Source of the DNA: an uncultured Methanobrevibacter sp.
GTDB lineage: Archaea; Methanobacteriota; Methanobacteria; Methanobacteriales; Methanobacteriaceae
Direction of reading: 5' to 3'
Assembly (NCBI RefSeq): GCF_946184425.1
Contig: NZ_CAMHFP010000012.1
Coordinates: 1-57,867 of the forward strand
Length of the DNA stretch: 57,867 nt
The notes beneath the pieces were generated by a model. That model was not told the DNA's origin and ran no database searches. It saw only the letters and a list, made by a program, of their open reading frames with translations. Positions 1 through 57,867 of the stretch are shown here, piece after piece. Both the position numbers and the translations under genes were made by a program. Position 1 is the stretch's first letter, and each line of letters starts with the position of its first letter.

Positions 1-1792
<1,792 letters not shown>

Positions 1793-1809
1793 AAAATTCC
1801 CCCTATAGC

Positions 1810-3354
1810 CTAATCAATCAATACATCCATACTTTCAATAACATCTATAATTTCTTGTTCATCAGAACCTTCAGAAATGTTACACATTAAAGCCAAATTC
1901 TTTACCAAACCACAGTTAGGTCCCTCAGGAGTTTCGTTTGGACATATTTTACCAAATTGAGTTGGATGTAAATCTCTTGCTTCAAAGTGAGGTTGACTTC
2001 TGGTTAACGGAGATACAACACGTCTCAAGTGAGATAATGTACCCATGTAACTAGTTCTGTCTAATAACTGACTAACACCAGCTCTTCCACCTACCCAATT
2101 ACCGGTAGCAATAGCATGTTTAATATTTTCAGTTAAAACATCACTACGAACAGCTTGCTTAATTGAAAGTTCTTTACCACGAGAAAGACTTCTTTCAAGT
2201 TGATAACTCATGTCTCTGGTTAAGTTAGTGAAAGCTACTCTGAATAAATCTTCCATCAAATCTCCAGATACTCTGAGTCTTTTATTAGTGTAATGGTCTT
2301 TATCATGAGGTTCTCTTTTCTGTTCAATAACTTCAAGCAACATTTCAGTCATTTCAGCTAAATAAATCGCTTTGTCATAACATCTTTCCGGTTCAGTACC
2401 CATATGAGGTAATAGATAACGGTTGATTACATCTGTTGCACGTTTGGTACGGTAATCCGCAGGCATGTTTTTAGCAACCCTGTTACCGATGTACCTGATA
2501 GCAGCATCCTGCATGTATTGTCTTCTTTCTTCAAGAGTCATACCATCCATTTCGTTTTGATCCAATTTTAACGCTTCAAGTGAAACTTGAATATCGTCTG
2601 CAACCATCATCTGGAAGTTATTGTCATCTGAGATTGCTGTGATGATTTCTTCATCTGTAGCTAATCCAAGAGCCCTCAACAGGATAACTAATGGAATTTC
2701 TCCTGGAAGATATGGGAATGAAATTCTTAAAAATACTCCGTTTTTACGTGGTTTTTTATATTCTAAAGTAATTCTAGCTCTGAAACCACTTTTAATTGAA
2801 GTTACAACAGCCTTAGCATGTCTGTCTTCAACTTCATCCAAACGTTCAAGAATGATTTTATTCGGAGCAATCTCCTCCATTGTAACAACAGCCCTTTCAG
2901 AACCGTTTACAATGAAGTAACCTCCCAAATCTTGAGGGTCCTCATGTTTTTCAATTAATTCTTCAGCAGTAAGACCATTAAGATGGCAAATGTCAGACTT
3001 GAGCATAACTGGCAATTCACCAATGTATACTTCTTCCAAAGGATTATCTTCTCCTTCTTCATTCAATGCCATTTCAAGGTACATATCTGCAGAATAATTT
3101 AAATTTCTAAGTCTTGCTTCAGTTGGGTCAATAATACTGCTTGATCCATCTGCTTCTTTATTAGATGGTTTTTCAATACGTACTTTACCAGTTTTTAAAG
3201 TGTATTTTCCATCATCTAATGTAATAGGTTCAGTAATATCAATGATATTTTGAATCCTATTATTTACAAAGTCATTATATGATTTAATATGGTGATCTAC
3301 TAAATCATATTTATCGAAAAATGCATCAACTAATTTCCAATTATTCTCTGTCAT
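1810..3354 (-). CDS. rpoB2: DNA-directed RNA polymerase subunit B'' (RpoB2)
   Basis: N-terminal half of the split archaeal RNA polymerase B subunit, 514 residues, the normal size for B''. It carries the protrusion and lobe regions and ends just after the conserved fork sequence ETPEGPNCGLV near residues 473-483. ATG start with SD GGAGG seven bases upstream (GGAGGAAGTCC then ATG). Immediately upstream is a near-palindrome, AGCGTTTACGTAAATGCT. rpoH lies 242 bp upstream on the same strand, so the order rpoH-rpoB2-rpoB1 is the usual archaeal one. The leader between rpoH and rpoB2 is unusually long and contains a tiny ORF and a hairpin (separate entry). Function is certain from conservation. Confidence 0.97.
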   Translation of the reverse strand: MTENNWKLVDAFFDKYDLVDHHIKSYNDFVNNRIQNIIDITEPITLDDGKYTLKTGKVRIEKPSNKEADGSSSIIDPTEARLRNLNYSADMYLEMALNEEGEDNPLEEVYIGELPVMLKSDICHLNGLTAEELIEKHEDPQDLGGYFIVNGSERAVVTMEEIAPNKIILERLDEVEDRHAKAVVTSIKSGFRARITLEYKKPRKNGVFLRISFPYLPGEIPLVILLRALGLATDEEIITAISDDNNFQMMVADDIQVSLEALKLDQNEMDGMTLEERRQYMQDAAIRYIGNRVAKNMPADYRTKRATDVINRYLLPHMGTEPERCYDKAIYLAEMTEMLLEVIEQKREPHDKDHYTNKRLRVSGDLMEDLFRVAFTNLTRDMSYQLERSLSRGKELSIKQAVRSDVLTENIKHAIATGNWVGGRAGVSQLLDRTSYMGTLSHLRRVVSPLTRSQPHFEARDLHPTQFGKICPNETPEGPNCGLVKNLALMCNISEGSDEQEIIDVIESMDVLID

Positions 3355-3419
3355 GGACTTCCTCCAGCATTTACGTAAACGCTATAAAAATAATTAACTA
3401 AATAAAAGTAAATAATAAG

Positions 3420-3484
3420 ATAGGTAAAAACCTAACATCTAATTCATTTAATCATTATTCTTAATTTACTCATAACTATCTCCT
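3420..3484 (-). promoter_or_regulatory. rpoB2 leader: 9-codon ORF plus hairpin, possible attenuator
   Basis: The 242-bp gap between rpoH and rpoB2 holds, on the minus strand, SD AGGAGATA followed five bases later by ATG at 3473. This opens a 9-residue ORF, MSKLRIMIK, stopping at 3446-3444. Just downstream is a short hairpin (TAGGT-TTTT-ACCTA, about 3421-3434) followed by a T-rich stretch, and then rpoB2. The arrangement resembles a translated leader with an attenuator. This is inference only: the stem is just 5 bp and no such control is established for archaeal rpo operons. Otherwise the gap is AT-rich with no gene. Confidence 0.3.
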
Positions 3485-3596
3485 ATAAGATAATTCCTCT
3501 CAAACTAAGTTAAATTTATTATAATGAATTTCTAAAAACAAAAAAACACAGAAATTAAACTATATTAAATTTCACTACTCTAAAATTATATTAAAA

Positions 3597-3830
3597 TTAA
3601 TCTTCTACTATCCTATAAGTAACAAACACACCAGCAGTTTGACTTTCACGAGTAATTCTTAAAATATCTCCTGGTTTTGCTTCAATAGCTTTTACCACAG
3701 GATCTTCAGATCTAATTTTAGGAAGATTTTTAAAATCATACTCAACATCACTAAATTCATCAGCAATTTCTTCTTCGGTCATGATTTCATGTGTTGGTAC
3801 AAGCATATGGTCTTGAATATCAATTTTCAA
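3597..3830 (-). CDS. rpoH: DNA-directed RNA polymerase subunit H
   Basis: Small archaeal/eukaryotic-type subunit (homologue of the Rpb5 C-terminal domain) that joins the RNA polymerase jaw; 77 residues, the usual archaeal length. Conserved features read clearly: DHMLVPTHEIM near the N-terminus, then LPKIRSEDPVVKAI and PGDILRITRESQTAG, ending VTYRIVED. The start is TTG at 3830-3828 preceded by GGAGG (SD about 9 bases upstream). An A/T-rich box (TTTATATTTTAA on the minus strand, about 3857-3868) lies between this gene and tRNA-Lys and could be its own promoter. It is the first gene of the rpoH-B2-B1 order. Confidence 0.95.
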   Translation of the reverse strand: MKIDIQDHMLVPTHEIMTEEEIADEFSDVEYDFKNLPKIRSEDPVVKAIEAKPGDILRITRESQTAGVFVTYRIVED

Positions 3831-3874
3831 ATTATTTTCCTCCAGATAGAAAAGTTAAAATATAAAATTAGAAA

Positions 3875-3948
<74 letters not shown>

Positions 3949-3977
3949 ATAAGATATTTATCATCAAGTATTCGAAG

Positions 3978-4049
3978 CGCCCTGGCCGGGATTTGAACCC
4001 GAGTCGCGGGCTCGACAGGCCCACATGATAGCCCCTACACCACCAGGGC
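3978..4049 (-). tRNA. tRNA-Asp (anticodon GUC)
   Basis: A 72-nt cloverleaf on the minus strand with acceptor GCCCTGG/CCAGGGC, anticodon loop CTGTCGA, T loop GGGTTCAAATCCC and discriminator G. CCA is not encoded. Confidence 0.94.
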
Positions 4050-4183
4050 ATAGAAATACTAAACGATAATGTGTAATAATACACTATCTAATAATTATTT
4101 ACATCATCATATATAAATGTTTTGGAAAATCATAAGATTTCACAAAAAAATAATCTATGACATCAAATAAATAATTATTCAAA

Positions 4184-4260
<77 letters not shown>

Positions 4261-4261
4261 A

Positions 4262-4336
<75 letters not shown>

Positions 4337-4452
4337 ACACACAATAATGTATGCAGATAACATACTAATAATAATATACATTTACAAGTATATAAATGTT
4401 TCTATAATCTTAACATAATATGCAAAAATTTATAGCAACACTATAAATTAAA

Positions 4453-4526
<74 letters not shown>

Positions 4527-4608
4527 TTAATTCTATATTATAGAACAATCAAATTTATGTAAAAAGTAGTTTAAATACTTTACTATAAATCACTCCAAAA
4601 GATGTGAA

Positions 4609-4620
4609 ATTATAAATATT
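4609..4620 (+). promoter_or_regulatory. TATA box for thiM, probable leaderless transcript
   Basis: An A/T box, TTATAAATATT, lies about 24-30 bp before the thiM ATG at 4642, and no SD precedes that ATG, which suggests a leaderless mRNA. A second box, GTTTAAATACTTTA (4569-4582), could give a 35-40 nt leader. I looked for a TPP riboswitch here and found none. Confidence 0.4.
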
Positions 4621-4641
4621 AAATAATATATATAAAAAAAT

Positions 4642-5505
4642 ATGACAAATCATGATAAATTAATAGCCAATATTGAAAAAACATTGCTAGAAATTAAAGA
4701 AAGAAATCCATTAACACACTGTATAACAAATTCAGTTACAATTAATGACTGTGCTAATGCAGTTCTTGCCATAGGAGGATCACCATTTATGGCAGAAGAT
4801 GCAGAAGAACTTGCAGAAGTTGTAGCAATAGCAGATGTACTGGTAATAAACATAGGGAAACTAAGCAAAGAACAAATCAATTCAATGAACGTAAGTGCAA
4901 AAGCAGCAAATGAAACTAATACCCCAATAGTCTTGGACCCAGTTGGAGTGGGAGTAACTGAACTTAGGAACAGGACAACATTGAACTTAATCAACAATTA
5001 CGATATCGCTGCAATACGCGGAAACATAAGTGAAATAAAATCAATCGCAAAATTAGTCGGAGTCATTGATGAAAACAATACTGCAAAAGGTGTTGACGTG
5101 AATGTTGACGACATCATCACAGAGGAAAATCTATCTGCAAATGGTGAAATCATAAAAGAACTTGCAAACAAATTAAATACAACTATTTTAGCAAGCGGTC
5201 CAATCGATATCCTAAGCGATGGAAAAACAACCATAGCAATTGATAATGGTGATGACATGATGCCATTGATTACTGGTAGCGGATGCATGTTATCCTCAAT
5301 CGTTGGAAGCTGTGTTGGAGGATCTACACCATTAGAAGGAACATTAGTGGCAATTTTAGCAATGAACCTTGCAGGAGAAAAAGCAAGGGCAAAAGTTGAA
5401 GAAAGAAATGAAGGTACAGGTTCATTCAGAACATATCTGATAGATTACCTTTACAAAACTAATGCTGAAAGCTTAATTAATGAATCAAACATCAAGATAT
5501 TATGA
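4642..5505 (+). CDS. thiM: Hydroxyethylthiazole kinase ThiM
   Basis: Phosphorylates 4-methyl-5-(2-hydroxyethyl)thiazole with ATP, a salvage step for the thiazole half of thiamine, in the cytoplasm. 287 residues, slightly longer than bacterial ThiM (about 265). The ribokinase-like fold is supported by NPLTHCITNSVTIND (22-36), GGSPFMA (45-51), VLDPVGVG (97-104) and TGSGCMLSS (211-219), with Cys215 in the position of the family's active-site Cys. The stop overlaps the start of thiE in an ATGA (4 bp), so the two genes are translationally coupled and supply the two sides of the thiamine phosphate reaction. No riboswitch is seen upstream. Confidence 0.95.
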   Translation: MTNHDKLIANIEKTLLEIKERNPLTHCITNSVTINDCANAVLAIGGSPFMAEDAEELAEVVAIADVLVINIGKLSKEQINSMNVSAKAANETNTPIVLDPVGVGVTELRNRTTLNLINNYDIAAIRGNISEIKSIAKLVGVIDENNTAKGVDVNVDDIITEENLSANGEIIKELANKLNTTILASGPIDILSDGKTTIAIDNGDDMMPLITGSGCMLSSIVGSCVGGSTPLEGTLVAILAMNLAGEKARAKVEERNEGTGSFRTYLIDYLYKTNAESLINESNIKIL

Positions 5506-6122
5506 ACAATATAGATTTATCACTATACCTCGTTACAGACAATAGTGACGATGTGGAAAAGTTCCTGAACACTATTGAAGAAGGAATAAAAGGTGGAGTC
5601 AGTGTAGTGCAAATCAGAGAAAAAACAGCAGATACACTTGATTTCTATGAATTGGCAATGAAAGTTAAGAGGATTACATCAAAATACAATGTTCCACTAA
5701 TCATAAACGACCGCGTGGATGTTGCTCTGGCCATTGATGCTGATGGAGTTCATGTAGGCCAGACAGACATGCCATGTGACGTTACAAGAAAATTAGTCGG
5801 AAATGACAAGATTGTAGGTGTTTCAGCAGCAACTATCGAAGAAGCGAAAAAAGCTGAAAAAGATGGAGCAGATTACATTGGAACCGGAGCAGTATTTCCA
5901 ACAGCAACCAAAGATGATGCGCCATCAATCACTAAAAAAGATTTATCAGAAATAGTCAAATCCATAAATATTCCAGTCGTAGCAATAGGAGGTATTAACT
6001 TAGACAATGCCAGCGAATTAAAAGACACTGGAATAGCAGGACTGTCTGTCGTAAGTGCAATTATGAGTTCTGACAATCCCAAAGAATCATCCGAAGAGCT
6101 ATTGAACATTTTCAATAGCTAA
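5502..6122 (+). CDS. thiE: Thiamine-phosphate synthase ThiE
   Basis: Joins hydroxymethylpyrimidine pyrophosphate with thiazole phosphate to give thiamine monophosphate; a TIM-barrel cytoplasmic enzyme. 206 residues, normal length. Typical elements: YLVTDN near the N-terminus, VVQIREK (35-41), LIINDRVDVALAIDADGVHVGQ (strands with the Mg/diphosphate-binding Asp), TGAVFPTATKDDA and PVVAIGGIN. It overlaps thiM by 4 bp and is followed by an A/T-rich 42-bp gap before the convergent pgk gene. Confidence 0.96.
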   Translation: MNNIDLSLYLVTDNSDDVEKFLNTIEEGIKGGVSVVQIREKTADTLDFYELAMKVKRITSKYNVPLIINDRVDVALAIDADGVHVGQTDMPCDVTRKLVGNDKIVGVSAATIEEAKKAEKDGADYIGTGAVFPTATKDDAPSITKKDLSEIVKSINIPVVAIGGINLDNASELKDTGIAGLSVVSAIMSSDNPKESSEELLNIFNS

Positions 6123-6164
6123 ATTTAATTATTTTAAAAAAAAAGATATAAAAAATAAAAAAAA

Positions 6165-7379
6165 TTATTTTTTACAATTTTTAAGAGCCTCCACAGCAGC
6201 AAGTTCCTTTCCTGCAAGCATACTAATGCATGCCCCACCACCACTACTTAAATGACTCATATTGTCTTCTAATCCAAGGCCAGCAGTAGCCGCTGCAATA
6301 TGACCACCACCAATAAGTGTAAATCCTTTAGAGTTAGCCATTGCATTGATCAAATCTTCTGTTCCCATTGCAAATTTAGGGTCTTCAAATACCCCCGCAG
6401 GACCATTTGCAAAGATATACTTGGCATCCCTGATTTCTCTTGCATAATAATTAATAGTTTTTACGCCAATGTCAAATATGGATTTATTTGGAATTTCCCT
6501 AAAGTCAATGTCAACCCTTTCGCCATCAAGTTCACATGCAACATCAATAGGATATTTAACTTTATCTCCAAATCTGTCAATTAAATCCTTTGCTTTGTCA
6601 ACCATGCCCCTATATCCCCTGCTAGCAATGAAATCCTTATTGACCTGACCTATGTCAACACCTGCAGCCCATAAAACAATATTTCCAACAATACCTGTTG
6701 TTAAAATTGAATCAGCAGTGCCGTTGCTTAAAACATTTTCCATAACATCAATGGAATCTTCAGGTTTCATTCCTCCAAGCAGGAATACACAAGGATGTTC
6801 AACATTATCCAAAGCATCCTGAATAACTGTCAATTCTTTTTCCATTACACGACCTGCAGCAGAAGGAGTGTCCACAGTAAAACCTACCAATGATGCCTGA
6901 GACCTGTGAGCAGCAGCAAAAGCATCATTTACGAAATAATCAATTAATGGAGATAAATGTCTTACAAGTAAAGTCTTTGACTGTTCTTCAGGAGTTCTTG
7001 AAAGGGATTCTTCAGAGAAGAAACGAACATTTTCAAGTAATAATATTTCATGAGATTTTAAAGATTTTATAGCTTCCTTTGCAGCACTGGAGAATAATGA
7101 ATCAACATATTTGACTCTTAAATTTAATATATCAGACAATGCTTCGGCATGCTGAGACAAAGTTGTGAAATCCTTTTTACCAGGACGGCTTTGATGGGCA
7201 AGAAGTACAACCTTAGCCCCTTTGTTGGACAATTCTTTAACTGTTTGGGCATGTAATTTTAATCTAGTATCATCCAATATGATTCCAGAACTTGGATCTA
7301 CCGGAGAGTTAATATCAATCCTGACCAATACAGTCTTATCTTCTATATCAAAATTATCAATTGTATTAAATTCCACCAT
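6165..7379 (-). CDS. pgk: Phosphoglycerate kinase
   Basis: Interconverts 1,3-bisphosphoglycerate and 3-phosphoglycerate with ADP/ATP, used mainly in gluconeogenesis in hydrogenotrophic methanogens. 404 residues. Family motifs: VLVRIDINSPVD (18-29, substrate-binding N-domain), AHQSRPGKKDF, LLLENVRFFSEE, FVNDAFAAAHRSQ and a C-terminal GGGHIAAAT/LSSGGGACIS nucleotide-binding region. It follows tpiA by 13 bp on the same strand, so the two triose-phosphate genes form an operon. It ends 42 bp from the convergent thiE. ATG start; an alternative GTG is codon 2. Confidence 0.97.
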   Translation of the reverse strand: MVEFNTIDNFDIEDKTVLVRIDINSPVDPSSGIILDDTRLKLHAQTVKELSNKGAKVVLLAHQSRPGKKDFTTLSQHAEALSDILNLRVKYVDSLFSSAAKEAIKSLKSHEILLLENVRFFSEESLSRTPEEQSKTLLVRHLSPLIDYFVNDAFAAAHRSQASLVGFTVDTPSAAGRVMEKELTVIQDALDNVEHPCVFLLGGMKPEDSIDVMENVLSNGTADSILTTGIVGNIVLWAAGVDIGQVNKDFIASRGYRGMVDKAKDLIDRFGDKVKYPIDVACELDGERVDIDFREIPNKSIFDIGVKTINYYAREIRDAKYIFANGPAGVFEDPKFAMGTEDLINAMANSKGFTLIGGGHIAAATAGLGLEDNMSHLSSGGGACISMLAGKELAAVEALKNCKK

Positions 7380-7392
7380 TTATCTCACATCA

Positions 7393-8061
7393 TCATAATT
7401 TACTTACCAAATCAAGCAAAGCGTCTTTAGGACTTTCAGCCTTAATAATTCCTGATGCAAGCAATACTCCATCTGCACCCAAATCCATTGCAGCTTTCAT
7501 ATCATCACCAGTTGTTATTCCTGCACCACATAAAACTTTAATATTCTTATTAATATCTTTTACTTCTTTTACTGTGTCTTCAACAACTTCAGGTTGAGCT
7601 TGTGAAACTGGAATTCCAGTACCAATTAATTCAGGAGGTTCAACAGCCACTGCATCCGGTGCAAGTGCTGCTACAGCCTTAGAAGTTTCAATATTATTAG
7701 TGCAAACACATGATTCAATTTCATTAGCCCTGCACATTTTTACAACTTCATCAATATCTGCCAATTTCATCCTATTTTCCGAATGGTTAATTAAAGAACC
7801 GCTGATTCCAGCATCAATTAATGTATTAATCAGGTTGGATCCAGTATGGCCCCCCGGAGAAATCGGATCAATATGCTGTGCAAAAATAGGAAGAGAAGTT
7901 TCCTCACTTATTCTATAAATATCTGCTGCCTGAGGAGCTGCAACCATAGTGATTCCAGACTCACTTGCAGCACTTTCCAAGTCATGTGCAAGTTTTAATG
8001 CATTTATACCACTTGATTCCAAATAAGTTTTATAATTTAATATCACAATTGGTGTGTCCAT
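7393..8061 (-). CDS. tpiA: Triosephosphate isomerase (archaeal type)
   Basis: Interconverts dihydroxyacetone phosphate and glyceraldehyde 3-phosphate. At 222 residues it is the short archaeal form (bacterial and eukaryotic enzymes are about 250). Catalytic elements are present: NYKTY at the N-terminus (substrate Lys), QHIDPISPGGHTGS (catalytic His), VAVEPPELIGTG (catalytic Glu), and CGAGITTGDD plus GADGVLLASGI for phosphate binding. It is upstream of pgk in the same operon, and the R-M pair upstream ends 47 bp before it on the same strand. Confidence 0.97.
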   Translation of the reverse strand: MDTPIVILNYKTYLESSGINALKLAHDLESAASESGITMVAAPQAADIYRISEETSLPIFAQHIDPISPGGHTGSNLINTLIDAGISGSLINHSENRMKLADIDEVVKMCRANEIESCVCTNNIETSKAVAALAPDAVAVEPPELIGTGIPVSQAQPEVVEDTVKEVKDINKNIKVLCGAGITTGDDMKAAMDLGADGVLLASGIIKAESPKDALLDLVSKL

Positions 8062-8108
8062 AATAATCCCACAACTAACTCTTTAATGAATATATTTGAA
8101 CAACATTA

Positions 8109-8987
8109 TTAAATAAATTTTTGATTAGATATTCTTTTTTCAGCCAGGTCAATATACTCCTTTTTAATTTCATACCCTATGAAACTACGATTATTTTTTA
8201 TTGCAGCAAGGCATGTTGTACCGCTGCCACAAAAAGGGTCCAGAACAACATCCCCTTCATAACTGTAAAGATTAATTAGCCTATGAGGTAATTCAACAGG
8301 AAAAGGTGCTGGATGACCTATCTTTTTAGCATTGACTGCCGGAAATGTCCAGATACTCTTTGTCCAATTAATAAAATCATCCCTTTCGATAGTATCCTTT
8401 TTAACCTGATTCCTATTTTTGGAATATGAACCCTTGGAAAACACCAAAATGTACTCATGAAAATCCCTAAGCACAGGATTGGATGCTGACATCCAACTTC
8501 CCCAGGCACATGATCCTCCACCACTTGCGGACTTGTTCCAGATAATTTCTCCCCTCATTAAAAATCCCAAATCCAACATTATTTCTATCACCATTGCATG
8601 AAGGGGAATATATGGCTTTCTCCCAATATTTGCCATATTGATGCATGCTCTGCCACCGGTTACCAATTTATTATATGTTTGGCTGAAAACGGAAGTCAAC
8701 AAATCCAAATATTCATCCAGACTCAAATCATTGTCATATTCCTTTCCCACATTATAGGGTGGAGAAGTAATCATCAGATGAACACTGTTATCAGGAATTT
8801 CTCCCATATCTTCACTGGACTTGCAATAAATCCTATTCAATTTATTGGCTTCAATGGAGTTTTCTTTGAATTCAATGTTTTTTGGAAGTTCAAAACCTTT
8901 AAACAATTTTGAACTATAAAATTTCTTTGAACTGTGAGATTCCCTCACAACAGAACCGAAAGATGCAGTTTGTGTTTTTCTAACCAA
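8109..8987 (-). CDS. DNA (cytosine-N4)-type methyltransferase of a Type II R-M system
   Basis: Methylates a DNA target to protect it from the adjacent nuclease. Motif IV TSPPY (74-78) comes before motif I DPFCGSGT (250-257), which is the beta-class order; SPPY favours N4-cytosine over N6-adenine methylation, though the motif alone is not proof. 292 residues, with a target-recognition region between the motifs. The start is TTG at 8987-8985 with SD AGAGGT seven bases upstream; no in-frame ATG occurs until codon 61. It follows the nuclease gene with a 2-bp gap, so translation is probably coupled. The recognition sequence cannot be read from the protein. Confidence 0.88.
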   Translation of the reverse strand: MVRKTQTASFGSVVRESHSSKKFYSSKLFKGFELPKNIEFKENSIEANKLNRIYCKSSEDMGEIPDNSVHLMITSPPYNVGKEYDNDLSLDEYLDLLTSVFSQTYNKLVTGGRACINMANIGRKPYIPLHAMVIEIMLDLGFLMRGEIIWNKSASGGGSCAWGSWMSASNPVLRDFHEYILVFSKGSYSKNRNQVKKDTIERDDFINWTKSIWTFPAVNAKKIGHPAPFPVELPHRLINLYSYEGDVVLDPFCGSGTTCLAAIKNNRSFIGYEIKKEYIDLAEKRISNQKFI

Positions 8988-8989
8988 TT

Positions 8990-9856
8990 TTAAGACCTCT
9001 TCAAAAGATTCAAAAATTTCAATCCCTTATCCTCATAGCTATTTTGCTCATTAGCAATTTCAACATAGTGCCCTAATGATTCCAAATCTTCCATTCCCGA
9101 GAAGAAGTTTAAATCATGGTCAAATAATATGTTCAGATGCATTTTCATCTCAGCACTGGAATCCAATCTTAAATATCCTCTTTTTGGAGTGGTTTTACGA
9201 GTATTTCCATGATTTAAAGGAAATGGATTCAAAGACCAAAATCCCTGAATGATTCCCGCACTTTTCAGATAATCCGCTTTCTTGCAAAATCCATTTGAAA
9301 GCGGTGCGTTTCCCAGAACAATTATTGGTATTTTGGAAGATTTGAAATTTGAAACCCTAATATCAATACATTTACCAATAGCTTTTAAAATCGAGTCCGA
9401 ACGTGTGAAACTAGGCTTTCCCTGATGAGTTCGAAAATCACCGATTTCAAAAATCTCCTTTGTTTTTACATCATATTGCCAGTTCCAAACTATGGACATC
9501 TTTACCTCAAATATTATTTTTACTTCACTTGGCTTTAAAATTTTTTTATTCACTGTTGCAATTACAACATCTGCAGGAGAACTTGAATTAATGCCTAAGG
9601 CAGGAATTCTGGCCTGATTTACAATATAGAGATTTTTATCATTAATCACAGATTTCAAAAGATTTTGAACCCAAATTTCAGTGTAATTTCCAATCAGAGA
9701 ATTCCGGGATTGTAATGTGGATTTTACGCCCCTATAACCCCTTGGCCAATAAGCAAAATACTTATCACCCCCACAATAGAACAGCTGATTGACTTTTGCA
9801 TCCTTAAGTGATTCAATGAAAAATAATTTTTCTTGATTTTTATTCCATAAATTCAT
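8990..9856 (-). CDS. Probable Type II restriction endonuclease
   Basis: No close family comes to mind by sequence. The call rests on context (2 bp upstream of a Type II-like methyltransferase) and on a plausible PD-(D/E)XK core: Glu60 in NYTEIW, SSPADVVIA (Asp96) and IIFEVKMS (Glu117, Lys119), the usual alternation of strand, acidic residue and ExK. 288 residues, a normal size for an orthodox Type II enzyme, with no membrane segment or signal peptide. It would cut unmodified foreign DNA. It is transcribed first, before the methyltransferase, an order that usually needs tight control; no C (controller) protein is seen nearby. The gene is A/T-rich like its neighbours. Confidence 0.72.
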   Translation of the reverse strand: MNLWNKNQEKLFFIESLKDAKVNQLFYCGGDKYFAYWPRGYRGVKSTLQSRNSLIGNYTEIWVQNLLKSVINDKNLYIVNQARIPALGINSSSPADVVIATVNKKILKPSEVKIIFEVKMSIVWNWQYDVKTKEIFEIGDFRTHQGKPSFTRSDSILKAIGKCIDIRVSNFKSSKIPIIVLGNAPLSNGFCKKADYLKSAGIIQGFWSLNPFPLNHGNTRKTTPKRGYLRLDSSAEMKMHLNILFDHDLNFFSGMEDLESLGHYVEIANEQNSYEDKGLKFLNLLKRS

Positions 9857-9987
9857 ATTAAAAACTATTAAAATTAAACATATAAATATTTTAAATATTT
9901 ATAATCACAATATTGTTCAATAATTAGTAAATTGCATCATATTTGAAAAATGTATATACTAGCAATACTAAAAATTAATGTGATTTT

Positions 9988-10905
9988 ATGTCATTCAATG
10001 AAAGCCAAATAGAAAAATTAGAAAAAAGTGGATATAGATTTGTCGGACAACATGGCCATGCAGCAGTAAAGACATGCCATTGGACACGTCAAAGTATTAG
10101 TGACAAAGGCGTTTGCTATAAAGAAAAATTTTATGGAATTCAATCACACAGATGCCTGCAGATGTCCCCTGCAGTTCCAAACTGTCAGCAGGAATGTGAA
10201 TTTTGCTGGAGAGACTTAACATATACCCAAACCAATTGGGAAGATGCCGAATACGATGACCCAAAAACAATAATCGATGAAGCTATTAAAGCTCAAAATA
10301 ATCTGTTATGTGGTTTTTATGGAAATGACAAAGCAAACAAGAAAAAACTGGAAGAGATGAAAAATCCAAACAATGCAGCAATATCTCTGGCTGGAGAACC
10401 GACACTCTATCCAAAAATTGACGAATTGATTGGAGAATTTAATCGCCGTGACTTTACAACATTTGTAGTGAGCAATGGTCAGTGCGTGGACAGATTAAGA
10501 AATCTGGAAAACGATCCATATCAACTGTACCTTTCCTTAGATGCACCTGACAAGAAAATATTCCATGATGTATGCAGACCAAGAATAAATGATGCTTGGA
10601 GTAATTTAAATGAATCACTTGAAACACTATCCAGTTTTAACTCACGTACATGTATAAGAAATACATGCGTTAAAGGAAGAAACATGGAAAAACCCGAGGA
10701 ATATGCAAAATTAATCAAAAAGGCAGACCCCGACTATGTTGAAGTGAAAGCATATATGTGTGTAGGTTCATCAAGAGACAGATTAACACTTGCCAATATG
10801 CCATTATTTGATGAAGTAAAAGAATTTGCAACAAAAATAGGAAATGAATGCGGTAAAGAAATAGTAAATGAATCCAAAATCAGCCGAGTCGTCCTACTCG
10901 AATAA
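9988..10905 (+). CDS. taw1: tRNA 4-demethylwyosine synthase (Taw1/TYW1), radical SAM
   Basis: Builds the tricyclic base 4-demethylwyosine from N1-methylguanosine-37 of tRNA-Phe using pyruvate and SAM. The radical-SAM cluster motif is CQQECEFC (Cys66, Cys70, Cys73). Three more cysteines, 30, 43 and 56, have the 13-residue spacing expected for the second Fe-S cluster of archaeal Taw1. 305 residues with no flavodoxin domain, as in archaea (the yeast enzyme has one). Conserved SLAGEPTLYP and SNGQ follow. It is alone on the plus strand, with a strong hairpin terminator candidate downstream before the convergent sucC. Confidence 0.95.
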   Translation: MSFNESQIEKLEKSGYRFVGQHGHAAVKTCHWTRQSISDKGVCYKEKFYGIQSHRCLQMSPAVPNCQQECEFCWRDLTYTQTNWEDAEYDDPKTIIDEAIKAQNNLLCGFYGNDKANKKKLEEMKNPNNAAISLAGEPTLYPKIDELIGEFNRRDFTTFVVSNGQCVDRLRNLENDPYQLYLSLDAPDKKIFHDVCRPRINDAWSNLNESLETLSSFNSRTCIRNTCVKGRNMEKPEEYAKLIKKADPDYVEVKAYMCVGSSRDRLTLANMPLFDEVKEFATKIGNECGKEIVNESKISRVVLLE

Positions 10906-10966
10906 AACTAATTTTAAAAAAATAGTATAACCTTTAAAAATTGTGTTTGATGTATAAATAGGTTGA

Positions 10967-11010
10967 GTTAACATTATAGATTGTACTATAATGATAACTA
11001 TCGATTTTTT
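10967..11010 (+). terminator. Hairpin plus T-run after taw1
   Basis: GTTA-A-CATTATAG (10967-10979), a 6-nt loop ATTGTA, then CTATAATG-A-TAAC (10986-10998): a 12-bp stem with one A/A mismatch, followed by a run of T at about 11004-11010. It lies in the 177-bp convergent gap between taw1 and sucC. It may end taw1 transcription; a small RNA is an alternative, since a TATA-like sequence (TGTATAAATA) precedes it. Confidence 0.6.
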
Positions 11011-11082
11011 TACAGCAAAACAACTTTAAAGTCAATCAGATATTTTTCTGTTTTAATTGAAATATCAGTCCAGTGAAGAAAT

Positions 11083-12201
11083 TTATTTTCCTTCAGCTTT
11101 CAATTCATTGCAGAGTTCAACAGCTTTACGGGCAGCTTTTTCCATTGAAACTTCATACGGAATTCCAGCCTCTTCCAAGAGTTTTTGCCCTTCTTCTTCA
11201 TTGGTTCCAGTCAGCCTGATTACAATGTGAACTTTTCTTTGTGTTTGTTCCAAAGCCTTAATAACTCCACGGGCAACATCATCCGCTTTGGTGATTCCAC
11301 CTAAAACATTCAGGAACACCACTTTAACAGGATCATAGTTCAATACTATATTTAATGCCTGATTAATGATATGCTCTGAAGCTCCACCACCGATATCCAG
11401 AAATGTTGCAGGTTCACCGCCATTGAGTTTAATCATGTCCATAGCAGTTAAGGTTAAACCGGCACCATTACCTATAACAGCAATGTCACCATCCAATTGC
11501 ACAAAGTCGACAGCTTTCTTTTTATAATGAAGCCTGTCAACCAAGTCCTGATGCCTGAACAATGAATCATTTTCAACTACCATTTTTGCATCAGCAGCTA
11601 TCAATCCTTTTGGAGTTAAAACCAACGGGTTGATTTCAGCGGTATCAGCGTCATATTTAGTAAACACATTATACAATTTCCAAATCATATCACCCATCGG
11701 TGAAATCAATTCAGATGGAACTTCCATTTTACGTGCAATTTCACGTGCCTCATACGGCAAGAATTCCAACAAAGGATTTGGATAATATTTAATGATTTTT
11801 TCAGGATTGGTTTTTGCTAAGTTTTCAATTTCAACTCCCCCCTCCTTACTTGCTAAAATGACCGGTCTTCTTGCACCCCTATCAACAGATACAGTTACAA
11901 AAAATTCATTGTAGATTTCAGCTTTTTCTTCAATTAAAAGGTGTTTTACTTTTTCACCTTTTATTTCCATTCCTAAAATTTCATCAGCAACTTTTAAAGC
12001 TTCACCAGGATTATCAGCAAATTTTACACCACCTGCTTTACCTCTACCACCTGTTAAAACTTGTGCCTTAATCACTACAGGAACATCCATCTCTGAAGAA
12101 ATGGTCATAGCCTCTTCAGGGGAATATGCCACATGCCCTTCCAAGATTGGAATGCCTTCCTGATTAAAAATTTGTTTTGCTACATTTTCAAAAAATCTCA
12201 T
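11083..12201 (-). CDS. sucC: Succinyl-CoA synthetase beta subunit (ADP-forming type)
   Basis: Forms succinyl-CoA from succinate, CoA and ATP with the alpha subunit SucD, which is not in this window. An ATP-grasp N-terminal half includes KAQVLTGGRGKAGGVKF, and the C-terminal CoA-ligase domain has FLDIGGGAS and LNVLGGITKADDVA. About 372 residues, normal. A GTG-ATG upstream region could add four codons, but GGTG lies just before the ATG at 12201, which gives MRFFENVAKQIFNQEGIPI, the family N-terminus. It follows korC closely on the same strand. This links the enzyme directly to 2-oxoglutarate synthesis: methanogens use these steps in the reductive direction. Confidence 0.96.
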   Translation of the reverse strand: MRFFENVAKQIFNQEGIPILEGHVAYSPEEAMTISSEMDVPVVIKAQVLTGGRGKAGGVKFADNPGEALKVADEILGMEIKGEKVKHLLIEEKAEIYNEFFVTVSVDRGARRPVILASKEGGVEIENLAKTNPEKIIKYYPNPLLEFLPYEAREIARKMEVPSELISPMGDMIWKLYNVFTKYDADTAEINPLVLTPKGLIAADAKMVVENDSLFRHQDLVDRLHYKKKAVDFVQLDGDIAVIGNGAGLTLTAMDMIKLNGGEPATFLDIGGGASEHIINQALNIVLNYDPVKVVFLNVLGGITKADDVARGVIKALEQTQRKVHIVIRLTGTNEEEGQKLLEEAGIPYEVSMEKAARKAVELCNELKAEGK

Positions 12202-12213
12202 TATAACACCCAT

Positions 12214-12759
12214 TTATAATAAATTATAACCTGCCTCAAAAGCACTGACATTTTTCTTTTCTGTTCCTTTAGGAACACTAGCTTCAATAGCTTTAATTGC
12301 AGCATCTTTAGATATAACTCCAGTGATTTTTGTAATAGCTCCAACCATTACAATGTTTGCTACAATTTTAAGTCCAATTTCATCAGTAGCTGTTTTAGTT
12401 GCAGGAGCTTCGTAAACCTTAATATTATGTTCTTCAATAAACTCTTTAACATCTTCAACATCAGTTGTTCCAGGATCAACTATTAAAGTTCCTTCATCTT
12501 TCAAGTCAACGATATATTTAATCAATGCCTCATTGGACATTGCCACCAAAATATCCGGACTTTGAACTTTAGGATAATCAACTTTAGTATCACTTATGAC
12601 AACTTCACATTTTGAAGCCCCACCACGAGCTTCAGGACCATAAGATTGAGTTTGAACAGCTTCCTTTTCGTCAAAAAGACTTGCAGATTTTCCTAAAATA
12701 ATACCTGCAAGAATTACTCCCTGACCTCCAAATCCACAAATTCTAATTTCAGTTCTCAT
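12214..12759 (-). CDS. korC: 2-oxoglutarate:ferredoxin oxidoreductase gamma subunit KorC
   Basis: Subunit of the four-part enzyme that reductively carboxylates succinyl-CoA to 2-oxoglutarate with reduced ferredoxin. The hallmark IRICGFGGQGVILAG is near the N-terminus, followed by SYGPEARGGAS, a family signature. The ATG at 12759 is preferred over an upstream GTG (12768) because AGGTGG forms the SD with correct spacing; the product is about 181 residues. Gene order on the minus strand is korD-korA-korB-korC-sucC, with gaps of 0-12 bp, so it is one operon. Confidence 0.94.
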   Translation of the reverse strand: MRTEIRICGFGGQGVILAGIILGKSASLFDEKEAVQTQSYGPEARGGASKCEVVISDTKVDYPKVQSPDILVAMSNEALIKYIVDLKDEGTLIVDPGTTDVEDVKEFIEEHNIKVYEAPATKTATDEIGLKIVANIVMVGAITKITGVISKDAAIKAIEASVPKGTEKKNVSAFEAGYNLL

Positions 12760-12768
12760 TTTATCCAC

Positions 12769-13632
12769 CTATAACTCTGTTTCATATGCAGAATTGATAA
12801 TAGTTTTTTTACCATATTTTTCCACACTGATTTTATCAATGTTTTCTGTGAATTCATCTCTTTGAGTTTTAGCAAATTCACCAACAACAATTTTACCTTC
12901 CAACTCTTTTGGCCTCATCCTATCAGCTGCAGATTTGAATACAGTATTAGCTTTCATGACAGCCGCCATTGCAGTAGGAGTTTTTAATTTATTTTTACGA
13001 CCGAAATAGGTAGGACATTGAGTTGCAACTTCAATAAATGAAAAACCAGGATTTTCCAATCCTTTTTTAATTGACAATACAAGATTTTCCATTTCAACAG
13101 TTGTCCATCTTGCGGAATAAGTTGCACCAGCTGCCGCAACAAGTTCCGCCAGTTTGAATGGAGTATCCCGATTACCATATGGAGCAGTTGTTCCGAAACT
13201 ACCTTTAGGAGATGTAGGGCTGATTTGACCCCCAGTCATACCATAAATATTATTATTAATACATATTACAGTTAAATTAATATTTCTTCTAGCTGCATGA
13301 ATCAAATGATTACCACCAATAGAGGCAGCATCACCATCACCAGTGAATACAACAACATCTAAATCTTTATTAGCAGTTTTTAAACCAGTTGCGAAACTTA
13401 ATGCTCTTCCATGAGTAGTATGTAAAGAATCACATTTTAAATATCCTGGAATTCTTGAAGAACAGCCAATTCCGGAAACCATTGCAATATTTTCAAAATC
13501 CATTCCTGCTTTTTCCATACCTACCAAAAATGCATTGATAATAGCACCATTTCCACATCCTGGACAGAAAATATGAGGCAATCTGTCTTCTCTTAAATAA
13601 GGGAGAAATCTATTTTGTTTATGTTCTGACAT
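12769..13632 (-). CDS. korB: 2-oxoglutarate:ferredoxin oxidoreductase beta subunit KorB
   Basis: Thiamine-diphosphate-binding subunit of KorDABC. CPGCGNG (23-29) is the start of the TPP/Fe-S beta-subunit fold. The TPP motif GDGDAASIGG (98-107), followed about 20 residues later by NNNIYGMTGGQ, binds Mg-TPP. A [4Fe-4S] cluster is expected from CPGC and later Cys residues, such as the Cys in ATQCPTYFGRKN. 287 residues, normal. ATG start immediately after the stop of korA. The substrate (2-oxoacid) is inferred to be 2-oxoglutarate from the linked sucC and the four-subunit order. Confidence 0.95.
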   Translation of the reverse strand: MSEHKQNRFLPYLREDRLPHIFCPGCGNGAIINAFLVGMEKAGMDFENIAMVSGIGCSSRIPGYLKCDSLHTTHGRALSFATGLKTANKDLDVVVFTGDGDAASIGGNHLIHAARRNINLTVICINNNIYGMTGGQISPTSPKGSFGTTAPYGNRDTPFKLAELVAAAGATYSARWTTVEMENLVLSIKKGLENPGFSFIEVATQCPTYFGRKNKLKTPTAMAAVMKANTVFKSAADRMRPKELEGKIVVGEFAKTQRDEFTENIDKISVEKYGKKTIINSAYETEL

Positions 13633-14754
13633 TTAATTTCCTCCTAATCTGTTGATTTGGTCTAATATTTCATCAGGAGTTGGTAATAATCCTCCAATCA
13701 CTCCCATCAAATGGACATTGGAATTTCTTTTGCAAACCCTGTCCACTTCATAATACATCTGACCTAAGTTCATTTCAACAACAAGCACATCCTTTGCATT
13801 TGCTGTTAATTTAGCCACTTCTTCATCAGGGAACGGCCATGGAGTATCAAGTTTAACATAACCCACTTTTTTATCTGTTCTATTTACAGCTTCAACAACA
13901 GACCTTACAGGTGCCCCGTATGAAACAATGACAATATCTGCATCTTCACAGTTTTCAGATTGAACAGAACAGATGTCATCTTTATTATTTAATATTTTAT
14001 CACAAATTCTTTGGATAAGTTTATCATGAGTTTCAGGGTCATTGGTATCCGGGTAACCTCGTTCATCGTGAGTAAGACCGGTTACATGGATATTGAATCC
14101 ATCACCGAAAGCAGGCATTGGAGTAGTTCCATTTTCAATATTTTCAAACGGCAAATAATTTTCAGTTTTTTCAGGCCTTTTTCTTGGAACGATTTCTATG
14201 TCATCTTCAACAACAATTTTTTCCCTCATATGGCCTATGACTTCATCAGCCATTACAAATACTGGAACCCTATATTTCTCAGCTAAATTAAAAGCCTTTA
14301 TTGTGAAATCAAAAAATTCCTGTACACTTGATGGAGACAATGCAATTGGTTCATAATCCCCATGGGATCCCCATCTAGCCTGCATCATATCTCCTTGAGC
14401 AGCCATAGTTGGCTGAGCAGTTGAAGGAGAACCTCTTTGAACATCCACAATTACAATAGGAGTTTCAGTCATGAACGCATAACCGATATTTTCCTGCATC
14501 AAAGAGATACCTGGACCTGAAGTTGCGGTCATTGATTTAGTTCCACCCCAGGAACCACCAATAATAGCTCCGGCAGATGCAATTTCATCTTCCATCTGAA
14601 CAAATGAGCCGCCGACTTTTGGCAATTCACGAGCTAGAGTTTCAGCAACTTCTGTGGACGGAGTAATTGGATAACCAGCGAAAAACCTACAACCTGCTGC
14701 AATAGCTCCTTTAGCGCATGCTTCATTACCTTGTATAAAAAATTCTTCAGCCAT
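13633..14754 (-). CDS. korA: 2-oxoglutarate:ferredoxin oxidoreductase alpha subunit KorA
   Basis: Pyrimidine-binding TPP-domain subunit of KorDABC. Family motifs: EACAKGAIAAGCRFFAGYPI, TPSTEVAE, QMEDEIASAGAIIGGSWGG, TSGPGISLMQE and DVQRGSPSTAQPT. About 373 residues from the ATG at 14754. That ATG is chosen over the upstream GTG (14763) because AGGTG lies six bases before it. It overlaps the end of korD closely. Neighbours and length distinguish it from pyruvate (Por) or 2-ketoisovalerate (Vor) alpha subunits, though specificity is not proven by sequence. Confidence 0.94.
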   Translation of the reverse strand: MAEEFFIQGNEACAKGAIAAGCRFFAGYPITPSTEVAETLARELPKVGGSFVQMEDEIASAGAIIGGSWGGTKSMTATSGPGISLMQENIGYAFMTETPIVIVDVQRGSPSTAQPTMAAQGDMMQARWGSHGDYEPIALSPSSVQEFFDFTIKAFNLAEKYRVPVFVMADEVIGHMREKIVVEDDIEIVPRKRPEKTENYLPFENIENGTTPMPAFGDGFNIHVTGLTHDERGYPDTNDPETHDKLIQRICDKILNNKDDICSVQSENCEDADIVIVSYGAPVRSVVEAVNRTDKKVGYVKLDTPWPFPDEEVAKLTANAKDVLVVEMNLGQMYYEVDRVCKRNSNVHLMGVIGGLLPTPDEILDQINRLGGN

Positions 14755-14763
14755 TTTTAACAC

Positions 14764-15030
14764 CTACTTTTTCCCCTTTGTGAACTTAGGATTAAAGTTA
14801 AGATCATTGTCTTCATTCATCCACCAATTTTCCGGCAAGTCTACAGTAATAGCCTGGTCAGGACATGCTACTTCACAAGTGCCACATTTTGTACATCTTT
14901 CTTCAAACTTAACAAAAGGTAACTGAACTCCCTTTTTATTAATTTCGGAAGATATTGCATATACATTTTTATAGCACATAAATAAGCAAAGGTGGCATCC
15001 TTTACACAAATCTTCGTCAATAATAATCAA
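14764..15030 (-). CDS. korD: 2-oxoglutarate:ferredoxin oxidoreductase delta subunit KorD (2x[4Fe-4S] ferredoxin)
   Basis: Electron-carrying small subunit. Two cluster motifs: CKGCHLCLFMC (Cys9, 12, 15, 19) and CTKCGTCEVACP (Cys46, 49, 52, 56). The fourth Cys of each motif is displaced by one residue in the first (CxxCxxCxxxC). 88 residues. First gene of the kor-sucC operon. The start is TTG at 15030-15028 with SD AGGAGAT about nine bases upstream; no ATG exists before the first Cys. It is divergent from fumarase beta across a 141-bp A/T-rich promoter region. Confidence 0.94.
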   Translation of the reverse strand: MIIIDEDLCKGCHLCLFMCYKNVYAISSEINKKGVQLPFVKFEERCTKCGTCEVACPDQAITVDLPENWWMNEDNDLNFNPKFTKGKK

Positions 15031-15171
15031 TTTAAAAATCTCCTAAAAATCTATAAAAAACAAATACAGATTATGATATATATCTGTTAATAAACATTTA
15101 AATATCTTATTAAAAAATTGTAATAATATAGAAAAATAAAAAAATATTAAAAAATTAATTTTAATGATAAT

Positions 15172-15663
15172 ATGAAAAAATTAAAAACACCAATTTCAGA
15201 CAGTGATCTGGAAAATCTTAATGTTGGAGATAAAATCACAATATCCGGAACAATATATACCGGACGAGATGCAGCACTTCCACAACTGGTCGAATTAATA
15301 AAAAAGAATGATATTCCTTTCAATACAAAAGGAATGGTCATCATGCACACAGCATTCAGCGATGCTGGAATCGCACCAACAACCAGCAACAAAGAAGAAA
15401 TTGAATCAACCATACCCTTTTTAAGTGAAAACGGAGTGAAAATTCACATTGGAAAAGGAATGTTAAGTGATAAAACAGCTGAGGAACTGGAAAAAAATAA
15501 TTCAATATTTGTCATAACCCCTCCTGTTGCGGCGCTGCTTACAAATAAGGTAAAAAGTAAAAAATGTGTATTGTTTGAAAAAGAAGGCATGGAAGCCATG
15601 TTTGAATTAGAAGTAGATGAAATACCTGGAATTGTAGCAATACACCACGGAAAAAAGATCTAA
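15172..15663 (+). CDS. fumB: Fumarate hydratase class I, beta subunit (C-terminal domain)
   Basis: Beta half of the two-subunit iron-sulfur fumarase that interconverts malate and fumarate; the alpha subunit with the cluster cysteines is elsewhere. 163 residues. Typical sequences are VGDKITISGTIYTGRDAA, GMVIMHTAFSDAGIAPTTS and TPPVAALLTNK, ending IPGIVAIHHGKK. It reads divergently from korD and supplies fumarate for the same reductive branch (fumarate, succinate, succinyl-CoA, 2-oxoglutarate). L(+)-tartrate dehydratase beta belongs to the same family, but this pathway context favours fumarase. Its stop codon overlaps the stop of the convergent acetyltransferase (CTAA). Confidence 0.9.
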   Translation: MKKLKTPISDSDLENLNVGDKITISGTIYTGRDAALPQLVELIKKNDIPFNTKGMVIMHTAFSDAGIAPTTSNKEEIESTIPFLSENGVKIHIGKGMLSDKTAEELEKNNSIFVITPPVAALLTNKVKSKKCVLFEKEGMEAMFELEVDEIPGIVAIHHGKKI

Positions 15664-16235
15664 TCCATATTTATATCCCTTATATACTTTGCCGGAACTC
15701 CACCGACAATTGTGTTTTCAGCCACATCCCTTGTAACGACCGCACCGGCCGCAATGATTGCTCCATCACCAATAGTGACACCTGCAAGAATTGTGGCATT
15801 TGACCCAATCCATACATCATTGCCTATTTTTATTGGAGCAGGAATTAAGTTTCCTCTTTTTTTAGGATTCTCCTCATGATTTAAAGTTGCCAAAACAACA
15901 TTATGTCCTATCAATGCATTGTTTCCTATAAAAATTCCGCCCTGGTCTTGGAATCTGCATCCTGAATTGATGAAAACATTATCCCCAAGATGAATGTTTT
16001 TTCCAAAATCTGTAGTGAATGGTGGGAAAAGCCTAAAATCATCACTGACCTTTTTTCCAATTAAATCTGAAAATAATTCACGAATTTCATCAAAATCATG
16101 ATATTTGGTATTGATTTCAAAAGTAATTTTTTGAGCTTCGCAAGAATAATAATTACATGCCTCAGCAGCCTCTTCATCAAAAATTAATGTTTTACCTTCA
16201 TTAAAAATTTCCAAAAGTTTATCAAGTTCTAGCAT
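15660..16235 (-). CDS. Maltose/galactoside-type O-acetyltransferase (hexapeptide repeat)
   Basis: Left-handed parallel beta-helix acetyltransferase of the LacA/Maa family, using acetyl-CoA. 191 residues, close to family length. The C-terminal half shows hexapeptide repeats: IFIGNNALIGHNVVLA, then PIKIGNDVWIGSNATILAGV and TIGDGAIIAAGAVVTRDV. NHEENPKKRG carries the catalytic His region expected for the family. The sugar acceptor cannot be told from sequence. It converges on fumarase beta, sharing four bases at the stop codons. The start is ATG at 16235. Confidence 0.9.
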   Translation of the reverse strand: MLELDKLLEIFNEGKTLIFDEEAAEACNYYSCEAQKITFEINTKYHDFDEIRELFSDLIGKKVSDDFRLFPPFTTDFGKNIHLGDNVFINSGCRFQDQGGIFIGNNALIGHNVVLATLNHEENPKKRGNLIPAPIKIGNDVWIGSNATILAGVTIGDGAIIAAGAVVTRDVAENTIVGGVPAKYIRDINMD

Positions 16236-16288
16236 GTAATATGGATTTGTTAAAAATAATATTTAAAATGTGATATGAAAAAATAAGT

Positions 16289-16317
16289 AAAAAAAAGAGT
16301 TATTTTAAAAATAACTC
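16289..16317 (-). terminator. Intrinsic-type terminator after the FKBP gene
   Basis: The palindrome GAGTTATTTTAAAAATAACTC (16297-16317) begins 12 bp past the FKBP stop on the minus strand, and is followed on that strand by eight T (16296-16289). This is the strongest stem plus T-run in this half of the window. Confidence 0.7.
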
Positions 16318-16328
16318 ATGAAACGAAA

Positions 16329-17063
16329 TTATTCTTCGTCTTCTTCGTCGTCAGATTCTTCTCTTTTTTCGAATTCATCTACAAAATTAACTTTGCTAAT
16401 TTCATCGATGTTATCCCAGATATCTTTTGCTATTCTGAATCTTGCAAAGGTAATATCCATGTAAGATTGTTGGTCAAATTTGGACATTTCATCTAATTTG
16501 ATGTTTGCAACGCCATCTTCGATAGTGATTTCAGTTTTATCAATGTCTACGTTAGGGTTGGAGTAGTGTAACTCAATCATACTTTTGATTTTTTCTTCTT
16601 CATCCTCAATGATTTCAGTAACTTCAACATCATAAACTAAGTCTTTTCCTGCTAATTCGTGGTTAAAATCAACTTTTACTCTTCCACCGTTGACTGTTAA
16701 GATTTTACCGGTTGCACCTTCAGATTGGATTTTCATACCAGGCATAGGGTTCATACCTTGTCTTTTGAACTCTTTCATAGGGACTAATTGAATCATTTTA
16801 GGATCCCTTGGTCCAAATGCATTATCGGAATCAACTTCAATGTGTTTGGTTTCTCCTTCTTCCAATCCAATGATAGCTTCTTCAATAGCAGGTAATAAGT
16901 GGTTTCCTCCTACAACGATTGGGATTGCTTTGTAAGTTTTATTTTCATCAAAAATACCTGCTTCCTGTGCTATTTCATCATAAGTAGTATCAAATACGTC
17001 ATCAGTTTCTTTAATTTTACCAGTAAAGTTTACTCTAACAAAATCTCCGTTATCTATAGCCAT
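16329..17063 (-). CDS. FKBP-type peptidyl-prolyl isomerase (SlyD-like, archaeal long form)
   Basis: Cytoplasmic proline isomerase and chaperone. The N-terminal FKBP domain (about residues 5-90) contains [21 protein letters not shown], with an insert-in-flap region [19 protein letters not shown] and [19 protein letters not shown], the SlyD-type flap. A C-terminal extension of about 90 residues follows; it is highly acidic at the end (ESDDEEDEE). 244 residues matches the long archaeal FKBPs. ATG start. It is a single-gene unit bounded by a strong terminator downstream. Confidence 0.93.
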
Positions 17064-17206
17064 AAAAATTACGCTCCTTAATAATTTTGATTAAATAATT
17101 TGTTAATAAATATAACATTAATAATTATAGTAACCATTACTTATTAAAGTTTTGTTTATCTATGAAAAAAATGTAAAAAATAGAAGATAATAAAAAAATA
17201 AAAAAA

Positions 17207-18197
17207 TTAGTTAATTTTGATTAATGTCTTTCCTTTAGATCCGCCTGAAGCAACCTTTTTAAGAGCAGCATTCACATCATCCAAAGAGAATATCTCATCA
17301 ATAGAAGTTTCTAGACGAATATCAGAAATGCTTTCCAATTGCTTACCATTAGCTTCAACAAATAGGAAATAGTATTTTTGATTATTCTTTTTAGCCAATT
17401 TATCATATTTCCTGCCGGCAAATTTGAATAGCATTTTTTTGACAAAAGACAATCCCATACGTTCGGCAAACTCTGCATTAGGAAGTCCTTTAAGTGAAAC
17501 CAGTTTCCCGCCATTTTTCATAATTTTAAATTCTTTTTCCAGTTCTTTTTCACCAAGAGTATCCAAAACCAGATCAATGTCAGACAATATTTGAGAGTAA
17601 TCCTGAGTTTTATAGTCAATAAACTCATCAACACCCAAATCCATTACTCTTTGTCTGTTTTTTGGATTTCCACTGGTGATTACATGAAGACCCAAACTTT
17701 TTGCAATAGGGATAGCCATTGCACCCAAACTGCCAGTACCACCAGAAATAAAAATACTTTGCCCCTTTTTAACATCCATTAACTCATAGGACTGCAATGC
17801 TGTAAGGGCAGTCAAAGGAACACAAGCAGCTTCATCAAAATCTAAAACATCAGGAATAAGTGCAATTGCATTTTTATCTATTGAAGTGAACTCTGCAAAG
17901 GCACCAATTTTATCTAAAGGCATCCTTCCGTAGACTCTGTCACCTTCTTTAAATTCAGAGACATTACTACCCACTTTTTCAACAACCCCCGAAAATTCAT
18001 TTCCCATCACCAATGGAAGCTTATACGGAGTAATCAGTTTTACTTCTTCACGAACAATCATGTTATCCAACGGATTAACACCCGCATACATAATCTTAAC
18101 TAAAACATCATCATTACCTACTTCAGGAATTGGAATATCTTTAATTTCCAAATCAGTCCCCTTTTTTATCATACTTATTTAAAATAGCCGCTTTCAT
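17207..18197 (-). pseudogene. Zinc-independent medium-chain oxidoreductase (quinone-reductase-like), frameshifted near the N-terminus
   Basis: NAD(P)H-dependent reductase/alcohol-dehydrogenase-like family. VLVKIMYAGVNPLDNMI, the Rossmann motif ISGGTGSLGAMAIPIAKSLG and DLVLDTLGEKELE are typical; zinc-binding residues of the classical ADHs are absent. The long frame opens only at 18172, but the family N-terminus is encoded upstream in another frame: ATG at 18197 reads MKAAILNKYDKKGD, then hits TGA at 18155-18153. Removing one base from the A6G4 tract (18158-18167) would join MKAAILNKYDKKG to TDLEIKDIP in one frame of about 330 codons. So there is a +1 insertion: real decay, slippage or sequencing error. 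A start at 18172 has no SD. It follows the equally damaged HxlR gene by 6 bp. Confidence 0.8.
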
Positions 18198-18203
18198 TTT
18201 CAT

Positions 18204-18593
18204 TCACCAATCAATCTTGAAAACCTGAGAATAATATTCCTTAAACATATTAATTACTTCTAAGTCGCCTTCGTCACCACATTCCAATTCATCAATACCG
18301 AAAGAAGCCATTTCATATAATATCTTATTTAATCGAAGCCCCCTATCAGTCAGATAATACTCGGTTAAAGATTTGTTGCCCCTCATTTGAATTTTCTTTT
18401 CAATAAGCCCATTGGTCTCCATTGATTTTAACGTATCCGCCAAAACTGTATTTGATAGATTAGTCTTATTTTCCTTGAATTCCAAGAAATGTTTTTTACC
18501 CAAAAACATATCCCTAATCAATACAACAGTCCATTAACGACTAATTAATTTTAAAGTACTTTCAATAGGGCAGGTCATCAAATCATTTGTCAT
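18204..18593 (-). pseudogene. HxlR-family winged-helix regulator with an in-frame stop
   Basis: From ATG at 18593 the frame reads MTNDLMTCPIESTLKLISR, then TAA (18536-18534), then WTVVLIRDMFLGKKHFLEF and the rest of an HxlR domain to 18204. The stop sits where the family has Lys in the conserved GGKW/xRKW motif (AAA to TAA would be one base change). The downstream part reopens at TTG 18521, giving 105 residues that lack helix 1 and the CPxE motif. The family usually senses reactive electrophiles and controls an adjacent oxidoreductase, which matches the frameshifted reductase 6 bp downstream. TAA excludes selenocysteine or pyrrolysine as explanations. A GGAGTT SD is 13 bases before the ATG. 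Confidence 0.85.
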
Positions 18594-18672
18594 AAAAAAA
18601 AAACAACTCCAATATAATAAATATTTAACAATATATTTATATAAATCACATAGTTAGTCCATACTGACCATC

Positions 18673-18693
18673 ATATTACTTTTCAAATGCTCT
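18673..18693 (+). promoter_or_regulatory. 21-bp element upstream of the DUF763 gene, copy 1
   Basis: Exactly the same 21 bases occur at 48073-48093 before top6B (core CTTTTCAAATGCTCT). Here it ends 14 bp before the TATA-like ATATTTATAAA (18707-18717). The weaker upstream words AGTTAG and TACTG also recur in the same order at both sites. Probable shared operator or activator site. Confidence 0.55.
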
Positions 18694-18733
18694 TTGTAAA
18701 AAACTAATATTTATAAAAAATAAATAATTATTC

Positions 18734-19828
18734 ATGCAAAGAAAGGGAGTAGTTAATTTACCATTACATGGAGGTCACCCACCATCATGGCTATTTTCAA
18801 GAATGGTTGACCTATCCGGAGCTCTTGCATCAGTAATCATTGAAGAATATAGTTTAAATGAGTTTTTAAATAGAATTTCCAATCCATACTGGTTTCAAGC
18901 ATTTTCATGTGTTTTAGGATTTGACTGGCATTCCTCCGGAACTACCACAACAACGTTGGGTGCTCTGAAAGCATCATTAAGTCCCGAAGAACATGGAATT
19001 TATTTAACTGGAGGAAAAGGTGCGAGGTCAAGAAGAACACCACAAGGCATTGAACATGCCGGAGAAATATTTAACCTAAACACCAAAACAACAGAAAAGC
19101 TAGTTGAAACAAGTAAATTATCTGCTAAAATTGACAATTCATGTATTCAAGACGGATACACACTATATCAACATAATTTCTTTGTAACTGAAAAAGGAGA
19201 TTGGGCAGTCGTCCAACAAGGATTAAATACAGAAACCAAATATGCTCGTAGATACCACTGGCTAGGTGAAGAAGTGGACAAGCTATTGAATGATCCCCAC
19301 AGCGGAATTTCATGCGATAAAGAAACTCCGAATACATTAAACATGTCCTCAAAAGACAGCGAAGAAGCTCAAAAGATAAGTGTCGATTTGATTAATGACA
19401 ATCCTAATCATTTAAGGCAATACTTTAAAAGAAAAGACAATCAACTTCTTTTAGAAGACTTCACCATGCCAGCTCATCACCCAGTTTTAGATATGGATAT
19501 TTCCGATAAAGAATTTGAAGTGCTGACAAAAGCTTATGAGATACAACCTGAAAATTATGAGGAACTAATTCTTCTTCAGGGGATAGGGCCTAAAAAAATA
19601 AGAGCTTTAGCATTAATCTCCGATCTTGTTTATGGTGAACCTGCAAGCTGGAAAGACCCCGTAAAATACAGTTTTACACATGGAGGAAAAGACGGTTTTC
19701 CATATCCTGTTGACCGGGATGTCTATGACAATTCAATAGAAACGATTAGAGATGCCATTGAGCAGGCACGTATAAAAAAAGATGATAAATTAAAAGCAAT
19801 TAAGAGATTAGATGAATTCATCTCTTAA
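18734..19828 (+). CDS. DUF763 family protein
   Basis: A conserved protein of unknown function found in archaea and some bacteria; 364 residues, typical for the family. The N-terminal half is strongly conserved: GVVNLPLHGGHPPSWLFSRM, FSCVLGFDWHSSGTTTTTLG, YLTGGKGARSRRTPQGIEHAG. Near residues 280-297, LLQGIGPKKIRALALISDLV looks like a helix-hairpin-helix, suggesting nucleic acid binding, and is followed by a DUF763-type C-terminus with AFTHGGKDG-like SFTHGGKDGFPYPVDR. A TATA box 17-27 bp before the ATG and no SD suggest a leaderless transcript. It shares a 21-bp upstream element with top6B. Its stop overlaps the convergent trm56 stop (TTAA). Confidence 0.88.
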   Translation: MQRKGVVNLPLHGGHPPSWLFSRMVDLSGALASVIIEEYSLNEFLNRISNPYWFQAFSCVLGFDWHSSGTTTTTLGALKASLSPEEHGIYLTGGKGARSRRTPQGIEHAGEIFNLNTKTTEKLVETSKLSAKIDNSCIQDGYTLYQHNFFVTEKGDWAVVQQGLNTETKYARRYHWLGEEVDKLLNDPHSGISCDKETPNTLNMSSKDSEEAQKISVDLINDNPNHLRQYFKRKDNQLLLEDFTMPAHHPVLDMDISDKEFEVLTKAYEIQPENYEELILLQGIGPKKIRALALISDLVYGEPASWKDPVKYSFTHGGKDGFPYPVDRDVYDNSIETIRDAIEQARIKKDDKLKAIKRLDEFIS

Positions 19829-20364
19829 CGGTTTTCATTGTGAATATTTACATTTTTACCATGAGCTGTCGGAATGACTTCCAAAACAGGATTTTCAAAC
19901 TCCAACTCAAATTCCTTACCATCCATCAGCAAATGCTGAAAAACAGCAAGGGAAGACACTTCAGAATGAGGCTGGGTTGTTACAGACACATTCCAATCAG
20001 CAGCCTTATAGACCTTTCCAGGAACTTTAGAACCTCCCACAACAATTAAAATATCGGAACCATCTTCACGAACTTCAGGAGCGACTTCATGAGCCTGAGA
20101 ACCATACATAGTCAAGTGAACTACTTTTCCACCATCAGCCTTCCACTTATTGATAACACCCATATAACTTTCAGTGTATTCTATTTCAAAGTTTCCACCA
20201 AATCTTGAGGCAGTGTCCCTTACATTTTCCATAAGACCATTATCCCTTTCACCGGATAGAAATATTTTACTAGCGCCGAATGCGCGAGCAGTCAAGCATA
20301 CATGAGTTGTTATACGAGTATCTCTTTTTAATCTGTGATCTAATCTCAATACATTTACATTCAT
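19825..20364 (-). CDS. tRNA (cytidine(56)-2'-O)-methyltransferase Trm56
   Basis: Archaea-specific SPOUT enzyme that methylates the 2'-OH of C56 in the T loop of tRNAs. About 179 residues from the ATG at 20364, the usual family length; an upstream in-frame start would add 33 unrelated hydrophobic residues and is rejected, and AGGAT precedes the chosen ATG. Conserved: VLRLDHRLKRDTRITTHVCLTARAFGA, and the SAM-binding knot region ILIVVGGSKVPGKVYKAADWNVSVT, followed by QPHSEVSSLAVF. It converges with the DUF763 gene. Confidence 0.94.
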   Translation of the reverse strand: MNVNVLRLDHRLKRDTRITTHVCLTARAFGASKIFLSGERDNGLMENVRDTASRFGGNFEIEYTESYMGVINKWKADGGKVVHLTMYGSQAHEVAPEVREDGSDILIVVGGSKVPGKVYKAADWNVSVTTQPHSEVSSLAVFQHLLMDGKEFELEFENPVLEVIPTAHGKNVNIHNENR

Positions 20365-20451
20365 AATAATCCTGAAAAAACAATTAATTAATAAAAATAA
20401 CCAATCTAATATTTCAAGTTTTAAATATTTAATAATTTGTATGACGTGAAA

Positions 20452-20576
20452 GCCACTTACCATTATCTAAAGAAAATGTGATGTTTGTTGCGTTATGAGT
20501 ATCTTCACGAAGACAATTATTAAAGATGGAGGTGATGAATATGTTAAACAGTAAGTGGCACACACATCAAAACTAA
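20452..20576 (+). other. Inverted repeat enclosing tiny ORFs (possible relic element or small RNA)
   Basis: The 298-bp gap between trm56 and cobS holds a 9-bp perfect inverted repeat, GCCACTTAC (20452-20460) and GTAAGTGGC (20551-20559). The ends extend imperfectly as GTG...GCCACTTAC. Inside and across the right arm are two tiny frames: MSIFTKTIIKDGGDEYVKQ (20495-20554) and MLNSKWHTHQN (20541-20576). The latter is preceded by GGAGGTGA (20528-20535), a perfect complement to the archaeal 16S 3' end. It could be a small non-autonomous element with terminal repeats, a structured RNA, a leader peptide, or a gene remnant. I see no target-site duplication. The rest of the gap is A/T-rich. Confidence 0.35.
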
Positions 20577-20662
20577 TTATATACTACTTAATTAATAAAT
20601 TAATGCTTTTTAAGCCAACAATATTAATTTTAAGATGTTAAATTGATTTAAAAATAAAAAAA

Positions 20663-21445
20663 TTAGAAGAAGTACAAAGCAACAGTCATGAACAGTAATG
20701 CCATTAAACGACCAACTTCATTACTCATTCCCAAAACATCACCGTTGGCAAGCACAAAATTTCTTCTTGCAATACGTGCAATTATGATTCCGGAAACAAT
20801 AGCTCCCAAAACACCACAGACACCAACAACACCACCCAGCAAAAAGGCAATTACACAAACAAATGCTGTTGAAACCAAATATCTTGAAGGTGTTGTCTCA
20901 AACATGAAATAGCTTCCAATTCCTGGAGTCAGAGGTTTGGACAGTAATGCAGTTGTAATAAGAGATGTTTTTGCAACCATTTCACAAATGACTATTCCAA
21001 AAATGAAGTTATAATCTAAAATGTTATACAAACCAGCTATTGTCATACTGGACACTAAAAACAGTGTTGCAACACCGCCAGCACCTACAGATGAATCTTT
21101 CATAACCCTAATTTTACGTTCAGGCTCACCATGGACCATGACTCCATCAGCCATATCCATTACACCATCCAAATGATTGTAACCTGTGATAATCATTAAA
21201 AAGGCATAAACAATTGTTGCTGTGAAAAATGAATTTAAATGAAGGAAATTCAGACAAAGATAACCACATGCAACTGCTAAAAATCCTATGAACAGATGTA
21301 AAAATGGCCAGCACCAAGTCAATTTAGTCATATACTCAATTGAAGTATAAACACGGATAGGCAGGATTGTTGAAAAAGTTAAAAGACCCAACAGTGATTT
21401 TATCGGTGAAAATTCTTCATCTTCAAAATAGCTATCATCTTCCAT
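20663..21445 (-). CDS. cobS: Adenosylcobinamide-GDP ribazoletransferase (cobalamin synthase) CobS
   Basis: Integral membrane enzyme that joins adenosylcobinamide-GDP to alpha-ribazole (phosphate), the near-final step of cobamide nucleotide-loop assembly. About 260 residues. Hallmarks: LLTFSTILPIRVYTSIEY near the N-terminus, TGYNHLDGVMDMADGVMVHGEPERKIRVMKDSSVGAGG (read in pieces; the Asp-rich DGxxD site) and several hydrophobic helices. The ATG at 21445 fits the GAGGA SD better than the ATG two codons upstream. It is divergent from an esterase, with cbiS about 1 kb away. Confidence 0.95.
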   Translation of the reverse strand: MEDDSYFEDEEFSPIKSLLGLLTFSTILPIRVYTSIEYMTKLTWCWPFLHLFIGFLAVACGYLCLNFLHLNSFFTATIVYAFLMIITGYNHLDGVMDMADGVMVHGEPERKIRVMKDSSVGAGGVATLFLVSSMTIAGLYNILDYNFIFGIVICEMVAKTSLITTALLSKPLTPGIGSYFMFETTPSRYLVSTAFVCVIAFLLGGVVGVCGVLGAIVSGIIIARIARRNFVLANGDVLGMSNEVGRLMALLFMTVALYFF

Positions 21446-21585
21446 AATCATTCCTCATTAATTATATTGACCCAATCATACAATAATCTTTCTACACCCC
21501 CACATTAACAGATATTTTTCAATTTTATTTAAATATATATTAAAATAAACATATTTTATAATATTAATGAAAAAAAGGTAAACAA

Positions 21586-22464
21586 ATGTCAAAAATGTCA
21601 AAAATTGTGGAAAATATTTTAGATAAAAAACATCGCGAATATGTTGATGATGCCAATAAAGCCAAGGAACATATGCAGAAACGCTCCCTTGAAGAGGATG
21701 AGCATTATAAATTGCCAAAAATGATATACCTCACCAAAGTTAAAAGCAAAAACATGTTTGAATGCCAAATGATAATCTTTAATGAAATTGAAGATGCCGA
21801 ACGCCTAATCATATATCTTCATGGAGGAATATATGTAAATGAAATTAGACTGCCCCATATTTTATTTTGCGACAGAATTGCAAAAAAAACTAATGCATGC
21901 ACATATGCTCCAATTTATCCTCTTGCACCAAATCATACCTATGAAGAAACCTATAAAATTGTTGAAAAGTTATACAAGCATCTATTAACCCTGGACAAAC
22001 CAATCATAATAATTGGAGACTCTGCAGGAGGCGGATTATCTGCAGCATTTTGTGAATATCTGGCAATTAAGGATTTACCTCAACCGAAAAACTTAATTTT
22101 AATATCCCCTTGGGTTGATGTATCAATGTCTGGAGATTATGATGATGTTGAATTTGATCCTATGCTCGGAATAGAAGGCTTGCGTAAAATGGGTGAAACC
22201 TGGGCAGGAGACCTGAATCCAAAAGATTATAAAATAAGTCCATTATTTGGAGAAGTAAACAAACTTCCAAAAACTACACTGTTTGTGGGAACTCATGAAA
22301 TCCTGTATCCCGATGTTGTAAAATTTCATGAAAAATTAAAAGACAACAATGTTGATGCTGAATTGAATGTAGGCGAAGAAATGACTCATGTGTATGCAAT
22401 TTATCCGCTAGTTCCCGAATCAAAAAAAGCTTTCAATCACATTGTTGAAATACTTCTTGAGTAA
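21586..22464 (+). CDS. Alpha/beta hydrolase (HSL/Aes-type esterase)
   Basis: Hormone-sensitive-lipase family carboxylesterase. The oxyanion motif is YLHGGIYV (HGG at 79-81) and the nucleophile elbow is GDSAGGGLS (Ser146). EMTHVYAIYP near residue 270 carries the probable catalytic His, and the acid is probably in the DVSMSGDYDDVEFDP/ TLFVGTHEILYPD region. 292 residues; no signal peptide, so cytoplasmic. Physiological substrate is unknown. Its 3' end is 14 bp from the convergent cbiS, over a GAATAGA-T-TCTATTC palindrome. Confidence 0.92.
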   Translation: MSKMSKIVENILDKKHREYVDDANKAKEHMQKRSLEEDEHYKLPKMIYLTKVKSKNMFECQMIIFNEIEDAERLIIYLHGGIYVNEIRLPHILFCDRIAKKTNACTYAPIYPLAPNHTYEETYKIVEKLYKHLLTLDKPIIIIGDSAGGGLSAAFCEYLAIKDLPQPKNLILISPWVDVSMSGDYDDVEFDPMLGIEGLRKMGETWAGDLNPKDYKISPLFGEVNKLPKTTLFVGTHEILYPDVVKFHEKLKDNNVDAELNVGEEMTHVYAIYPLVPESKKAFNHIVEILLE

Positions 22465-22478
22465 TTTTAGAATAGATT

Positions 22479-23555
22479 CTATTCCTCGAATATTTTAGAT
22501 ACGCACCCTGCAATCAAACCCGCAAAAATATCTTCAAGTATTGGAGGCAAACCCCAAATTATTCCAGGTTTTGCATCCTTATACTGTTTAAAATTGAAAA
22601 TTGCTTTTGAACCTGCAATCTGATTAGCAATAGCCAAACCTAACACATCAGCGGAATATAAATAATTTAAATCACTGTTTAAATCAACTTCACGTATTTT
22701 ATTGCCTGACAAATCCCGTTCGGCACCCAATGCAGCCACAATCAATGTTATAACATTAACATCACTTAAAGATTTAAGAATTTGAATTTCCATTTTTTCT
22801 TTTAGCCTGTCTGTAACTTCATCATCTGAAACAAGTTCCATCCCGGCATCAACCAAATCCCTAATCAGGATTCCTTCAGCCACAAAATAATCCAATATAC
22901 CAAAGTCCAATCCGAATTTCTTGAATGCATCTTCAATGCTTATCTCAATTGCATCTTCAATGCGAACTTGAAGCTCCTCCAAATTGACTTCATCATATTC
23001 TGCATTGTTAATATCCAAACTTTCATAATTATTTTCAGGAATGTTTGATAAAACTGCAAGAAAATCATTGGTATTCAGTATATTCTGAATATGCAAAGGC
23101 AAGGACATATCAGCCAAAGTTCTTGCCTTAGAATTAGCCGCTATCTTAAAGATTTTAATAAGATCTCTTGGAGACAAAACCTTATCAATGTAAATAATAT
23201 GGCTTAAGTTAATTCTTGCATCAGCAAAACCTTTGGAAGAGTTTGCAACCTTCAAATAATCTGTGAAGTCTTCAACAACAACATCACTTGCCATAAACGT
23301 GAAGATAGACAGATCATCATAGAAATTTTTAAAATAATCCAGAGATTCAGTTGCCTGTGCAATGTATGAACCTTCAAATTTATTGAAAACTTCCGCTTTT
23401 TTGGCAGTAGCCTTAAAAGTATCCTTTGCCTTAACAATATTGACATTCTCAACAATATCAATACCGCCACCGACAGTGAAATCACTGAATGCCAAAAAAT
23501 GCCGAGGATTGTTTATGCAAATCCCGTAATCCTTTTCAATGATATTTATTTTCAT
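22479..23555 (-). CDS. cbiS: Bifunctional adenosylcobinamide amidohydrolase / alpha-ribazole phosphatase CbiS (CbiZ-CobZ fusion)
   Basis: Two enzymes of archaeal cobamide salvage on one chain. The N-terminal domain (about 1-190) is CbiZ-like, releasing cobyric acid from adenosylcobinamide: [28 protein letters not shown] and [19 protein letters not shown]. The C-terminal domain (about 205-358) is CobZ-like, related to phosphatidylglycerophosphatase A, and removes phosphate from alpha-ribazole-5'-phosphate: [26 protein letters not shown] region, [18 protein letters not shown]. This fusion is known as CbiS in methanogens. It sits near cobS, whose substrate it helps make. 358 residues. Confidence 0.85.
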
Positions 23556-23638
23556 GATATAACCAAAATTAATTATACATATAATATATTAATTATTTAA
23601 TTTAAATTTTATATTAACAGCTGAAAGGACTTTTTATC

Positions 23639-24808
23639 ATGACAATTATTATTGACCCCCAATCCAGCGGAATTGCTGGAAACATGATTATTGGAGCACT
23701 GGTTGATTTAGGTGCCGATGCATATGAATTAAAAGAAATAATGGAGAAATCCGCCAAACCATTTGGAAAAGTTGAAGTGAGTTTCAATAAGATTACCAAA
23801 CATGGAATAGACTCGACTTTTTGTCATGTTGAAATGATAGAACACACACATTCCGTAAATTATCCAGAATTCATTGAAAAAATCAACAATCTGGAATTGA
23901 ATGAAAATGTCAGAAAAACTTCCATAAAAGTATTTGAAAGAATAGCTAAAGCGGAAGCGAAAGTGCATGGAAAAACAATTGAAACCATCCATTTTCACGA
24001 AGTTGGAGCAAGTGATGCTGTTGCTGATGTAATCGGATCAGTTTATGCTTATTATTCACTTAATTTAGATAAACAAAAAATAATAGGACTCCCAATAGCT
24101 GTCGGAGGAGGAAGAGTTAAAACCGCACACGGAACAATACCTGTTCCCGCCCCTGCCGTTGTGGAAATTCTAAAGGATGCCTACATCAAAGGAGGTCCTG
24201 TGGACAGTGAACTTGCAACACCTACAGGAAGTGCAATATATGCTGAAATCTGTGACGAAATACAGGAATTTATTCCACAAATAAAACCTAAAAAAGTAGG
24301 TTATGGAGCCGGAAGAAAAGATTTTGACCATCCGAATGTTTTAAGAATTATTGAAACTTCAGACATTTCCGAAAAGGACGAAATAGATGTTATTGAAACA
24401 AATCTTGACCATTTAACTGGAGAAGAAATAGGCTATCTATTCGATAGGCTTTCAGATGTCGGAGCAAGCGACGTTTCAATCACACCAATAATCATGAAAA
24501 AGAATCGTCAGGGAAGTCTTTTAAAAATAATTTCACCTAGAAAAAATAGGGATGAACTTGTCAATACAATTTTTAAGGAAACCGGAAGTTTAGGAATTAG
24601 AATAGCTCCAAATATGCATCGCGGAATTGCAAAACGAGAATTCGTTAAAAAGGAATTTGAAATAGAAGGAGAAAAATTTGAAGTTACATTTAAAAACGGA
24701 TACGTTAACGGAGAGCTTATTTCATCAAGACCGGAATATGAAGACTTAAAAGAGATTGCCCTTAAAACCGGAATTCCTTTAATAAAAATAAAAGAGATGA
24801 TACAATGA
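23639..24808 (+). CDS. larC: LarC: nickel insertion enzyme for the pyridinium-thiocarboxylate nickel pincer cofactor
   Basis: Inserts nickel into the pyridinium-3,5-bisthiocarboxylate mononucleotide (CTP-dependent in bacteria). 389 residues, full length. Signatures: IIDPQSSGIAGNMIIGALVD at the start, AEAKVHGKTIETIHFHEVGASDAVADVIG, GGGRVKTAHGTIPVPAPAV, and IETNLDHLTGEEIGYLFDRL in the C-terminal part. LarB, LarE and LarA are not seen in this window. It overlaps queC by 4 bp (ATGA), so the pair is co-translated. The N-terminal region lacks the usual FDxxxGxSGDM form slightly (SSGIAGNM). Confidence 0.9.
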   Translation: MTIIIDPQSSGIAGNMIIGALVDLGADAYELKEIMEKSAKPFGKVEVSFNKITKHGIDSTFCHVEMIEHTHSVNYPEFIEKINNLELNENVRKTSIKVFERIAKAEAKVHGKTIETIHFHEVGASDAVADVIGSVYAYYSLNLDKQKIIGLPIAVGGGRVKTAHGTIPVPAPAVVEILKDAYIKGGPVDSELATPTGSAIYAEICDEIQEFIPQIKPKKVGYGAGRKDFDHPNVLRIIETSDISEKDEIDVIETNLDHLTGEEIGYLFDRLSDVGASDVSITPIIMKKNRQGSLLKIISPRKNRDELVNTIFKETGSLGIRIAPNMHRGIAKREFVKKEFEIEGEKFEVTFKNGYVNGELISSRPEYEDLKEIALKTGIPLIKIKEMIQ

Positions 24809-25482
24809 AAAAGGCAATTTCCGTCCTATCTGGAGGTCTTGACTGTACTGTTGCAACTAGCGTTTATGCAAAAGACTATGAAATTCATGCTATAACCTTT
24901 AACTATGGGCAAAAGGCTTTTAAAAGAGAACTTAAAGCAGCACAGGAAATCTGCAAAAGAATGGGATTTAAACATTATGTGATTGACCTTCCATGGCTGG
25001 ACGATATCAGCACTTCCAGTTTAAATACTGATGAAGACATACCCGAAATAAAAGAGGGAGAATTGGACAACCTCAAGAAGAGTCAGGAGACCGCAAACAG
25101 TGTTTGGGTTCCAGCAAGAAATATGGTATTTACTTCAATTGCAACATCATTTGCCGAAAGTATCAGTGCTGAAATAATTATTGTTGGATGGGATGCTGAA
25201 GAAGCTGCAACATTTCCGGATAACTCCAAAGAATTCCTGAATACCTTTAATGAATTAATCAGTACAGGTTCCCCTAAAAATATTAGAATTGAAGCGCCTG
25301 CCATTGATTTGAATAAAGAGGAAATTGTTAAATTAGGTGTTGAAGTTGGCGCTCCAATAGAATTGAGTTATTCATGTTATGCAGGTAGAGACAAACACTG
25401 CGGCATCTGTGAAAGTTGTATGAGGCGGAAACGAGCATTCAAAAAATTGAAAATTAAAGATTTTACTGAATATGAAATATAA
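24805..25482 (+). CDS. queC: 7-cyano-7-deazaguanine synthase QueC
   Basis: ATP-dependent conversion of 7-carboxy-7-deazaguanine to preQ0, a precursor of archaeosine in archaeal tRNA. The PP-loop is SGGLDC (9-14), with Cys in place of the common Ser. FNYGQKAFKRELKAA, WVPARNMVFTSIATSFAES and the Cys-rich zinc site SCYAGRDKHCGICESCMRR are clear. 225 residues, normal. ATG overlaps the larC stop, giving translational coupling of two otherwise unrelated cofactor/modification steps; the reason is unknown. Confidence 0.95.
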   Translation: MKKAISVLSGGLDCTVATSVYAKDYEIHAITFNYGQKAFKRELKAAQEICKRMGFKHYVIDLPWLDDISTSSLNTDEDIPEIKEGELDNLKKSQETANSVWVPARNMVFTSIATSFAESISAEIIIVGWDAEEAATFPDNSKEFLNTFNELISTGSPKNIRIEAPAIDLNKEEIVKLGVEVGAPIELSYSCYAGRDKHCGICESCMRRKRAFKKLKIKDFTEYEI

Positions 25483-26094
25483 TCAGTCATATTTAGCCAA
25501 ATCCTTTTTCCAATTTGCATCATCCAGTGACTTATTCATTCTTATACTGCATGATGCATTTTCAACTGAAAGATATGCATCCTCAACACCACGTCCAGAT
25601 TTTTTATAATTGGCCACACGAGATTTTCTAATTCCAATTTTACTTGCTTCAGAGTATGAATCAATTCCAGCACCTATGAAAATAAATTCCCAATTGTGAC
25701 TGGTTATCATGTTTTTAATTTGGGATTTTGAATATTCAACGGATGAATTTTCCATACCATCAGTCATTATAACAAACAGCACCTTATTGTCAATCTTACG
25801 GTTAAGAGATGTGATAGTTTTTCCGACAGCATCCAAAAGAGCAGTTGAACCTCCAACATAATATTCATTTGAAGTCAATTCATCGACATCATTGATATCC
25901 TTTCTTTCATATAAAACATCGTACCCATCATTGAAAAGAACTGTAGTTACTTTTGTATTGAATTCCTTATTTTTTTCCTTTTCGATGAATGCATTGAATC
26001 CACCCATGGTGTCTTCTTCAGATCCCCACATTGACCCACTTTTATCGATTACAAAAACTAAGTCCAAATCCTGGTTTTGAGATTTTTTATCCAT
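25483..26094 (-). CDS. VWA-domain protein
   Basis: A stand-alone von Willebrand factor A domain: LDLVFVIDKSGSMWGSEEDT holds the MIDAS metal site DKSGS (Asp17-Ser21 from the chosen ATG), with a second Thr at GGSTALLDAVG and Asp at VIMTDGMENSS completing the metal ligand set. About 203 residues; no signal peptide. The ATG at 26094 (SD GGAAG, six bases) is preferred over GTG 26103. Stand-alone VWA proteins often act with stress or metal-related ATPases, but there is no such partner here. Tandem direct repeats in its promoter region suggest specific regulation. Confidence 0.87.
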   Translation of the reverse strand: MDKKSQNQDLDLVFVIDKSGSMWGSEEDTMGGFNAFIEKEKNKEFNTKVTTVLFNDGYDVLYERKDINDVDELTSNEYYVGGSTALLDAVGKTITSLNRKIDNKVLFVIMTDGMENSSVEYSKSQIKNMITSHNWEFIFIGAGIDSYSEASKIGIRKSRVANYKKSGRGVEDAYLSVENASCSIRMNKSLDDANWKKDLAKYD

Positions 26095-26125
26095 AGTGTT
26101 CACTTCCTTGAAATATATTGAAACT

Positions 26126-26146
26126 TTGTTAATAAGTTGTTAATAA
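26126..26146 (-). promoter_or_regulatory. Tandem 10-bp direct repeats, possible operator for the VWA gene
   Basis: TTGTTAATAA occurs at 26126-26135 and again at 26137-26146, an 11-bp period, close to one helical turn. On the minus strand they lie just downstream of a TATA-like box (TTTATATACTAG, about 26173-26184) and upstream of the VWA start. Likely operator; the neighbouring winged-helix regulator is one candidate binder. Confidence 0.4.
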
Positions 26147-26219
26147 CTTACACACAATATATTAACCAAAACTAGTATATAAACATTACGAAAAAAATAT
26201 GAAAAAAATAAAAAATCAG

Positions 26220-26468
26220 TCACTCCAACTTATCTAACATATCTAATCCTTCATCAGACAACCTATACAGACGACCTTTCCTAACTTCAGGATTGATACA
26301 TTCAACAATTTCCTTTTCTTTTAATTGTCTTAATACATTGGATATATGATTAGGTAAAATTCCACTATCCTCAGCAATCTGTGTAGGCATCTTAACATCA
26401 TCTTTAAGAGATTTCAACACCTTAACCCTATAAGAAGACCTATTTACATATTTTAATTTATTATCCAT
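26220..26468 (-). CDS. Small winged-helix transcriptional regulator (ArsR-like)
   Basis: 82 residues, a single wHTH domain: YRVKVLKSLKDDVKMPTQIA then DSGILPNHISNVLRQLKEKEIVECINP (recognition helix and turn), followed by a wing, RKGRLYRLSDEGLDML. No metal-ligand cysteine is present, so it is not a metal sensor of the classical ArsR kind. It lies 13 bp after the M48 peptidase on the same strand, so it is probably in that operon. It may control that operon or the VWA gene downstream; neither is shown. Confidence 0.85.
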   Translation of the reverse strand: MDNKLKYVNRSSYRVKVLKSLKDDVKMPTQIAEDSGILPNHISNVLRQLKEKEIVECINPEVRKGRLYRLSDEGLDMLDKLE

Positions 26469-26481
26469 TCAAATCACTTAA

Positions 26482-27495
26482 TCAAAGTTTATTTCCACAA
26501 TTAGTGCAGAATAAATCACCATCACCAACCAAAGCCCCGCAATTCGGACATTTAAGTTCAACCTCAAATTTCAGACCGCAAGAAGTGCAAAACTTATCTG
26601 ACGAATCTGCAATTGCACCACAATTTTGACAATATTTCTTATCATGACCTGTCAAATGAGATTTTTTGAACTCCTCTTTAGGAGAGGGAACATCACTTAA
26701 AACAGGTTTAGAATAAAAATCTTTTTGATTTTCAATCTCCACAATCAATTCATTCATGACTGAAATCCTTTTACTGTCTGATGGATGTGTTGAGAAAAAG
26801 TCATGGTCATTAGGATTTCCGCCAGCCATACTTTGCCAAAAATGAGGAATTTCAGAAATATCATATCCCGCCCAATGAATTATCATCATTCCGAGCTTAT
26901 CGGCTTCGAGTTCCTGGTCTCTTCCCCAAGGATTCATTAAGAAAAATTGTGAACCTACGCTTGCAACATTTGTGGCAGCACGTGCAAGATTACCTGCACC
27001 GCCAAAACCCATAAGGTCCAGGGCAAAACTACCAATCCATGCAGCAGATGTAATGGCATTTTGAGCATTTTGAGCACTTATTCGAGTTCTAGAATGATCA
27101 AGAAGTGCATGAGCCATTTCATGACCTAAAATAAATGCCACCTTTTCTTCACTATCTGCAACAGACAGAATACCTGAAAACATGACAATCTTACCACCAG
27201 GCATGCAGAATGCATTTATTGTATTATCCGCAACCAAATGGAAATCCCAATCATAATAATCTTCAGTATAATCACTCCTGCCAATTTTGGCCAGATAATT
27301 TTCAACAGCCCGAATTAGCCTTACGGCAACATTTCTAACCAATTGCCCCTGAGGAGTATTGTCCAATAACTTAGCCTGACCAACCATAGAATAATATTCA
27401 TTATATGACTGCTGTAAAAATTTGTCATCATTTACCATATCAAAATGAGATTTTCCGGTAAATGGATTAATAGCACTTCTATCATCTTTTGCCAT
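26482..27495 (-). CDS. M48-family metallopeptidase with C-terminal zinc ribbons
   Basis: Zinc peptidase: HEMAH (125-129) and ELEAD (195-199) are the zinc-binding set of M48 (HtpX/Oma1-like), with the downstream FFSTHPSDSKRI typical of M48 M48C/loiP-like members. The N-terminus has no signal peptide and no transmembrane helix of HtpX type, although the stretch after HEMAH (ITSAAWIGSFALDLMGFGG) is hydrophobic. The C-terminus adds two zinc ribbons (CQNCGAIADSSDKFCTSCG; CPNCGALVGDGDLFCTNCG, residues about 285-337). 337 residues. Probably a membrane- or ribbon-tethered quality-control protease; substrate is unknown. In operon with the wHTH gene. Confidence 0.88.
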   Translation of the reverse strand: MAKDDRSAINPFTGKSHFDMVNDDKFLQQSYNEYYSMVGQAKLLDNTPQGQLVRNVAVRLIRAVENYLAKIGRSDYTEDYYDWDFHLVADNTINAFCMPGGKIVMFSGILSVADSEEKVAFILGHEMAHALLDHSRTRISAQNAQNAITSAAWIGSFALDLMGFGGAGNLARAATNVASVGSQFFLMNPWGRDQELEADKLGMMIIHWAGYDISEIPHFWQSMAGGNPNDHDFFSTHPSDSKRISVMNELIVEIENQKDFYSKPVLSDVPSPKEEFKKSHLTGHDKKYCQNCGAIADSSDKFCTSCGLKFEVELKCPNCGALVGDGDLFCTNCGNKL

Positions 27496-27579
27496 AAAAC
27501 ATCACATCTATACCTATATTGTTAATTTGTGTTTAAAAAGTTTTTTAACGGATAACAAATATAATAATAATCGATTACA

Positions 27580-28176
27580 ATGAAAAAAATATTTATTTTA
27601 TTGATAACACTGCTTCTAATAAGTTGTGTTTGGGCTCAAACAAATTCAAATATTAATATAAATGGAGTTAACTTTGAAATACCTTCCAAATATCAAGGTG
27701 GAGAAGTTAAAAATGACAGATATGACTTAGAAGATACTTTCACAATTCAATGCATAGATGACAATATTCCAAAACACATCGGACTTTGGGCATGCGAAAA
27801 GGATTACGGTGAAAATCTAACAATAAATAAACATCCCGTCAGATATTATTACCAATATAATCCCTATGTGAATGACAATCAATCCCATGCATACTTTGCT
27901 TCTAACGATTCCATATTCGAAATCGTTTGGAAAGGAAACACTATCAATAACGATGTTGAAAAAATAATCAAAAATTCACCCCAACCGAAAATAGATGAAG
28001 ATGCATTCAATTATGTGTTGGACAAATCAATTGAAATATACAAATCACAAAGGATTGATCAATTGAACAAGGATGGAGAGTATAATTATTTGGAGGCCAA
28101 ATACAACTCAAAAATGCAAAATGCAAACCATGACGACACAAGACTAAAAGAAATTTTATTAACTTACTATAGGTAA
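27580..28176 (+). CDS. Secreted hypothetical protein
   Basis: A clear signal peptide, MKKIFILLITLLLISCVWAQ, with possible cleavage after VWA; a Cys at 16 could alternatively mark a lipoprotein, but the surrounding residues (LLISCVWA) fit the lipobox poorly. The remaining 178 residues are unlike any family I recognise: a beta-rich region with INGVNFEIPSKYQGG, then YYYQYNPYVND and a helical, charged C-terminus (DKSIEIYKSQRIDQLNKDGEYN). Such small secreted proteins with VxFEIPxxYxGG are common in Methanobrevibacter, as I recall, but without known role. An A/T box near 27557 suggests a leaderless transcript. Confidence 0.8.
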   Translation: MKKIFILLITLLLISCVWAQTNSNININGVNFEIPSKYQGGEVKNDRYDLEDTFTIQCIDDNIPKHIGLWACEKDYGENLTINKHPVRYYYQYNPYVNDNQSHAYFASNDSIFEIVWKGNTINNDVEKIIKNSPQPKIDEDAFNYVLDKSIEIYKSQRIDQLNKDGEYNYLEAKYNSKMQNANHDDTRLKEILLTYYR

Positions 28177-28302
28177 ACTTAAATTACTTTTGTCATAAAT
28201 TTTATATAATTTAATTGATAGATAATTAATAAATACACTATTTTGTATTTTTATATTTAATTGAAAATTTAATTTGCATCAAAATTAAAGCGAGTGAATT
28301 AA

Positions 28303-29022
28303 ATGAATAGAACAAAAAAATTAATCATAGCTATTCTTGTTATAGTTCTTATTGGATTACTTGCTGTAATTTATGGAGCACTCTTCAGTGGTCCGGATTT
28401 AACATATGAAACTAAGAATATACTTGTATTAGCTTCTGATAAAGAAGAACAATCCAACGGTGGAGTGGACATGGCATTTATGATTCGTTTAGAAAACGGA
28501 TCATTAAAAAATTATACCCCAGTATATCCTGGAGGAATGACACACCCTACACAGCCCGCCCCAGGAGGTCTTGGAGGTAAAATGTTTATGCACGATTGCC
28601 TGTGGGATGGTGTAGATCAAGGTATGGAATACGCTAAAGAAATAGTGGAAGCTAATACCGGAATGAAATCAGATGCAGTAGTTATTGTCTATGATAAAGC
28701 TGTAGACAGTGTTATTGATTCTGTCCGCCCGCTTAAAGTAGATGGTGAAGTGACTAACCTTAGTGCAACTGAAATTATTCGTGAAAACGATGCATATCAA
28801 GGTTATCCTGGTAACGAAAATGTTCAAGGAAATATGTCTAGAGGAGATGCAGTAATGGTGTTAGTAAAAGCACTTGCTACCGCTGCAAAAGATCCTGCTA
28901 AGAAAAACACTATGGTTCAAACAGCATTAAAAGAATACTCAAATGGAAATATAATAATGAAACCAGAAGGTTCTTTCACCAGATTACTTGCTACAAAAGG
29001 ATTTGAAAGCATAACTAGTTAA
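28303..29022 (+). CDS. DUF4012-family membrane-anchored protein
   Basis: 239 residues. One N-terminal membrane helix, KLIIAILVIVLIGLLAVIYG (residues 6-25), places the rest outside the membrane. The extracytoplasmic part begins TYETKNILVLASDKEEQSNGGVDMAFMIRL and has the pattern of DUF4012 (a domain of unknown function often linked to cell-surface or cell-wall proteins). A Gly-rich segment, PGGMTHPTQPAPGGLGGK, is notable. A stable-looking hairpin with a T-run (29023-29062) follows the stop, so the gene is transcribed alone. No specific function can be given. Confidence 0.75.
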   Translation: MNRTKKLIIAILVIVLIGLLAVIYGALFSGPDLTYETKNILVLASDKEEQSNGGVDMAFMIRLENGSLKNYTPVYPGGMTHPTQPAPGGLGGKMFMHDCLWDGVDQGMEYAKEIVEANTGMKSDAVVIVYDKAVDSVIDSVRPLKVDGEVTNLSATEIIRENDAYQGYPGNENVQGNMSRGDAVMVLVKALATAAKDPAKKNTMVQTALKEYSNGNIIMKPEGSFTRLLATKGFESITS

Positions 29023-29062
29023 TCTTTAAAGGATTTATTAAATTCTTTAAAGAACTTTTTTT
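29023..29062 (+). terminator. Terminator after the DUF4012 gene
   Basis: TCTTTAAAG (29023-29031) pairs with CTTTAAAGA (29045-29053) across a 13-nt loop, followed by a T-run at 29056-29062. It begins just after the stop codon. Confidence 0.55.
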
Positions 29063-29158
29063 ATTTATTAAATCTAAAAAAGATAATCATCATTTAAATG
29101 AATTGAAATCACTATTTCAAAAGATAATAGAATAAAAAAAAGAAATAAAAAAACTTGT

Positions 29159-30169
29159 TTAATATTTAAAACAGGTACTGGTCTTTTTAGAGTAACAATT
29201 ATTACAACTTTGACAAATCGAAACTCCCTCACCATTTGCTTTCCATTCTGCTAAAAAGTCAGATTGAGCAACAAACGGTTTTGACATTGACATGAACTCC
29301 ACATCACTATGATTTAAAACATCATTCATTGATTTCATGTCCCTTAAAGATCCTCCCAAAATTACCGGAATATCAATTTCATCAATTAATTTATCCACAT
29401 AAACCAAAAACGGATTTTTTTCTGCACCATCATAAAGATAAGAGATTGTACGTGCTGTCAATTGTATGCTGTCGGCACCGGCTTTTTCAAGCTCTTTTGC
29501 AACTTTAATACTTTCTTCAGCAGTCATTCCATCCTTTCTCACATCCCACGGATTGATTCTGATACTTACATGCATGTCCATGGTTTTTTTAATGACTTTA
29601 ATAATTTCAGATGCAATTCTAACACGATTTTCAGTGCTTCCACCATACTCATCATTTCTTTGATTGAAATATGGATTGATGAATCTTGTCAAATAAAAAT
29701 TATTTCCCATATCAATTTGAATTCCATCAAAACCCGCAAATGAGAATTTTTTAGCAGCCATAATCACTTCAGCCTGCAATTTTCTGATTCCTTCAATGGT
29801 CAAATCATTTGGTTCGGCTTTTTGATTGTCCCCATCATCATAGTAGAAAAATGCCAATTGGCCAAGAATCGGAACGTTGTGATTGTGACAGATATCAGTA
29901 ATCATCTTATAATCTTTTACAAATCCAATATAATTCAAGCTTGAAGAATATGGAGCAAAACGGTCTTTATGATCTATTACAAACATTTCAGACACTATTA
30001 ATCCTACTCCTGAGCTTGCAATTTTTTCATATCTATCATAGATTGCAGGTGAAAGAAATCCTCCTTCTTCTGTTTCTGTTTCCCATGTACCAGTCCTAAC
30101 AATTCTACTATTAAGTTTAAAATCCCCAAATTGAACTTCATCAAAAATATCCTTCATAATATCACACAT
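29159..30169 (-). CDS. Old Yellow Enzyme-type FMN oxidoreductase with C-terminal Cys cluster
   Basis: TIM-barrel FMN enzyme of the NADH:flavin oxidoreductase family. FGDFKLNSRIVRTGTWETE, QLAFFYYDDG, FDGIQIDMGNNFYLTRFINP and NRNDEYGGSTENRVRIASEI are typical, and the C-terminal SICQSCNNCYSKKTSTCF (CxxCxxC...C) would bind a [4Fe-4S] cluster as in 2,4-dienoyl-CoA reductase-like members. It ends there, without the second flavin/NADPH domain of the long forms. ATG at 30169 or 30157 is likely (an upstream in-frame start adds a non-family hydrophobic stretch); a TATA box near 30190-30203 would put the transcript start close to 30169. Electron acceptor is unknown. Confidence 0.85.
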   Translation of the reverse strand: MCDIMKDIFDEVQFGDFKLNSRIVRTGTWETETEEGGFLSPAIYDRYEKIASSGVGLIVSEMFVIDHKDRFAPYSSSLNYIGFVKDYKMITDICHNHNVPILGQLAFFYYDDGDNQKAEPNDLTIEGIRKLQAEVIMAAKKFSFAGFDGIQIDMGNNFYLTRFINPYFNQRNDEYGGSTENRVRIASEIIKVIKKTMDMHVSIRINPWDVRKDGMTAEESIKVAKELEKAGADSIQLTARTISYLYDGAEKNPFLVYVDKLIDEIDIPVILGGSLRDMKSMNDVLNHSDVEFMSMSKPFVAQSDFLAEWKANGEGVSICQSCNNCYSKKTSTCFKY

Positions 30170-30264
30170 AACTACTATTATATAATAAGAATAAGTATTT
30201 AAAATATCAAGTAAGTTTAAAATTACCAAAAAAAAAATTTTAAAAAAAAGTAATGAAAGGTAAT

Positions 30265-31977
30265 CTATTTGATTACCATTAAAGTATCTCCAGCACTTAC
30301 AGCATCACCAGGTTCCACAAAAATTTCTTTTACTTCACCATCCACTTCGGATTGGATGTCGTTTTCCATCTTCATAGCTTCAATGACACAAATTGTAGAG
30401 CCCTTAGTTACTTTATCCCCAACATTTACATTGAGTTTGATTACCATACCTTGCATAGATGAAGTTACACCACCTTCAACCGGTTTGAAATTGCCAGATT
30501 CAGTTTCTTCAATTTCCATAAATCCGGTAGGCATGATTTTAACTTCATAGGAATCCCCATCAACTTCAACATTATATTGAGTTGGAATTCCAATACCCTC
30601 ATTTTCATCCATTAAAGTAGGTGCTTTAAGTTCTTCTTCTTCAGCTTCACCTTTAAGGAATTTAGGTGCAATTGGAGGATATAACGCATAAGTCAATGCA
30701 TCTTCATCAGATTTGACAAATCCTTCTTTTTCACCTTCAGATTTGAATTTATCGAATTCAGGTTCTAATAAGTCGGCAGGCCTGCAGGTAATTACCTCTT
30801 CATCACCAATAATTCTTTTAGATATCTCTTCATCCACAGGTGCAGGAGGTTTACCATACATTCCTTTCATGTATTCTTTAACTTCATTAGATACGGTTTT
30901 ATATCTTTCTCCACCCAACACATTCATTACGGATTGAATACCAACAATTTGACTTGTCGGAGTGACGAGAGGCGGATATCCCATGTCTTTTCTTACACGA
31001 GGCATTTCTTCCAATACATCATTGTATCTGTCAAGAGCATTTTGCTCTTTAAGTTGTGAAATAAGATTAGAAAGCATTCCACCAGGAATTTGATATAATA
31101 AAACATCAGCATCAATACTTTCAGAAATAGGGTCTAAAATTCCAGCATATTTTTCTTTAATATCCTCAAAATATTTTTTAATATGGGTCAATAATTTTAA
31201 ATCCAATCCAGTATCATACTCAGTACCCTGCAATGCTGCAACAATACTTTCTGTTGGTGGCTGGGAAGTTCCCCAGGAGAGAGGTGAAATAGCAGTATCT
31301 AAAATATCTACACCTGCCTGACAAGCGGCATAATAACTGATTGGAGTCATTCCACTAGTACAATGGCAATGCAAGTCAACAAGCAAATCAGTCTCTTCTT
31401 TCAATGCAGAAACTAAATCATAAGCTGCAGCAGGAGTTATTAAACCAGCCATATCTTTGATAGCTACTGAATCACAATCAAGTGCTTCCAAATCCTTTGC
31501 TAAATTGACAAAATCATCTAAAGTATGTACAGGACTTATAGTATAACTTATTGTTCCTTGAACATGAGCTCCTTGATCTTTAGCAACTTTAATTGCTTTT
31601 TCCATATTTCTAATATCATTTAAAGCATCAAAAATTCTAAAAACATCTACCCCATTTTCATAAGATTTTTCCACAAATTTTGTTACAACATCATCAGGAT
31701 AGTGTTTGTAACCTACTAAGTTTTGTCCCCTTAAGAGCATTTGAATAGGAGTATGATTAAATTCAGATTTTAGTTGTCTTAATCTTTCCCACGGGTCTTC
31801 GTTCAAATATCTGATACAAGTATCAAAAGTAGCTCCACCCCAAGCTTCAACAGAGAAATATCCAACTTTATCCATCTCTTCTGCAATTGGAATCATATCT
31901 CTTGTTCGCATCCTAGTTGCTAATAAAGATTGGTGAGCATCACGAAGTGCTGTTTCTGTAAATCTTACTTTTGCCAT
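30265..31977 (-). CDS. pycB: Pyruvate carboxylase subunit B (PycB), with biotin domain
   Basis: Carboxyltransferase subunit of the two-subunit archaeal pyruvate carboxylase. It makes oxaloacetate from pyruvate; the biotin carboxylase PycA is elsewhere. The N-terminal TIM barrel has TETALRDAHQSLLATRMRT, GGATFDTCIRYL and the metal/Lys site IKDMAGLITP. The C-terminal biotin domain is EAMKMEN, with biotinyl Lys536 of 570. It supplies oxaloacetate for the fum-suc-kor branch found at 11-15 kb. Oxaloacetate decarboxylase alpha is the same fold, but no beta/gamma (membrane) partner is here, and methanogens use PYC. ATG start. Confidence 0.95.
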   Translation of the reverse strand: MAKVRFTETALRDAHQSLLATRMRTRDMIPIAEEMDKVGYFSVEAWGGATFDTCIRYLNEDPWERLRQLKSEFNHTPIQMLLRGQNLVGYKHYPDDVVTKFVEKSYENGVDVFRIFDALNDIRNMEKAIKVAKDQGAHVQGTISYTISPVHTLDDFVNLAKDLEALDCDSVAIKDMAGLITPAAAYDLVSALKEETDLLVDLHCHCTSGMTPISYYAACQAGVDILDTAISPLSWGTSQPPTESIVAALQGTEYDTGLDLKLLTHIKKYFEDIKEKYAGILDPISESIDADVLLYQIPGGMLSNLISQLKEQNALDRYNDVLEEMPRVRKDMGYPPLVTPTSQIVGIQSVMNVLGGERYKTVSNEVKEYMKGMYGKPPAPVDEEISKRIIGDEEVITCRPADLLEPEFDKFKSEGEKEGFVKSDEDALTYALYPPIAPKFLKGEAEEEELKAPTLMDENEGIGIPTQYNVEVDGDSYEVKIMPTGFMEIEETESGNFKPVEGGVTSSMQGMVIKLNVNVGDKVTKGSTICVIEAMKMENDIQSEVDGEVKEIFVEPGDAVSAGDTLMVIK

Positions 31978-32158
31978 TGTTAATTACACCTCTTTCAATT
32001 TTTTTATTCATAAAGTAATCTTAAATTATCCAACTATAATATATGTTTTTATTATTATATAAATTATAAAGATATTTTAATACAATTGCAAAAAAATAGT
32101 AGTTAAAAAAAGAGAGCGTAATATTAAAATTTAAATAAAAAAAATAAAAATTGAAAAA

Positions 32159-33253
32159 TTATCTTTCTAATTCGCCAGAAATGAATTTTTCAACGTTTTC
32201 ATATGCTTCATCATCAGAGTATTGAACAGGAGGATGTTTCATAGTATATGAAGAAATAGAAGTTAATTGACCACCAATACCTCTTTCCAAACCTATTTTA
32301 CAACATCTTACAGCATCAATTACACAACCTGCAGAGTTTGGAGAATCTTCCACACTTAATCTGAGTTCAATATTCATTGGAACATCACCAAATGTACGTC
32401 CTTCCATTCTGAGGAAACATAACTTATTATCATTTTGCCATGGGACATAATCACTAGGCCCAATATGGATATCGCGATCATCCATTCTTTCAGTTAAAAC
32501 TGACTGAACAGCTTCTGTTTTAGACTCTTTTTTGGAATCCAATCTTTCGCGATTAAGCATATTTAAGAAATCAGTGTTACCACCAGTATTGATTTGATAG
32601 GTCTTATCTAATTTTACACCCCTATCCATAAATAAACTAGCTAGTGTTCTGTGAGTGATAGTAGCACCAATTTGAGCTTTAATATCATCCCCTACAATAG
32701 GAATTCCTTTTTCTCTAAATTTAGCATCCCATTCATCATCACTAACAATAAATACAGGCATACAGTTTACATAAGCAATTCCCGCATCAAGAGCACATTG
32801 TGCATAATATCTTGCTGCTTCTTCAGAACCCACAGGCAAGTAGTTAACTAATATTTCAGCACCACTTTCCTTTAAGACACTTACAACATCAACAGGCTCC
32901 TCATCACTTACTACAAAAGTGTATTCATCATCATAATTAGACATATGTTCTGCAACACCATCTAAAACATGACCCATACTTACTTTAACATTATATTTTG
33001 GAATATCTTCCTGGAAAACAGTAGTACAGTTAGGTTTTGCAAAGATTGCTTCATCAATTGTTTTTCCAACTTTTCTTGCATCAACATCAAAAGCTGCAAC
33101 AACATCAATATCACTAGGTTTATAACCTCCAATTTCCCAATGCATGAGTCCTATTGCATCTTCTGGTTTTTTACCATCATAATAATGAATTCCTTGGATA
33201 AGTGAACTTGCACAATTTCCAATTCCAACAATAGCTATTTTAATTTTGTTCAA
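32159..33253 (-). CDS. ino1: Myo-inositol-1-phosphate synthase
   Basis: NAD-dependent conversion of glucose 6-phosphate to inositol 1-phosphate, the precursor of inositol ether lipids in methanogens. KIAIVGIGNCASSLIQGI is the NAD-binding Rossmann start; DVVAAFDVDARKVGK, VNYLPVGSEEA, INTGGNTDFLNM and DSPNSAGCVIDAVR follow. About 364 residues. The start is taken at TTG 33253 (giving NKIKIAIVG), six bases after GGTG; an upstream GTG would add 3 residues. It is divergent from DGGGP synthase, so two lipid-headgroup/core steps are back to back across about 110 bp. Confidence 0.93.
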   Translation of the reverse strand: MNKIKIAIVGIGNCASSLIQGIHYYDGKKPEDAIGLMHWEIGGYKPSDIDVVAAFDVDARKVGKTIDEAIFAKPNCTTVFQEDIPKYNVKVSMGHVLDGVAEHMSNYDDEYTFVVSDEEPVDVVSVLKESGAEILVNYLPVGSEEAARYYAQCALDAGIAYVNCMPVFIVSDDEWDAKFREKGIPIVGDDIKAQIGATITHRTLASLFMDRGVKLDKTYQINTGGNTDFLNMLNRERLDSKKESKTEAVQSVLTERMDDRDIHIGPSDYVPWQNDNKLCFLRMEGRTFGDVPMNIELRLSVEDSPNSAGCVIDAVRCCKIGLERGIGGQLTSISSYTMKHPPVQYSDDEAYENVEKFISGELER

Positions 33254-33363
33254 ATATAACACCAGCTAATAATTTAATTTAAGTAATAATTTTATTAAAT
33301 AAAATACTAATATTATGTATATACTAAAATTATATAAAAGTATGCTTTATTTATTTAAAGCAA

Positions 33364-34248
33364 ATGAAAAAATTTGAATTATTCAGAAAATATAGAGAGA
33401 TAAAAATGAATCCATATATTGAAATCCTAAGGCCAGGAAATGCATTGATGGGGGCAATAGTCATTATCTTAATAGCCATTATAGATAAAACTTTTAATAT
33501 TCCCCTGCTTCTTGCATTGCTTGCAGTATTCTTTGAAACCGCTGCGGGAAATGTAATAAACGATTATTTTGATTATAATATAGATTTGGTAAATAAACCA
33601 GAAAGACCAATACCTTCCGGAAGAATATCCCTTAAAAATGGAAGAAACTACGGTTACCTATTATTTGCACTTGGAACAATCTGTGGTTTTTTAATAAGTT
33701 ATCTTACCAACAATTGGATTCCATTCCTCATAGTATTGTTGGCTGATGTGGTGCTTTACTTATATGCCTACAAATTAAAGTCAACACCTTTGATTGGAAA
33801 CCTTGCAGTGGGATTCATGACAGGATTTGGATTTGTATTCGGAGGATTTACATTAAATAACGAAAGCATAATTCTCACATCAATATTTTTAGGATTTTTT
33901 GCATTTGTCATGACTACTGCACGTGAACTTGTAAAGGATATTGAAGATATGGAAGGGGACAAATCCGAAGGCGCAAGGACATTGCCTATATTATACGGCG
34001 AAAAAATAACAGCCATATTGGCCGTGATATTGATAATTATAGATTGTGCGTTATGCCCATTGCTGTATTTCTATAACATTTTCGGATTTTATTATCTACC
34101 AATCATAGCAATTGCAGTTTTATTGTTCCTATACTCCGCTTTATTAATCATTAAAAATCAGAAAAGAACCACGGCGGCCAAAGTTTCAAAATATTTAAAA
34201 ATGGGAATGTTGATTGCATTTGTTTCATTCATATTTGGATCATTTTAG
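33364..34248 (+). CDS. UbiA prenyltransferase, probable digeranylgeranylglyceryl phosphate synthase
   Basis: Integral membrane prenyltransferase that adds the second geranylgeranyl chain to geranylgeranylglyceryl phosphate in archaeal ether-lipid synthesis. About nine hydrophobic helices; the first Asp-rich motif NDYFDYNID (66-74) and second motif DIEDMEGDKSEG are present. PYIEILRPGNALMG, near the N-terminus, is the family start, so a downstream ATG (33406, codon 15) is possible. The TATA box ATTATATAAAAG (33329-33340) is 24 bp before ATG 33364, and would give a leaderless transcript. Adjacent to ino1 (divergent) and followed closely by a GT39-like gene. Confidence 0.86.
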   Translation: MKKFELFRKYREIKMNPYIEILRPGNALMGAIVIILIAIIDKTFNIPLLLALLAVFFETAAGNVINDYFDYNIDLVNKPERPIPSGRISLKNGRNYGYLLFALGTICGFLISYLTNNWIPFLIVLLADVVLYLYAYKLKSTPLIGNLAVGFMTGFGFVFGGFTLNNESIILTSIFLGFFAFVMTTARELVKDIEDMEGDKSEGARTLPILYGEKITAILAVILIIIDCALCPLLYFYNIFGFYYLPIIAIAVLLFLYSALLIIKNQKRTTAAKVSKYLKMGMLIAFVSFIFGSF

Positions 34249-34260
34249 AGAGGCAATACA

Positions 34261-35976
34261 ATGAATTTTCATGAGCACAAAAGAGACATAATTGCCATTT
34301 CATCATTATTAGCGATTGTAATAGCCATTACATTATTGTTGCTTAATATTGATTTGAAGGTTGGAGTATACTATGTCAGAGACGTATTTTTCTACCTGAA
34401 CAACGCATTGTTTTACTCAGGTTATGACACCGGATTAGCGAATACACGGGGATTATCACCATTAATTCCTATGATAACTTCCATTTTTTTCAGGATGGGA
34501 ATCATATCAGACGGAACAATTATTATAGTAAGCAGCGTGTTTTACATATTCTCTGCTTTGGGAATGTATTTCCTATTGAGATTGAGATTTGATGAAATTT
34601 TAAGTTTCACAGGATCAATGCTTTTATCAACATTTCCACTAATCGTGGTTTGGGTTACAAAAGGAATGCTGGACATACCAGGATTATGCTTATCTATCTG
34701 GTCAGTCTATTTTATGATTTTAGCATTTAGAAAAAACACCAAATATTTTTACATTGCATTCCCTCTGGTTATCTTCGGATTTTTCACAAGGTTTACAGTA
34801 TTTTTAATGATTCCTGTGCTTTTAATTCAATTTTTCCTTGTTGAAAAACCAATTGAATATATCAAAACAAATATTAAAGATATTATTATTGGAATGGGTC
34901 TTGGAGCTGTTGTTTTAGCAATATTTATAGGAATTTACCAATATTTAAATATAGGAATGTTTTTCCTAAGCCAGGGCGAAGACATCTCAGGTTCTACCCA
35001 TGCAGTTATTGATATGACCTACAACAATTTATTCTATTACATTAATAACTTTATGATTTATCTCGGAACTTCTAACTTCATACCATACTCATTGAAACCA
35101 GGAGCATTTGTAATTGCCAAAATGCAATGGATTGGAGGATACCCATCAATTGTTTCCTACATATTAATAGCAGTTCTCATAATCGGATTAATATTATACC
35201 TTAAAAAATTATTCAGTCAAAACAATATAGAAATAATGAAAAAAAGGAAAAATATTTTAAAAATCGGAATATTTGTCCTGGGATTAGTAATATTCTTAGC
35301 CACATTTATTAAAGTATCCATCATATTATCAATAATTATTGCTTCAATATCTCTTTTAGCACTTTATAGGGCATTATACAAAACAGATATGGATTATTTC
35401 TCATTTGATTTCATTATGATTTATTGGTTCGTTATCAATTTTGCATTCTTTACATACCACCACATTAAAGTAGACAGATACTTTATTCCTATGCTGCCAG
35501 TTGTAGTATATTTCATCATACTATCATTAACATTAATCTTTGATAAATTGAAATCCGTGAAATATATGGATAAAATTAAGGTTATAGCACCAATAGCATT
35601 GATTTGTTTAATATTGATATCTTCTGGAATTTATGCATTAGGAAATTCCCCACATACATTTGACAATCAAATGCATCCAAACTTTAAAACCGCTGCTTCA
35701 GAAGAAAAGGCCGTGGGTGAGTGGCTGATGAATCATGATCCCCAATACTTGAACAAAACCATATGGGCAGATCGTGGAGGAGACATGTCATTCATAATGA
35801 AAATGCAGATTCCATCATATGAAAAGACATCAAATGAAACAAACTTTACAGACGAGATGGTGAAAAATAAAGTAGATTATTTCATTGCAAAGGACAATAA
35901 AACAATAAACGAGCCTTATATAAAAATATACCAAAACGGAGAGGTTAATCTGTATAGTTACAAAAATTTAAAATAG
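34261..35976 (+). CDS. Multi-pass membrane glycosyltransferase (GT39/ArnT-like)
   Basis: 571 residues with 10-12 predicted membrane helices. The first extracytoplasmic loop has YYVRDVFFYLNNALFYSGYD, the place of the acidic catalytic residue in the dolichyl-phosphate mannosyltransferase (GT39) superfamily, followed by ARGLSPLIP-like TRGLSPLIPMITSIFFRMG and the TKGMLDIPGLCLSIW helix. A C-terminal soluble part (EEKAVGEWLMNHDPQYLNKTIW) is typical of such enzymes. It probably transfers a lipid-linked sugar to protein or lipid on the outer face of the membrane. It starts 12 bp after the UbiA gene, so it is co-transcribed with it. No specific sugar can be named. Confidence 0.8.
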   Translation: MNFHEHKRDIIAISSLLAIVIAITLLLLNIDLKVGVYYVRDVFFYLNNALFYSGYDTGLANTRGLSPLIPMITSIFFRMGIISDGTIIIVSSVFYIFSALGMYFLLRLRFDEILSFTGSMLLSTFPLIVVWVTKGMLDIPGLCLSIWSVYFMILAFRKNTKYFYIAFPLVIFGFFTRFTVFLMIPVLLIQFFLVEKPIEYIKTNIKDIIIGMGLGAVVLAIFIGIYQYLNIGMFFLSQGEDISGSTHAVIDMTYNNLFYYINNFMIYLGTSNFIPYSLKPGAFVIAKMQWIGGYPSIVSYILIAVLIIGLILYLKKLFSQNNIEIMKKRKNILKIGIFVLGLVIFLATFIKVSIILSIIIASISLLALYRALYKTDMDYFSFDFIMIYWFVINFAFFTYHHIKVDRYFIPMLPVVVYFIILSLTLIFDKLKSVKYMDKIKVIAPIALICLILISSGIYALGNSPHTFDNQMHPNFKTAASEEKAVGEWLMNHDPQYLNKTIWADRGGDMSFIMKMQIPSYEKTSNETNFTDEMVKNKVDYFIAKDNKTINEPYIKIYQNGEVNLYSYKNLK

Positions 35977-36104
35977 TTTTTAGGATTATCTTGAAAATTG
36001 AAATAATTTTCATGAAATTATATTAAAAATCACCTTACTTTAGAAACATATATAATAAAAAAAATAAAAAAATAATATCATAACAAGTAATTAAAGAGGA
36101 TAAT

Positions 36105-37646
36105 ATGAAAGTTGTATGCTGTAAGAACTGTGGTGCAAAATACCAACTCGATGATAACGATGATATAAGTACATTCGAGTGTTCTTCATGTGCAGGAGAG
36201 CTAGAATATTTAGAAGAGTATTCTGATGAGAGCAAAAAATCTCATTCATCCTTTATAGATTCATTCAGATATGACAATTCATATATCGTTCAATGTGAAG
36301 ATTGTGGATTGAAATATAAAATTAAAAGTAGCGATAGCATACTTGATTACGAATGTGACAGTTGTGGAGGTTCTTTAAGATATCTTGATGATGATATGAA
36401 TAAGGAACTCGACAATTATCTGAAAGAAAGGAAAAAAGAAGTTGCAAAATTCAGAGAACAAACTAAATCTAAAGAAGCTACACCAGAAGAACCTGAAACA
36501 GAAGATAACATATCCTTAAAGTCAATTACTAATAAACTAGAAAACTTTTTTTCAGAAGAACATATGTTAGAAATTGCTGATGATGAGAAAAAACAGCAAG
36601 AAGCAGAACTAGAAGAAATTCAATCTGTTAGAACTGCTAGAACTACCATACCTCAAGCTGTCATGACTAAATTTGGAAAAGAATTTGCAGTACCAAAAAC
36701 TAATGACTACAAAATCATGAAAAATTTCCTTAAAGATGAATTTATGAAAGGAATCAATGAAACTTATCCAAAAATAGATCATAGTAAATCTAACAATTCT
36801 TTCGGAAGTTTTATAGATAAAATTAGTATTAAAGAACCAACTGAAGGTGTTGAAGAATCAAATATTTCATTTATTGAAAATGGAGGGCCAGAATTTAATA
36901 TGCCCAATATGGATTCAAATTCTACATTCATTGCTATTGGAGCGGTCATATTCATTTTAAGCATAATTGAAATTTTAATAATCAATAGCGGAATAGGTAT
37001 CTTCACTTTGTTTGTCGGTGTGATTATCTTAATTTATGGATTTTATAAAACTCGTGATGTACAGGAAACTGAAGAAAGAACAAGAATTATCAGAGAACAT
37101 TTATTAACTCTCCCTGATGATTATTATGTTTTCTACAATGTCAAAACTCCAACTTCTTCAGCAAGTATTAACCATTTGGTAGTTGGTCCAACCGGAATAT
37201 ATGCACTTCTTTCACAGAAATACAATCCTACACTTAGATTGGAATCAGAGAATGAAAATTTAAGCCTTATAAATTCCAATGAATTGGATGAAGATAGAAT
37301 TGAAGAAGTCCTCACCCCTGAAAACAGAAGTAAATTTAGATATACTACTAAACAGGCTAAGTTCTCTCAAGATAATAAAATCAAGCAAAAGGCATTGAGT
37401 TTAGGTGAGGATTTAATTAATTTCCTTAACGACAACAATATTAGAAACTGTTTTGTCGAACCGCTAGTCGGATTCATTAACAATGAAGTTGTTGTAATCA
37501 ATATGCCTTTAACCGATGAAGACTTGTTTATCGAAGAACTATTGAATAAAATCGAAACCAGTACAATAAAATTAGATTCTGAAACAATAGACAAATGTGC
37601 TGTTTTAATTAACAAGTACTCTGCAGATTGTTCTTCAGAAATTTAA
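36105..37646 (+). CDS. Zinc-ribbon / transmembrane / NERD-domain protein
   Basis: 513 residues in an unusual order. Two zinc ribbons (CCKNCGAKYQLDD...FECSSCAGEL near 5-37; VQCEDCGLKYKI...YECDSCGGSL near 65-102) are followed by a charged linker, then two adjacent membrane helices (IAIGAVIFILSIIEILII and GIGIFTLFVGVIILIYGF, about 285-325) and a cytoplasmic NERD (nuclease-related) domain starting DDYYVFYNVKTPTSSASINHL with VVGPTGIYAL. The NERD domain has weak similarity to PD-(D/E)XK nucleases; whether it cleaves is unknown. Architecture suggests a membrane-bound nucleic-acid or damage-sensing protein. It is a single gene with terminator candidate at its end. Confidence 0.75.
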   Translation: MKVVCCKNCGAKYQLDDNDDISTFECSSCAGELEYLEEYSDESKKSHSSFIDSFRYDNSYIVQCEDCGLKYKIKSSDSILDYECDSCGGSLRYLDDDMNKELDNYLKERKKEVAKFREQTKSKEATPEEPETEDNISLKSITNKLENFFSEEHMLEIADDEKKQQEAELEEIQSVRTARTTIPQAVMTKFGKEFAVPKTNDYKIMKNFLKDEFMKGINETYPKIDHSKSNNSFGSFIDKISIKEPTEGVEESNISFIENGGPEFNMPNMDSNSTFIAIGAVIFILSIIEILIINSGIGIFTLFVGVIILIYGFYKTRDVQETEERTRIIREHLLTLPDDYYVFYNVKTPTSSASINHLVVGPTGIYALLSQKYNPTLRLESENENLSLINSNELDEDRIEEVLTPENRSKFRYTTKQAKFSQDNKIKQKALSLGEDLINFLNDNNIRNCFVEPLVGFINNEVVVINMPLTDEDLFIEELLNKIETSTIKLDSETIDKCAVLINKYSADCSSEI

Positions 37647-37657
37647 TTTCTTTTTTT
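37637..37657 (+). terminator. Terminator after the NERD gene
   Basis: AGAAAT (37637-37642), loop TTA, ATTTCT (37646-37651), then a T-run. A short but well-placed hairpin overlapping the stop codon. Confidence 0.5.
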
Positions 37658-37760
37658 ATTTTTAATTTAAACTTTCATCAATAAATTAAATTAAAAAAAA
37701 AATTATATTTAAATAGTAAAAGTTTAATAAAAAAGTATATAAAAAATTGGAGATTATGAA

Positions 37761-37940
37761 ATGGCAGATATTACAATTGATAGAGAAAAATGTGACGATT
37801 GTGGAGATTGCACTGATGTTTGTCCTATGGAAGTTTTAATTCTTAAAGATGGAAAACTTACTATTAACGACCCAGATGAATGCAGTTACTGTGAAACATG
37901 TGTTGACATGTGTCCTAACGAATGCATCACAATCGAATAA
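37761..37940 (+). CDS. Small 2x[4Fe-4S] ferredoxin
   Basis: 59 residues from ATG 37761. Two full cluster motifs are visible: CDDCGDCTDVCP and CSYCETCVDMCP, the ferredoxin pattern CxxCxxCxxxCP twice. It is soluble and cytoplasmic with an acidic composition (MEVLILKDGKLTINDPDEC). It is the kind of electron carrier used by Kor, Por and hydrogenases in methanogens. No partner gene is adjacent: the NERD gene upstream has its own terminator and the next genes are convergent. An SD (TTGGAGATTATGAAATGG, GGAGA) precedes the start. Confidence 0.92.
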   Translation: MADITIDREKCDDCGDCTDVCPMEVLILKDGKLTINDPDECSYCETCVDMCPNECITIE

Positions 37941-37977
37941 ATAAAATTACTTTTAAACACCACATCACCAACCATTA

Positions 37978-39030
37978 TTATTTTAACATCCCAAAATCTA
38001 TTAATGTATCTTTTGAAATATTGATATTTGCAATTTTCCCGACAACGTCATCTAAATCAGCAGGAGAAATTCCAGTACCTGGCCTTTTAAATGTAATGTC
38101 CGACTCATCAATGAATTTACCCTTTTCAATATCATTTTTAGCAACAATAGAACGTCTAAGCTCTTTTCTTGTAGAGGATTCACAGATTAAAGGCTGTTTA
38201 TTTATGCGACCATTGATTTTAGATAAAAAAACAAGATTATTTTTTAATTTGACAACATCCTCAGGATCCATTGCATGATTATGATCATTACCAGGTAAAG
38301 TTTTATCTAATGTGAAATGCTTTTGTAAAATAACAGCACCATAATTGAATGCAGTAGTTAAAATCATCATGTTTTCATCAGATTTTGTATGGTCAGAATA
38401 TCCTATTTCATAATCAGAGAAATTATTGACGAGATCTTTAATCATCAAAAGATTTGCATCCTCATAACGAGTAGGATGTGACAAAACGCAATGCATAATT
38501 GCAATGTCAACGGAGGAAACATCTTCAATTGCATTAATTGCAGCTTTAATTTCATTTAAAGTGGATGCTCCAGTAGAAAGCAATATCGGTTTATTTTTAG
38601 ATGCAATATGTCTGATAAAAGGAATATTTGTTAAATCTGAAGAAGATATACTGAAAACATTCATAAATTCATCCAAATAATCAGCAGACTCAAAATCATA
38701 AGGAGTAGATAAAAACATGATTCCTACATCATTACAATAATCAGATAACTCCTTGAATTCGGAAACCCCAAATTTGCCATATTTTTTAAATAATTCAAAT
38801 TGAGAATCAATAGGTTCATCAGAAAAATCCCAACAAGTGGAATCTTTTAAAGCCAAAACATTTTCCAAAGTATATGATAGAAACATTACTGCATCAACAC
38901 CGCATGATTTTGCCTCATCTATCATTAGTTTTGCAGCATCCATTTCAGACAATCCCTCTTTTTCAGCAATGTCAAAAAAGTTAAATCCAATGTCTGCAAT
39001 TAAAAATGGCTTTTTATTAAAAATATTCAA
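37978..39030 (-). CDS. NeuB-family sialic/nonulosonic acid synthase (divergent), with C-terminal SAF domain
   Basis: Condenses a hexose-type amino sugar with phosphoenolpyruvate to a nine-carbon acid in known members. The catalytic barrel is about 1-280 and a SAF (antifreeze-like) domain follows (KNDIEKGKFIDESDITFKRPG). Typical are GYSDHT, LQKHFTLDKTLPGNDHNHAMDPED and VVGKIAN. However, the N-terminal site reads IADIGFNFFDIAE (11-23) where NeuB has AEIGxNHxG, and VMFLSY (48-53) has Met49 where VKFQ is expected, so several usual active-site residues are changed. It is 8 bp after the NeuA-PseG fusion on the same strand. Substrate and activity are open. Confidence 0.82.
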   Translation of the reverse strand: MNIFNKKPFLIADIGFNFFDIAEKEGLSEMDAAKLMIDEAKSCGVDAVMFLSYTLENVLALKDSTCWDFSDEPIDSQFELFKKYGKFGVSEFKELSDYCNDVGIMFLSTPYDFESADYLDEFMNVFSISSSDLTNIPFIRHIASKNKPILLSTGASTLNEIKAAINAIEDVSSVDIAIMHCVLSHPTRYEDANLLMIKDLVNNFSDYEIGYSDHTKSDENMMILTTAFNYGAVILQKHFTLDKTLPGNDHNHAMDPEDVVKLKNNLVFLSKINGRINKQPLICESSTRKELRRSIVAKNDIEKGKFIDESDITFKRPGTGISPADLDDVVGKIANINISKDTLIDFGMLK

Positions 39031-39038
39031 TTTAAGAC

Positions 39039-40700
39039 CTACCTGTTCAATATAAATTTCCTATATTCTTCTTTTATGACAGAATAAACATTATCAAATC
39101 CATTTTTCAAATCAACCGCTAACATTTTTTCATTCATTTCAAGTCTTTTTTCAAAGTTATTGACAAGAGCCACAAATTGTTCCATTATCTCATTTTGGCT
39201 TATGTTAGAACCTAAACCTAAATTAATAAATCCTGTAACATCACCACAGAATACATGAGTCAATTCACGTTCATCCTGACTTAGGCAAATTGTTGGAACA
39301 CCTAATGAACATACATCATATGTTGGTTTGCCTGCAGATGTGAATATGATATCTGCTTTAAACATGAACTCACTGATATTTGAAGTATCAGTATAAACTT
39401 GAATCGCAGGATTAATTTCAATTTTAGATATGAAACCTTCCTTATCAGGATAGTTCAATCCTAAAATAATATTAATTCTACCATTAAAATTAGTAGCTAA
39501 AATAGAATTCAACACTTTTTCAGTTAAATTATCAGAATCCGCCCTATCAAAATATATCAATACATTATTTACTTCATTAGTAATTATCTTTTGAGGTTGG
39601 AAATAAAATTCTTCCTTTAAAATGTAATACTTATAACCTGTGAAAATATTTTTTTGGGATGAATCCTGTTCATATAATGAATCAAAAACGACATCAGCAA
39701 ACTCGCTGCCGACACCCAAATCCTCAAAGTTTACAACAAAATAGCCTTCATTTTTTAATTTGAGAATATAATCTGAAGAAGTATCCAAAATATCATTAAC
39801 AACAATATGAGGGCTGAACTGTTTTAATTTTTCAAACAATTCATCTTCACCATCATAAACATGGAAAGGATATTTATATTTATTTAAAATATTAATACCT
39901 AACTGACGGGATTCTTCAATAAGAAATAAAATATCATGAAAAAATAATTTTGAAGCTATGGATAAACATCTGTCCAGATTTCTAGTCCCCATCTCATCGT
40001 TTGCATCAACTACAATAGCAATTCTTTTCTTTTGAAGATAATTTTCTGCAACCAATAAATCTTCATTGTCCACAATGTTTATACTTTCCTTCTTAGACAA
40101 TTCTATTAAATCTATATTAGTTCCAAGACGGGAATTTTCATAGACAAAAGACCTTCGCGTAGCCAATAAAGAACCTGTCTCTTTAAAAGATTTGGGAAGC
40201 AAATCTCTTTCAACCCTTTTGATATATAATGGAAAATACCTTTGATTTTCTTCATCATACCCCCAGTTCAAATGCCTATCGTCCACAACAGTAACTACAC
40301 TATCAATAGCAAAATCTTCAAATTTTTCAATAGCATTATCTAAGGTTTGTGTTTCAAGCAAAGGAGCTGACGGCTCGAGGGTGATTACAATATCATATTC
40401 ATCTAAAGCTAATTTTTCTTTTTGAATCATTGCATTGTATATAAGCGCATCAATTGAAATTGGCTCTTCGGAATCATTTGAATACCTAAATACACTAGCT
40501 CCAAATTTTTCGGAAAGCAACGCAACTTCGGAATCATCAGTAGCAACGACAATATCATCAACATACTGAGAATTCCTAGCAGTCCTGATTGAATAAGAAA
40601 TTAAGGGCTTATTTCCTAATAAACGCAAATTTTTACGAGGAATTTTACCCGAACTGCTTCTTGCTGGAATTACTACTAAAATTTTATTATTATTAAACAT
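39039..40700 (-). CDS. Fusion of CMP-nonulosonate cytidylyltransferase (NeuA-like) and PseG-like domain
   Basis: 553 residues. The N-terminal domain (1-225) is a CMP-sialic/pseudaminic acid synthetase: VVIPARSSSGKIPRKN (9-24), LEPSAPLL (108-115) and DSVVTVVDD. The C-terminal domain (227-553) looks like PseG, a GT-B-fold nucleotide-sugar hydrolase: IVVDANDEMGTRNLDRCLSIA, later SAGKPTYDVCSLGVPTICLS. PseG's catalytic His lies in GxGHxxR; here the aligned position is Asn241 (GTRN). The usual GGSDP is also altered (YFDRADSDN). The pair with NeuB implies surface nonulosonic acid synthesis; the PseG half may not act as a hydrolase. Neighbouring hypD is divergent. Confidence 0.82.
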   Translation of the reverse strand: MFNNNKILVVIPARSSSGKIPRKNLRLLGNKPLISYSIRTARNSQYVDDIVVATDDSEVALLSEKFGASVFRYSNDSEEPISIDALIYNAMIQKEKLALDEYDIVITLEPSAPLLETQTLDNAIEKFEDFAIDSVVTVVDDRHLNWGYDEENQRYFPLYIKRVERDLLPKSFKETGSLLATRRSFVYENSRLGTNIDLIELSKKESINIVDNEDLLVAENYLQKKRIAIVVDANDEMGTRNLDRCLSIASKLFFHDILFLIEESRQLGINILNKYKYPFHVYDGEDELFEKLKQFSPHIVVNDILDTSSDYILKLKNEGYFVVNFEDLGVGSEFADVVFDSLYEQDSSQKNIFTGYKYYILKEEFYFQPQKIITNEVNNVLIYFDRADSDNLTEKVLNSILATNFNGRINIILGLNYPDKEGFISKIEINPAIQVYTDTSNISEFMFKADIIFTSAGKPTYDVCSLGVPTICLSQDERELTHVFCGDVTGFINLGLGSNISQNEIMEQFVALVNNFEKRLEMNEKMLAVDLKNGFDNVYSVIKEEYRKFILNR

Positions 40701-40781
40701 AACAATCCCTAAAAATTACATAAAATTTAATTAATACAAATAAATATATTTATAATGTAATATTAAATCTTCGGTGTTAAT

Positions 40782-41834
40782 ATGAATATGAAAAATATGT
40801 CACAAGAATTATTAAAAAGAATTAACGAATTATCAACACCCGTAAAAATAATGCACGTTTGCGGGTCACATGAACACACAATAATGGAAAATGGTATAAG
40901 AAGCCTGCTTCCAGATGAAGTTGAAATTATTGCCGGGCCGGGTTGTCCTGTTTGTGTAGTTCCCTCCCGTGAAATTGACGAAGCTTTGGAACTTATTGAC
41001 AAAGGTGTTACAATCACCACCTTCGGAGATATGCTAAGAGTTCCTGGTTCTGAAAGGTCCCTTGCAGATGCCAAAGCTGAAGGAGGAGATGTTAGAGTAG
41101 TATATGGAATTAACAGAGCTATAGAAATAGCTGAAAAAGAAGATAATGACGTTGCTTTTATCTCTGCAGGTTTCGAAACAACAGCACCTACAACTGCAGC
41201 AGAACTATTGGCAAAACCTCCGGAAAACTTTTCAGTACTTTCATGTCACAGATTAATTCCACCTGCAATTGACTTTTTAATCAATTCTGGAGAGACAAGT
41301 TTGAATGCATTGATACAACCTGGGCACGTATGTACCATTATTGGAACAAGACCATTCGAATATTTCTCAACTGACTTTGGAATACCTCAAGCAGTAGCAG
41401 GATTCAACCCATTAGATATATTAATGTCTGTTTATATGATTTTGAGACAAATTCACAACGAAACACCGAAAATTGAAAATGAATACAAAAGAGCAGTTAG
41501 GGAAGAAGGAAATGAAATTGCTCAGGACATGATTGACCAAGTATTTGATGTAACTTCAAGAGAATGGAGAGGATTTCCAAAAATACCTAATTCAATTCTA
41601 GAAATTAAAGATGAATTCTCTGAATTCAATGCACGTGAAAAATATGACATTGAAGTAAAAGACGTTAATGAAGCCCCAAAAGGATGCATCTGCGGACCAA
41701 TTTTAAGAGGTCTTGCAAGACCTGAAGACTGCAAACTCTTCAGAAAAGCCTGCAATCCATTACATCCTATTGGAGCATGCATGGTTAGTAAAGAAGGAAC
41801 ATGCAATATTGCGCACAGATACTCAAGAAAGTGA
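40782..41834 (+). CDS. hypD: Hydrogenase maturation protein HypD
   Basis: With HypC, builds the Fe(CN)2CO group of [NiFe] hydrogenases, which are central to hydrogenotrophic methanogenesis. 350 residues. CGSHEHT (27-33), GPGCPVCVVP (52-61, Cys55/58) and a C-terminal [4Fe-4S] site, CICGPILRGLARPEDC...CNPLHPIGACM, are characteristic. SD GGTG is seven bases before ATG 40782. It overlaps the phosphoglycolate phosphatase region closely (the HypD stop and the next start are 6 bases apart), and pmbA follows, forming a three-gene operon. Confidence 0.97.
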   Translation: MNMKNMSQELLKRINELSTPVKIMHVCGSHEHTIMENGIRSLLPDEVEIIAGPGCPVCVVPSREIDEALELIDKGVTITTFGDMLRVPGSERSLADAKAEGGDVRVVYGINRAIEIAEKEDNDVAFISAGFETTAPTTAAELLAKPPENFSVLSCHRLIPPAIDFLINSGETSLNALIQPGHVCTIIGTRPFEYFSTDFGIPQAVAGFNPLDILMSVYMILRQIHNETPKIENEYKRAVREEGNEIAQDMIDQVFDVTSREWRGFPKIPNSILEIKDEFSEFNAREKYDIEVKDVNEAPKGCICGPILRGLARPEDCKLFRKACNPLHPIGACMVSKEGTCNIAHRYSRK

Positions 41835-41839
41835 TTAAA

Positions 41840-42544
41840 ATGACAATAGAAGCAATTGCAGTAGATATCGACGGTACAATTACTGATGAAAAAAGACAGA
41901 TTTGCATCTCAGCAATTGAAGCATTACGAAAAGCAGAATCTAAAGGCATTCCAACAATCATCGTTACCGGAAATGTAGTTAACTACGCTTATGCAACAGA
42001 AGTATTGATAGGATGTAGTGGAGGACTGGTTGCGGAAAATGGAGGAGTTGTTTTCAAAGAAGGTGAAAACAACAATGCCGTCGAAACAATGGTTGAAAGA
42101 GACTTCGTTGATTCCGCAGAAAAACATTTAAAAGAGAAATTAGGTGATAAATTCCAAAGACATGCTTCCCACGACAATATGTATCGCTTGACAGAAACAG
42201 TATTCTATAAAACATTAGCACGAGAAGAACTTGAGGATGCATTGAAAGATTTCAAATACATTGACCAATTAGAACTCTACGACAGCGGATTTGCCTTACA
42301 CATTACTGACAAAAGAGTAAACAAAGGAACTTCACTAAGATATTTATGTGAAAGAAATGGAATTAACATGAAAAATGTAATGGCAATAGGCGATAGCGAA
42401 AATGATGAAGATTTTTTAAAAGAAACAGGATATAAGATAGCGGTTGGAAATGCTGAAGATAAACTAAAGCAAATAAGCACATACACCTGTGAAAATAAAT
42501 TTGGTGACGGTGTTGCCGAAGCTATTGAGAAATTTGCATTATAA
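41840..42544 (+). CDS. Phosphoglycolate phosphatase (archaeal HAD, TA0175 type)
   Basis: HAD-superfamily phosphatase, Cof/C2-cap type. The nucleophile motif is AVDIDGTITD (Asp9 and Asp11), with IIVTGNVVNYA (motif II), a Lys in DKRVNKGTSLRYL and the metal site AIGDSENDEDFLKETG. 234 residues. The ATG at 41840 is chosen over an in-frame ATG at 41801 because it starts at the family N-terminus and GTGAT precedes it. Called phosphoglycolate phosphatase from the archaeal subfamily, but related sugar-phosphate phosphatases cannot be excluded. Operon with hypD (upstream) and pmbA (9 bp downstream). Confidence 0.88.
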   Translation: MTIEAIAVDIDGTITDEKRQICISAIEALRKAESKGIPTIIVTGNVVNYAYATEVLIGCSGGLVAENGGVVFKEGENNNAVETMVERDFVDSAEKHLKEKLGDKFQRHASHDNMYRLTETVFYKTLAREELEDALKDFKYIDQLELYDSGFALHITDKRVNKGTSLRYLCERNGINMKNVMAIGDSENDEDFLKETGYKIAVGNAEDKLKQISTYTCENKFGDGVAEAIEKFAL

Positions 42545-42552
42545 GTGATAAC

Positions 42553-43863
42553 ATGATTTATGAAATGGCTGAAAAAGCAAAAAAAGAAGTTGAAAATAAA
42601 TGTGATGCTTTTGAAATTTATGTTGATGAATCCAAATCAATTGAACTCGATTCTAAACAGGATGAATTGAACTTTGCAAAGGAAGAAATTGAAACCGGAA
42701 TAGGAATTCGAGTAATTAAAGACAATAAAATTGGATTTGCATTTACATCAAACTTAAATAAAATTTCTGAAATTGCAAAACAATCCATTGAAAATACAAA
42801 ATTAAATAAAGTTGATGAAAATTACTCATTTGCAGAAGTGGAAACCGTAAAAGATGTTCATAATGTGTATGATAAGAAATTCAATGATTTAAACTTAGAC
42901 GAATCCGTGGAATTATTGAAAAGTGTTATTTCACAAGCAACAGATAGCGGATGTGAAGTTACCGGATCAGGTTTCTCAGCAACCGCAGGAAAATCTTTGA
43001 TATTGAATTCAAATGGAGTTTCCATAGAAAATGAAGGAACTGGATTTGGCATGGGATTGTCTGTAACAATCCAAAATGAGGGTGAAATTGCAACAGCATA
43101 TAATTCAACATCCTCAAGGTTCTATGACTTGGATGGTGAAAAACTAGCTACTGAAGTGTGTGATTTAGCTAAAAATTCCTTAAACGCCAAACCCATAGAA
43201 ACTGACAATTATAGTGTTGTTTTAGATTATTATGCTGCCACAGGACTTCTTCAAACATTCCTAAATGCATTTGACGGTGAAAATGTGAGAAGAGGAAGAT
43301 CTATTTTAAAAGATAAAATAGGTATCGAAATAACAAATCCTAAATTAAGCATCATTGACAATCCACTTTTGGAAAAAGGAATGTACACTACAAAATGTGA
43401 TGGCGAAGGAACTGTTTCAAAAGCAACAGAATTAATTAAGAACGGTAAATTAAACTCATTTATTTATGACATCTATACTGCAAACAAAGTAGGTGCCGAA
43501 ACAACTTCAAATGGATACCGAGGAAGTTATCTGACAACCCCAATGATTTCACAATCAAACCTTGAATTCAAGTTTGGTGAAATGAAAGACATGTCTGAAA
43601 TTGATAAAGGAGTTTTAACTACAAGTGTGCTTGGAGCACATACTGCTAATCCAATTTCTGGAGACTTTTCAGTGGAAGCAAACAATGCATTTAAAATAGA
43701 AAAAGGTGAAATTACCGATCCAATTAACAAAGCGATGATTTCAGGAAACATTTTTGAAATCATGAAAAAAGTAGAAGGAATAAACTCTGAAATCAAACAA
43801 TACGGACCATATATCATTCCTAAGCTGTTGGCCCATAACCTAAGGGTTGTCGGTCAAAATTAA
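42553..43863 (+). CDS. pmbA: TldE/PmbA-family protein (metalloprotease subunit)
   Basis: Non-metal-binding partner of the TldD/TldE protease, which in bacteria processes ribosomally made peptides such as microcin B17. 436 residues. The start YEMAEKAKKEVENKCDAFEIYVD, GIGIRVIKDNKIGFAFTSNL, and STSSRFYDLDGEKLATEV are typical, and the C-terminal FKIEKGEITDPINKAMISGN is a good family match. TldD, which carries HExxxH, is not in this window. It ends the hypD operon. Function in methanogens is not established. A hairpin-like A/T structure (43868-43899) follows and separates it from the minus-strand gene. Confidence 0.9.
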   Translation: MIYEMAEKAKKEVENKCDAFEIYVDESKSIELDSKQDELNFAKEEIETGIGIRVIKDNKIGFAFTSNLNKISEIAKQSIENTKLNKVDENYSFAEVETVKDVHNVYDKKFNDLNLDESVELLKSVISQATDSGCEVTGSGFSATAGKSLILNSNGVSIENEGTGFGMGLSVTIQNEGEIATAYNSTSSRFYDLDGEKLATEVCDLAKNSLNAKPIETDNYSVVLDYYAATGLLQTFLNAFDGENVRRGRSILKDKIGIEITNPKLSIIDNPLLEKGMYTTKCDGEGTVSKATELIKNGKLNSFIYDIYTANKVGAETTSNGYRGSYLTTPMISQSNLEFKFGEMKDMSEIDKGVLTTSVLGAHTANPISGDFSVEANNAFKIEKGEITDPINKAMISGNIFEIMKKVEGINSEIKQYGPYIIPKLLAHNLRVVGQN

Positions 43864-43879
43864 AAAAAGAGAAAAAAAA

Positions 43880-44128
43880 TTAAATTTTCTTTAATTTTTC
43901 TCGGTATCTGTTAATGGTGGACTGTGAATAGTCCTGAGTAAGATACTCTTTAGTTAATTGCTTATTATTGTCAAAATCATTTATTTTTTCTTTAACGATT
44001 TTGTCAATATCTTTATCCAATTTTTTAAGCTGCTTTTCAAACGCATATTCTGATTTTCTCATATTTAAATTGGATTTACGAGCAAGTTTTTCAACTTGTT
44101 CATCTATATTTTCCTCTTTTTTAGGCAT
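43880..44128 (-). CDS. Small charged coiled-coil protein
   Basis: 82 residues, very Lys/Glu/Asp-rich, with a heptad-like central part (EYAFEKQLKKLDKDIDKIVKEKINDF) and a basic C-terminus ending RYREKLKKI. No known family recognised; a nucleic-acid-associated or structural role is possible from composition only. It follows the GyrI-like gene by 8 bp on the same strand, so they are co-transcribed. ATG start. Confidence 0.65.
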   Translation of the reverse strand: MPKKEENIDEQVEKLARKSNLNMRKSEYAFEKQLKKLDKDIDKIVKEKINDFDNNKQLTKEYLTQDYSQSTINRYREKLKKI

Positions 44129-44136
44129 AAAATCAC

Positions 44137-44598
44137 CTACATTTCGATAATCGGCAATTGAATTTCAGTAACGTAATCTTTTTCATCATCACAATTGTGG
44201 AAATTCTTTATTAAAACTTCTTTTGGGGAACCTATAATATCATAATGATTTTTCTGAGCGATTTCAACAAGTTCAGCATAAGTATCCATAATAGTATCCG
44301 CCGGCCCGTAATGGACACCTGACAATACCTTATTTTCAATCATGTCAACAACACGAATCATATCCTTTTCATCTGCATCTTCTTTAATTGCAATACTTAC
44401 ATCATATACAGCATCACCTTGATTTACTTCATGTCTTGGTGAGAAATAAACGATGAAAGGCTCACCCTCATATTCTATCTCTTCAGCATCAACCCAGCCC
44501 ATCAATTTAGAAACCAAAATTTCCAAATCTGAAATTGGTCCTTTATAATTAATAACCGCTAATTTTTGTTCTGGAATCACTTTAACTTCACTTTCCAT
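44137..44598 (-). CDS. GyrI-like small-molecule-binding domain protein
   Basis: About 153 residues from ATG 44598 (SD AGGTG, six bases; an upstream GTG adds 3 codons). MESEVKVIPEQKLAVINYKG begins the SOUL/GyrI-type beta-alpha-beta fold, a domain that in AraC and BmrR-like regulators binds small molecules, and here stands alone. DAVYDVSIAIKEDADEKD and SGVHYGPADTIMDTYAELVEI fit. Stand-alone forms can be ligand sinks or enzymes (some hydrolyse cyclopropanoid toxins). No DNA-binding domain is present. It lies between moeA upstream and the small coiled-coil gene downstream, all minus strand. Confidence 0.78.
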   Translation of the reverse strand: MESEVKVIPEQKLAVINYKGPISDLEILVSKLMGWVDAEEIEYEGEPFIVYFSPRHEVNQGDAVYDVSIAIKEDADEKDMIRVVDMIENKVLSGVHYGPADTIMDTYAELVEIAQKNHYDIIGSPKEVLIKNFHNCDDEKDYVTEIQLPIIEM

Positions 44599-44624
44599 TA
44601 ATAACACCTACTAAAATTTTAATC

Positions 44625-45851
44625 TTAATTAAATAAATAAACTTCTACTTTTTCACCTTCATCCAAAAGTTCGACTGATTTTGGAACTTTGACATAACCA
44701 TCAGCACTAGAAAGTGAGAAAATTGCTCCTGAATCTTTAAATATCGGTTGGACATCTTCACCATTAACTTTTACCAACTGATATTGCATACGACCAACAG
44801 GAGAATGAATTCTCCTAGTCATTTTGCCTTTAACCGTTTTAAGCTCAAAATCCTTATCAATTCCTGCCAATTTTGTTAAAGGCTGAGCAACGAAAGCATT
44901 GAATATCATTAAAGCTGAAACAGGATTGCCCGGAAGACCTATAACTAATTTTTCATCAATTACGCCCACTATAGTTGGTTTGCCCGGCTGGACTGAAATT
45001 CCATGAATGTAAACTTCACCCAATTCATCCAAAACATGTTTCAATACATCACCAAGACCTGCAGAAGTTCCTCCAGAACATAGCAATACATCAACTTCAT
45101 TAAGGGATTCTGTAATCTTTTCTTTTACTTCATCATAGTTGTCCCTCATGATTCCAAGGAATTTCGCATTGGCCCCACAGGAAACTGCATCATTTTTAAT
45201 CATGTTTCCGTTAACATCATATATTTTACCATATGACAACTCTTCACCCTGCATCATTATTTCATTTCCGGAGGATATAACACCTACAGAAGGTTTTTTG
45301 TAAACTTCAATAGTTTCAAAACCCTGTGAAAGCAAAACTCCAATTTTACCAGGATTTAAGAAATCACCTTTTTTAAGAATCAATTTACCTTCTTCAATGT
45401 CTGATCCTTTTTTAGCAACATCCTGAGAGGGAGTTGCAGTTGTAAGAAGATTGACCTTACCATCATCCAATTTTTCACAGTATTCAACCATGATTACAGA
45501 TTCAGCCCCTTCAGGCATAGCTGCACCAGTACTGATTTCAATGCATTTACCTTTTTCAACTTTTTTATCCGTTGTGGAACCTGCTTCCAAAAAATCAATG
45601 ATTTCAAGAGTATTCGGTGATTCTTCTGAAGCTCCAAAACTGTCTTCAGACAAAATTGCGAATCCATCCTTTAATGCCTTATTAAATGGAGGAAAATCCA
45701 TTCTGGAGTAAACATCCTCATATAAAATTCTACCGTAAGCTTCACTTACATCAATCTCCTCGCTTTGAGGTTTGATATTGTCATCGAATAATTTTTGAAT
45801 GATATCAATTGCCTCATCGCATTCCTTAATTTTTAAAAATTCAGTACCCAT
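44625..45851 (-). CDS. moeA: Molybdopterin molybdenumtransferase MoeA
   Basis: Inserts molybdate (or tungstate) into adenylylated molybdopterin; needed for formylmethanofuran dehydrogenase and similar enzymes. 408 residues from the ATG at 45851 (SD GAGGATACT, family N-terminus GTEFLKIKECDEAIDII); an upstream frame extension of 69 codons is hydrophobic and antisense to the aIF1A region and is rejected. Typical: FPPFNKALKDGFAI, GAAMPEGAESVIMVE, GVISSGNEIM, LLCSGGTSAGLGDV and IGLPGNPVSALM. Divergent from aIF1A, sharing a 108-bp promoter region. Confidence 0.95.
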   Translation of the reverse strand: MGTEFLKIKECDEAIDIIQKLFDDNIKPQSEEIDVSEAYGRILYEDVYSRMDFPPFNKALKDGFAILSEDSFGASEESPNTLEIIDFLEAGSTTDKKVEKGKCIEISTGAAMPEGAESVIMVEYCEKLDDGKVNLLTTATPSQDVAKKGSDIEEGKLILKKGDFLNPGKIGVLLSQGFETIEVYKKPSVGVISSGNEIMMQGEELSYGKIYDVNGNMIKNDAVSCGANAKFLGIMRDNYDEVKEKITESLNEVDVLLCSGGTSAGLGDVLKHVLDELGEVYIHGISVQPGKPTIVGVIDEKLVIGLPGNPVSALMIFNAFVAQPLTKLAGIDKDFELKTVKGKMTRRIHSPVGRMQYQLVKVNGEDVQPIFKDSGAIFSLSSADGYVKVPKSVELLDEGEKVEVYLFN

Positions 45852-45959
45852 AGTATCCTCTTTATATAATATCCAATAACTTAATATATAATATCTTGAT
45901 AAATATATAAATAATTTAATCTTATGCTTAAAAGCTATTATATTTTTGGAGGAGAGTAT

Positions 45960-46265
45960 TTGTCTAAACCTAATCAAAATCAACAACAAGAATACAGAAG
46001 GGTAAGAACTCCTAAAAAAGGAGAAATCCCTGGAGTAGTTGAACAAATTATGGGACACGGAAAATTAAAAGTCCGCTGTGCTGATGGAAATATCCGGATG
46101 ACTAGAATTCCTGGAAAAATGAAAAAACGTATTTGGATTCGTGAAGGAGATGTAATCCTCGTTAAACCATGGGATTTCCAGGCAGATGAAAAAGCTGATG
46201 TGATCTGGAGATACACAAAAACTGAATCCAATTGGCTTGAAAGAAAAGGCTACCTAAAAATGTAA
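45960..46265 (+). CDS. Translation initiation factor aIF1A
   Basis: OB-fold factor that binds the ribosomal A site and helps start-codon selection. 101 residues from a TTG start at 45960 (first residues (M)SKPNQNQQQEYRR), following a strong SD, GGAGGAG, six bases upstream. VRTPKKGEIPGVVEQIMGHGK and MTRIPGKMKKRIWIREGDV are nearly invariant family blocks. An upstream ATG at 45924 would add 12 residues and lacks an SD. It leads an aIF1A-rio1-KH operon, a conserved archaeal translation/ribosome-biogenesis cluster. Confidence 0.95.
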   Translation: MSKPNQNQQQEYRRVRTPKKGEIPGVVEQIMGHGKLKVRCADGNIRMTRIPGKMKKRIWIREGDVILVKPWDFQADEKADVIWRYTKTESNWLERKGYLKM

Positions 46266-46293
46266 GCCTTTATTACTTATTTTTTTGATTTAA

Positions 46294-47067
46294 ATGGATC
46301 CTAAAGTTGCTAAAGCTGATGCTAAACATCAAAAATTACATTCCCAAAAAAGAAAAAAGGACAGTTCCGATAGAAAAACCGGTAATGAAATTTTTGACAA
46401 AATTACATTAGAAACATTATACAAATTAGCTAACCAAGGATACATTGACATTTTAAATGGTGCAATAAGTACCGGCAAGGAAGCTAATGTACTTACAGGC
46501 ATTACCGACAATGAAAAATTCGTAGCAGTCAAAATATATAGAATTGCTACATCTGATTTTAAAAAAATGGATTATTACCTCAAAGGTGATCCAAGATTTA
46601 ACATAAAAACAAAAAACAAAAGAAAAATTATTTATTCATGGGTTACAAAAGAGTTTAAAAACTTAACCAGACTTTATCAGGCCGGAGTAAATGTTCCAAA
46701 ACCAATTACCAGTGCAAATAATGTATTGCTTATAGAATTTATTGGAGACGATGATGGAAATCCGGCACAGCCTGTTAAAAACCAACCACCAAAAAATCCA
46801 GATGAATTTTTCAACAAATTATTGGTTCAATTGAAACTGTTCGTAAACGAAGCAAAGTTAGTTCATGGAGATTTATCCAATTATAACATCTTAAATTTAA
46901 ATGAAGAACCAGTAATTATCGATGTTTCACAGTCCGTTGTTCTTGACAACCCTATTTCAAAAGAACTGCTTGAAAGAGACATTAACACTCTTGTTCGCGA
47001 ATACAGCAAGTTAGGTGTTAAAACTAATTTTGATGAAATTTGGGAATATGTCAATCCTAAATTTTAA
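46294..47067 (+). CDS. rio1: Rio1-family serine protein kinase
   Basis: Atypical kinase acting in late small-subunit ribosome maturation. 257 residues. The degenerate Gly-loop is STGKEANVLTG, the ATP-binding Lys lies in KFVAVKIYRI, the catalytic loop is LVHGDLSNYNIL (HGDLSxxN) and the metal Asp is in VIIDVSQSV (Rio form of DFG). The basic N-terminal tail, KLHSQKRKKDS, precedes the winged-helix-like region of RIO kinases. It follows aIF1A by 28 bp and precedes the Dim2-like KH gene, which is the typical archaeal cluster. The start ATG has a weak SD (TGATTT). Confidence 0.93.
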   Translation: MDPKVAKADAKHQKLHSQKRKKDSSDRKTGNEIFDKITLETLYKLANQGYIDILNGAISTGKEANVLTGITDNEKFVAVKIYRIATSDFKKMDYYLKGDPRFNIKTKNKRKIIYSWVTKEFKNLTRLYQAGVNVPKPITSANNVLLIEFIGDDDGNPAQPVKNQPPKNPDEFFNKLLVQLKLFVNEAKLVHGDLSNYNILNLNEEPVIIDVSQSVVLDNPISKELLERDINTLVREYSKLGVKTNFDEIWEYVNPKF

Positions 47068-47171
47068 TACAAACATTTAAAAATAATAAAACTTTAAATT
47101 CTATCTACTTTTTAGAAATTATTAAATAAAATAGATTTAATAAATATTATTAACTAAAAAAAGGTGATATT

Positions 47172-47789
47172 ATGCCAGAAACAGATTATTTGAAAATACC
47201 TCAAAATAGAGTAGGGGCATTGATTGGAAGCAATGGAAGCGTGAAAAAATCCATTGAAAAAGCAACTGGAACCCTTCTGGACATTGATAGTGATGAAGGT
47301 ACAGTTTATATCACACCTGGAGAAAATATGGAAGACCCACTAGGAGTTTGGAATGCAAACCATATCGTAAAAGCTGTGGCTCGTGGATTTAATCCGGAAG
47401 TTGCTCTTAAATTAGTTAGTGACGAAATATATCTGGAAGTAATCAGCCTGCCATTATACATAGGAAAATCCAAAAAAGCCCTTGCAAGACACAAAGGTAG
47501 AATCATTGGAAAAGATGGTAAAACACGTGAAATAATCATGGAAATGGCTGAAGTTGACATGGCAGTTTACGGCAAAACTGTTTCATTAATCGGTGAAATG
47601 GACAACATCATGGTTGCAAAAGAAGCTATTGAAATGATTTTGAATGGTTCCAGACATAAATCTGTTTATGGATTCTTAGAACACAAAAAAGAAACACTTA
47701 AAATGAAAGAATTCAAGGATTTAGTTGGAATAGAAGATGATAAAATCGAATTCAAAGATGGAATTGAATTTGATGAAAATGATTTTTAG
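47172..47789 (+). CDS. KH-domain RNA-binding protein (archaeal Dim2/Pno1-like)
   Basis: 205 residues, two KH modules. The first is YLKIPQNRVGALIGSNGSVKKSIE (GxxG = GSNG), the second has HKGRIIGKDGKTREIIMEMA (GKDG). These match the archaeal aDim2p/Krr1-Pno1 family, which binds pre-16S 3' end and works with Rio1 and aIF2a. The C-terminal tail (GIEDDKIEFKDGIEFDENDF) is acidic. SD GGTGAT is four bases before ATG. A strong hairpin terminator overlaps its stop codon, ending the operon. Confidence 0.93.
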   Translation: MPETDYLKIPQNRVGALIGSNGSVKKSIEKATGTLLDIDSDEGTVYITPGENMEDPLGVWNANHIVKAVARGFNPEVALKLVSDEIYLEVISLPLYIGKSKKALARHKGRIIGKDGKTREIIMEMAEVDMAVYGKTVSLIGEMDNIMVAKEAIEMILNGSRHKSVYGFLEHKKETLKMKEFKDLVGIEDDKIEFKDGIEFDENDF

Positions 47790-47818
47790 GAGTATGACTC
47801 CTAAACCTTATTTTTTTT
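47785..47818 (+). terminator. Intrinsic-type terminator ending the aIF1A-rio1-KH operon
   Basis: Perfect 9-bp stem TTTAGGAGT (47785-47793), loop ATG, ACTCCTAAA (47797-47805), then CCTTA and eight T. It overlaps the stop codon of the KH-protein gene. Confidence 0.8.
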
Positions 47819-48159
47819 AAATTAACTTAATGCCAGTGAAAATTTATTTTTTATGGAGTCAAATTAAACTCAATTTTATGAATTGGAATAAAGATTACAA
47901 AATTAAATCAATTTAATAAAAGATACCTATAAAAATTACAGAGATAATGGCAAAGCATTATATACTGAAACCCACATATATAGATAGCATAGTATAAAAA
48001 CTATAATTTTTACATGTTTTTAAATTATTATTTTACCACATATTTAAACAAGTTAGATAGGGTACTGTATAAATATTACTTTTCAAATGCTCTCTAAGTT
48101 GATTTAAATATATCAAGCCATAATAAATTTAGACATATATACATAAAGGAGGAAAAATT
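47819..48159. other. Gene-free A/T-rich leader of top6B
   Basis: 340 bp without a supportable gene. It holds ATAGT-ATAAAA-ACTAT (47989-48004), a weak hairpin, TATA-like words (ATTATATACTG near 47957; TTTAAATATAT at 48103-48113, the likely top6 promoter) and the 21-bp repeat at 48073-48093. A small RNA is possible but unsupported. Confidence 0.5.
48073..48093 (+). promoter_or_regulatory. 21-bp element upstream of top6B, copy 2
   Basis: Identical to 18673-18693 upstream of the DUF763 gene. Here it lies 10 bp before the TATA-like TTTAAATATAT (48103-48113) and 67 bp before the top6B start. Also shared are AGTTAG and TACTG words just upstream. Probable common regulatory site. Confidence 0.55.
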
Positions 48160-49863
48160 TTGGCTCAACAACAAGTAGGACTTGATTGGGAAGAGGACTT
48201 TCAAAGGTTAACCCCATCACAGTTCTTTAGAAAAAACAAGCAAATGCTCGGATTCACCGGTAAAATCCGTTCATTGACTATTGTTTTCCACGAATTGATC
48301 ACAAACAGTTTTGACGCATGTGAAGAATCTAAAATATTACCTGATATCGATATTGAGTTAAAACGTGTTGATAAAGAACATTACATCTTAAGACACAGAG
48401 ATAATGGACCTGGAATCCCTGAAGACTATGTTATGCAGGTATACTGTATGATGTTTGCAGGATCAAAATTCAGAAACATCCAGTCAAGAGGTCAGCAAGG
48501 TTTGGGTTGTAGTGGTTGTGTACTCTTATCCCAAATGACCACCGGTAAACCGGCTCACGTAATTTCATGCTATAAAGATGGAGATGAAATTAAAGGAGTT
48601 AAAATGAAATTCCAAATGGATGTTGAAAACAACCGTGGAATTTTAATGGAAAGAGAGGATTACCCTGCAGAAAGCACAGGAGTATGTATTGAATTGCAAT
48701 TCAAAGAAGTATCCTACTCCTTAGCCGAACAAGGTGCTTTTGAATACATCAGAAGAACAATGATTGGTAACCCTCATGCAAAAATTACTTTCAGAGACCC
48801 GTCAGGACACAAATATATCTTCAAAAGAGCAGCAGATATTGTTCCAGTACAACCTAAAGAAGTATTACCACACCCTAAAGGTGTAAGTGCTGATGACTTG
48901 ATGACAATGGCGAAAAATACTGACAGCAGAAGATACAAAAGCATGTTGACTTCATCAATGTCAAGAATGTCTGCCAAAAGAGTAGATGAAATAGCAGAAA
49001 TGACAGGAATAGACATGAACAAACGTCCAAAAGACATGACTTTCCAAGAAGCTGAAGCTATTGTCCACTGCTTCAAAAAAATGAAATTTATGGCACCTCC
49101 AACCGACGGACTTATACCAATTGGATCAGAACAGATTGAAAAAGGTATGAAACAAATATTAAAACCTGAATTTGTAACCACAATTACAAGAAAACCGGTT
49201 ACCTATGCGGGAGGGGTTTCATTTATTATTGAAGCAGGTCTTGCCTATGGAGGAAATGCAGGTAGAGTAGTAAATGAACAGAGAAAATCTGAAATCATGA
49301 GATTTGCAAATAGAGTTCCATTGACTTTTGATGCCGGAAGCTGTGCTATTACAGAAGCACTTAAAAGTATTGACTGGAAACGTTATGGACTTAAAGATAT
49401 GGATAGCACCCCGTTAACATTATTTGTAAATATCATCTCAACACAAGTCCCTTACCTCTCAACAGGTAAACAAAGTGTATCTCCAGAGCCTGAAATCGTC
49501 CATGAAATCAGACAAGCAACCATGAAATTAGCTCGTAAACTTCAAAAACACCTTAGAGCAAAAAGAGCAGCTAAAGAAAAAGAAAAACGTTCAAAAGTAT
49601 TTGAAGAATATGTCCCCGTAATTATTGAAGAAGCTGCAAAACTTGGTGAAACCGGAGTTCCTGAATATCAGGAAGTACTGGCAAAAGTTACTAAAAGAGC
49701 ACTTGCAGAATTGCTTGGAGAAAAAGTTGAAGAAGAAGAGGAAGAAGAAGAACTTGATGCACTCATTATGGAAGAAGTTGATGAATTTGGACGCACCGTT
49801 GATGGTGAAAATACCACATTAGATAACTTTGATGGAGATAATGATGAGGAGTTTGAGGAATAG
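48160..49863 (+). CDS. top6B: DNA topoisomerase VI subunit B
   Basis: GHKL-ATPase subunit of the archaeal type IIB topoisomerase, which relaxes and decatenates DNA. 567 residues. [14 protein letters not shown] (43-56) is the Mg-binding N box, [11 protein letters not shown] and [12 protein letters not shown] are the other nucleotide-binding boxes, and the transducer and acidic tail ([13 protein letters not shown]) follow. The start is TTG at 48160 with SD GGAGG eight bases before it. It is followed by top6A 9 bp downstream, so an operon. An exact 21-bp sequence before its TATA box is repeated before the DUF763 gene. Confidence 0.97.
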
Positions 49864-49872
49864 GTGATTTAA

Positions 49873-50961
49873 ATGACTGATGTAAAAAAATCACATAAAG
49901 AGGAAAGAAAACAATACACTCTTAACAAACTTACCGGATTAGGTCAAGAGATTATCGAAAACATTGAACAGAAAAAAGTTCCTAGTATCAGAGTCCCTTC
50001 CAGAGGAACTGGGAACATTGTTTACGATGATGCTAAAAGATACTATGTATTAGGAGACAGATTCGGAAAAAGGTCTTTAGGTAACGTGAAACAAATCAGA
50101 AAATTGGGCCAAATGGTTTATGTAGGTAATTTCTGTAAAGACCTTGTAGCACGTGAAAAAACCGCAACCATCAGGGAAATGTATTATGTGTCTGAAGGTT
50201 GGGGAATAAGTTTTAAAACACAACAAGAATCCAACATTGTTGGAGAAGACTTGGAAGTAACTTTAGGTACTACCCGTGAAGAGTTAGGATTAATGCCTGA
50301 GGAAGATGGTGCATCCGTTTACGGAGATATCACCCTTTTAGATGAAGTGGAAGTTAATGCAGCACACATGGGAAAATCAGGTTATACCATTTCCCCTACC
50401 ATTGATCAAGTGGAATTCTTGGATCATAAAGTGGACAAAGTATTGGCAGTGGAAACCATGGGAATGTTCCACAGATTAGTTCAGGAAAATGCACATAAAA
50501 GATTTAACTGTTTGATTGTTGGGCTAAAAGGACAAGCTGCACGTGCAACAAGAAGATTCATTAAAAGAGTAAATGAAGAGCTTGGATTACCAGTTTACAT
50601 CTGTAACGACGGAGACCCTTGGGGATTCCACATTGCACAGGTTATTATTTCAGGAAGTGCAAAATTAGCTCACGTTAACCATCAGTTAGCTACTCCAGAT
50701 GCTAAATTCATTGGAGTAACTGCATCAGACATTATCAATTATGACTTGCCAACTGATAAACTCAAAGATGTTGACGTTATGAGACTTAAAGAGCTTTCTA
50801 AAGACCCAAGGTACAAAGATGAATTCTGGCAAACAGAAATCAAAAAAATGCTTAAGATTGGTAAGAAAGCAGAACAGCAATCTTTTTCAAAATATGGGCT
50901 CGAGTATGTAGTAGACACCTACTTCCCGGCCAAATTTGAAGAAATGGAAAATCAAGCATAG
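49873..50961 (+). CDS. top6A: DNA topoisomerase VI subunit A (Spo11-like)
   Basis: DNA-cleaving subunit of topoisomerase VI. 362 residues. The 5Y-CAP domain contains [13 protein letters not shown] with the catalytic Tyr at 104 or 105, and the Toprim domain has [25 protein letters not shown] and [16 protein letters not shown] (Asp residues that bind Mg). It follows top6B by 9 bp with SD GTGATTTAA region; ATG start. Both subunits being adjacent and full length indicates a functional heterotetramer. Confidence 0.97.
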
Positions 50962-51089
50962 TCTTGAAATTTTCCTCCTTTTTTTTATTTTTTTAAATTA
51001 TATCAATTAAATTTTAAAACAGATTTTATCTTTAAAAAAGATAATTAACTAAAAAAAAGACTCTTTTTAATATAAAATATAAAAGTAAC

Positions 51090-51113
51090 AATAGCTCAAT
51101 AAAATAAGCTATT
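51090..51113 (-). terminator. Possible terminator after the STAS gene
   Basis: AATAGCT (51090-51096) and AGCTATT (51107-51113) form a 7-bp stem; on the minus strand a T-rich stretch follows. It lies just past the STAS stop and downstream of top6A, so it may serve either strand. Confidence 0.45.
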
Positions 51114-51126
51114 TAATTAAAAAAAA

Positions 51127-51426
51127 TTATTTGATTGTCAAAATTTTATCAAAACCAGACATTGAAAATATTTCTTTAATAGTATCATTTGCATTAACTA
51201 TAACAAATGGAATATCATCAGGTTTTAATTTTTTCTGAACTAAAACCAATACTCTTAAACCAGCACTGGAAATATATTCTAAATTGCTTAAATCAAGAGT
51301 TAATGAGTCAAATTTACCCATTTCATCCATTATTTCATTTTCAAAATCAGGAGCAGTAACGGTATCAATACGATTTCCAACTTCAATTGTTAAATCTTTA
51401 TCATTATAATTTTTTATAATATCCAT
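51127..51426 (-). CDS. STAS-domain protein (anti-sigma-factor-antagonist-like)
   Basis: 99 residues from ATG 51426 (SD GGAGATATC; an upstream ATG adds 5 residues). A single STAS fold: DLTIEVGNRIDTVTAPDFEN, then LTLDLSNLEYISSAGLRVLV, with Ser54 in YISSAG at the position phosphorylated in SpoIIAA/RsbV. In bacteria such proteins are phosphorylated by RsbW/SpoIIAB kinases and dephosphorylated by SpoIIE/RsbU phosphatases; two such phosphatases are 2.6 kb downstream (54-57.8 kb) on the same strand. No kinase (HATPase) gene is in the window. The role in an archaeon is inferred only. Confidence 0.88.
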   Translation of the reverse strand: MDIIKNYNDKDLTIEVGNRIDTVTAPDFENEIMDEMGKFDSLTLDLSNLEYISSAGLRVLVLVQKKLKPDDIPFVIVNANDTIKEIFSMSGFDKILTIK

Positions 51427-51539
51427 GATATCTCCTACCATAATCTAAATAATTATAAGATTTTTAAATAATTTAAAGTTTTTGATAAATTAATTCATAA
51501 CTTAATCATAAACTAAAGGTTTATATATAGTGATACATA

Positions 51540-51557
51540 TATACCCATATAGGTATA
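51540..51557. promoter_or_regulatory. CsoR-type operator at the csoR promoter
   Basis: TATACC (51540-51545)-CATATA-GGTATA (51552-51557): a perfect 6-6-6 inverted repeat, located just after a TATA box (TTTATATATA, 51520-51529), near the expected transcript start. Its arms are identical to those before copA. Consistent with CsoR autoregulation. Confidence 0.65.
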
Positions 51558-51569
51558 GGTTGTGTTATT

Positions 51570-51842
51570 TTGAAACAATGTATGGATAGTGAGAATTTAC
51601 ATAGAAGACTGAAAAAAATCATAGGCCAGATAAATGCTATAGACCGTATGATTGATGAAGATATTCCATGTGAACAAATATTAATGCAAGTAAATGCATC
51701 GAAATCAGCATTACACAAAGTTGGACACATTATTGTCGAAGGACATTTGGAACATTGCGTTAAAGAAGCTATAGAAAATGGAGATTCAGACGATGCACTA
51801 GGAGATATTTCTTCAATATTGGAATACTACTCCAGACTTTAA
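51570..51842 (+). CDS. csoR: CsoR-family metal-sensing repressor
   Basis: 90 residues, all-helical DUF156 fold: LHRRLKKIIGQINAIDRMID (11-30). Metal ligands Cys34, His59 and Cys63 keep the exact spacing of M. tuberculosis CsoR (Cys36, His61, Cys65), a Cu(I) site. Start taken at TTG 51570 (AGGT upstream); ATG 51582 is possible. It is followed within 50 bp by a P-type ATPase gene and a copper chaperone-like gene. Two operators with the same arms flank the cassette, so it probably represses itself and copA. Nickel- or sulfur-responsive relatives exist; copper is favoured, not proven. Confidence 0.9.
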   Translation: MKQCMDSENLHRRLKKIIGQINAIDRMIDEDIPCEQILMQVNASKSALHKVGHIIVEGHLEHCVKEAIENGDSDDALGDISSILEYYSRL

Positions 51843-51862
51843 TTTTTTTTAAAATAACTTTA

Positions 51863-51880
51863 TATACCTATGGGGGTATA
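51863..51880. promoter_or_regulatory. CsoR-type operator at the copA promoter
   Basis: TATACC (51863-51868)-TATGGG-GGTATA (51875-51880), same arms and spacing as the site before csoR. It overlaps a TATA-like CTTTATATA (51859-51866), so binding would block transcription of the ATPase gene 24-40 bp downstream. Confidence 0.65.
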
Positions 51881-51904
51881 CCTATACTATTGGGGCTGTT
51901 TAAT

Positions 51905-53767
51905 ATGAATTTGAAATTTGACAAAAAACAAAAGATAGATATTACATTGATTGTGATTTCCACAATGAGCATTATCGCAAGTTTTACATTATCTATTAAC
52001 TATCTCTCTTGGGTTGCTATAATACTTTGTGGAATACCCATATTTAAAGAATGTATAGATGGATTAATTACCGAATTTGACATAACTGCAGATTTGCTTG
52101 TCTCAATAGCCATTATTGCATCAGTAATTATTGGAGAGATATTTGCTGCAGGAGAAATTGCAACAATTATGGCAATCGGAGGATTTTTAGAAGAATATAC
52201 CGTATCAAAAACACAAGGCAAAATAGAAGAACTCGTAAACATCACTCCTCAAAAAGCAACAAGAATTAAAAATGGCATTGAAGAAAAAATATCATTAGCT
52301 GAAATAAAAATTGGAGATATCCTAAAAGTATTACCTGGCGAAAGCATTCCAACTGATGGAATAATCACAAATGGAGAAACATCCATAAATCAATCAACAT
52401 TAACAGGAGAATCACTACCTGTCGATAAAGTTGCAAAGGATAACGTTTTTAGCGGCACCATAAATCTTTATGGATCATTTACCATGAAAGCAACAAAGAC
52501 TGCAGAAAACAGTTCTCTTCAAAAATTAATTAAACTTGTAGAATCATCAAAACCAGAAAATGCAAAAATCGTGAGAACCGCTGACAAATGGGCCAAATGG
52601 ATTGTACTGATCGCATTTTTCTCATCAATCTTAACTTATATATTCACAGGAGATATAATAAGGTCCGTTACAATTCTAGTAGTATTTTGTCCATGTGCAT
52701 TAGTTCTTGCTACACCTACAGCTATCATGGCAAGCATTGGAAATCTGACAAAACATGGAATTTTAGTTAAAGACGGAGAATCCATTGAAGAATTGGCACA
52801 GGTTAATGAATTGATATTTGACAAAACAGGGACTTTAACTTATGGAACACCAAAAGTGACCCGCACCCAATCAAAAAATGTAGATGAAATGATGCTTTTA
52901 CTTGCATCGCTCGAATCAAAATCAGAGCACCCTTTAGCTAAATCAATAGTTAATTACTATGGTAAAAAAGATTTAAAAGATGTAGATAACTTTGAAATGA
53001 TAATTGGAAAAGGAGTAAAAGGAAAAATTGATGGCAATTTGGTACTTGCCGGGAACAGAAGACTTTTTGACATCGAAAATATTGAAATTTCACAAAAGAC
53101 TCATTTACACAGCAATGAAACTGAAATAATTGTAGCTAAAAACAATGAAATTTTAGGAAATGTAATACTATCAGATATCCTAAGGCACAATTCAAAGAAC
53201 ACCATCAGACAATTAAAAAATATGGGAATCCAAACAACATTGCTTACTGGAGATAATGAAAAAACAGGATCATACATAGCTAAGGAAGTTGGAGTTTCAA
53301 ATGCAGAATTTGAATGCATGCCCGAAAATAAAAGTGCATATATATCAAAAAGACAGTTAAAAAATAATAAGGTTGCCATGATAGGTGATGGAATTAACGA
53401 TGCTCCATCACTTAAAAAAGCAAATGTAGGAATTTCAATGGGAAAAATTGGAAGTGATATATCTGTAGATGCTTCAAATATTACATTAATTAATGACAAC
53501 ATTGAGGAACTACCACATTTAATTGCAATATCACAAAAAACATTGAAAACAATTAAACTAAACATTTCTTTTTCATTAGGTTTAAACTTTTTAGCAATGG
53601 TCTTAGCAATTATAGGAATACTAAATCCAATAGTCGGAGCATTAATCCACAATATTGGGTCAGTCATAGTAATAATATACTCAGCAACATTAGTTAACTA
53701 CACACATACAAACAATGAATGCCAAAAATTAGGTATGACTAAAAGTTTAAATAATCCAATTACATAA
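51905..53767 (+). CDS. copA: P1B-type heavy-metal transport ATPase (probably copper efflux)
   Basis: Membrane pump with about eight helices. CPC (about 262-264 from ATG 51905) is the metal-binding helix; the phosphorylation site DKTGT (306-310), TGES, SEHPLA (HP motif) and GDGINDAP are complete. It has no N-terminal metal-binding domain; the separate copZ gene encodes one. The C-terminal membrane pair reads NPIVGALIHNIGSVIVII, not the MSS or NYxxM signs typical of P1B-1 Cu pumps, so metal identity is uncertain. Length about 620 is usual. The ATG at 51905 is preferred over TTG at 51890. Transcribed with csoR and copZ in one direction. Confidence 0.88.
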   Translation: MNLKFDKKQKIDITLIVISTMSIIASFTLSINYLSWVAIILCGIPIFKECIDGLITEFDITADLLVSIAIIASVIIGEIFAAGEIATIMAIGGFLEEYTVSKTQGKIEELVNITPQKATRIKNGIEEKISLAEIKIGDILKVLPGESIPTDGIITNGETSINQSTLTGESLPVDKVAKDNVFSGTINLYGSFTMKATKTAENSSLQKLIKLVESSKPENAKIVRTADKWAKWIVLIAFFSSILTYIFTGDIIRSVTILVVFCPCALVLATPTAIMASIGNLTKHGILVKDGESIEELAQVNELIFDKTGTLTYGTPKVTRTQSKNVDEMMLLLASLESKSEHPLAKSIVNYYGKKDLKDVDNFEMIIGKGVKGKIDGNLVLAGNRRLFDIENIEISQKTHLHSNETEIIVAKNNEILGNVILSDILRHNSKNTIRQLKNMGIQTTLLTGDNEKTGSYIAKEVGVSNAEFECMPENKSAYISKRQLKNNKVAMIGDGINDAPSLKKANVGISMGKIGSDISVDASNITLINDNIEELPHLIAISQKTLKTIKLNISFSLGLNFLAMVLAIIGILNPIVGALIHNIGSVIVIIYSATLVNYTHTNNECQKLGMTKSLNNPIT

Positions 53768-53800
53768 TACTACATATCAATAAAAAAAGAGTGATTTAAA

Positions 53801-54004
53801 ATGGCTGAAAAAGAAATTAAAGTTGTAGGAATGCACTGCCCATCATGTGTAAATGCTGTTGAACTTTGTTTAAAAGATGTTGATGGAATTGATGATGCTA
53901 AAGCAGATTTAGATTCTGGAATAACAAAAATTACAATGTCTGAAGATGTTAGTGATGCAGACATTAATGAAGCTGTTGAAGAAGCAGGTTTCAAAGTAGA
54001 ATAA
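53801..54004 (+). CDS. copZ: CopZ-like metal chaperone (HMA domain)
   Basis: 67 residues, a single heavy-metal-associated domain. VVGMHCPSCVNAVELCL (9-25) holds the MxCxxC metal site (GMHCPSC), followed by KDVDGIDDAKADLDSGITKI and the helix VEEAGFKVE. It would shuttle Cu(I) to the ATPase encoded 33 bp upstream. GTGATT lies before ATG (SD). It ends 22 bp before the convergent SpoIIE phosphatase gene. Confidence 0.93.
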   Translation: MAEKEIKVVGMHCPSCVNAVELCLKDVDGIDDAKADLDSGITKITMSEDVSDADINEAVEEAGFKVE

Positions 54005-54025
54005 TTCTACTTACTTTTCTTTTTT

Positions 54026-55903
54026 TTATTTGAATTTAACTATCAACATTGTCATATCATCAAATTGCTCCTGATAATCACAATATCTATCAATATCCTC
54101 CTTAACAGATGATATTATTACATCGAGATTATCTGAAGAATGTTTATTCAATATTTCCTTTAAACGGTCTTCACCATAAAAACCGTTATACTCAGTATTG
54201 GCTTCAGTTATACCATCAGTATATAAGAATAATTCATCATCAGGACTTAATTTTATTGAATGAACTTTATAATCCACATCTTCCATAATGCCCAAAACCA
54301 AACCAGAATCTATATTTAAATATTCAAAAGAATTGTTTTGTTTTAATAAAGGAGGATTATGACCAGCATTAACCAGATGTAATTTACCTGTTTTTAAATT
54401 TAGTTTTCCCAACAAAGAAGTTACAAAATGATTTTCATCATTCCTTTCATAAATCAAATTGTTTACTTCAGAAAAACACTCAGACAAATCCTCGTAGTGT
54501 TTAGCATAATCTTGAATTAAGGTCATTGCTTCAACCATTACCAACGCCGCAGAAACTCCCTTGCCACTAACATCCCCAATTACGAATCCGATATTTTCAT
54601 CATCAATTTGGAAATAATCATAGAAATCTCCACCTACCTCATGTGCAGCTTCCACAAAACCCCAAATTTCAAAATTCTTATTTTCACAGAATTTATCATA
54701 ATCAGTCGGAATCATCGAAGATTGGATAGAATCTGCCAAATACAATTCAGTTTCATATCTTTCATTTTCAGCTGTGACTTCAAGCAGTTTCTCACGATAT
54801 TTAGCAACATCCCCTTCCATCTTAATCAGTGAATCTGCCAAAAATTTAATCTCATTGTCTAAAGATATTGATTCCAGATTTTCTTTTATCTTTAAATTCT
54901 CATCACCCTTACCCGTATCAAAATTAAGTGAATTGGATATCTTATTTAAAGGGTTGGTGACATTCTTTTCCAGGAAATATAAGTAAAACAAGAAAGGAAC
55001 AACAAATAATATTAAAAATGTAAAAATATCATTTGAAAATTTAAAAATCTGATAGTACATTCCACCATTTTTAATTAATTCTAAAATCATTTGATAGTTA
55101 TTGAAAATATATGAACCCGCCATCATTACTTCTATCATAAAAAAAATCAAGAACACGGAAAATGTCATTTTTTGGATTAAATTAATATTGATAACCCGTT
55201 TAAGTTTGAACACAGACGATTCATATGGTCTAAACAAATAGATGATTGCCACTGGAATTATAAACAACATCAGATTCATATCATCAAATGTAATGAAAAC
55301 TATTATTCCAGAAACAGTCAAAAAAATCCACATGATAGAAAATACCTTTTCGGGTAAAATTGATCTGAACTGTTTTTGAGGAGTGTAAACTGGAATTTTA
55401 AAGTAGTTGATTATATATATTACACCCATCATCAACAACATTGAGATTGGAAAAGATGTTTCGAAATCAAAGAACAGCCCATATTCAATAGGTAAAAATC
55501 CAGTAATTCTAATTGCTGCATAAAAACAAGCATACACTACGAATATTTTAATAAAACTAGCATAATTACCTAAATTTGGAATATCAAAGCCAAATCTGGA
55601 TAAACAGGAATACCATAATTTCCAAACTAATGTCCCTGCAATAAACAATATAACAGAATCAAACAGATAATAATACCAATGAACACTATCAAAAATAATA
55701 CCTATGCAAATTTGAGATATAGCACAACCCAATGCTGCAAATGGCCCCCATATAACACATAAAATTGGAATTACAAAAATATCTGCAGCAAATTCAAATC
55801 CTCCCAAGACAATGAATGCAAACACCATTGTAATAAATTCCATCAATATGGAAAACAATAAAATAAATTTTTTAGAAAGGAGTAAATTGCGAACATTAAC
55901 CAT
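54026..55903 (-). CDS. Membrane-anchored SpoIIE/RsbU-type serine phosphatase (PP2C-like)
   Basis: 625 residues. The N-terminal half has about nine hydrophobic helices, including FVIPILCVIWGPFAALGCAI, an unknown sensor membrane domain. After a HAMP-like stretch (EKNVTNPLNKISNSLN, near 310-330) comes a coiled helix and a C-terminal SpoIIE phosphatase: SSMIPTDYD, HEVGGDFYDYFQIDDENIG, IGDVSGKGVSAALVM, VNAGHNPPLL and LFLYTDGITEA, carrying the metal-binding Asp residues. It would dephosphorylate a STAS protein such as that at 51.1-51.4 kb. It directly follows its paralogue (55904-57829; 0-bp gap) on the same strand. Confidence 0.88.
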   Translation of the reverse strand: MVNVRNLLLSKKFILLFSILMEFITMVFAFIVLGGFEFAADIFVIPILCVIWGPFAALGCAISQICIGIIFDSVHWYYYLFDSVILFIAGTLVWKLWYSCLSRFGFDIPNLGNYASFIKIFVVYACFYAAIRITGFLPIEYGLFFDFETSFPISMLLMMGVIYIINYFKIPVYTPQKQFRSILPEKVFSIMWIFLTVSGIIVFITFDDMNLMLFIIPVAIIYLFRPYESSVFKLKRVININLIQKMTFSVFLIFFMIEVMMAGSYIFNNYQMILELIKNGGMYYQIFKFSNDIFTFLILFVVPFLFYLYFLEKNVTNPLNKISNSLNFDTGKGDENLKIKENLESISLDNEIKFLADSLIKMEGDVAKYREKLLEVTAENERYETELYLADSIQSSMIPTDYDKFCENKNFEIWGFVEAAHEVGGDFYDYFQIDDENIGFVIGDVSGKGVSAALVMVEAMTLIQDYAKHYEDLSECFSEVNNLIYERNDENHFVTSLLGKLNLKTGKLHLVNAGHNPPLLKQNNSFEYLNIDSGLVLGIMEDVDYKVHSIKLSPDDELFLYTDGITEANTEYNGFYGEDRLKEILNKHSSDNLDVIISSVKEDIDRYCDYQEQFDDMTMLIVKFK

Positions 55904-57829
55904 CTAATCACCATTGAATTTAATTATAAGCATTGTCAAATCATCAAATTGTTCTTTAGTACCACAATACCTAAATATATCTTCATTAATTTCATATATT
56001 ATCTGACTTAATTTTTGATCTTTATTTTTATTAATAACATCTTTTAATCTATCTTCACCATAAAAACCATGATAATCATTATTGGCTTCAGTTAACCCAT
56101 CAGTATATAAAAATACCATATCTCCAGATTTTAAATTGAGTTTATGCTCAGTATACAGCATGTCATCCATTACCCCCAAAACCAAATCTGATGAAGTATT
56201 CAAATATTCAAAATCACCATTATCCCGCCTCAGCAAAGGAGGATTATGACCCGCATTTACAAAAGACAATTCGCCAGTTCTAATATTTAATTTGCCAATC
56301 CATGATGTTACAAATAAATTATCACTATTTCTCCCACATGACAAATTATTAACATTTTCGTATACCTCCGAGAGATTATCATGGAACTTGGAATGATTTT
56401 TAATTAAATGCATTGTTTTAACCATGAATAAAGCTGCAGGAATACCTTTACCACTGACATCCCCTATTACAAATACAATATTATCATCATCTATTGTGAA
56501 ATAATCATAAAAATCACCACCCACTTCTCTTGCAGGACTCATATAGGCATTAATCTCAAAAGGCATACCTGATGAGAATACTTCAAAATCACTAGACAGC
56601 ATGTTTATTTGAATGTTATGTGCAATATTGAATTCAGTTTCATATCTCTCATTTTCAATTGTAGATTTTTTAAGGTCATCCAAATTAGTTCTTATAAGTT
56701 TACTTAATGCATTGAATGAGTTAAACAGCACGGAAATATCATCCTCATTTTGCATGAAATTTTTCAGTCTGAATGAGACTTTTTTAGGAGTTTCCAATTT
56801 TCCTTCACTAATATAGTTATTTGTAGCATCAATCAAGACGTTAATTGGATTTGTTAAAATTTTTTCAACAAAATAAACATGAATCAAAGTAAGCAAAATC
56901 GAAATGCATATCAACACGCCCAGAGTAATCATGAAAATATAACCTGCATTCAATCCATTTAGAAAAGATACCCCCATTAATCTATTGAACATATTGTCAA
57001 AAATTCCAAAGGAAAATACCATCATGATAATTAAAAAGATAAAAATGATTTTTTCTATAATGGAATAATATTTAGAATATTGAATAGGACCAACATCAAA
57101 AGTATTTAAATTAAAAATAACTATAGAAGTGAAAGACAATATAAAGAAAATATAACTCCATACAGATTCTTTTAAAAATTCCTGAGTCATTCCAATAAAT
57201 ACCAATATCAGAATTACTGGAATGGCAAAATATTTATACGGAAAATTCAATCTGGTCACAAATTTTTTAGGTATTGTCAAAGGAATTTTAAGAATATTGA
57301 AAATACTAATTAAAATCAAAGAGTAAATCAGTGAAAAGTCAAAAAGATTGAATGCATATGAAATATGATTAGTGAAACTTGTTAAAGAATATAACTCACC
57401 CATAATAGACGGAAATACTAAACATGAAGTTAAAAACAACATCAAATACATTAAAGAACTTAAAAACATGACCAACAATAATTTCAAAATATTAAACAGG
57501 GAATCAAACTTAGGCGTGAACGAGTCCTTAGGAGGCAATAGATACCATAATTTATAAGAGAACACAGATATCAAAAATAGAATCAATGAATCCAAAAAGT
57601 TTGCAATGATATTTCCTCCCCAATACATCTCACTTATAAAAGTAGCGCAAGCAAAACCCAACCCTCCGACAGGGCCAAACATCAATCCAAAAACAGGAGC
57701 AAGTCCCATATCGGGAATAAAAAATCTTCCACCAATATTTATATGATTAAATACATAAAACATTGCCAATTCAATTATAAATGTGAAAATAAAAATGAAC
57801 TTATAGTTTTTAAAGATTTTATTAAACAT
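55904..57829 (-). CDS. Membrane-anchored SpoIIE/RsbU-type serine phosphatase, paralogue
   Basis: Second tandem phosphatase, about 641 residues from ATG 57829 (SD GGGGA; an upstream in-frame start would add 11 residues). The N-terminal membrane domain (NIGGRFFIPDMGLAPVFGLM, FGPVGGLGFACATFIS) differs from that of its neighbour, so the sensed signal is probably different. A HAMP-like part (VEKILTNPINVLIDATNNYI) leads to the phosphatase, with REVGGDFYDYFTIDDDNIV, IGDVSGKGIPAALFM, VNAGHNPPLL and VFLYTDGLTEAN. The gene starts near the right edge of the window, and any upstream operon partner (for example a kinase) is outside. Confidence 0.88.
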   Translation of the reverse strand: MFNKIFKNYKFIFIFTFIIELAMFYVFNHINIGGRFFIPDMGLAPVFGLMFGPVGGLGFACATFISEMYWGGNIIANFLDSLILFLISVFSYKLWYLLPPKDSFTPKFDSLFNILKLLLVMFLSSLMYLMLFLTSCLVFPSIMGELYSLTSFTNHISYAFNLFDFSLIYSLILISIFNILKIPLTIPKKFVTRLNFPYKYFAIPVILILVFIGMTQEFLKESVWSYIFFILSFTSIVIFNLNTFDVGPIQYSKYYSIIEKIIFIFLIIMMVFSFGIFDNMFNRLMGVSFLNGLNAGYIFMITLGVLICISILLTLIHVYFVEKILTNPINVLIDATNNYISEGKLETPKKVSFRLKNFMQNEDDISVLFNSFNALSKLIRTNLDDLKKSTIENERYETEFNIAHNIQINMLSSDFEVFSSGMPFEINAYMSPAREVGGDFYDYFTIDDDNIVFVIGDVSGKGIPAALFMVKTMHLIKNHSKFHDNLSEVYENVNNLSCGRNSDNLFVTSWIGKLNIRTGELSFVNAGHNPPLLRRDNGDFEYLNTSSDLVLGVMDDMLYTEHKLNLKSGDMVFLYTDGLTEANNDYHGFYGEDRLKDVINKNKDQKLSQIIYEINEDIFRYCGTKEQFDDLTMLIIKFNGD

Positions 57830-57867
57830 GAAAATTCCCCTTTGAACTGACAAAATAATCAAATATA

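What the first reader, a model, noticed from the sequence alone, without database searches (positions are those of the whole stretch)
51127..57829. Bacterial-style partner-switching module in a methanogen: STAS protein plus two membrane SpoIIE phosphatases
STAS proteins with the ISSAG phosphoserine region and SpoIIE/RsbU PP2C-type phosphatases are the two arms of a switch known from bacteria, where the output is a sigma factor. Archaea lack bacterial sigma factors, so the target must be something else, such as a kinase-bound regulator, membrane enzyme or transport protein. The phosphatases carry large membrane sensor domains. A metal-efflux cassette is inserted between the STAS and the phosphatases.
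Basis: partly seen in the sequence, partly recalled or inferred. Interest (0 to 1): 0.72.

Follow-up and report, generated by a model that had tools for sequence, protein, structure and literature searches.

The report
Methanogen phospho-switch linked to peptide synthesis
A bacterial-type on/off phosphorylation switch is encoded in this methanogen, and relatives carry it beside genes that make and export small peptides, with an exporter bearing a crippled copy of the switch's kinase domain that makes it a candidate direct target.

Summary
The window carries a 99-aa STAS protein (51127-51426, -) with the ISSAG site and two abutting membrane SpoIIE phosphatases (54026-55903, 55904-57829, -), with a CsoR-like repressor and a heavy-metal P-type ATPase between. 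The missing arm, an RsbW/SpoIIAB-like kinase, lies on another contig, in an operon with a third phosphatase and a phosphopantetheinyl transferase. No sigma-70 region 2 was found. In 67 same-genus genomes 51 have STAS, kinase and phosphatase, 15 none, 1 a phosphatase fragment; 47 of the 51 and 0 of the other 16 have NRPS genes. The tie holds in 83 genomes outside the genus. In four loci of other genera the order is NRPS - MATE exporter - STAS - kinase - phosphatase on one strand. The exporter ends in a kinase-like domain: 34 of 34 keep N-box and G1, 0 of 34 the G2 motif, so it looks like a pseudokinase. I propose that the switch controls peptide production and export, partly by STAS docking on the exporter; contact and phosphorylation are untested. 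Linkage to NRPS genes was published for M. ruminantium in 2010; the exporter's domain was not found in print.

The parts
51127..51426 (-). STAS-1, anti-sigma-antagonist-like protein, 99 aa, ISSAG with Ser53/Ser54 (longer start at 51441 possible)
54026..55903 (-). PP2C_A, membrane SpoIIE-type phosphatase, 625 aa, second gene of the pair
55904..57829 (-). PP2C_B, membrane SpoIIE-type phosphatase, 641 aa, first gene of the pair; stop abuts the ATG of PP2C_A
51570..51842 (+). CsoR-family metal-sensing repressor; neighbour, not part of the switch
51890..53767 (+). heavy-metal P-type ATPase; neighbour, not part of the switch
50962..51126 (.). 165-base gap between topoisomerase VI subunit A and STAS-1, the place where relative L022 carries a MATE gene; in L014 a MATE-NRPS pair lies on that side of the STAS gene

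Best explanation
The window holds two of the three arms of a SpoIIAA/SpoIIAB/SpoIIE-type partner switch whose third arm, the kinase, is encoded elsewhere in the genome. Shown: the genes, their motifs, their co-occurrence and their linkage to NRPS and exporter genes in relatives. Inferred from the families: the kinase phosphorylates the serine of STAS; the membrane phosphatases, when their sensor part is triggered, remove the phosphate; STAS then changes partner. Inferred here: with no sigma factor found to release, the switch acts on production and export of nonribosomal peptides. The likeliest direct contact is between STAS and the C-terminal kinase-like domain of the MATE exporter encoded next to the NRPS, which lacks the G2 motif and so should bind but not phosphorylate. 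STAS-1 and the two phosphatases of the window would feed this circuit in trans, after loss of, or without, a MATE-NRPS cassette at this site.
For: Own genome: 3 phosphatases, 1 free-standing kinase, 2 free-standing STAS; the kinase gene overlaps phosphatase 3, which overlaps a phosphopantetheinyl transferase; the second STAS is divergent from a 2605-aa NRPS followed by the MATE fusion. No Sigma70_r2 match, while 10 of 14 control genomes ring. Genus: 51 of 67 have STAS, kinase and phosphatase, 15 none, 1 a phosphatase fragment; NRPS in 47 of 51 against 0 of 16, Fisher p 4e-12. Outside the genus: phosphatase and NRPS together in 25, phosphatase alone 7, NRPS alone 6, neither 45, p 1e-9. 28 of 66 distinct archaeal STAS genes have an NRPS frame within 700 bases, 41 of 66 a kinase within 500. 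Order NRPS-MATE-STAS-kinase-phosphatase on one strand in L262, L263, L265, L266. Kinases: N-box, G1 and G2 in 47 of 47; MATE fusions of this type 34, 34 and 0 of 34. Site relatives: L014 has STAS beside MATE and NRPS plus the phosphatase pair, L022 STAS beside MATE plus the pair.
Against: No interaction, phosphorylation or expression was tested. Linkage would fit transcriptional control just as well. A second MATE type (559-566 aa, 7 distinct, five of them in loci with a STAS-1-like gene) has lost all three motifs in 7 of 7, and the four MATE proteins of the GH3 loci match my N-box pattern in 1 and my G1 pattern in 0 of 4, so docking there is doubtful. The phosphatase pair often stands apart: of 17 loci read for it (L248 with the A gene only), a kinase was recognised in none, an NRPS in one (L232) and a free-standing STAS in two (L232, L233). 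The fold of the tail was not modelled. The genomes are related and partly incomplete, so the p-values are too small. Four genomes keep the switch genes without NRPS found.
Confidence: 0.55

Rival explanations
1. The switch controls transcription of the NRPS clusters: the kinase, or STAS, holds an archaeal transcription regulator, and the kinase-like tail of the exporter plays no part. This is close to the published guess for M. ruminantium.
For: The 2010 genome paper proposes environment sensing and regulation of NRPS expression (PMC2812497, passage). Kinases of this family bind transcription factors in bacteria (recalled). Several clusters are divergent, with STAS and NRPS starting from one intergenic region.
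Against: Neighbours were labelled only by similarity to my reference proteins, so a regulator gene would not have been seen: this rival was not searched. Against it stands the exporter's tail with its fixed pattern (34 of 34 N-box and G1), seen also in five other genera, unlike a decaying relic.
Confidence: 0.3
2. The target is the NRPS itself or its phosphopantetheinyl transferase, whose gene overlaps the phosphatase gene in the core operon.
For: Kinase-phosphatase-PPTase operon in the own genome and STAS-kinase-phosphatase-PPTase in L016, L017, L019, L020, L021, L029, L031. G055 and G044 keep this set without NRPS found, in G044 with the phosphatase in two frames.
Against: L262, L263, L264 and L266 have no PPTase recognised in the stretch held. 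Overlap of genes suggests co-expression, not contact.
Confidence: 0.1
3. The two phosphatases and STAS-1 of this window are a separate sensory set, e.g. tied to metal stress through the neighbouring CsoR/P-type ATPase.
For: CsoR, or CsoR and ATPase, lie beside the orthologous STAS in five named relatives.
Against: L013 and L018 have the STAS-CsoR-ATPase order without the phosphatase pair in the stretch held (L015 is too short to tell); the pair elsewhere has other neighbours and follows STAS-kinase in L142.
Confidence: 0.05

Closest known systems
NRPS-linked regulators of Methanobrevibacter ruminantium M1 (mru0066-0071, mru0512-0516)
   Same: Serine phosphatases, anti-sigma antagonist, NRPS and MatE side by side, and a second cluster with PPTase, phosphatase, antagonist and kinase (PMC2812497, NRPS passage seen)
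   Different: The paper reads them as regulators of NRPS expression; the passages I saw do not mention a kinase-like domain on the exporter, a survey across genomes, or GH3 clusters
SpoIIAA/SpoIIAB/SpoIIE and RsbV/RsbW/RsbU of Bacillus subtilis
   Same: STAS with serine site, GHKL kinase, PP2C phosphatase (anatomy of the Bacillus systems recalled)
   Different: No sigma-70 region 2 found in this genome; exporter with a degenerate kinase domain in the cluster
SiaABCD of Pseudomonas aeruginosa
   Same: PP2C phosphatase, kinase and anti-sigma-antagonist-like protein with a non-sigma output; SiaC binds the output enzyme directly (abstracts and section lists of PMC7647112 and PMC8457831). The NCBIfam SiaA model matches both window phosphatases, far below its cut-off (46.8 and 46.2 of 700 bits)
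   Different: There the output is a diguanylate cyclase and the site a threonine; here NRPS/exporter genes and a serine site
SpoII-type proteins of Methanomicrobiales
   Same: Anti-anti-sigma, anti-sigma and serine phosphatase in methanogens without bona fide sigma factors; target left open (PMC2686161, passages)
   Different: Other order; no NRPS link in the passages seen
BtrU/BtrV/BtrW of Bordetella
   Same: Partner switch acting on a secretion process (review PMC8256260, passages)
   Different: Protein secretion machine, not a small-molecule exporter

Membership tests
SpoIIA/Rsb partner switch | STAS protein with phosphorylatable serine in the conserved loop | tested here: met
   ISSAG in STAS-1; ISSAGL in 58, TSSAGL in 1 and no match in 2 of 61 distinct archaeal STAS frames
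SpoIIA/Rsb partner switch | SpoIIE/RsbU PP2C phosphatase with metal-binding aspartates | tested here: met
   Pfam hits and motifs in all three own phosphatases; the role of the aspartates is recalled
SpoIIA/Rsb partner switch | GHKL serine kinase with N, G1 and G2 motifs | tested here: met
   In the genome, not in the window: 52.3 bits over the cut-off of 27.4; 47 of 47 distinct archaeal kinases of this type keep the motifs
SpoIIA/Rsb partner switch | Sigma factor as target | tested here: not met
   No Sigma70_r2 match in a 93% complete genome; other sigma regions not searched
SpoIIA/Rsb partner switch | Reversible phosphorylation and partner exchange | not testable with these tools
   needs protein work
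SiaABCD | SiaA equivalog | tested here: not met
   SiaA model far below cut-off
SiaABCD | Diguanylate cyclase output | not tested
   No search for a GGDEF protein was made
NRPS-linked switch cluster as in M. ruminantium M1 | Antagonist, phosphatase, kinase and PPTase genes linked to NRPS and MatE | tested here: met
   Met in relatives (without PPTase in most loci); in the own genome spread over contigs C5, C49 and the window
MATE exporter with SpoIIAB-like tail as an active kinase | Intact kinase motifs in the tail | tested here: not met
   0 of 34 keep G2, and 0 of the 53 distinct MATE frames of all types (45 archaeal, 8 bacterial) match it; Pfam HATPase_c_2 20.1 bits, below the cut-off of 27.4, in the own exporter

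The most novel reading that the evidence does not exclude
In Methanobacteriaceae a bacterial sigma-factor switch has been rewired so that its output is a transporter: unphosphorylated STAS docks on a pseudokinase domain of the MATE exporter and opens or closes export of a nonribosomal peptide, while fusions of true kinase domains to GH3-type enzymes and of kinase to phosphatase show the same parts being plugged onto other enzymes.
Probability: 0.3. Interest if true: 0.85.

Novelty: new variant of a known kind. Interest (0 to 1): 0.6.

Why it matters
What an anti-sigma kinase acts on in a methanogen without sigma factors was left open in print in 2009. An exporter with a degenerate kinase domain, encoded right next to STAS in several genera, turns the question into a direct binding test. 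If true, partner switches can gate transporters, and the methanogen peptides, whose products were unknown in the 2010 paper, would have a known on/off control.

Tried and rejected
Looked for the kinase beside the STAS and phosphatase genes: the genome search placed the one free-standing kinase on contig C5. Considered that the second, weak HATPase match of the genome is a second kinase: it is the tail of the MATE exporter and lacks G2. Considered that the metal cassette is a chance insert: the same neighbours recur in five named relatives. Looked for a fixed partner gene of the phosphatase pair: its neighbours vary. STAS tree (quick method): 98 columns only, 41 of 63 inner forks unresolved; STAS-1 groups with L013 and L014 (95), and a 13-row set (93) holds the other CsoR- and MATE562-adjacent STAS but also one kinase-adjacent (L135). 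Phosphatase tree (quick, SH-aLRT only): archaeal A one branch (99), A and B together (98, with L022's B not placed among the other B), C one branch (100) except L252; the bacterial rows were only those lying near STAS relatives and fall on one side at 82, so no donor is named. GH3: 8 of 8 genomes with it have the switch, but p is only 0.18. The own kinase found no relative among solved structures at E 0.01. Paper searches for the exporter domain: at least 3 of 'mate efflux', HATPase, STAS, SpoIIE gave 3 papers, none on this by title and abstract start; 'mate family' with 'histidine kinase-like atpase' and 'anti-sigma' gave 0; the library holds open-licence papers only.

The 34 MATE fusions are those nearest to the own exporter; the 7 of the second type and the 4 of the GH3 loci are counted apart. 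Kinases nearest to the GH3-fused one are not among the 47.
Full report
What is in the window. The STAS gene lies at 51127-51426 on the minus strand (99 aa; an upstream ATG at 51441 would add five residues). It matches STAS (E 9.2e-16) and the anti-sigma-antagonist model TIGR00377 above its cut-off, and keeps the ISSAG loop, serines 53 and 54. Its best matches among solved structures are labelled anti-sigma factor antagonists, TM1442 first. At 54026-55903 and 55904-57829, also minus, two membrane phosphatases with SpoIIE domains (E 1.9e-51, 6.3e-48) abut, stop codon against start codon. Between lie a CsoR-family repressor and a heavy-metal P-type ATPase on the plus strand. The window ends 38 bases beyond the ATG of the first phosphatase.

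The rest of the switch in the same genome. G000 is a draft of 83 contigs, 93% complete; by its STAS protein its nearest named relatives are uncultured Methanobrevibacter assemblies. It has three SpoIIE domains, one free-standing kinase over the HATPase_c_2 cut-off and two free-standing STAS proteins plus one longer protein with a C-terminal STAS domain. On contig C5 the kinase (130 aa) overlaps the third phosphatase, which overlaps a 4'-phosphopantetheinyl transferase. On contig C49 the second STAS is divergent from a 2605-aa NRPS, followed after 8 bases by a 576-aa MATE exporter. No Sigma70_r2 match was found; the same search rings in 10 of 14 control genomes.

Survey. In 67 genomes of the genus the SpoIIE domain is in 52, a free-standing STAS in 51 and a free-standing kinase in 51 (free-standing judged by frame length from the tables); 51 genomes have all three, 15 none, and one (G033) only a truncated phosphatase. 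NRPS condensation domains are in 47 of the 51 and in 0 of the other 16 (Fisher p 4e-12). In the 83 other genomes of the order, phosphatase and NRPS occur together in 25, phosphatase alone in 7, NRPS alone in 6, neither in 45 (p 1e-9). These p-values ignore kinship and draft gaps.

Linkage. Of 66 distinct archaeal STAS genes in the loci fetched by then, 41 have a kinase within 500 bases, 35 a phosphatase within 400 and 28 an NRPS frame within 700; many loci were short, so these are lower bounds. In 13 loci STAS and kinase lie next to NRPS followed by MATE (L019, L020, L021, L029, L123, L127, L129, L130, L136, L137, L138, L258, L259); a phosphatase follows in 11 of the 13 and a phosphopantetheinyl transferase is seen in 9. 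In four other genera of the family the order on one strand is NRPS, MATE, STAS, kinase, phosphatase (L262, L263, L265, L266); these loci were picked because phosphatase and NRPS lay near each other. L264, of a fifth genus and picked the same way, has STAS and phosphatase divergent from NRPS, no kinase recognised between them, and its MATE split over two frames.

The exporter tail. The last about 120 residues of these MATE proteins align with the kinases. Pfam finds HATPase_c_2 there at 20.1 bits, under its cut-off, and the 120 relatives listed of 707 are labelled MatE only. Of 34 distinct archaeal MATE proteins of this type 34 keep the N-box, 34 the G1 motif and 0 the G2 motif; of 47 kinases all keep all three. 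The tails of the five loci show a G1-like motif without G2, by eye in the last 60 residues printed. A second MATE type (559-566 aa) has lost all three in 7 of 7; the four MATE proteins of the GH3 loci and eight bacterial ones also lack the G2 pattern, 0 of 12, and match the G1 pattern in 0 of 12. One of the bacterial ones (L048, Lachnospiraceae) still scores 42.2 bits for HATPase_c_2, over the cut-off, in a locus with STAS, phosphatase and a STAS-APH-HATPase protein. That the tail binds STAS is inference.

This site in relatives. L014 (RUG648) carries the same phosphatase pair, CsoR, STAS-1 and then MATE and part of an NRPS; L022 (RUG13115) carries the pair, ATPase, CsoR, STAS-1, a MATE and topoisomerase VI A; L013, L015 and L018 have ATPase, CsoR, STAS and topoisomerase only, in the stretch held. 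So a MATE or MATE-NRPS cassette has come or gone at this place; which, I cannot say. In L142 (G010) the pair follows STAS and kinase, the best single tie of this pair to a kinase.

The phosphatase pair. A quick tree of 90 catalytic domains puts the A proteins on one branch (99), A and B together (98) and C apart except L252. I read the pair as an old tandem duplicate. In 17 loci read for it its neighbours vary: kinase recognised in 0, NRPS in 1, free-standing STAS in 2 (recounted).

Other outputs. Two of the four genomes with the switch but no NRPS found, G026 and G039, carry phosphatase, STAS, GH3 enzyme, RimK-like ligase, two ABC transporters, a second GH3 and the kinase in one row (Pfam run on G039 only). 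In G013, G041, G059 and G060 a MATE, a STAS and a GH3-kinase fusion of 711 aa lie beside the phosphatase pair. L032 encodes a phosphatase fused to a kinase domain. So the common factor may be small-molecule synthesis and export rather than NRPS alone. The other two genomes, G044 and G055, show STAS, kinase, phosphatase and PPTase without such genes recognised.

What is known. The M. ruminantium genome paper of 2010 (PMC2812497; the NRPS passage) describes phosphatases, antagonist, NRPS and MatE together, proposes roles in environment sensing, NRPS expression and export, and suggests bacterial origin. A 2009 paper (PMC2686161; passages) found the three proteins in Methanomicrobiales and left the target open. 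A rumen survey (PMC8241843; passages) reports many archaeal NRPS clusters. SiaABCD (PMC7647112, PMC8457831; abstracts and section lists) shows that an antagonist-like protein can drive an enzyme directly. Set against these, the module is a new variant: known switch, known neighbourhood, with a candidate target that my searches did not find in print.

Verdict. Observation confirmed; interpretation partly right and sharpened. A tie of the switch to peptide synthesis and export is well supported by linkage and co-occurrence; the exporter tail as direct target is a good but untested idea.

Noticed in passing
L131 7737-9872, L132 9331-11466, L260 15769-17904, L261 6479-8614: 711-aa fusion of a GH3-family enzyme with a C-terminal kinase domain; in L131 (the one run against Pfam) it keeps the GGLG motif; encoded beside MATE, STAS and the phosphatase pair.
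   Followed up: partly
L252 1786-12286 and L255 5798-16298: Phosphatase-STAS-GH3-RimK-ABC-ABC-GH3-kinase cluster in two genomes without NRPS condensation domains found.
   Followed up: partly
L032 7720-9930: SpoIIE phosphatase fused to a C-terminal HATPase_c_2 kinase domain (736 aa).
   Followed up: partly
L012 4163-5434: Protein with a weak methyltransferase-like match (below cut-off) and a C-terminal STAS domain (SSAG); long STAS-bearing frames also occur in genomes without the rest of the switch (G009, G030, G066).
   Followed up: no
L048 10305-15162, L054, L069: Bacterial loci with phosphatase, a STAS-HATPase protein (with APH domain in L048, the one run against Pfam) and a MATE with a related tail; no sigma factor was looked for there.
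   Followed up: no
L264 16818-18553: MATE exporter split over two frames, so that the kinase-like tail is a separate reading frame; real split or sequencing error not settled.
   Followed up: no
window 51570-53767: CsoR-like repressor plus P-type ATPase stand beside the STAS gene also in L013, L015, L018 and L022; L014 keeps CsoR without the ATPase recognised.
   Followed up: partly
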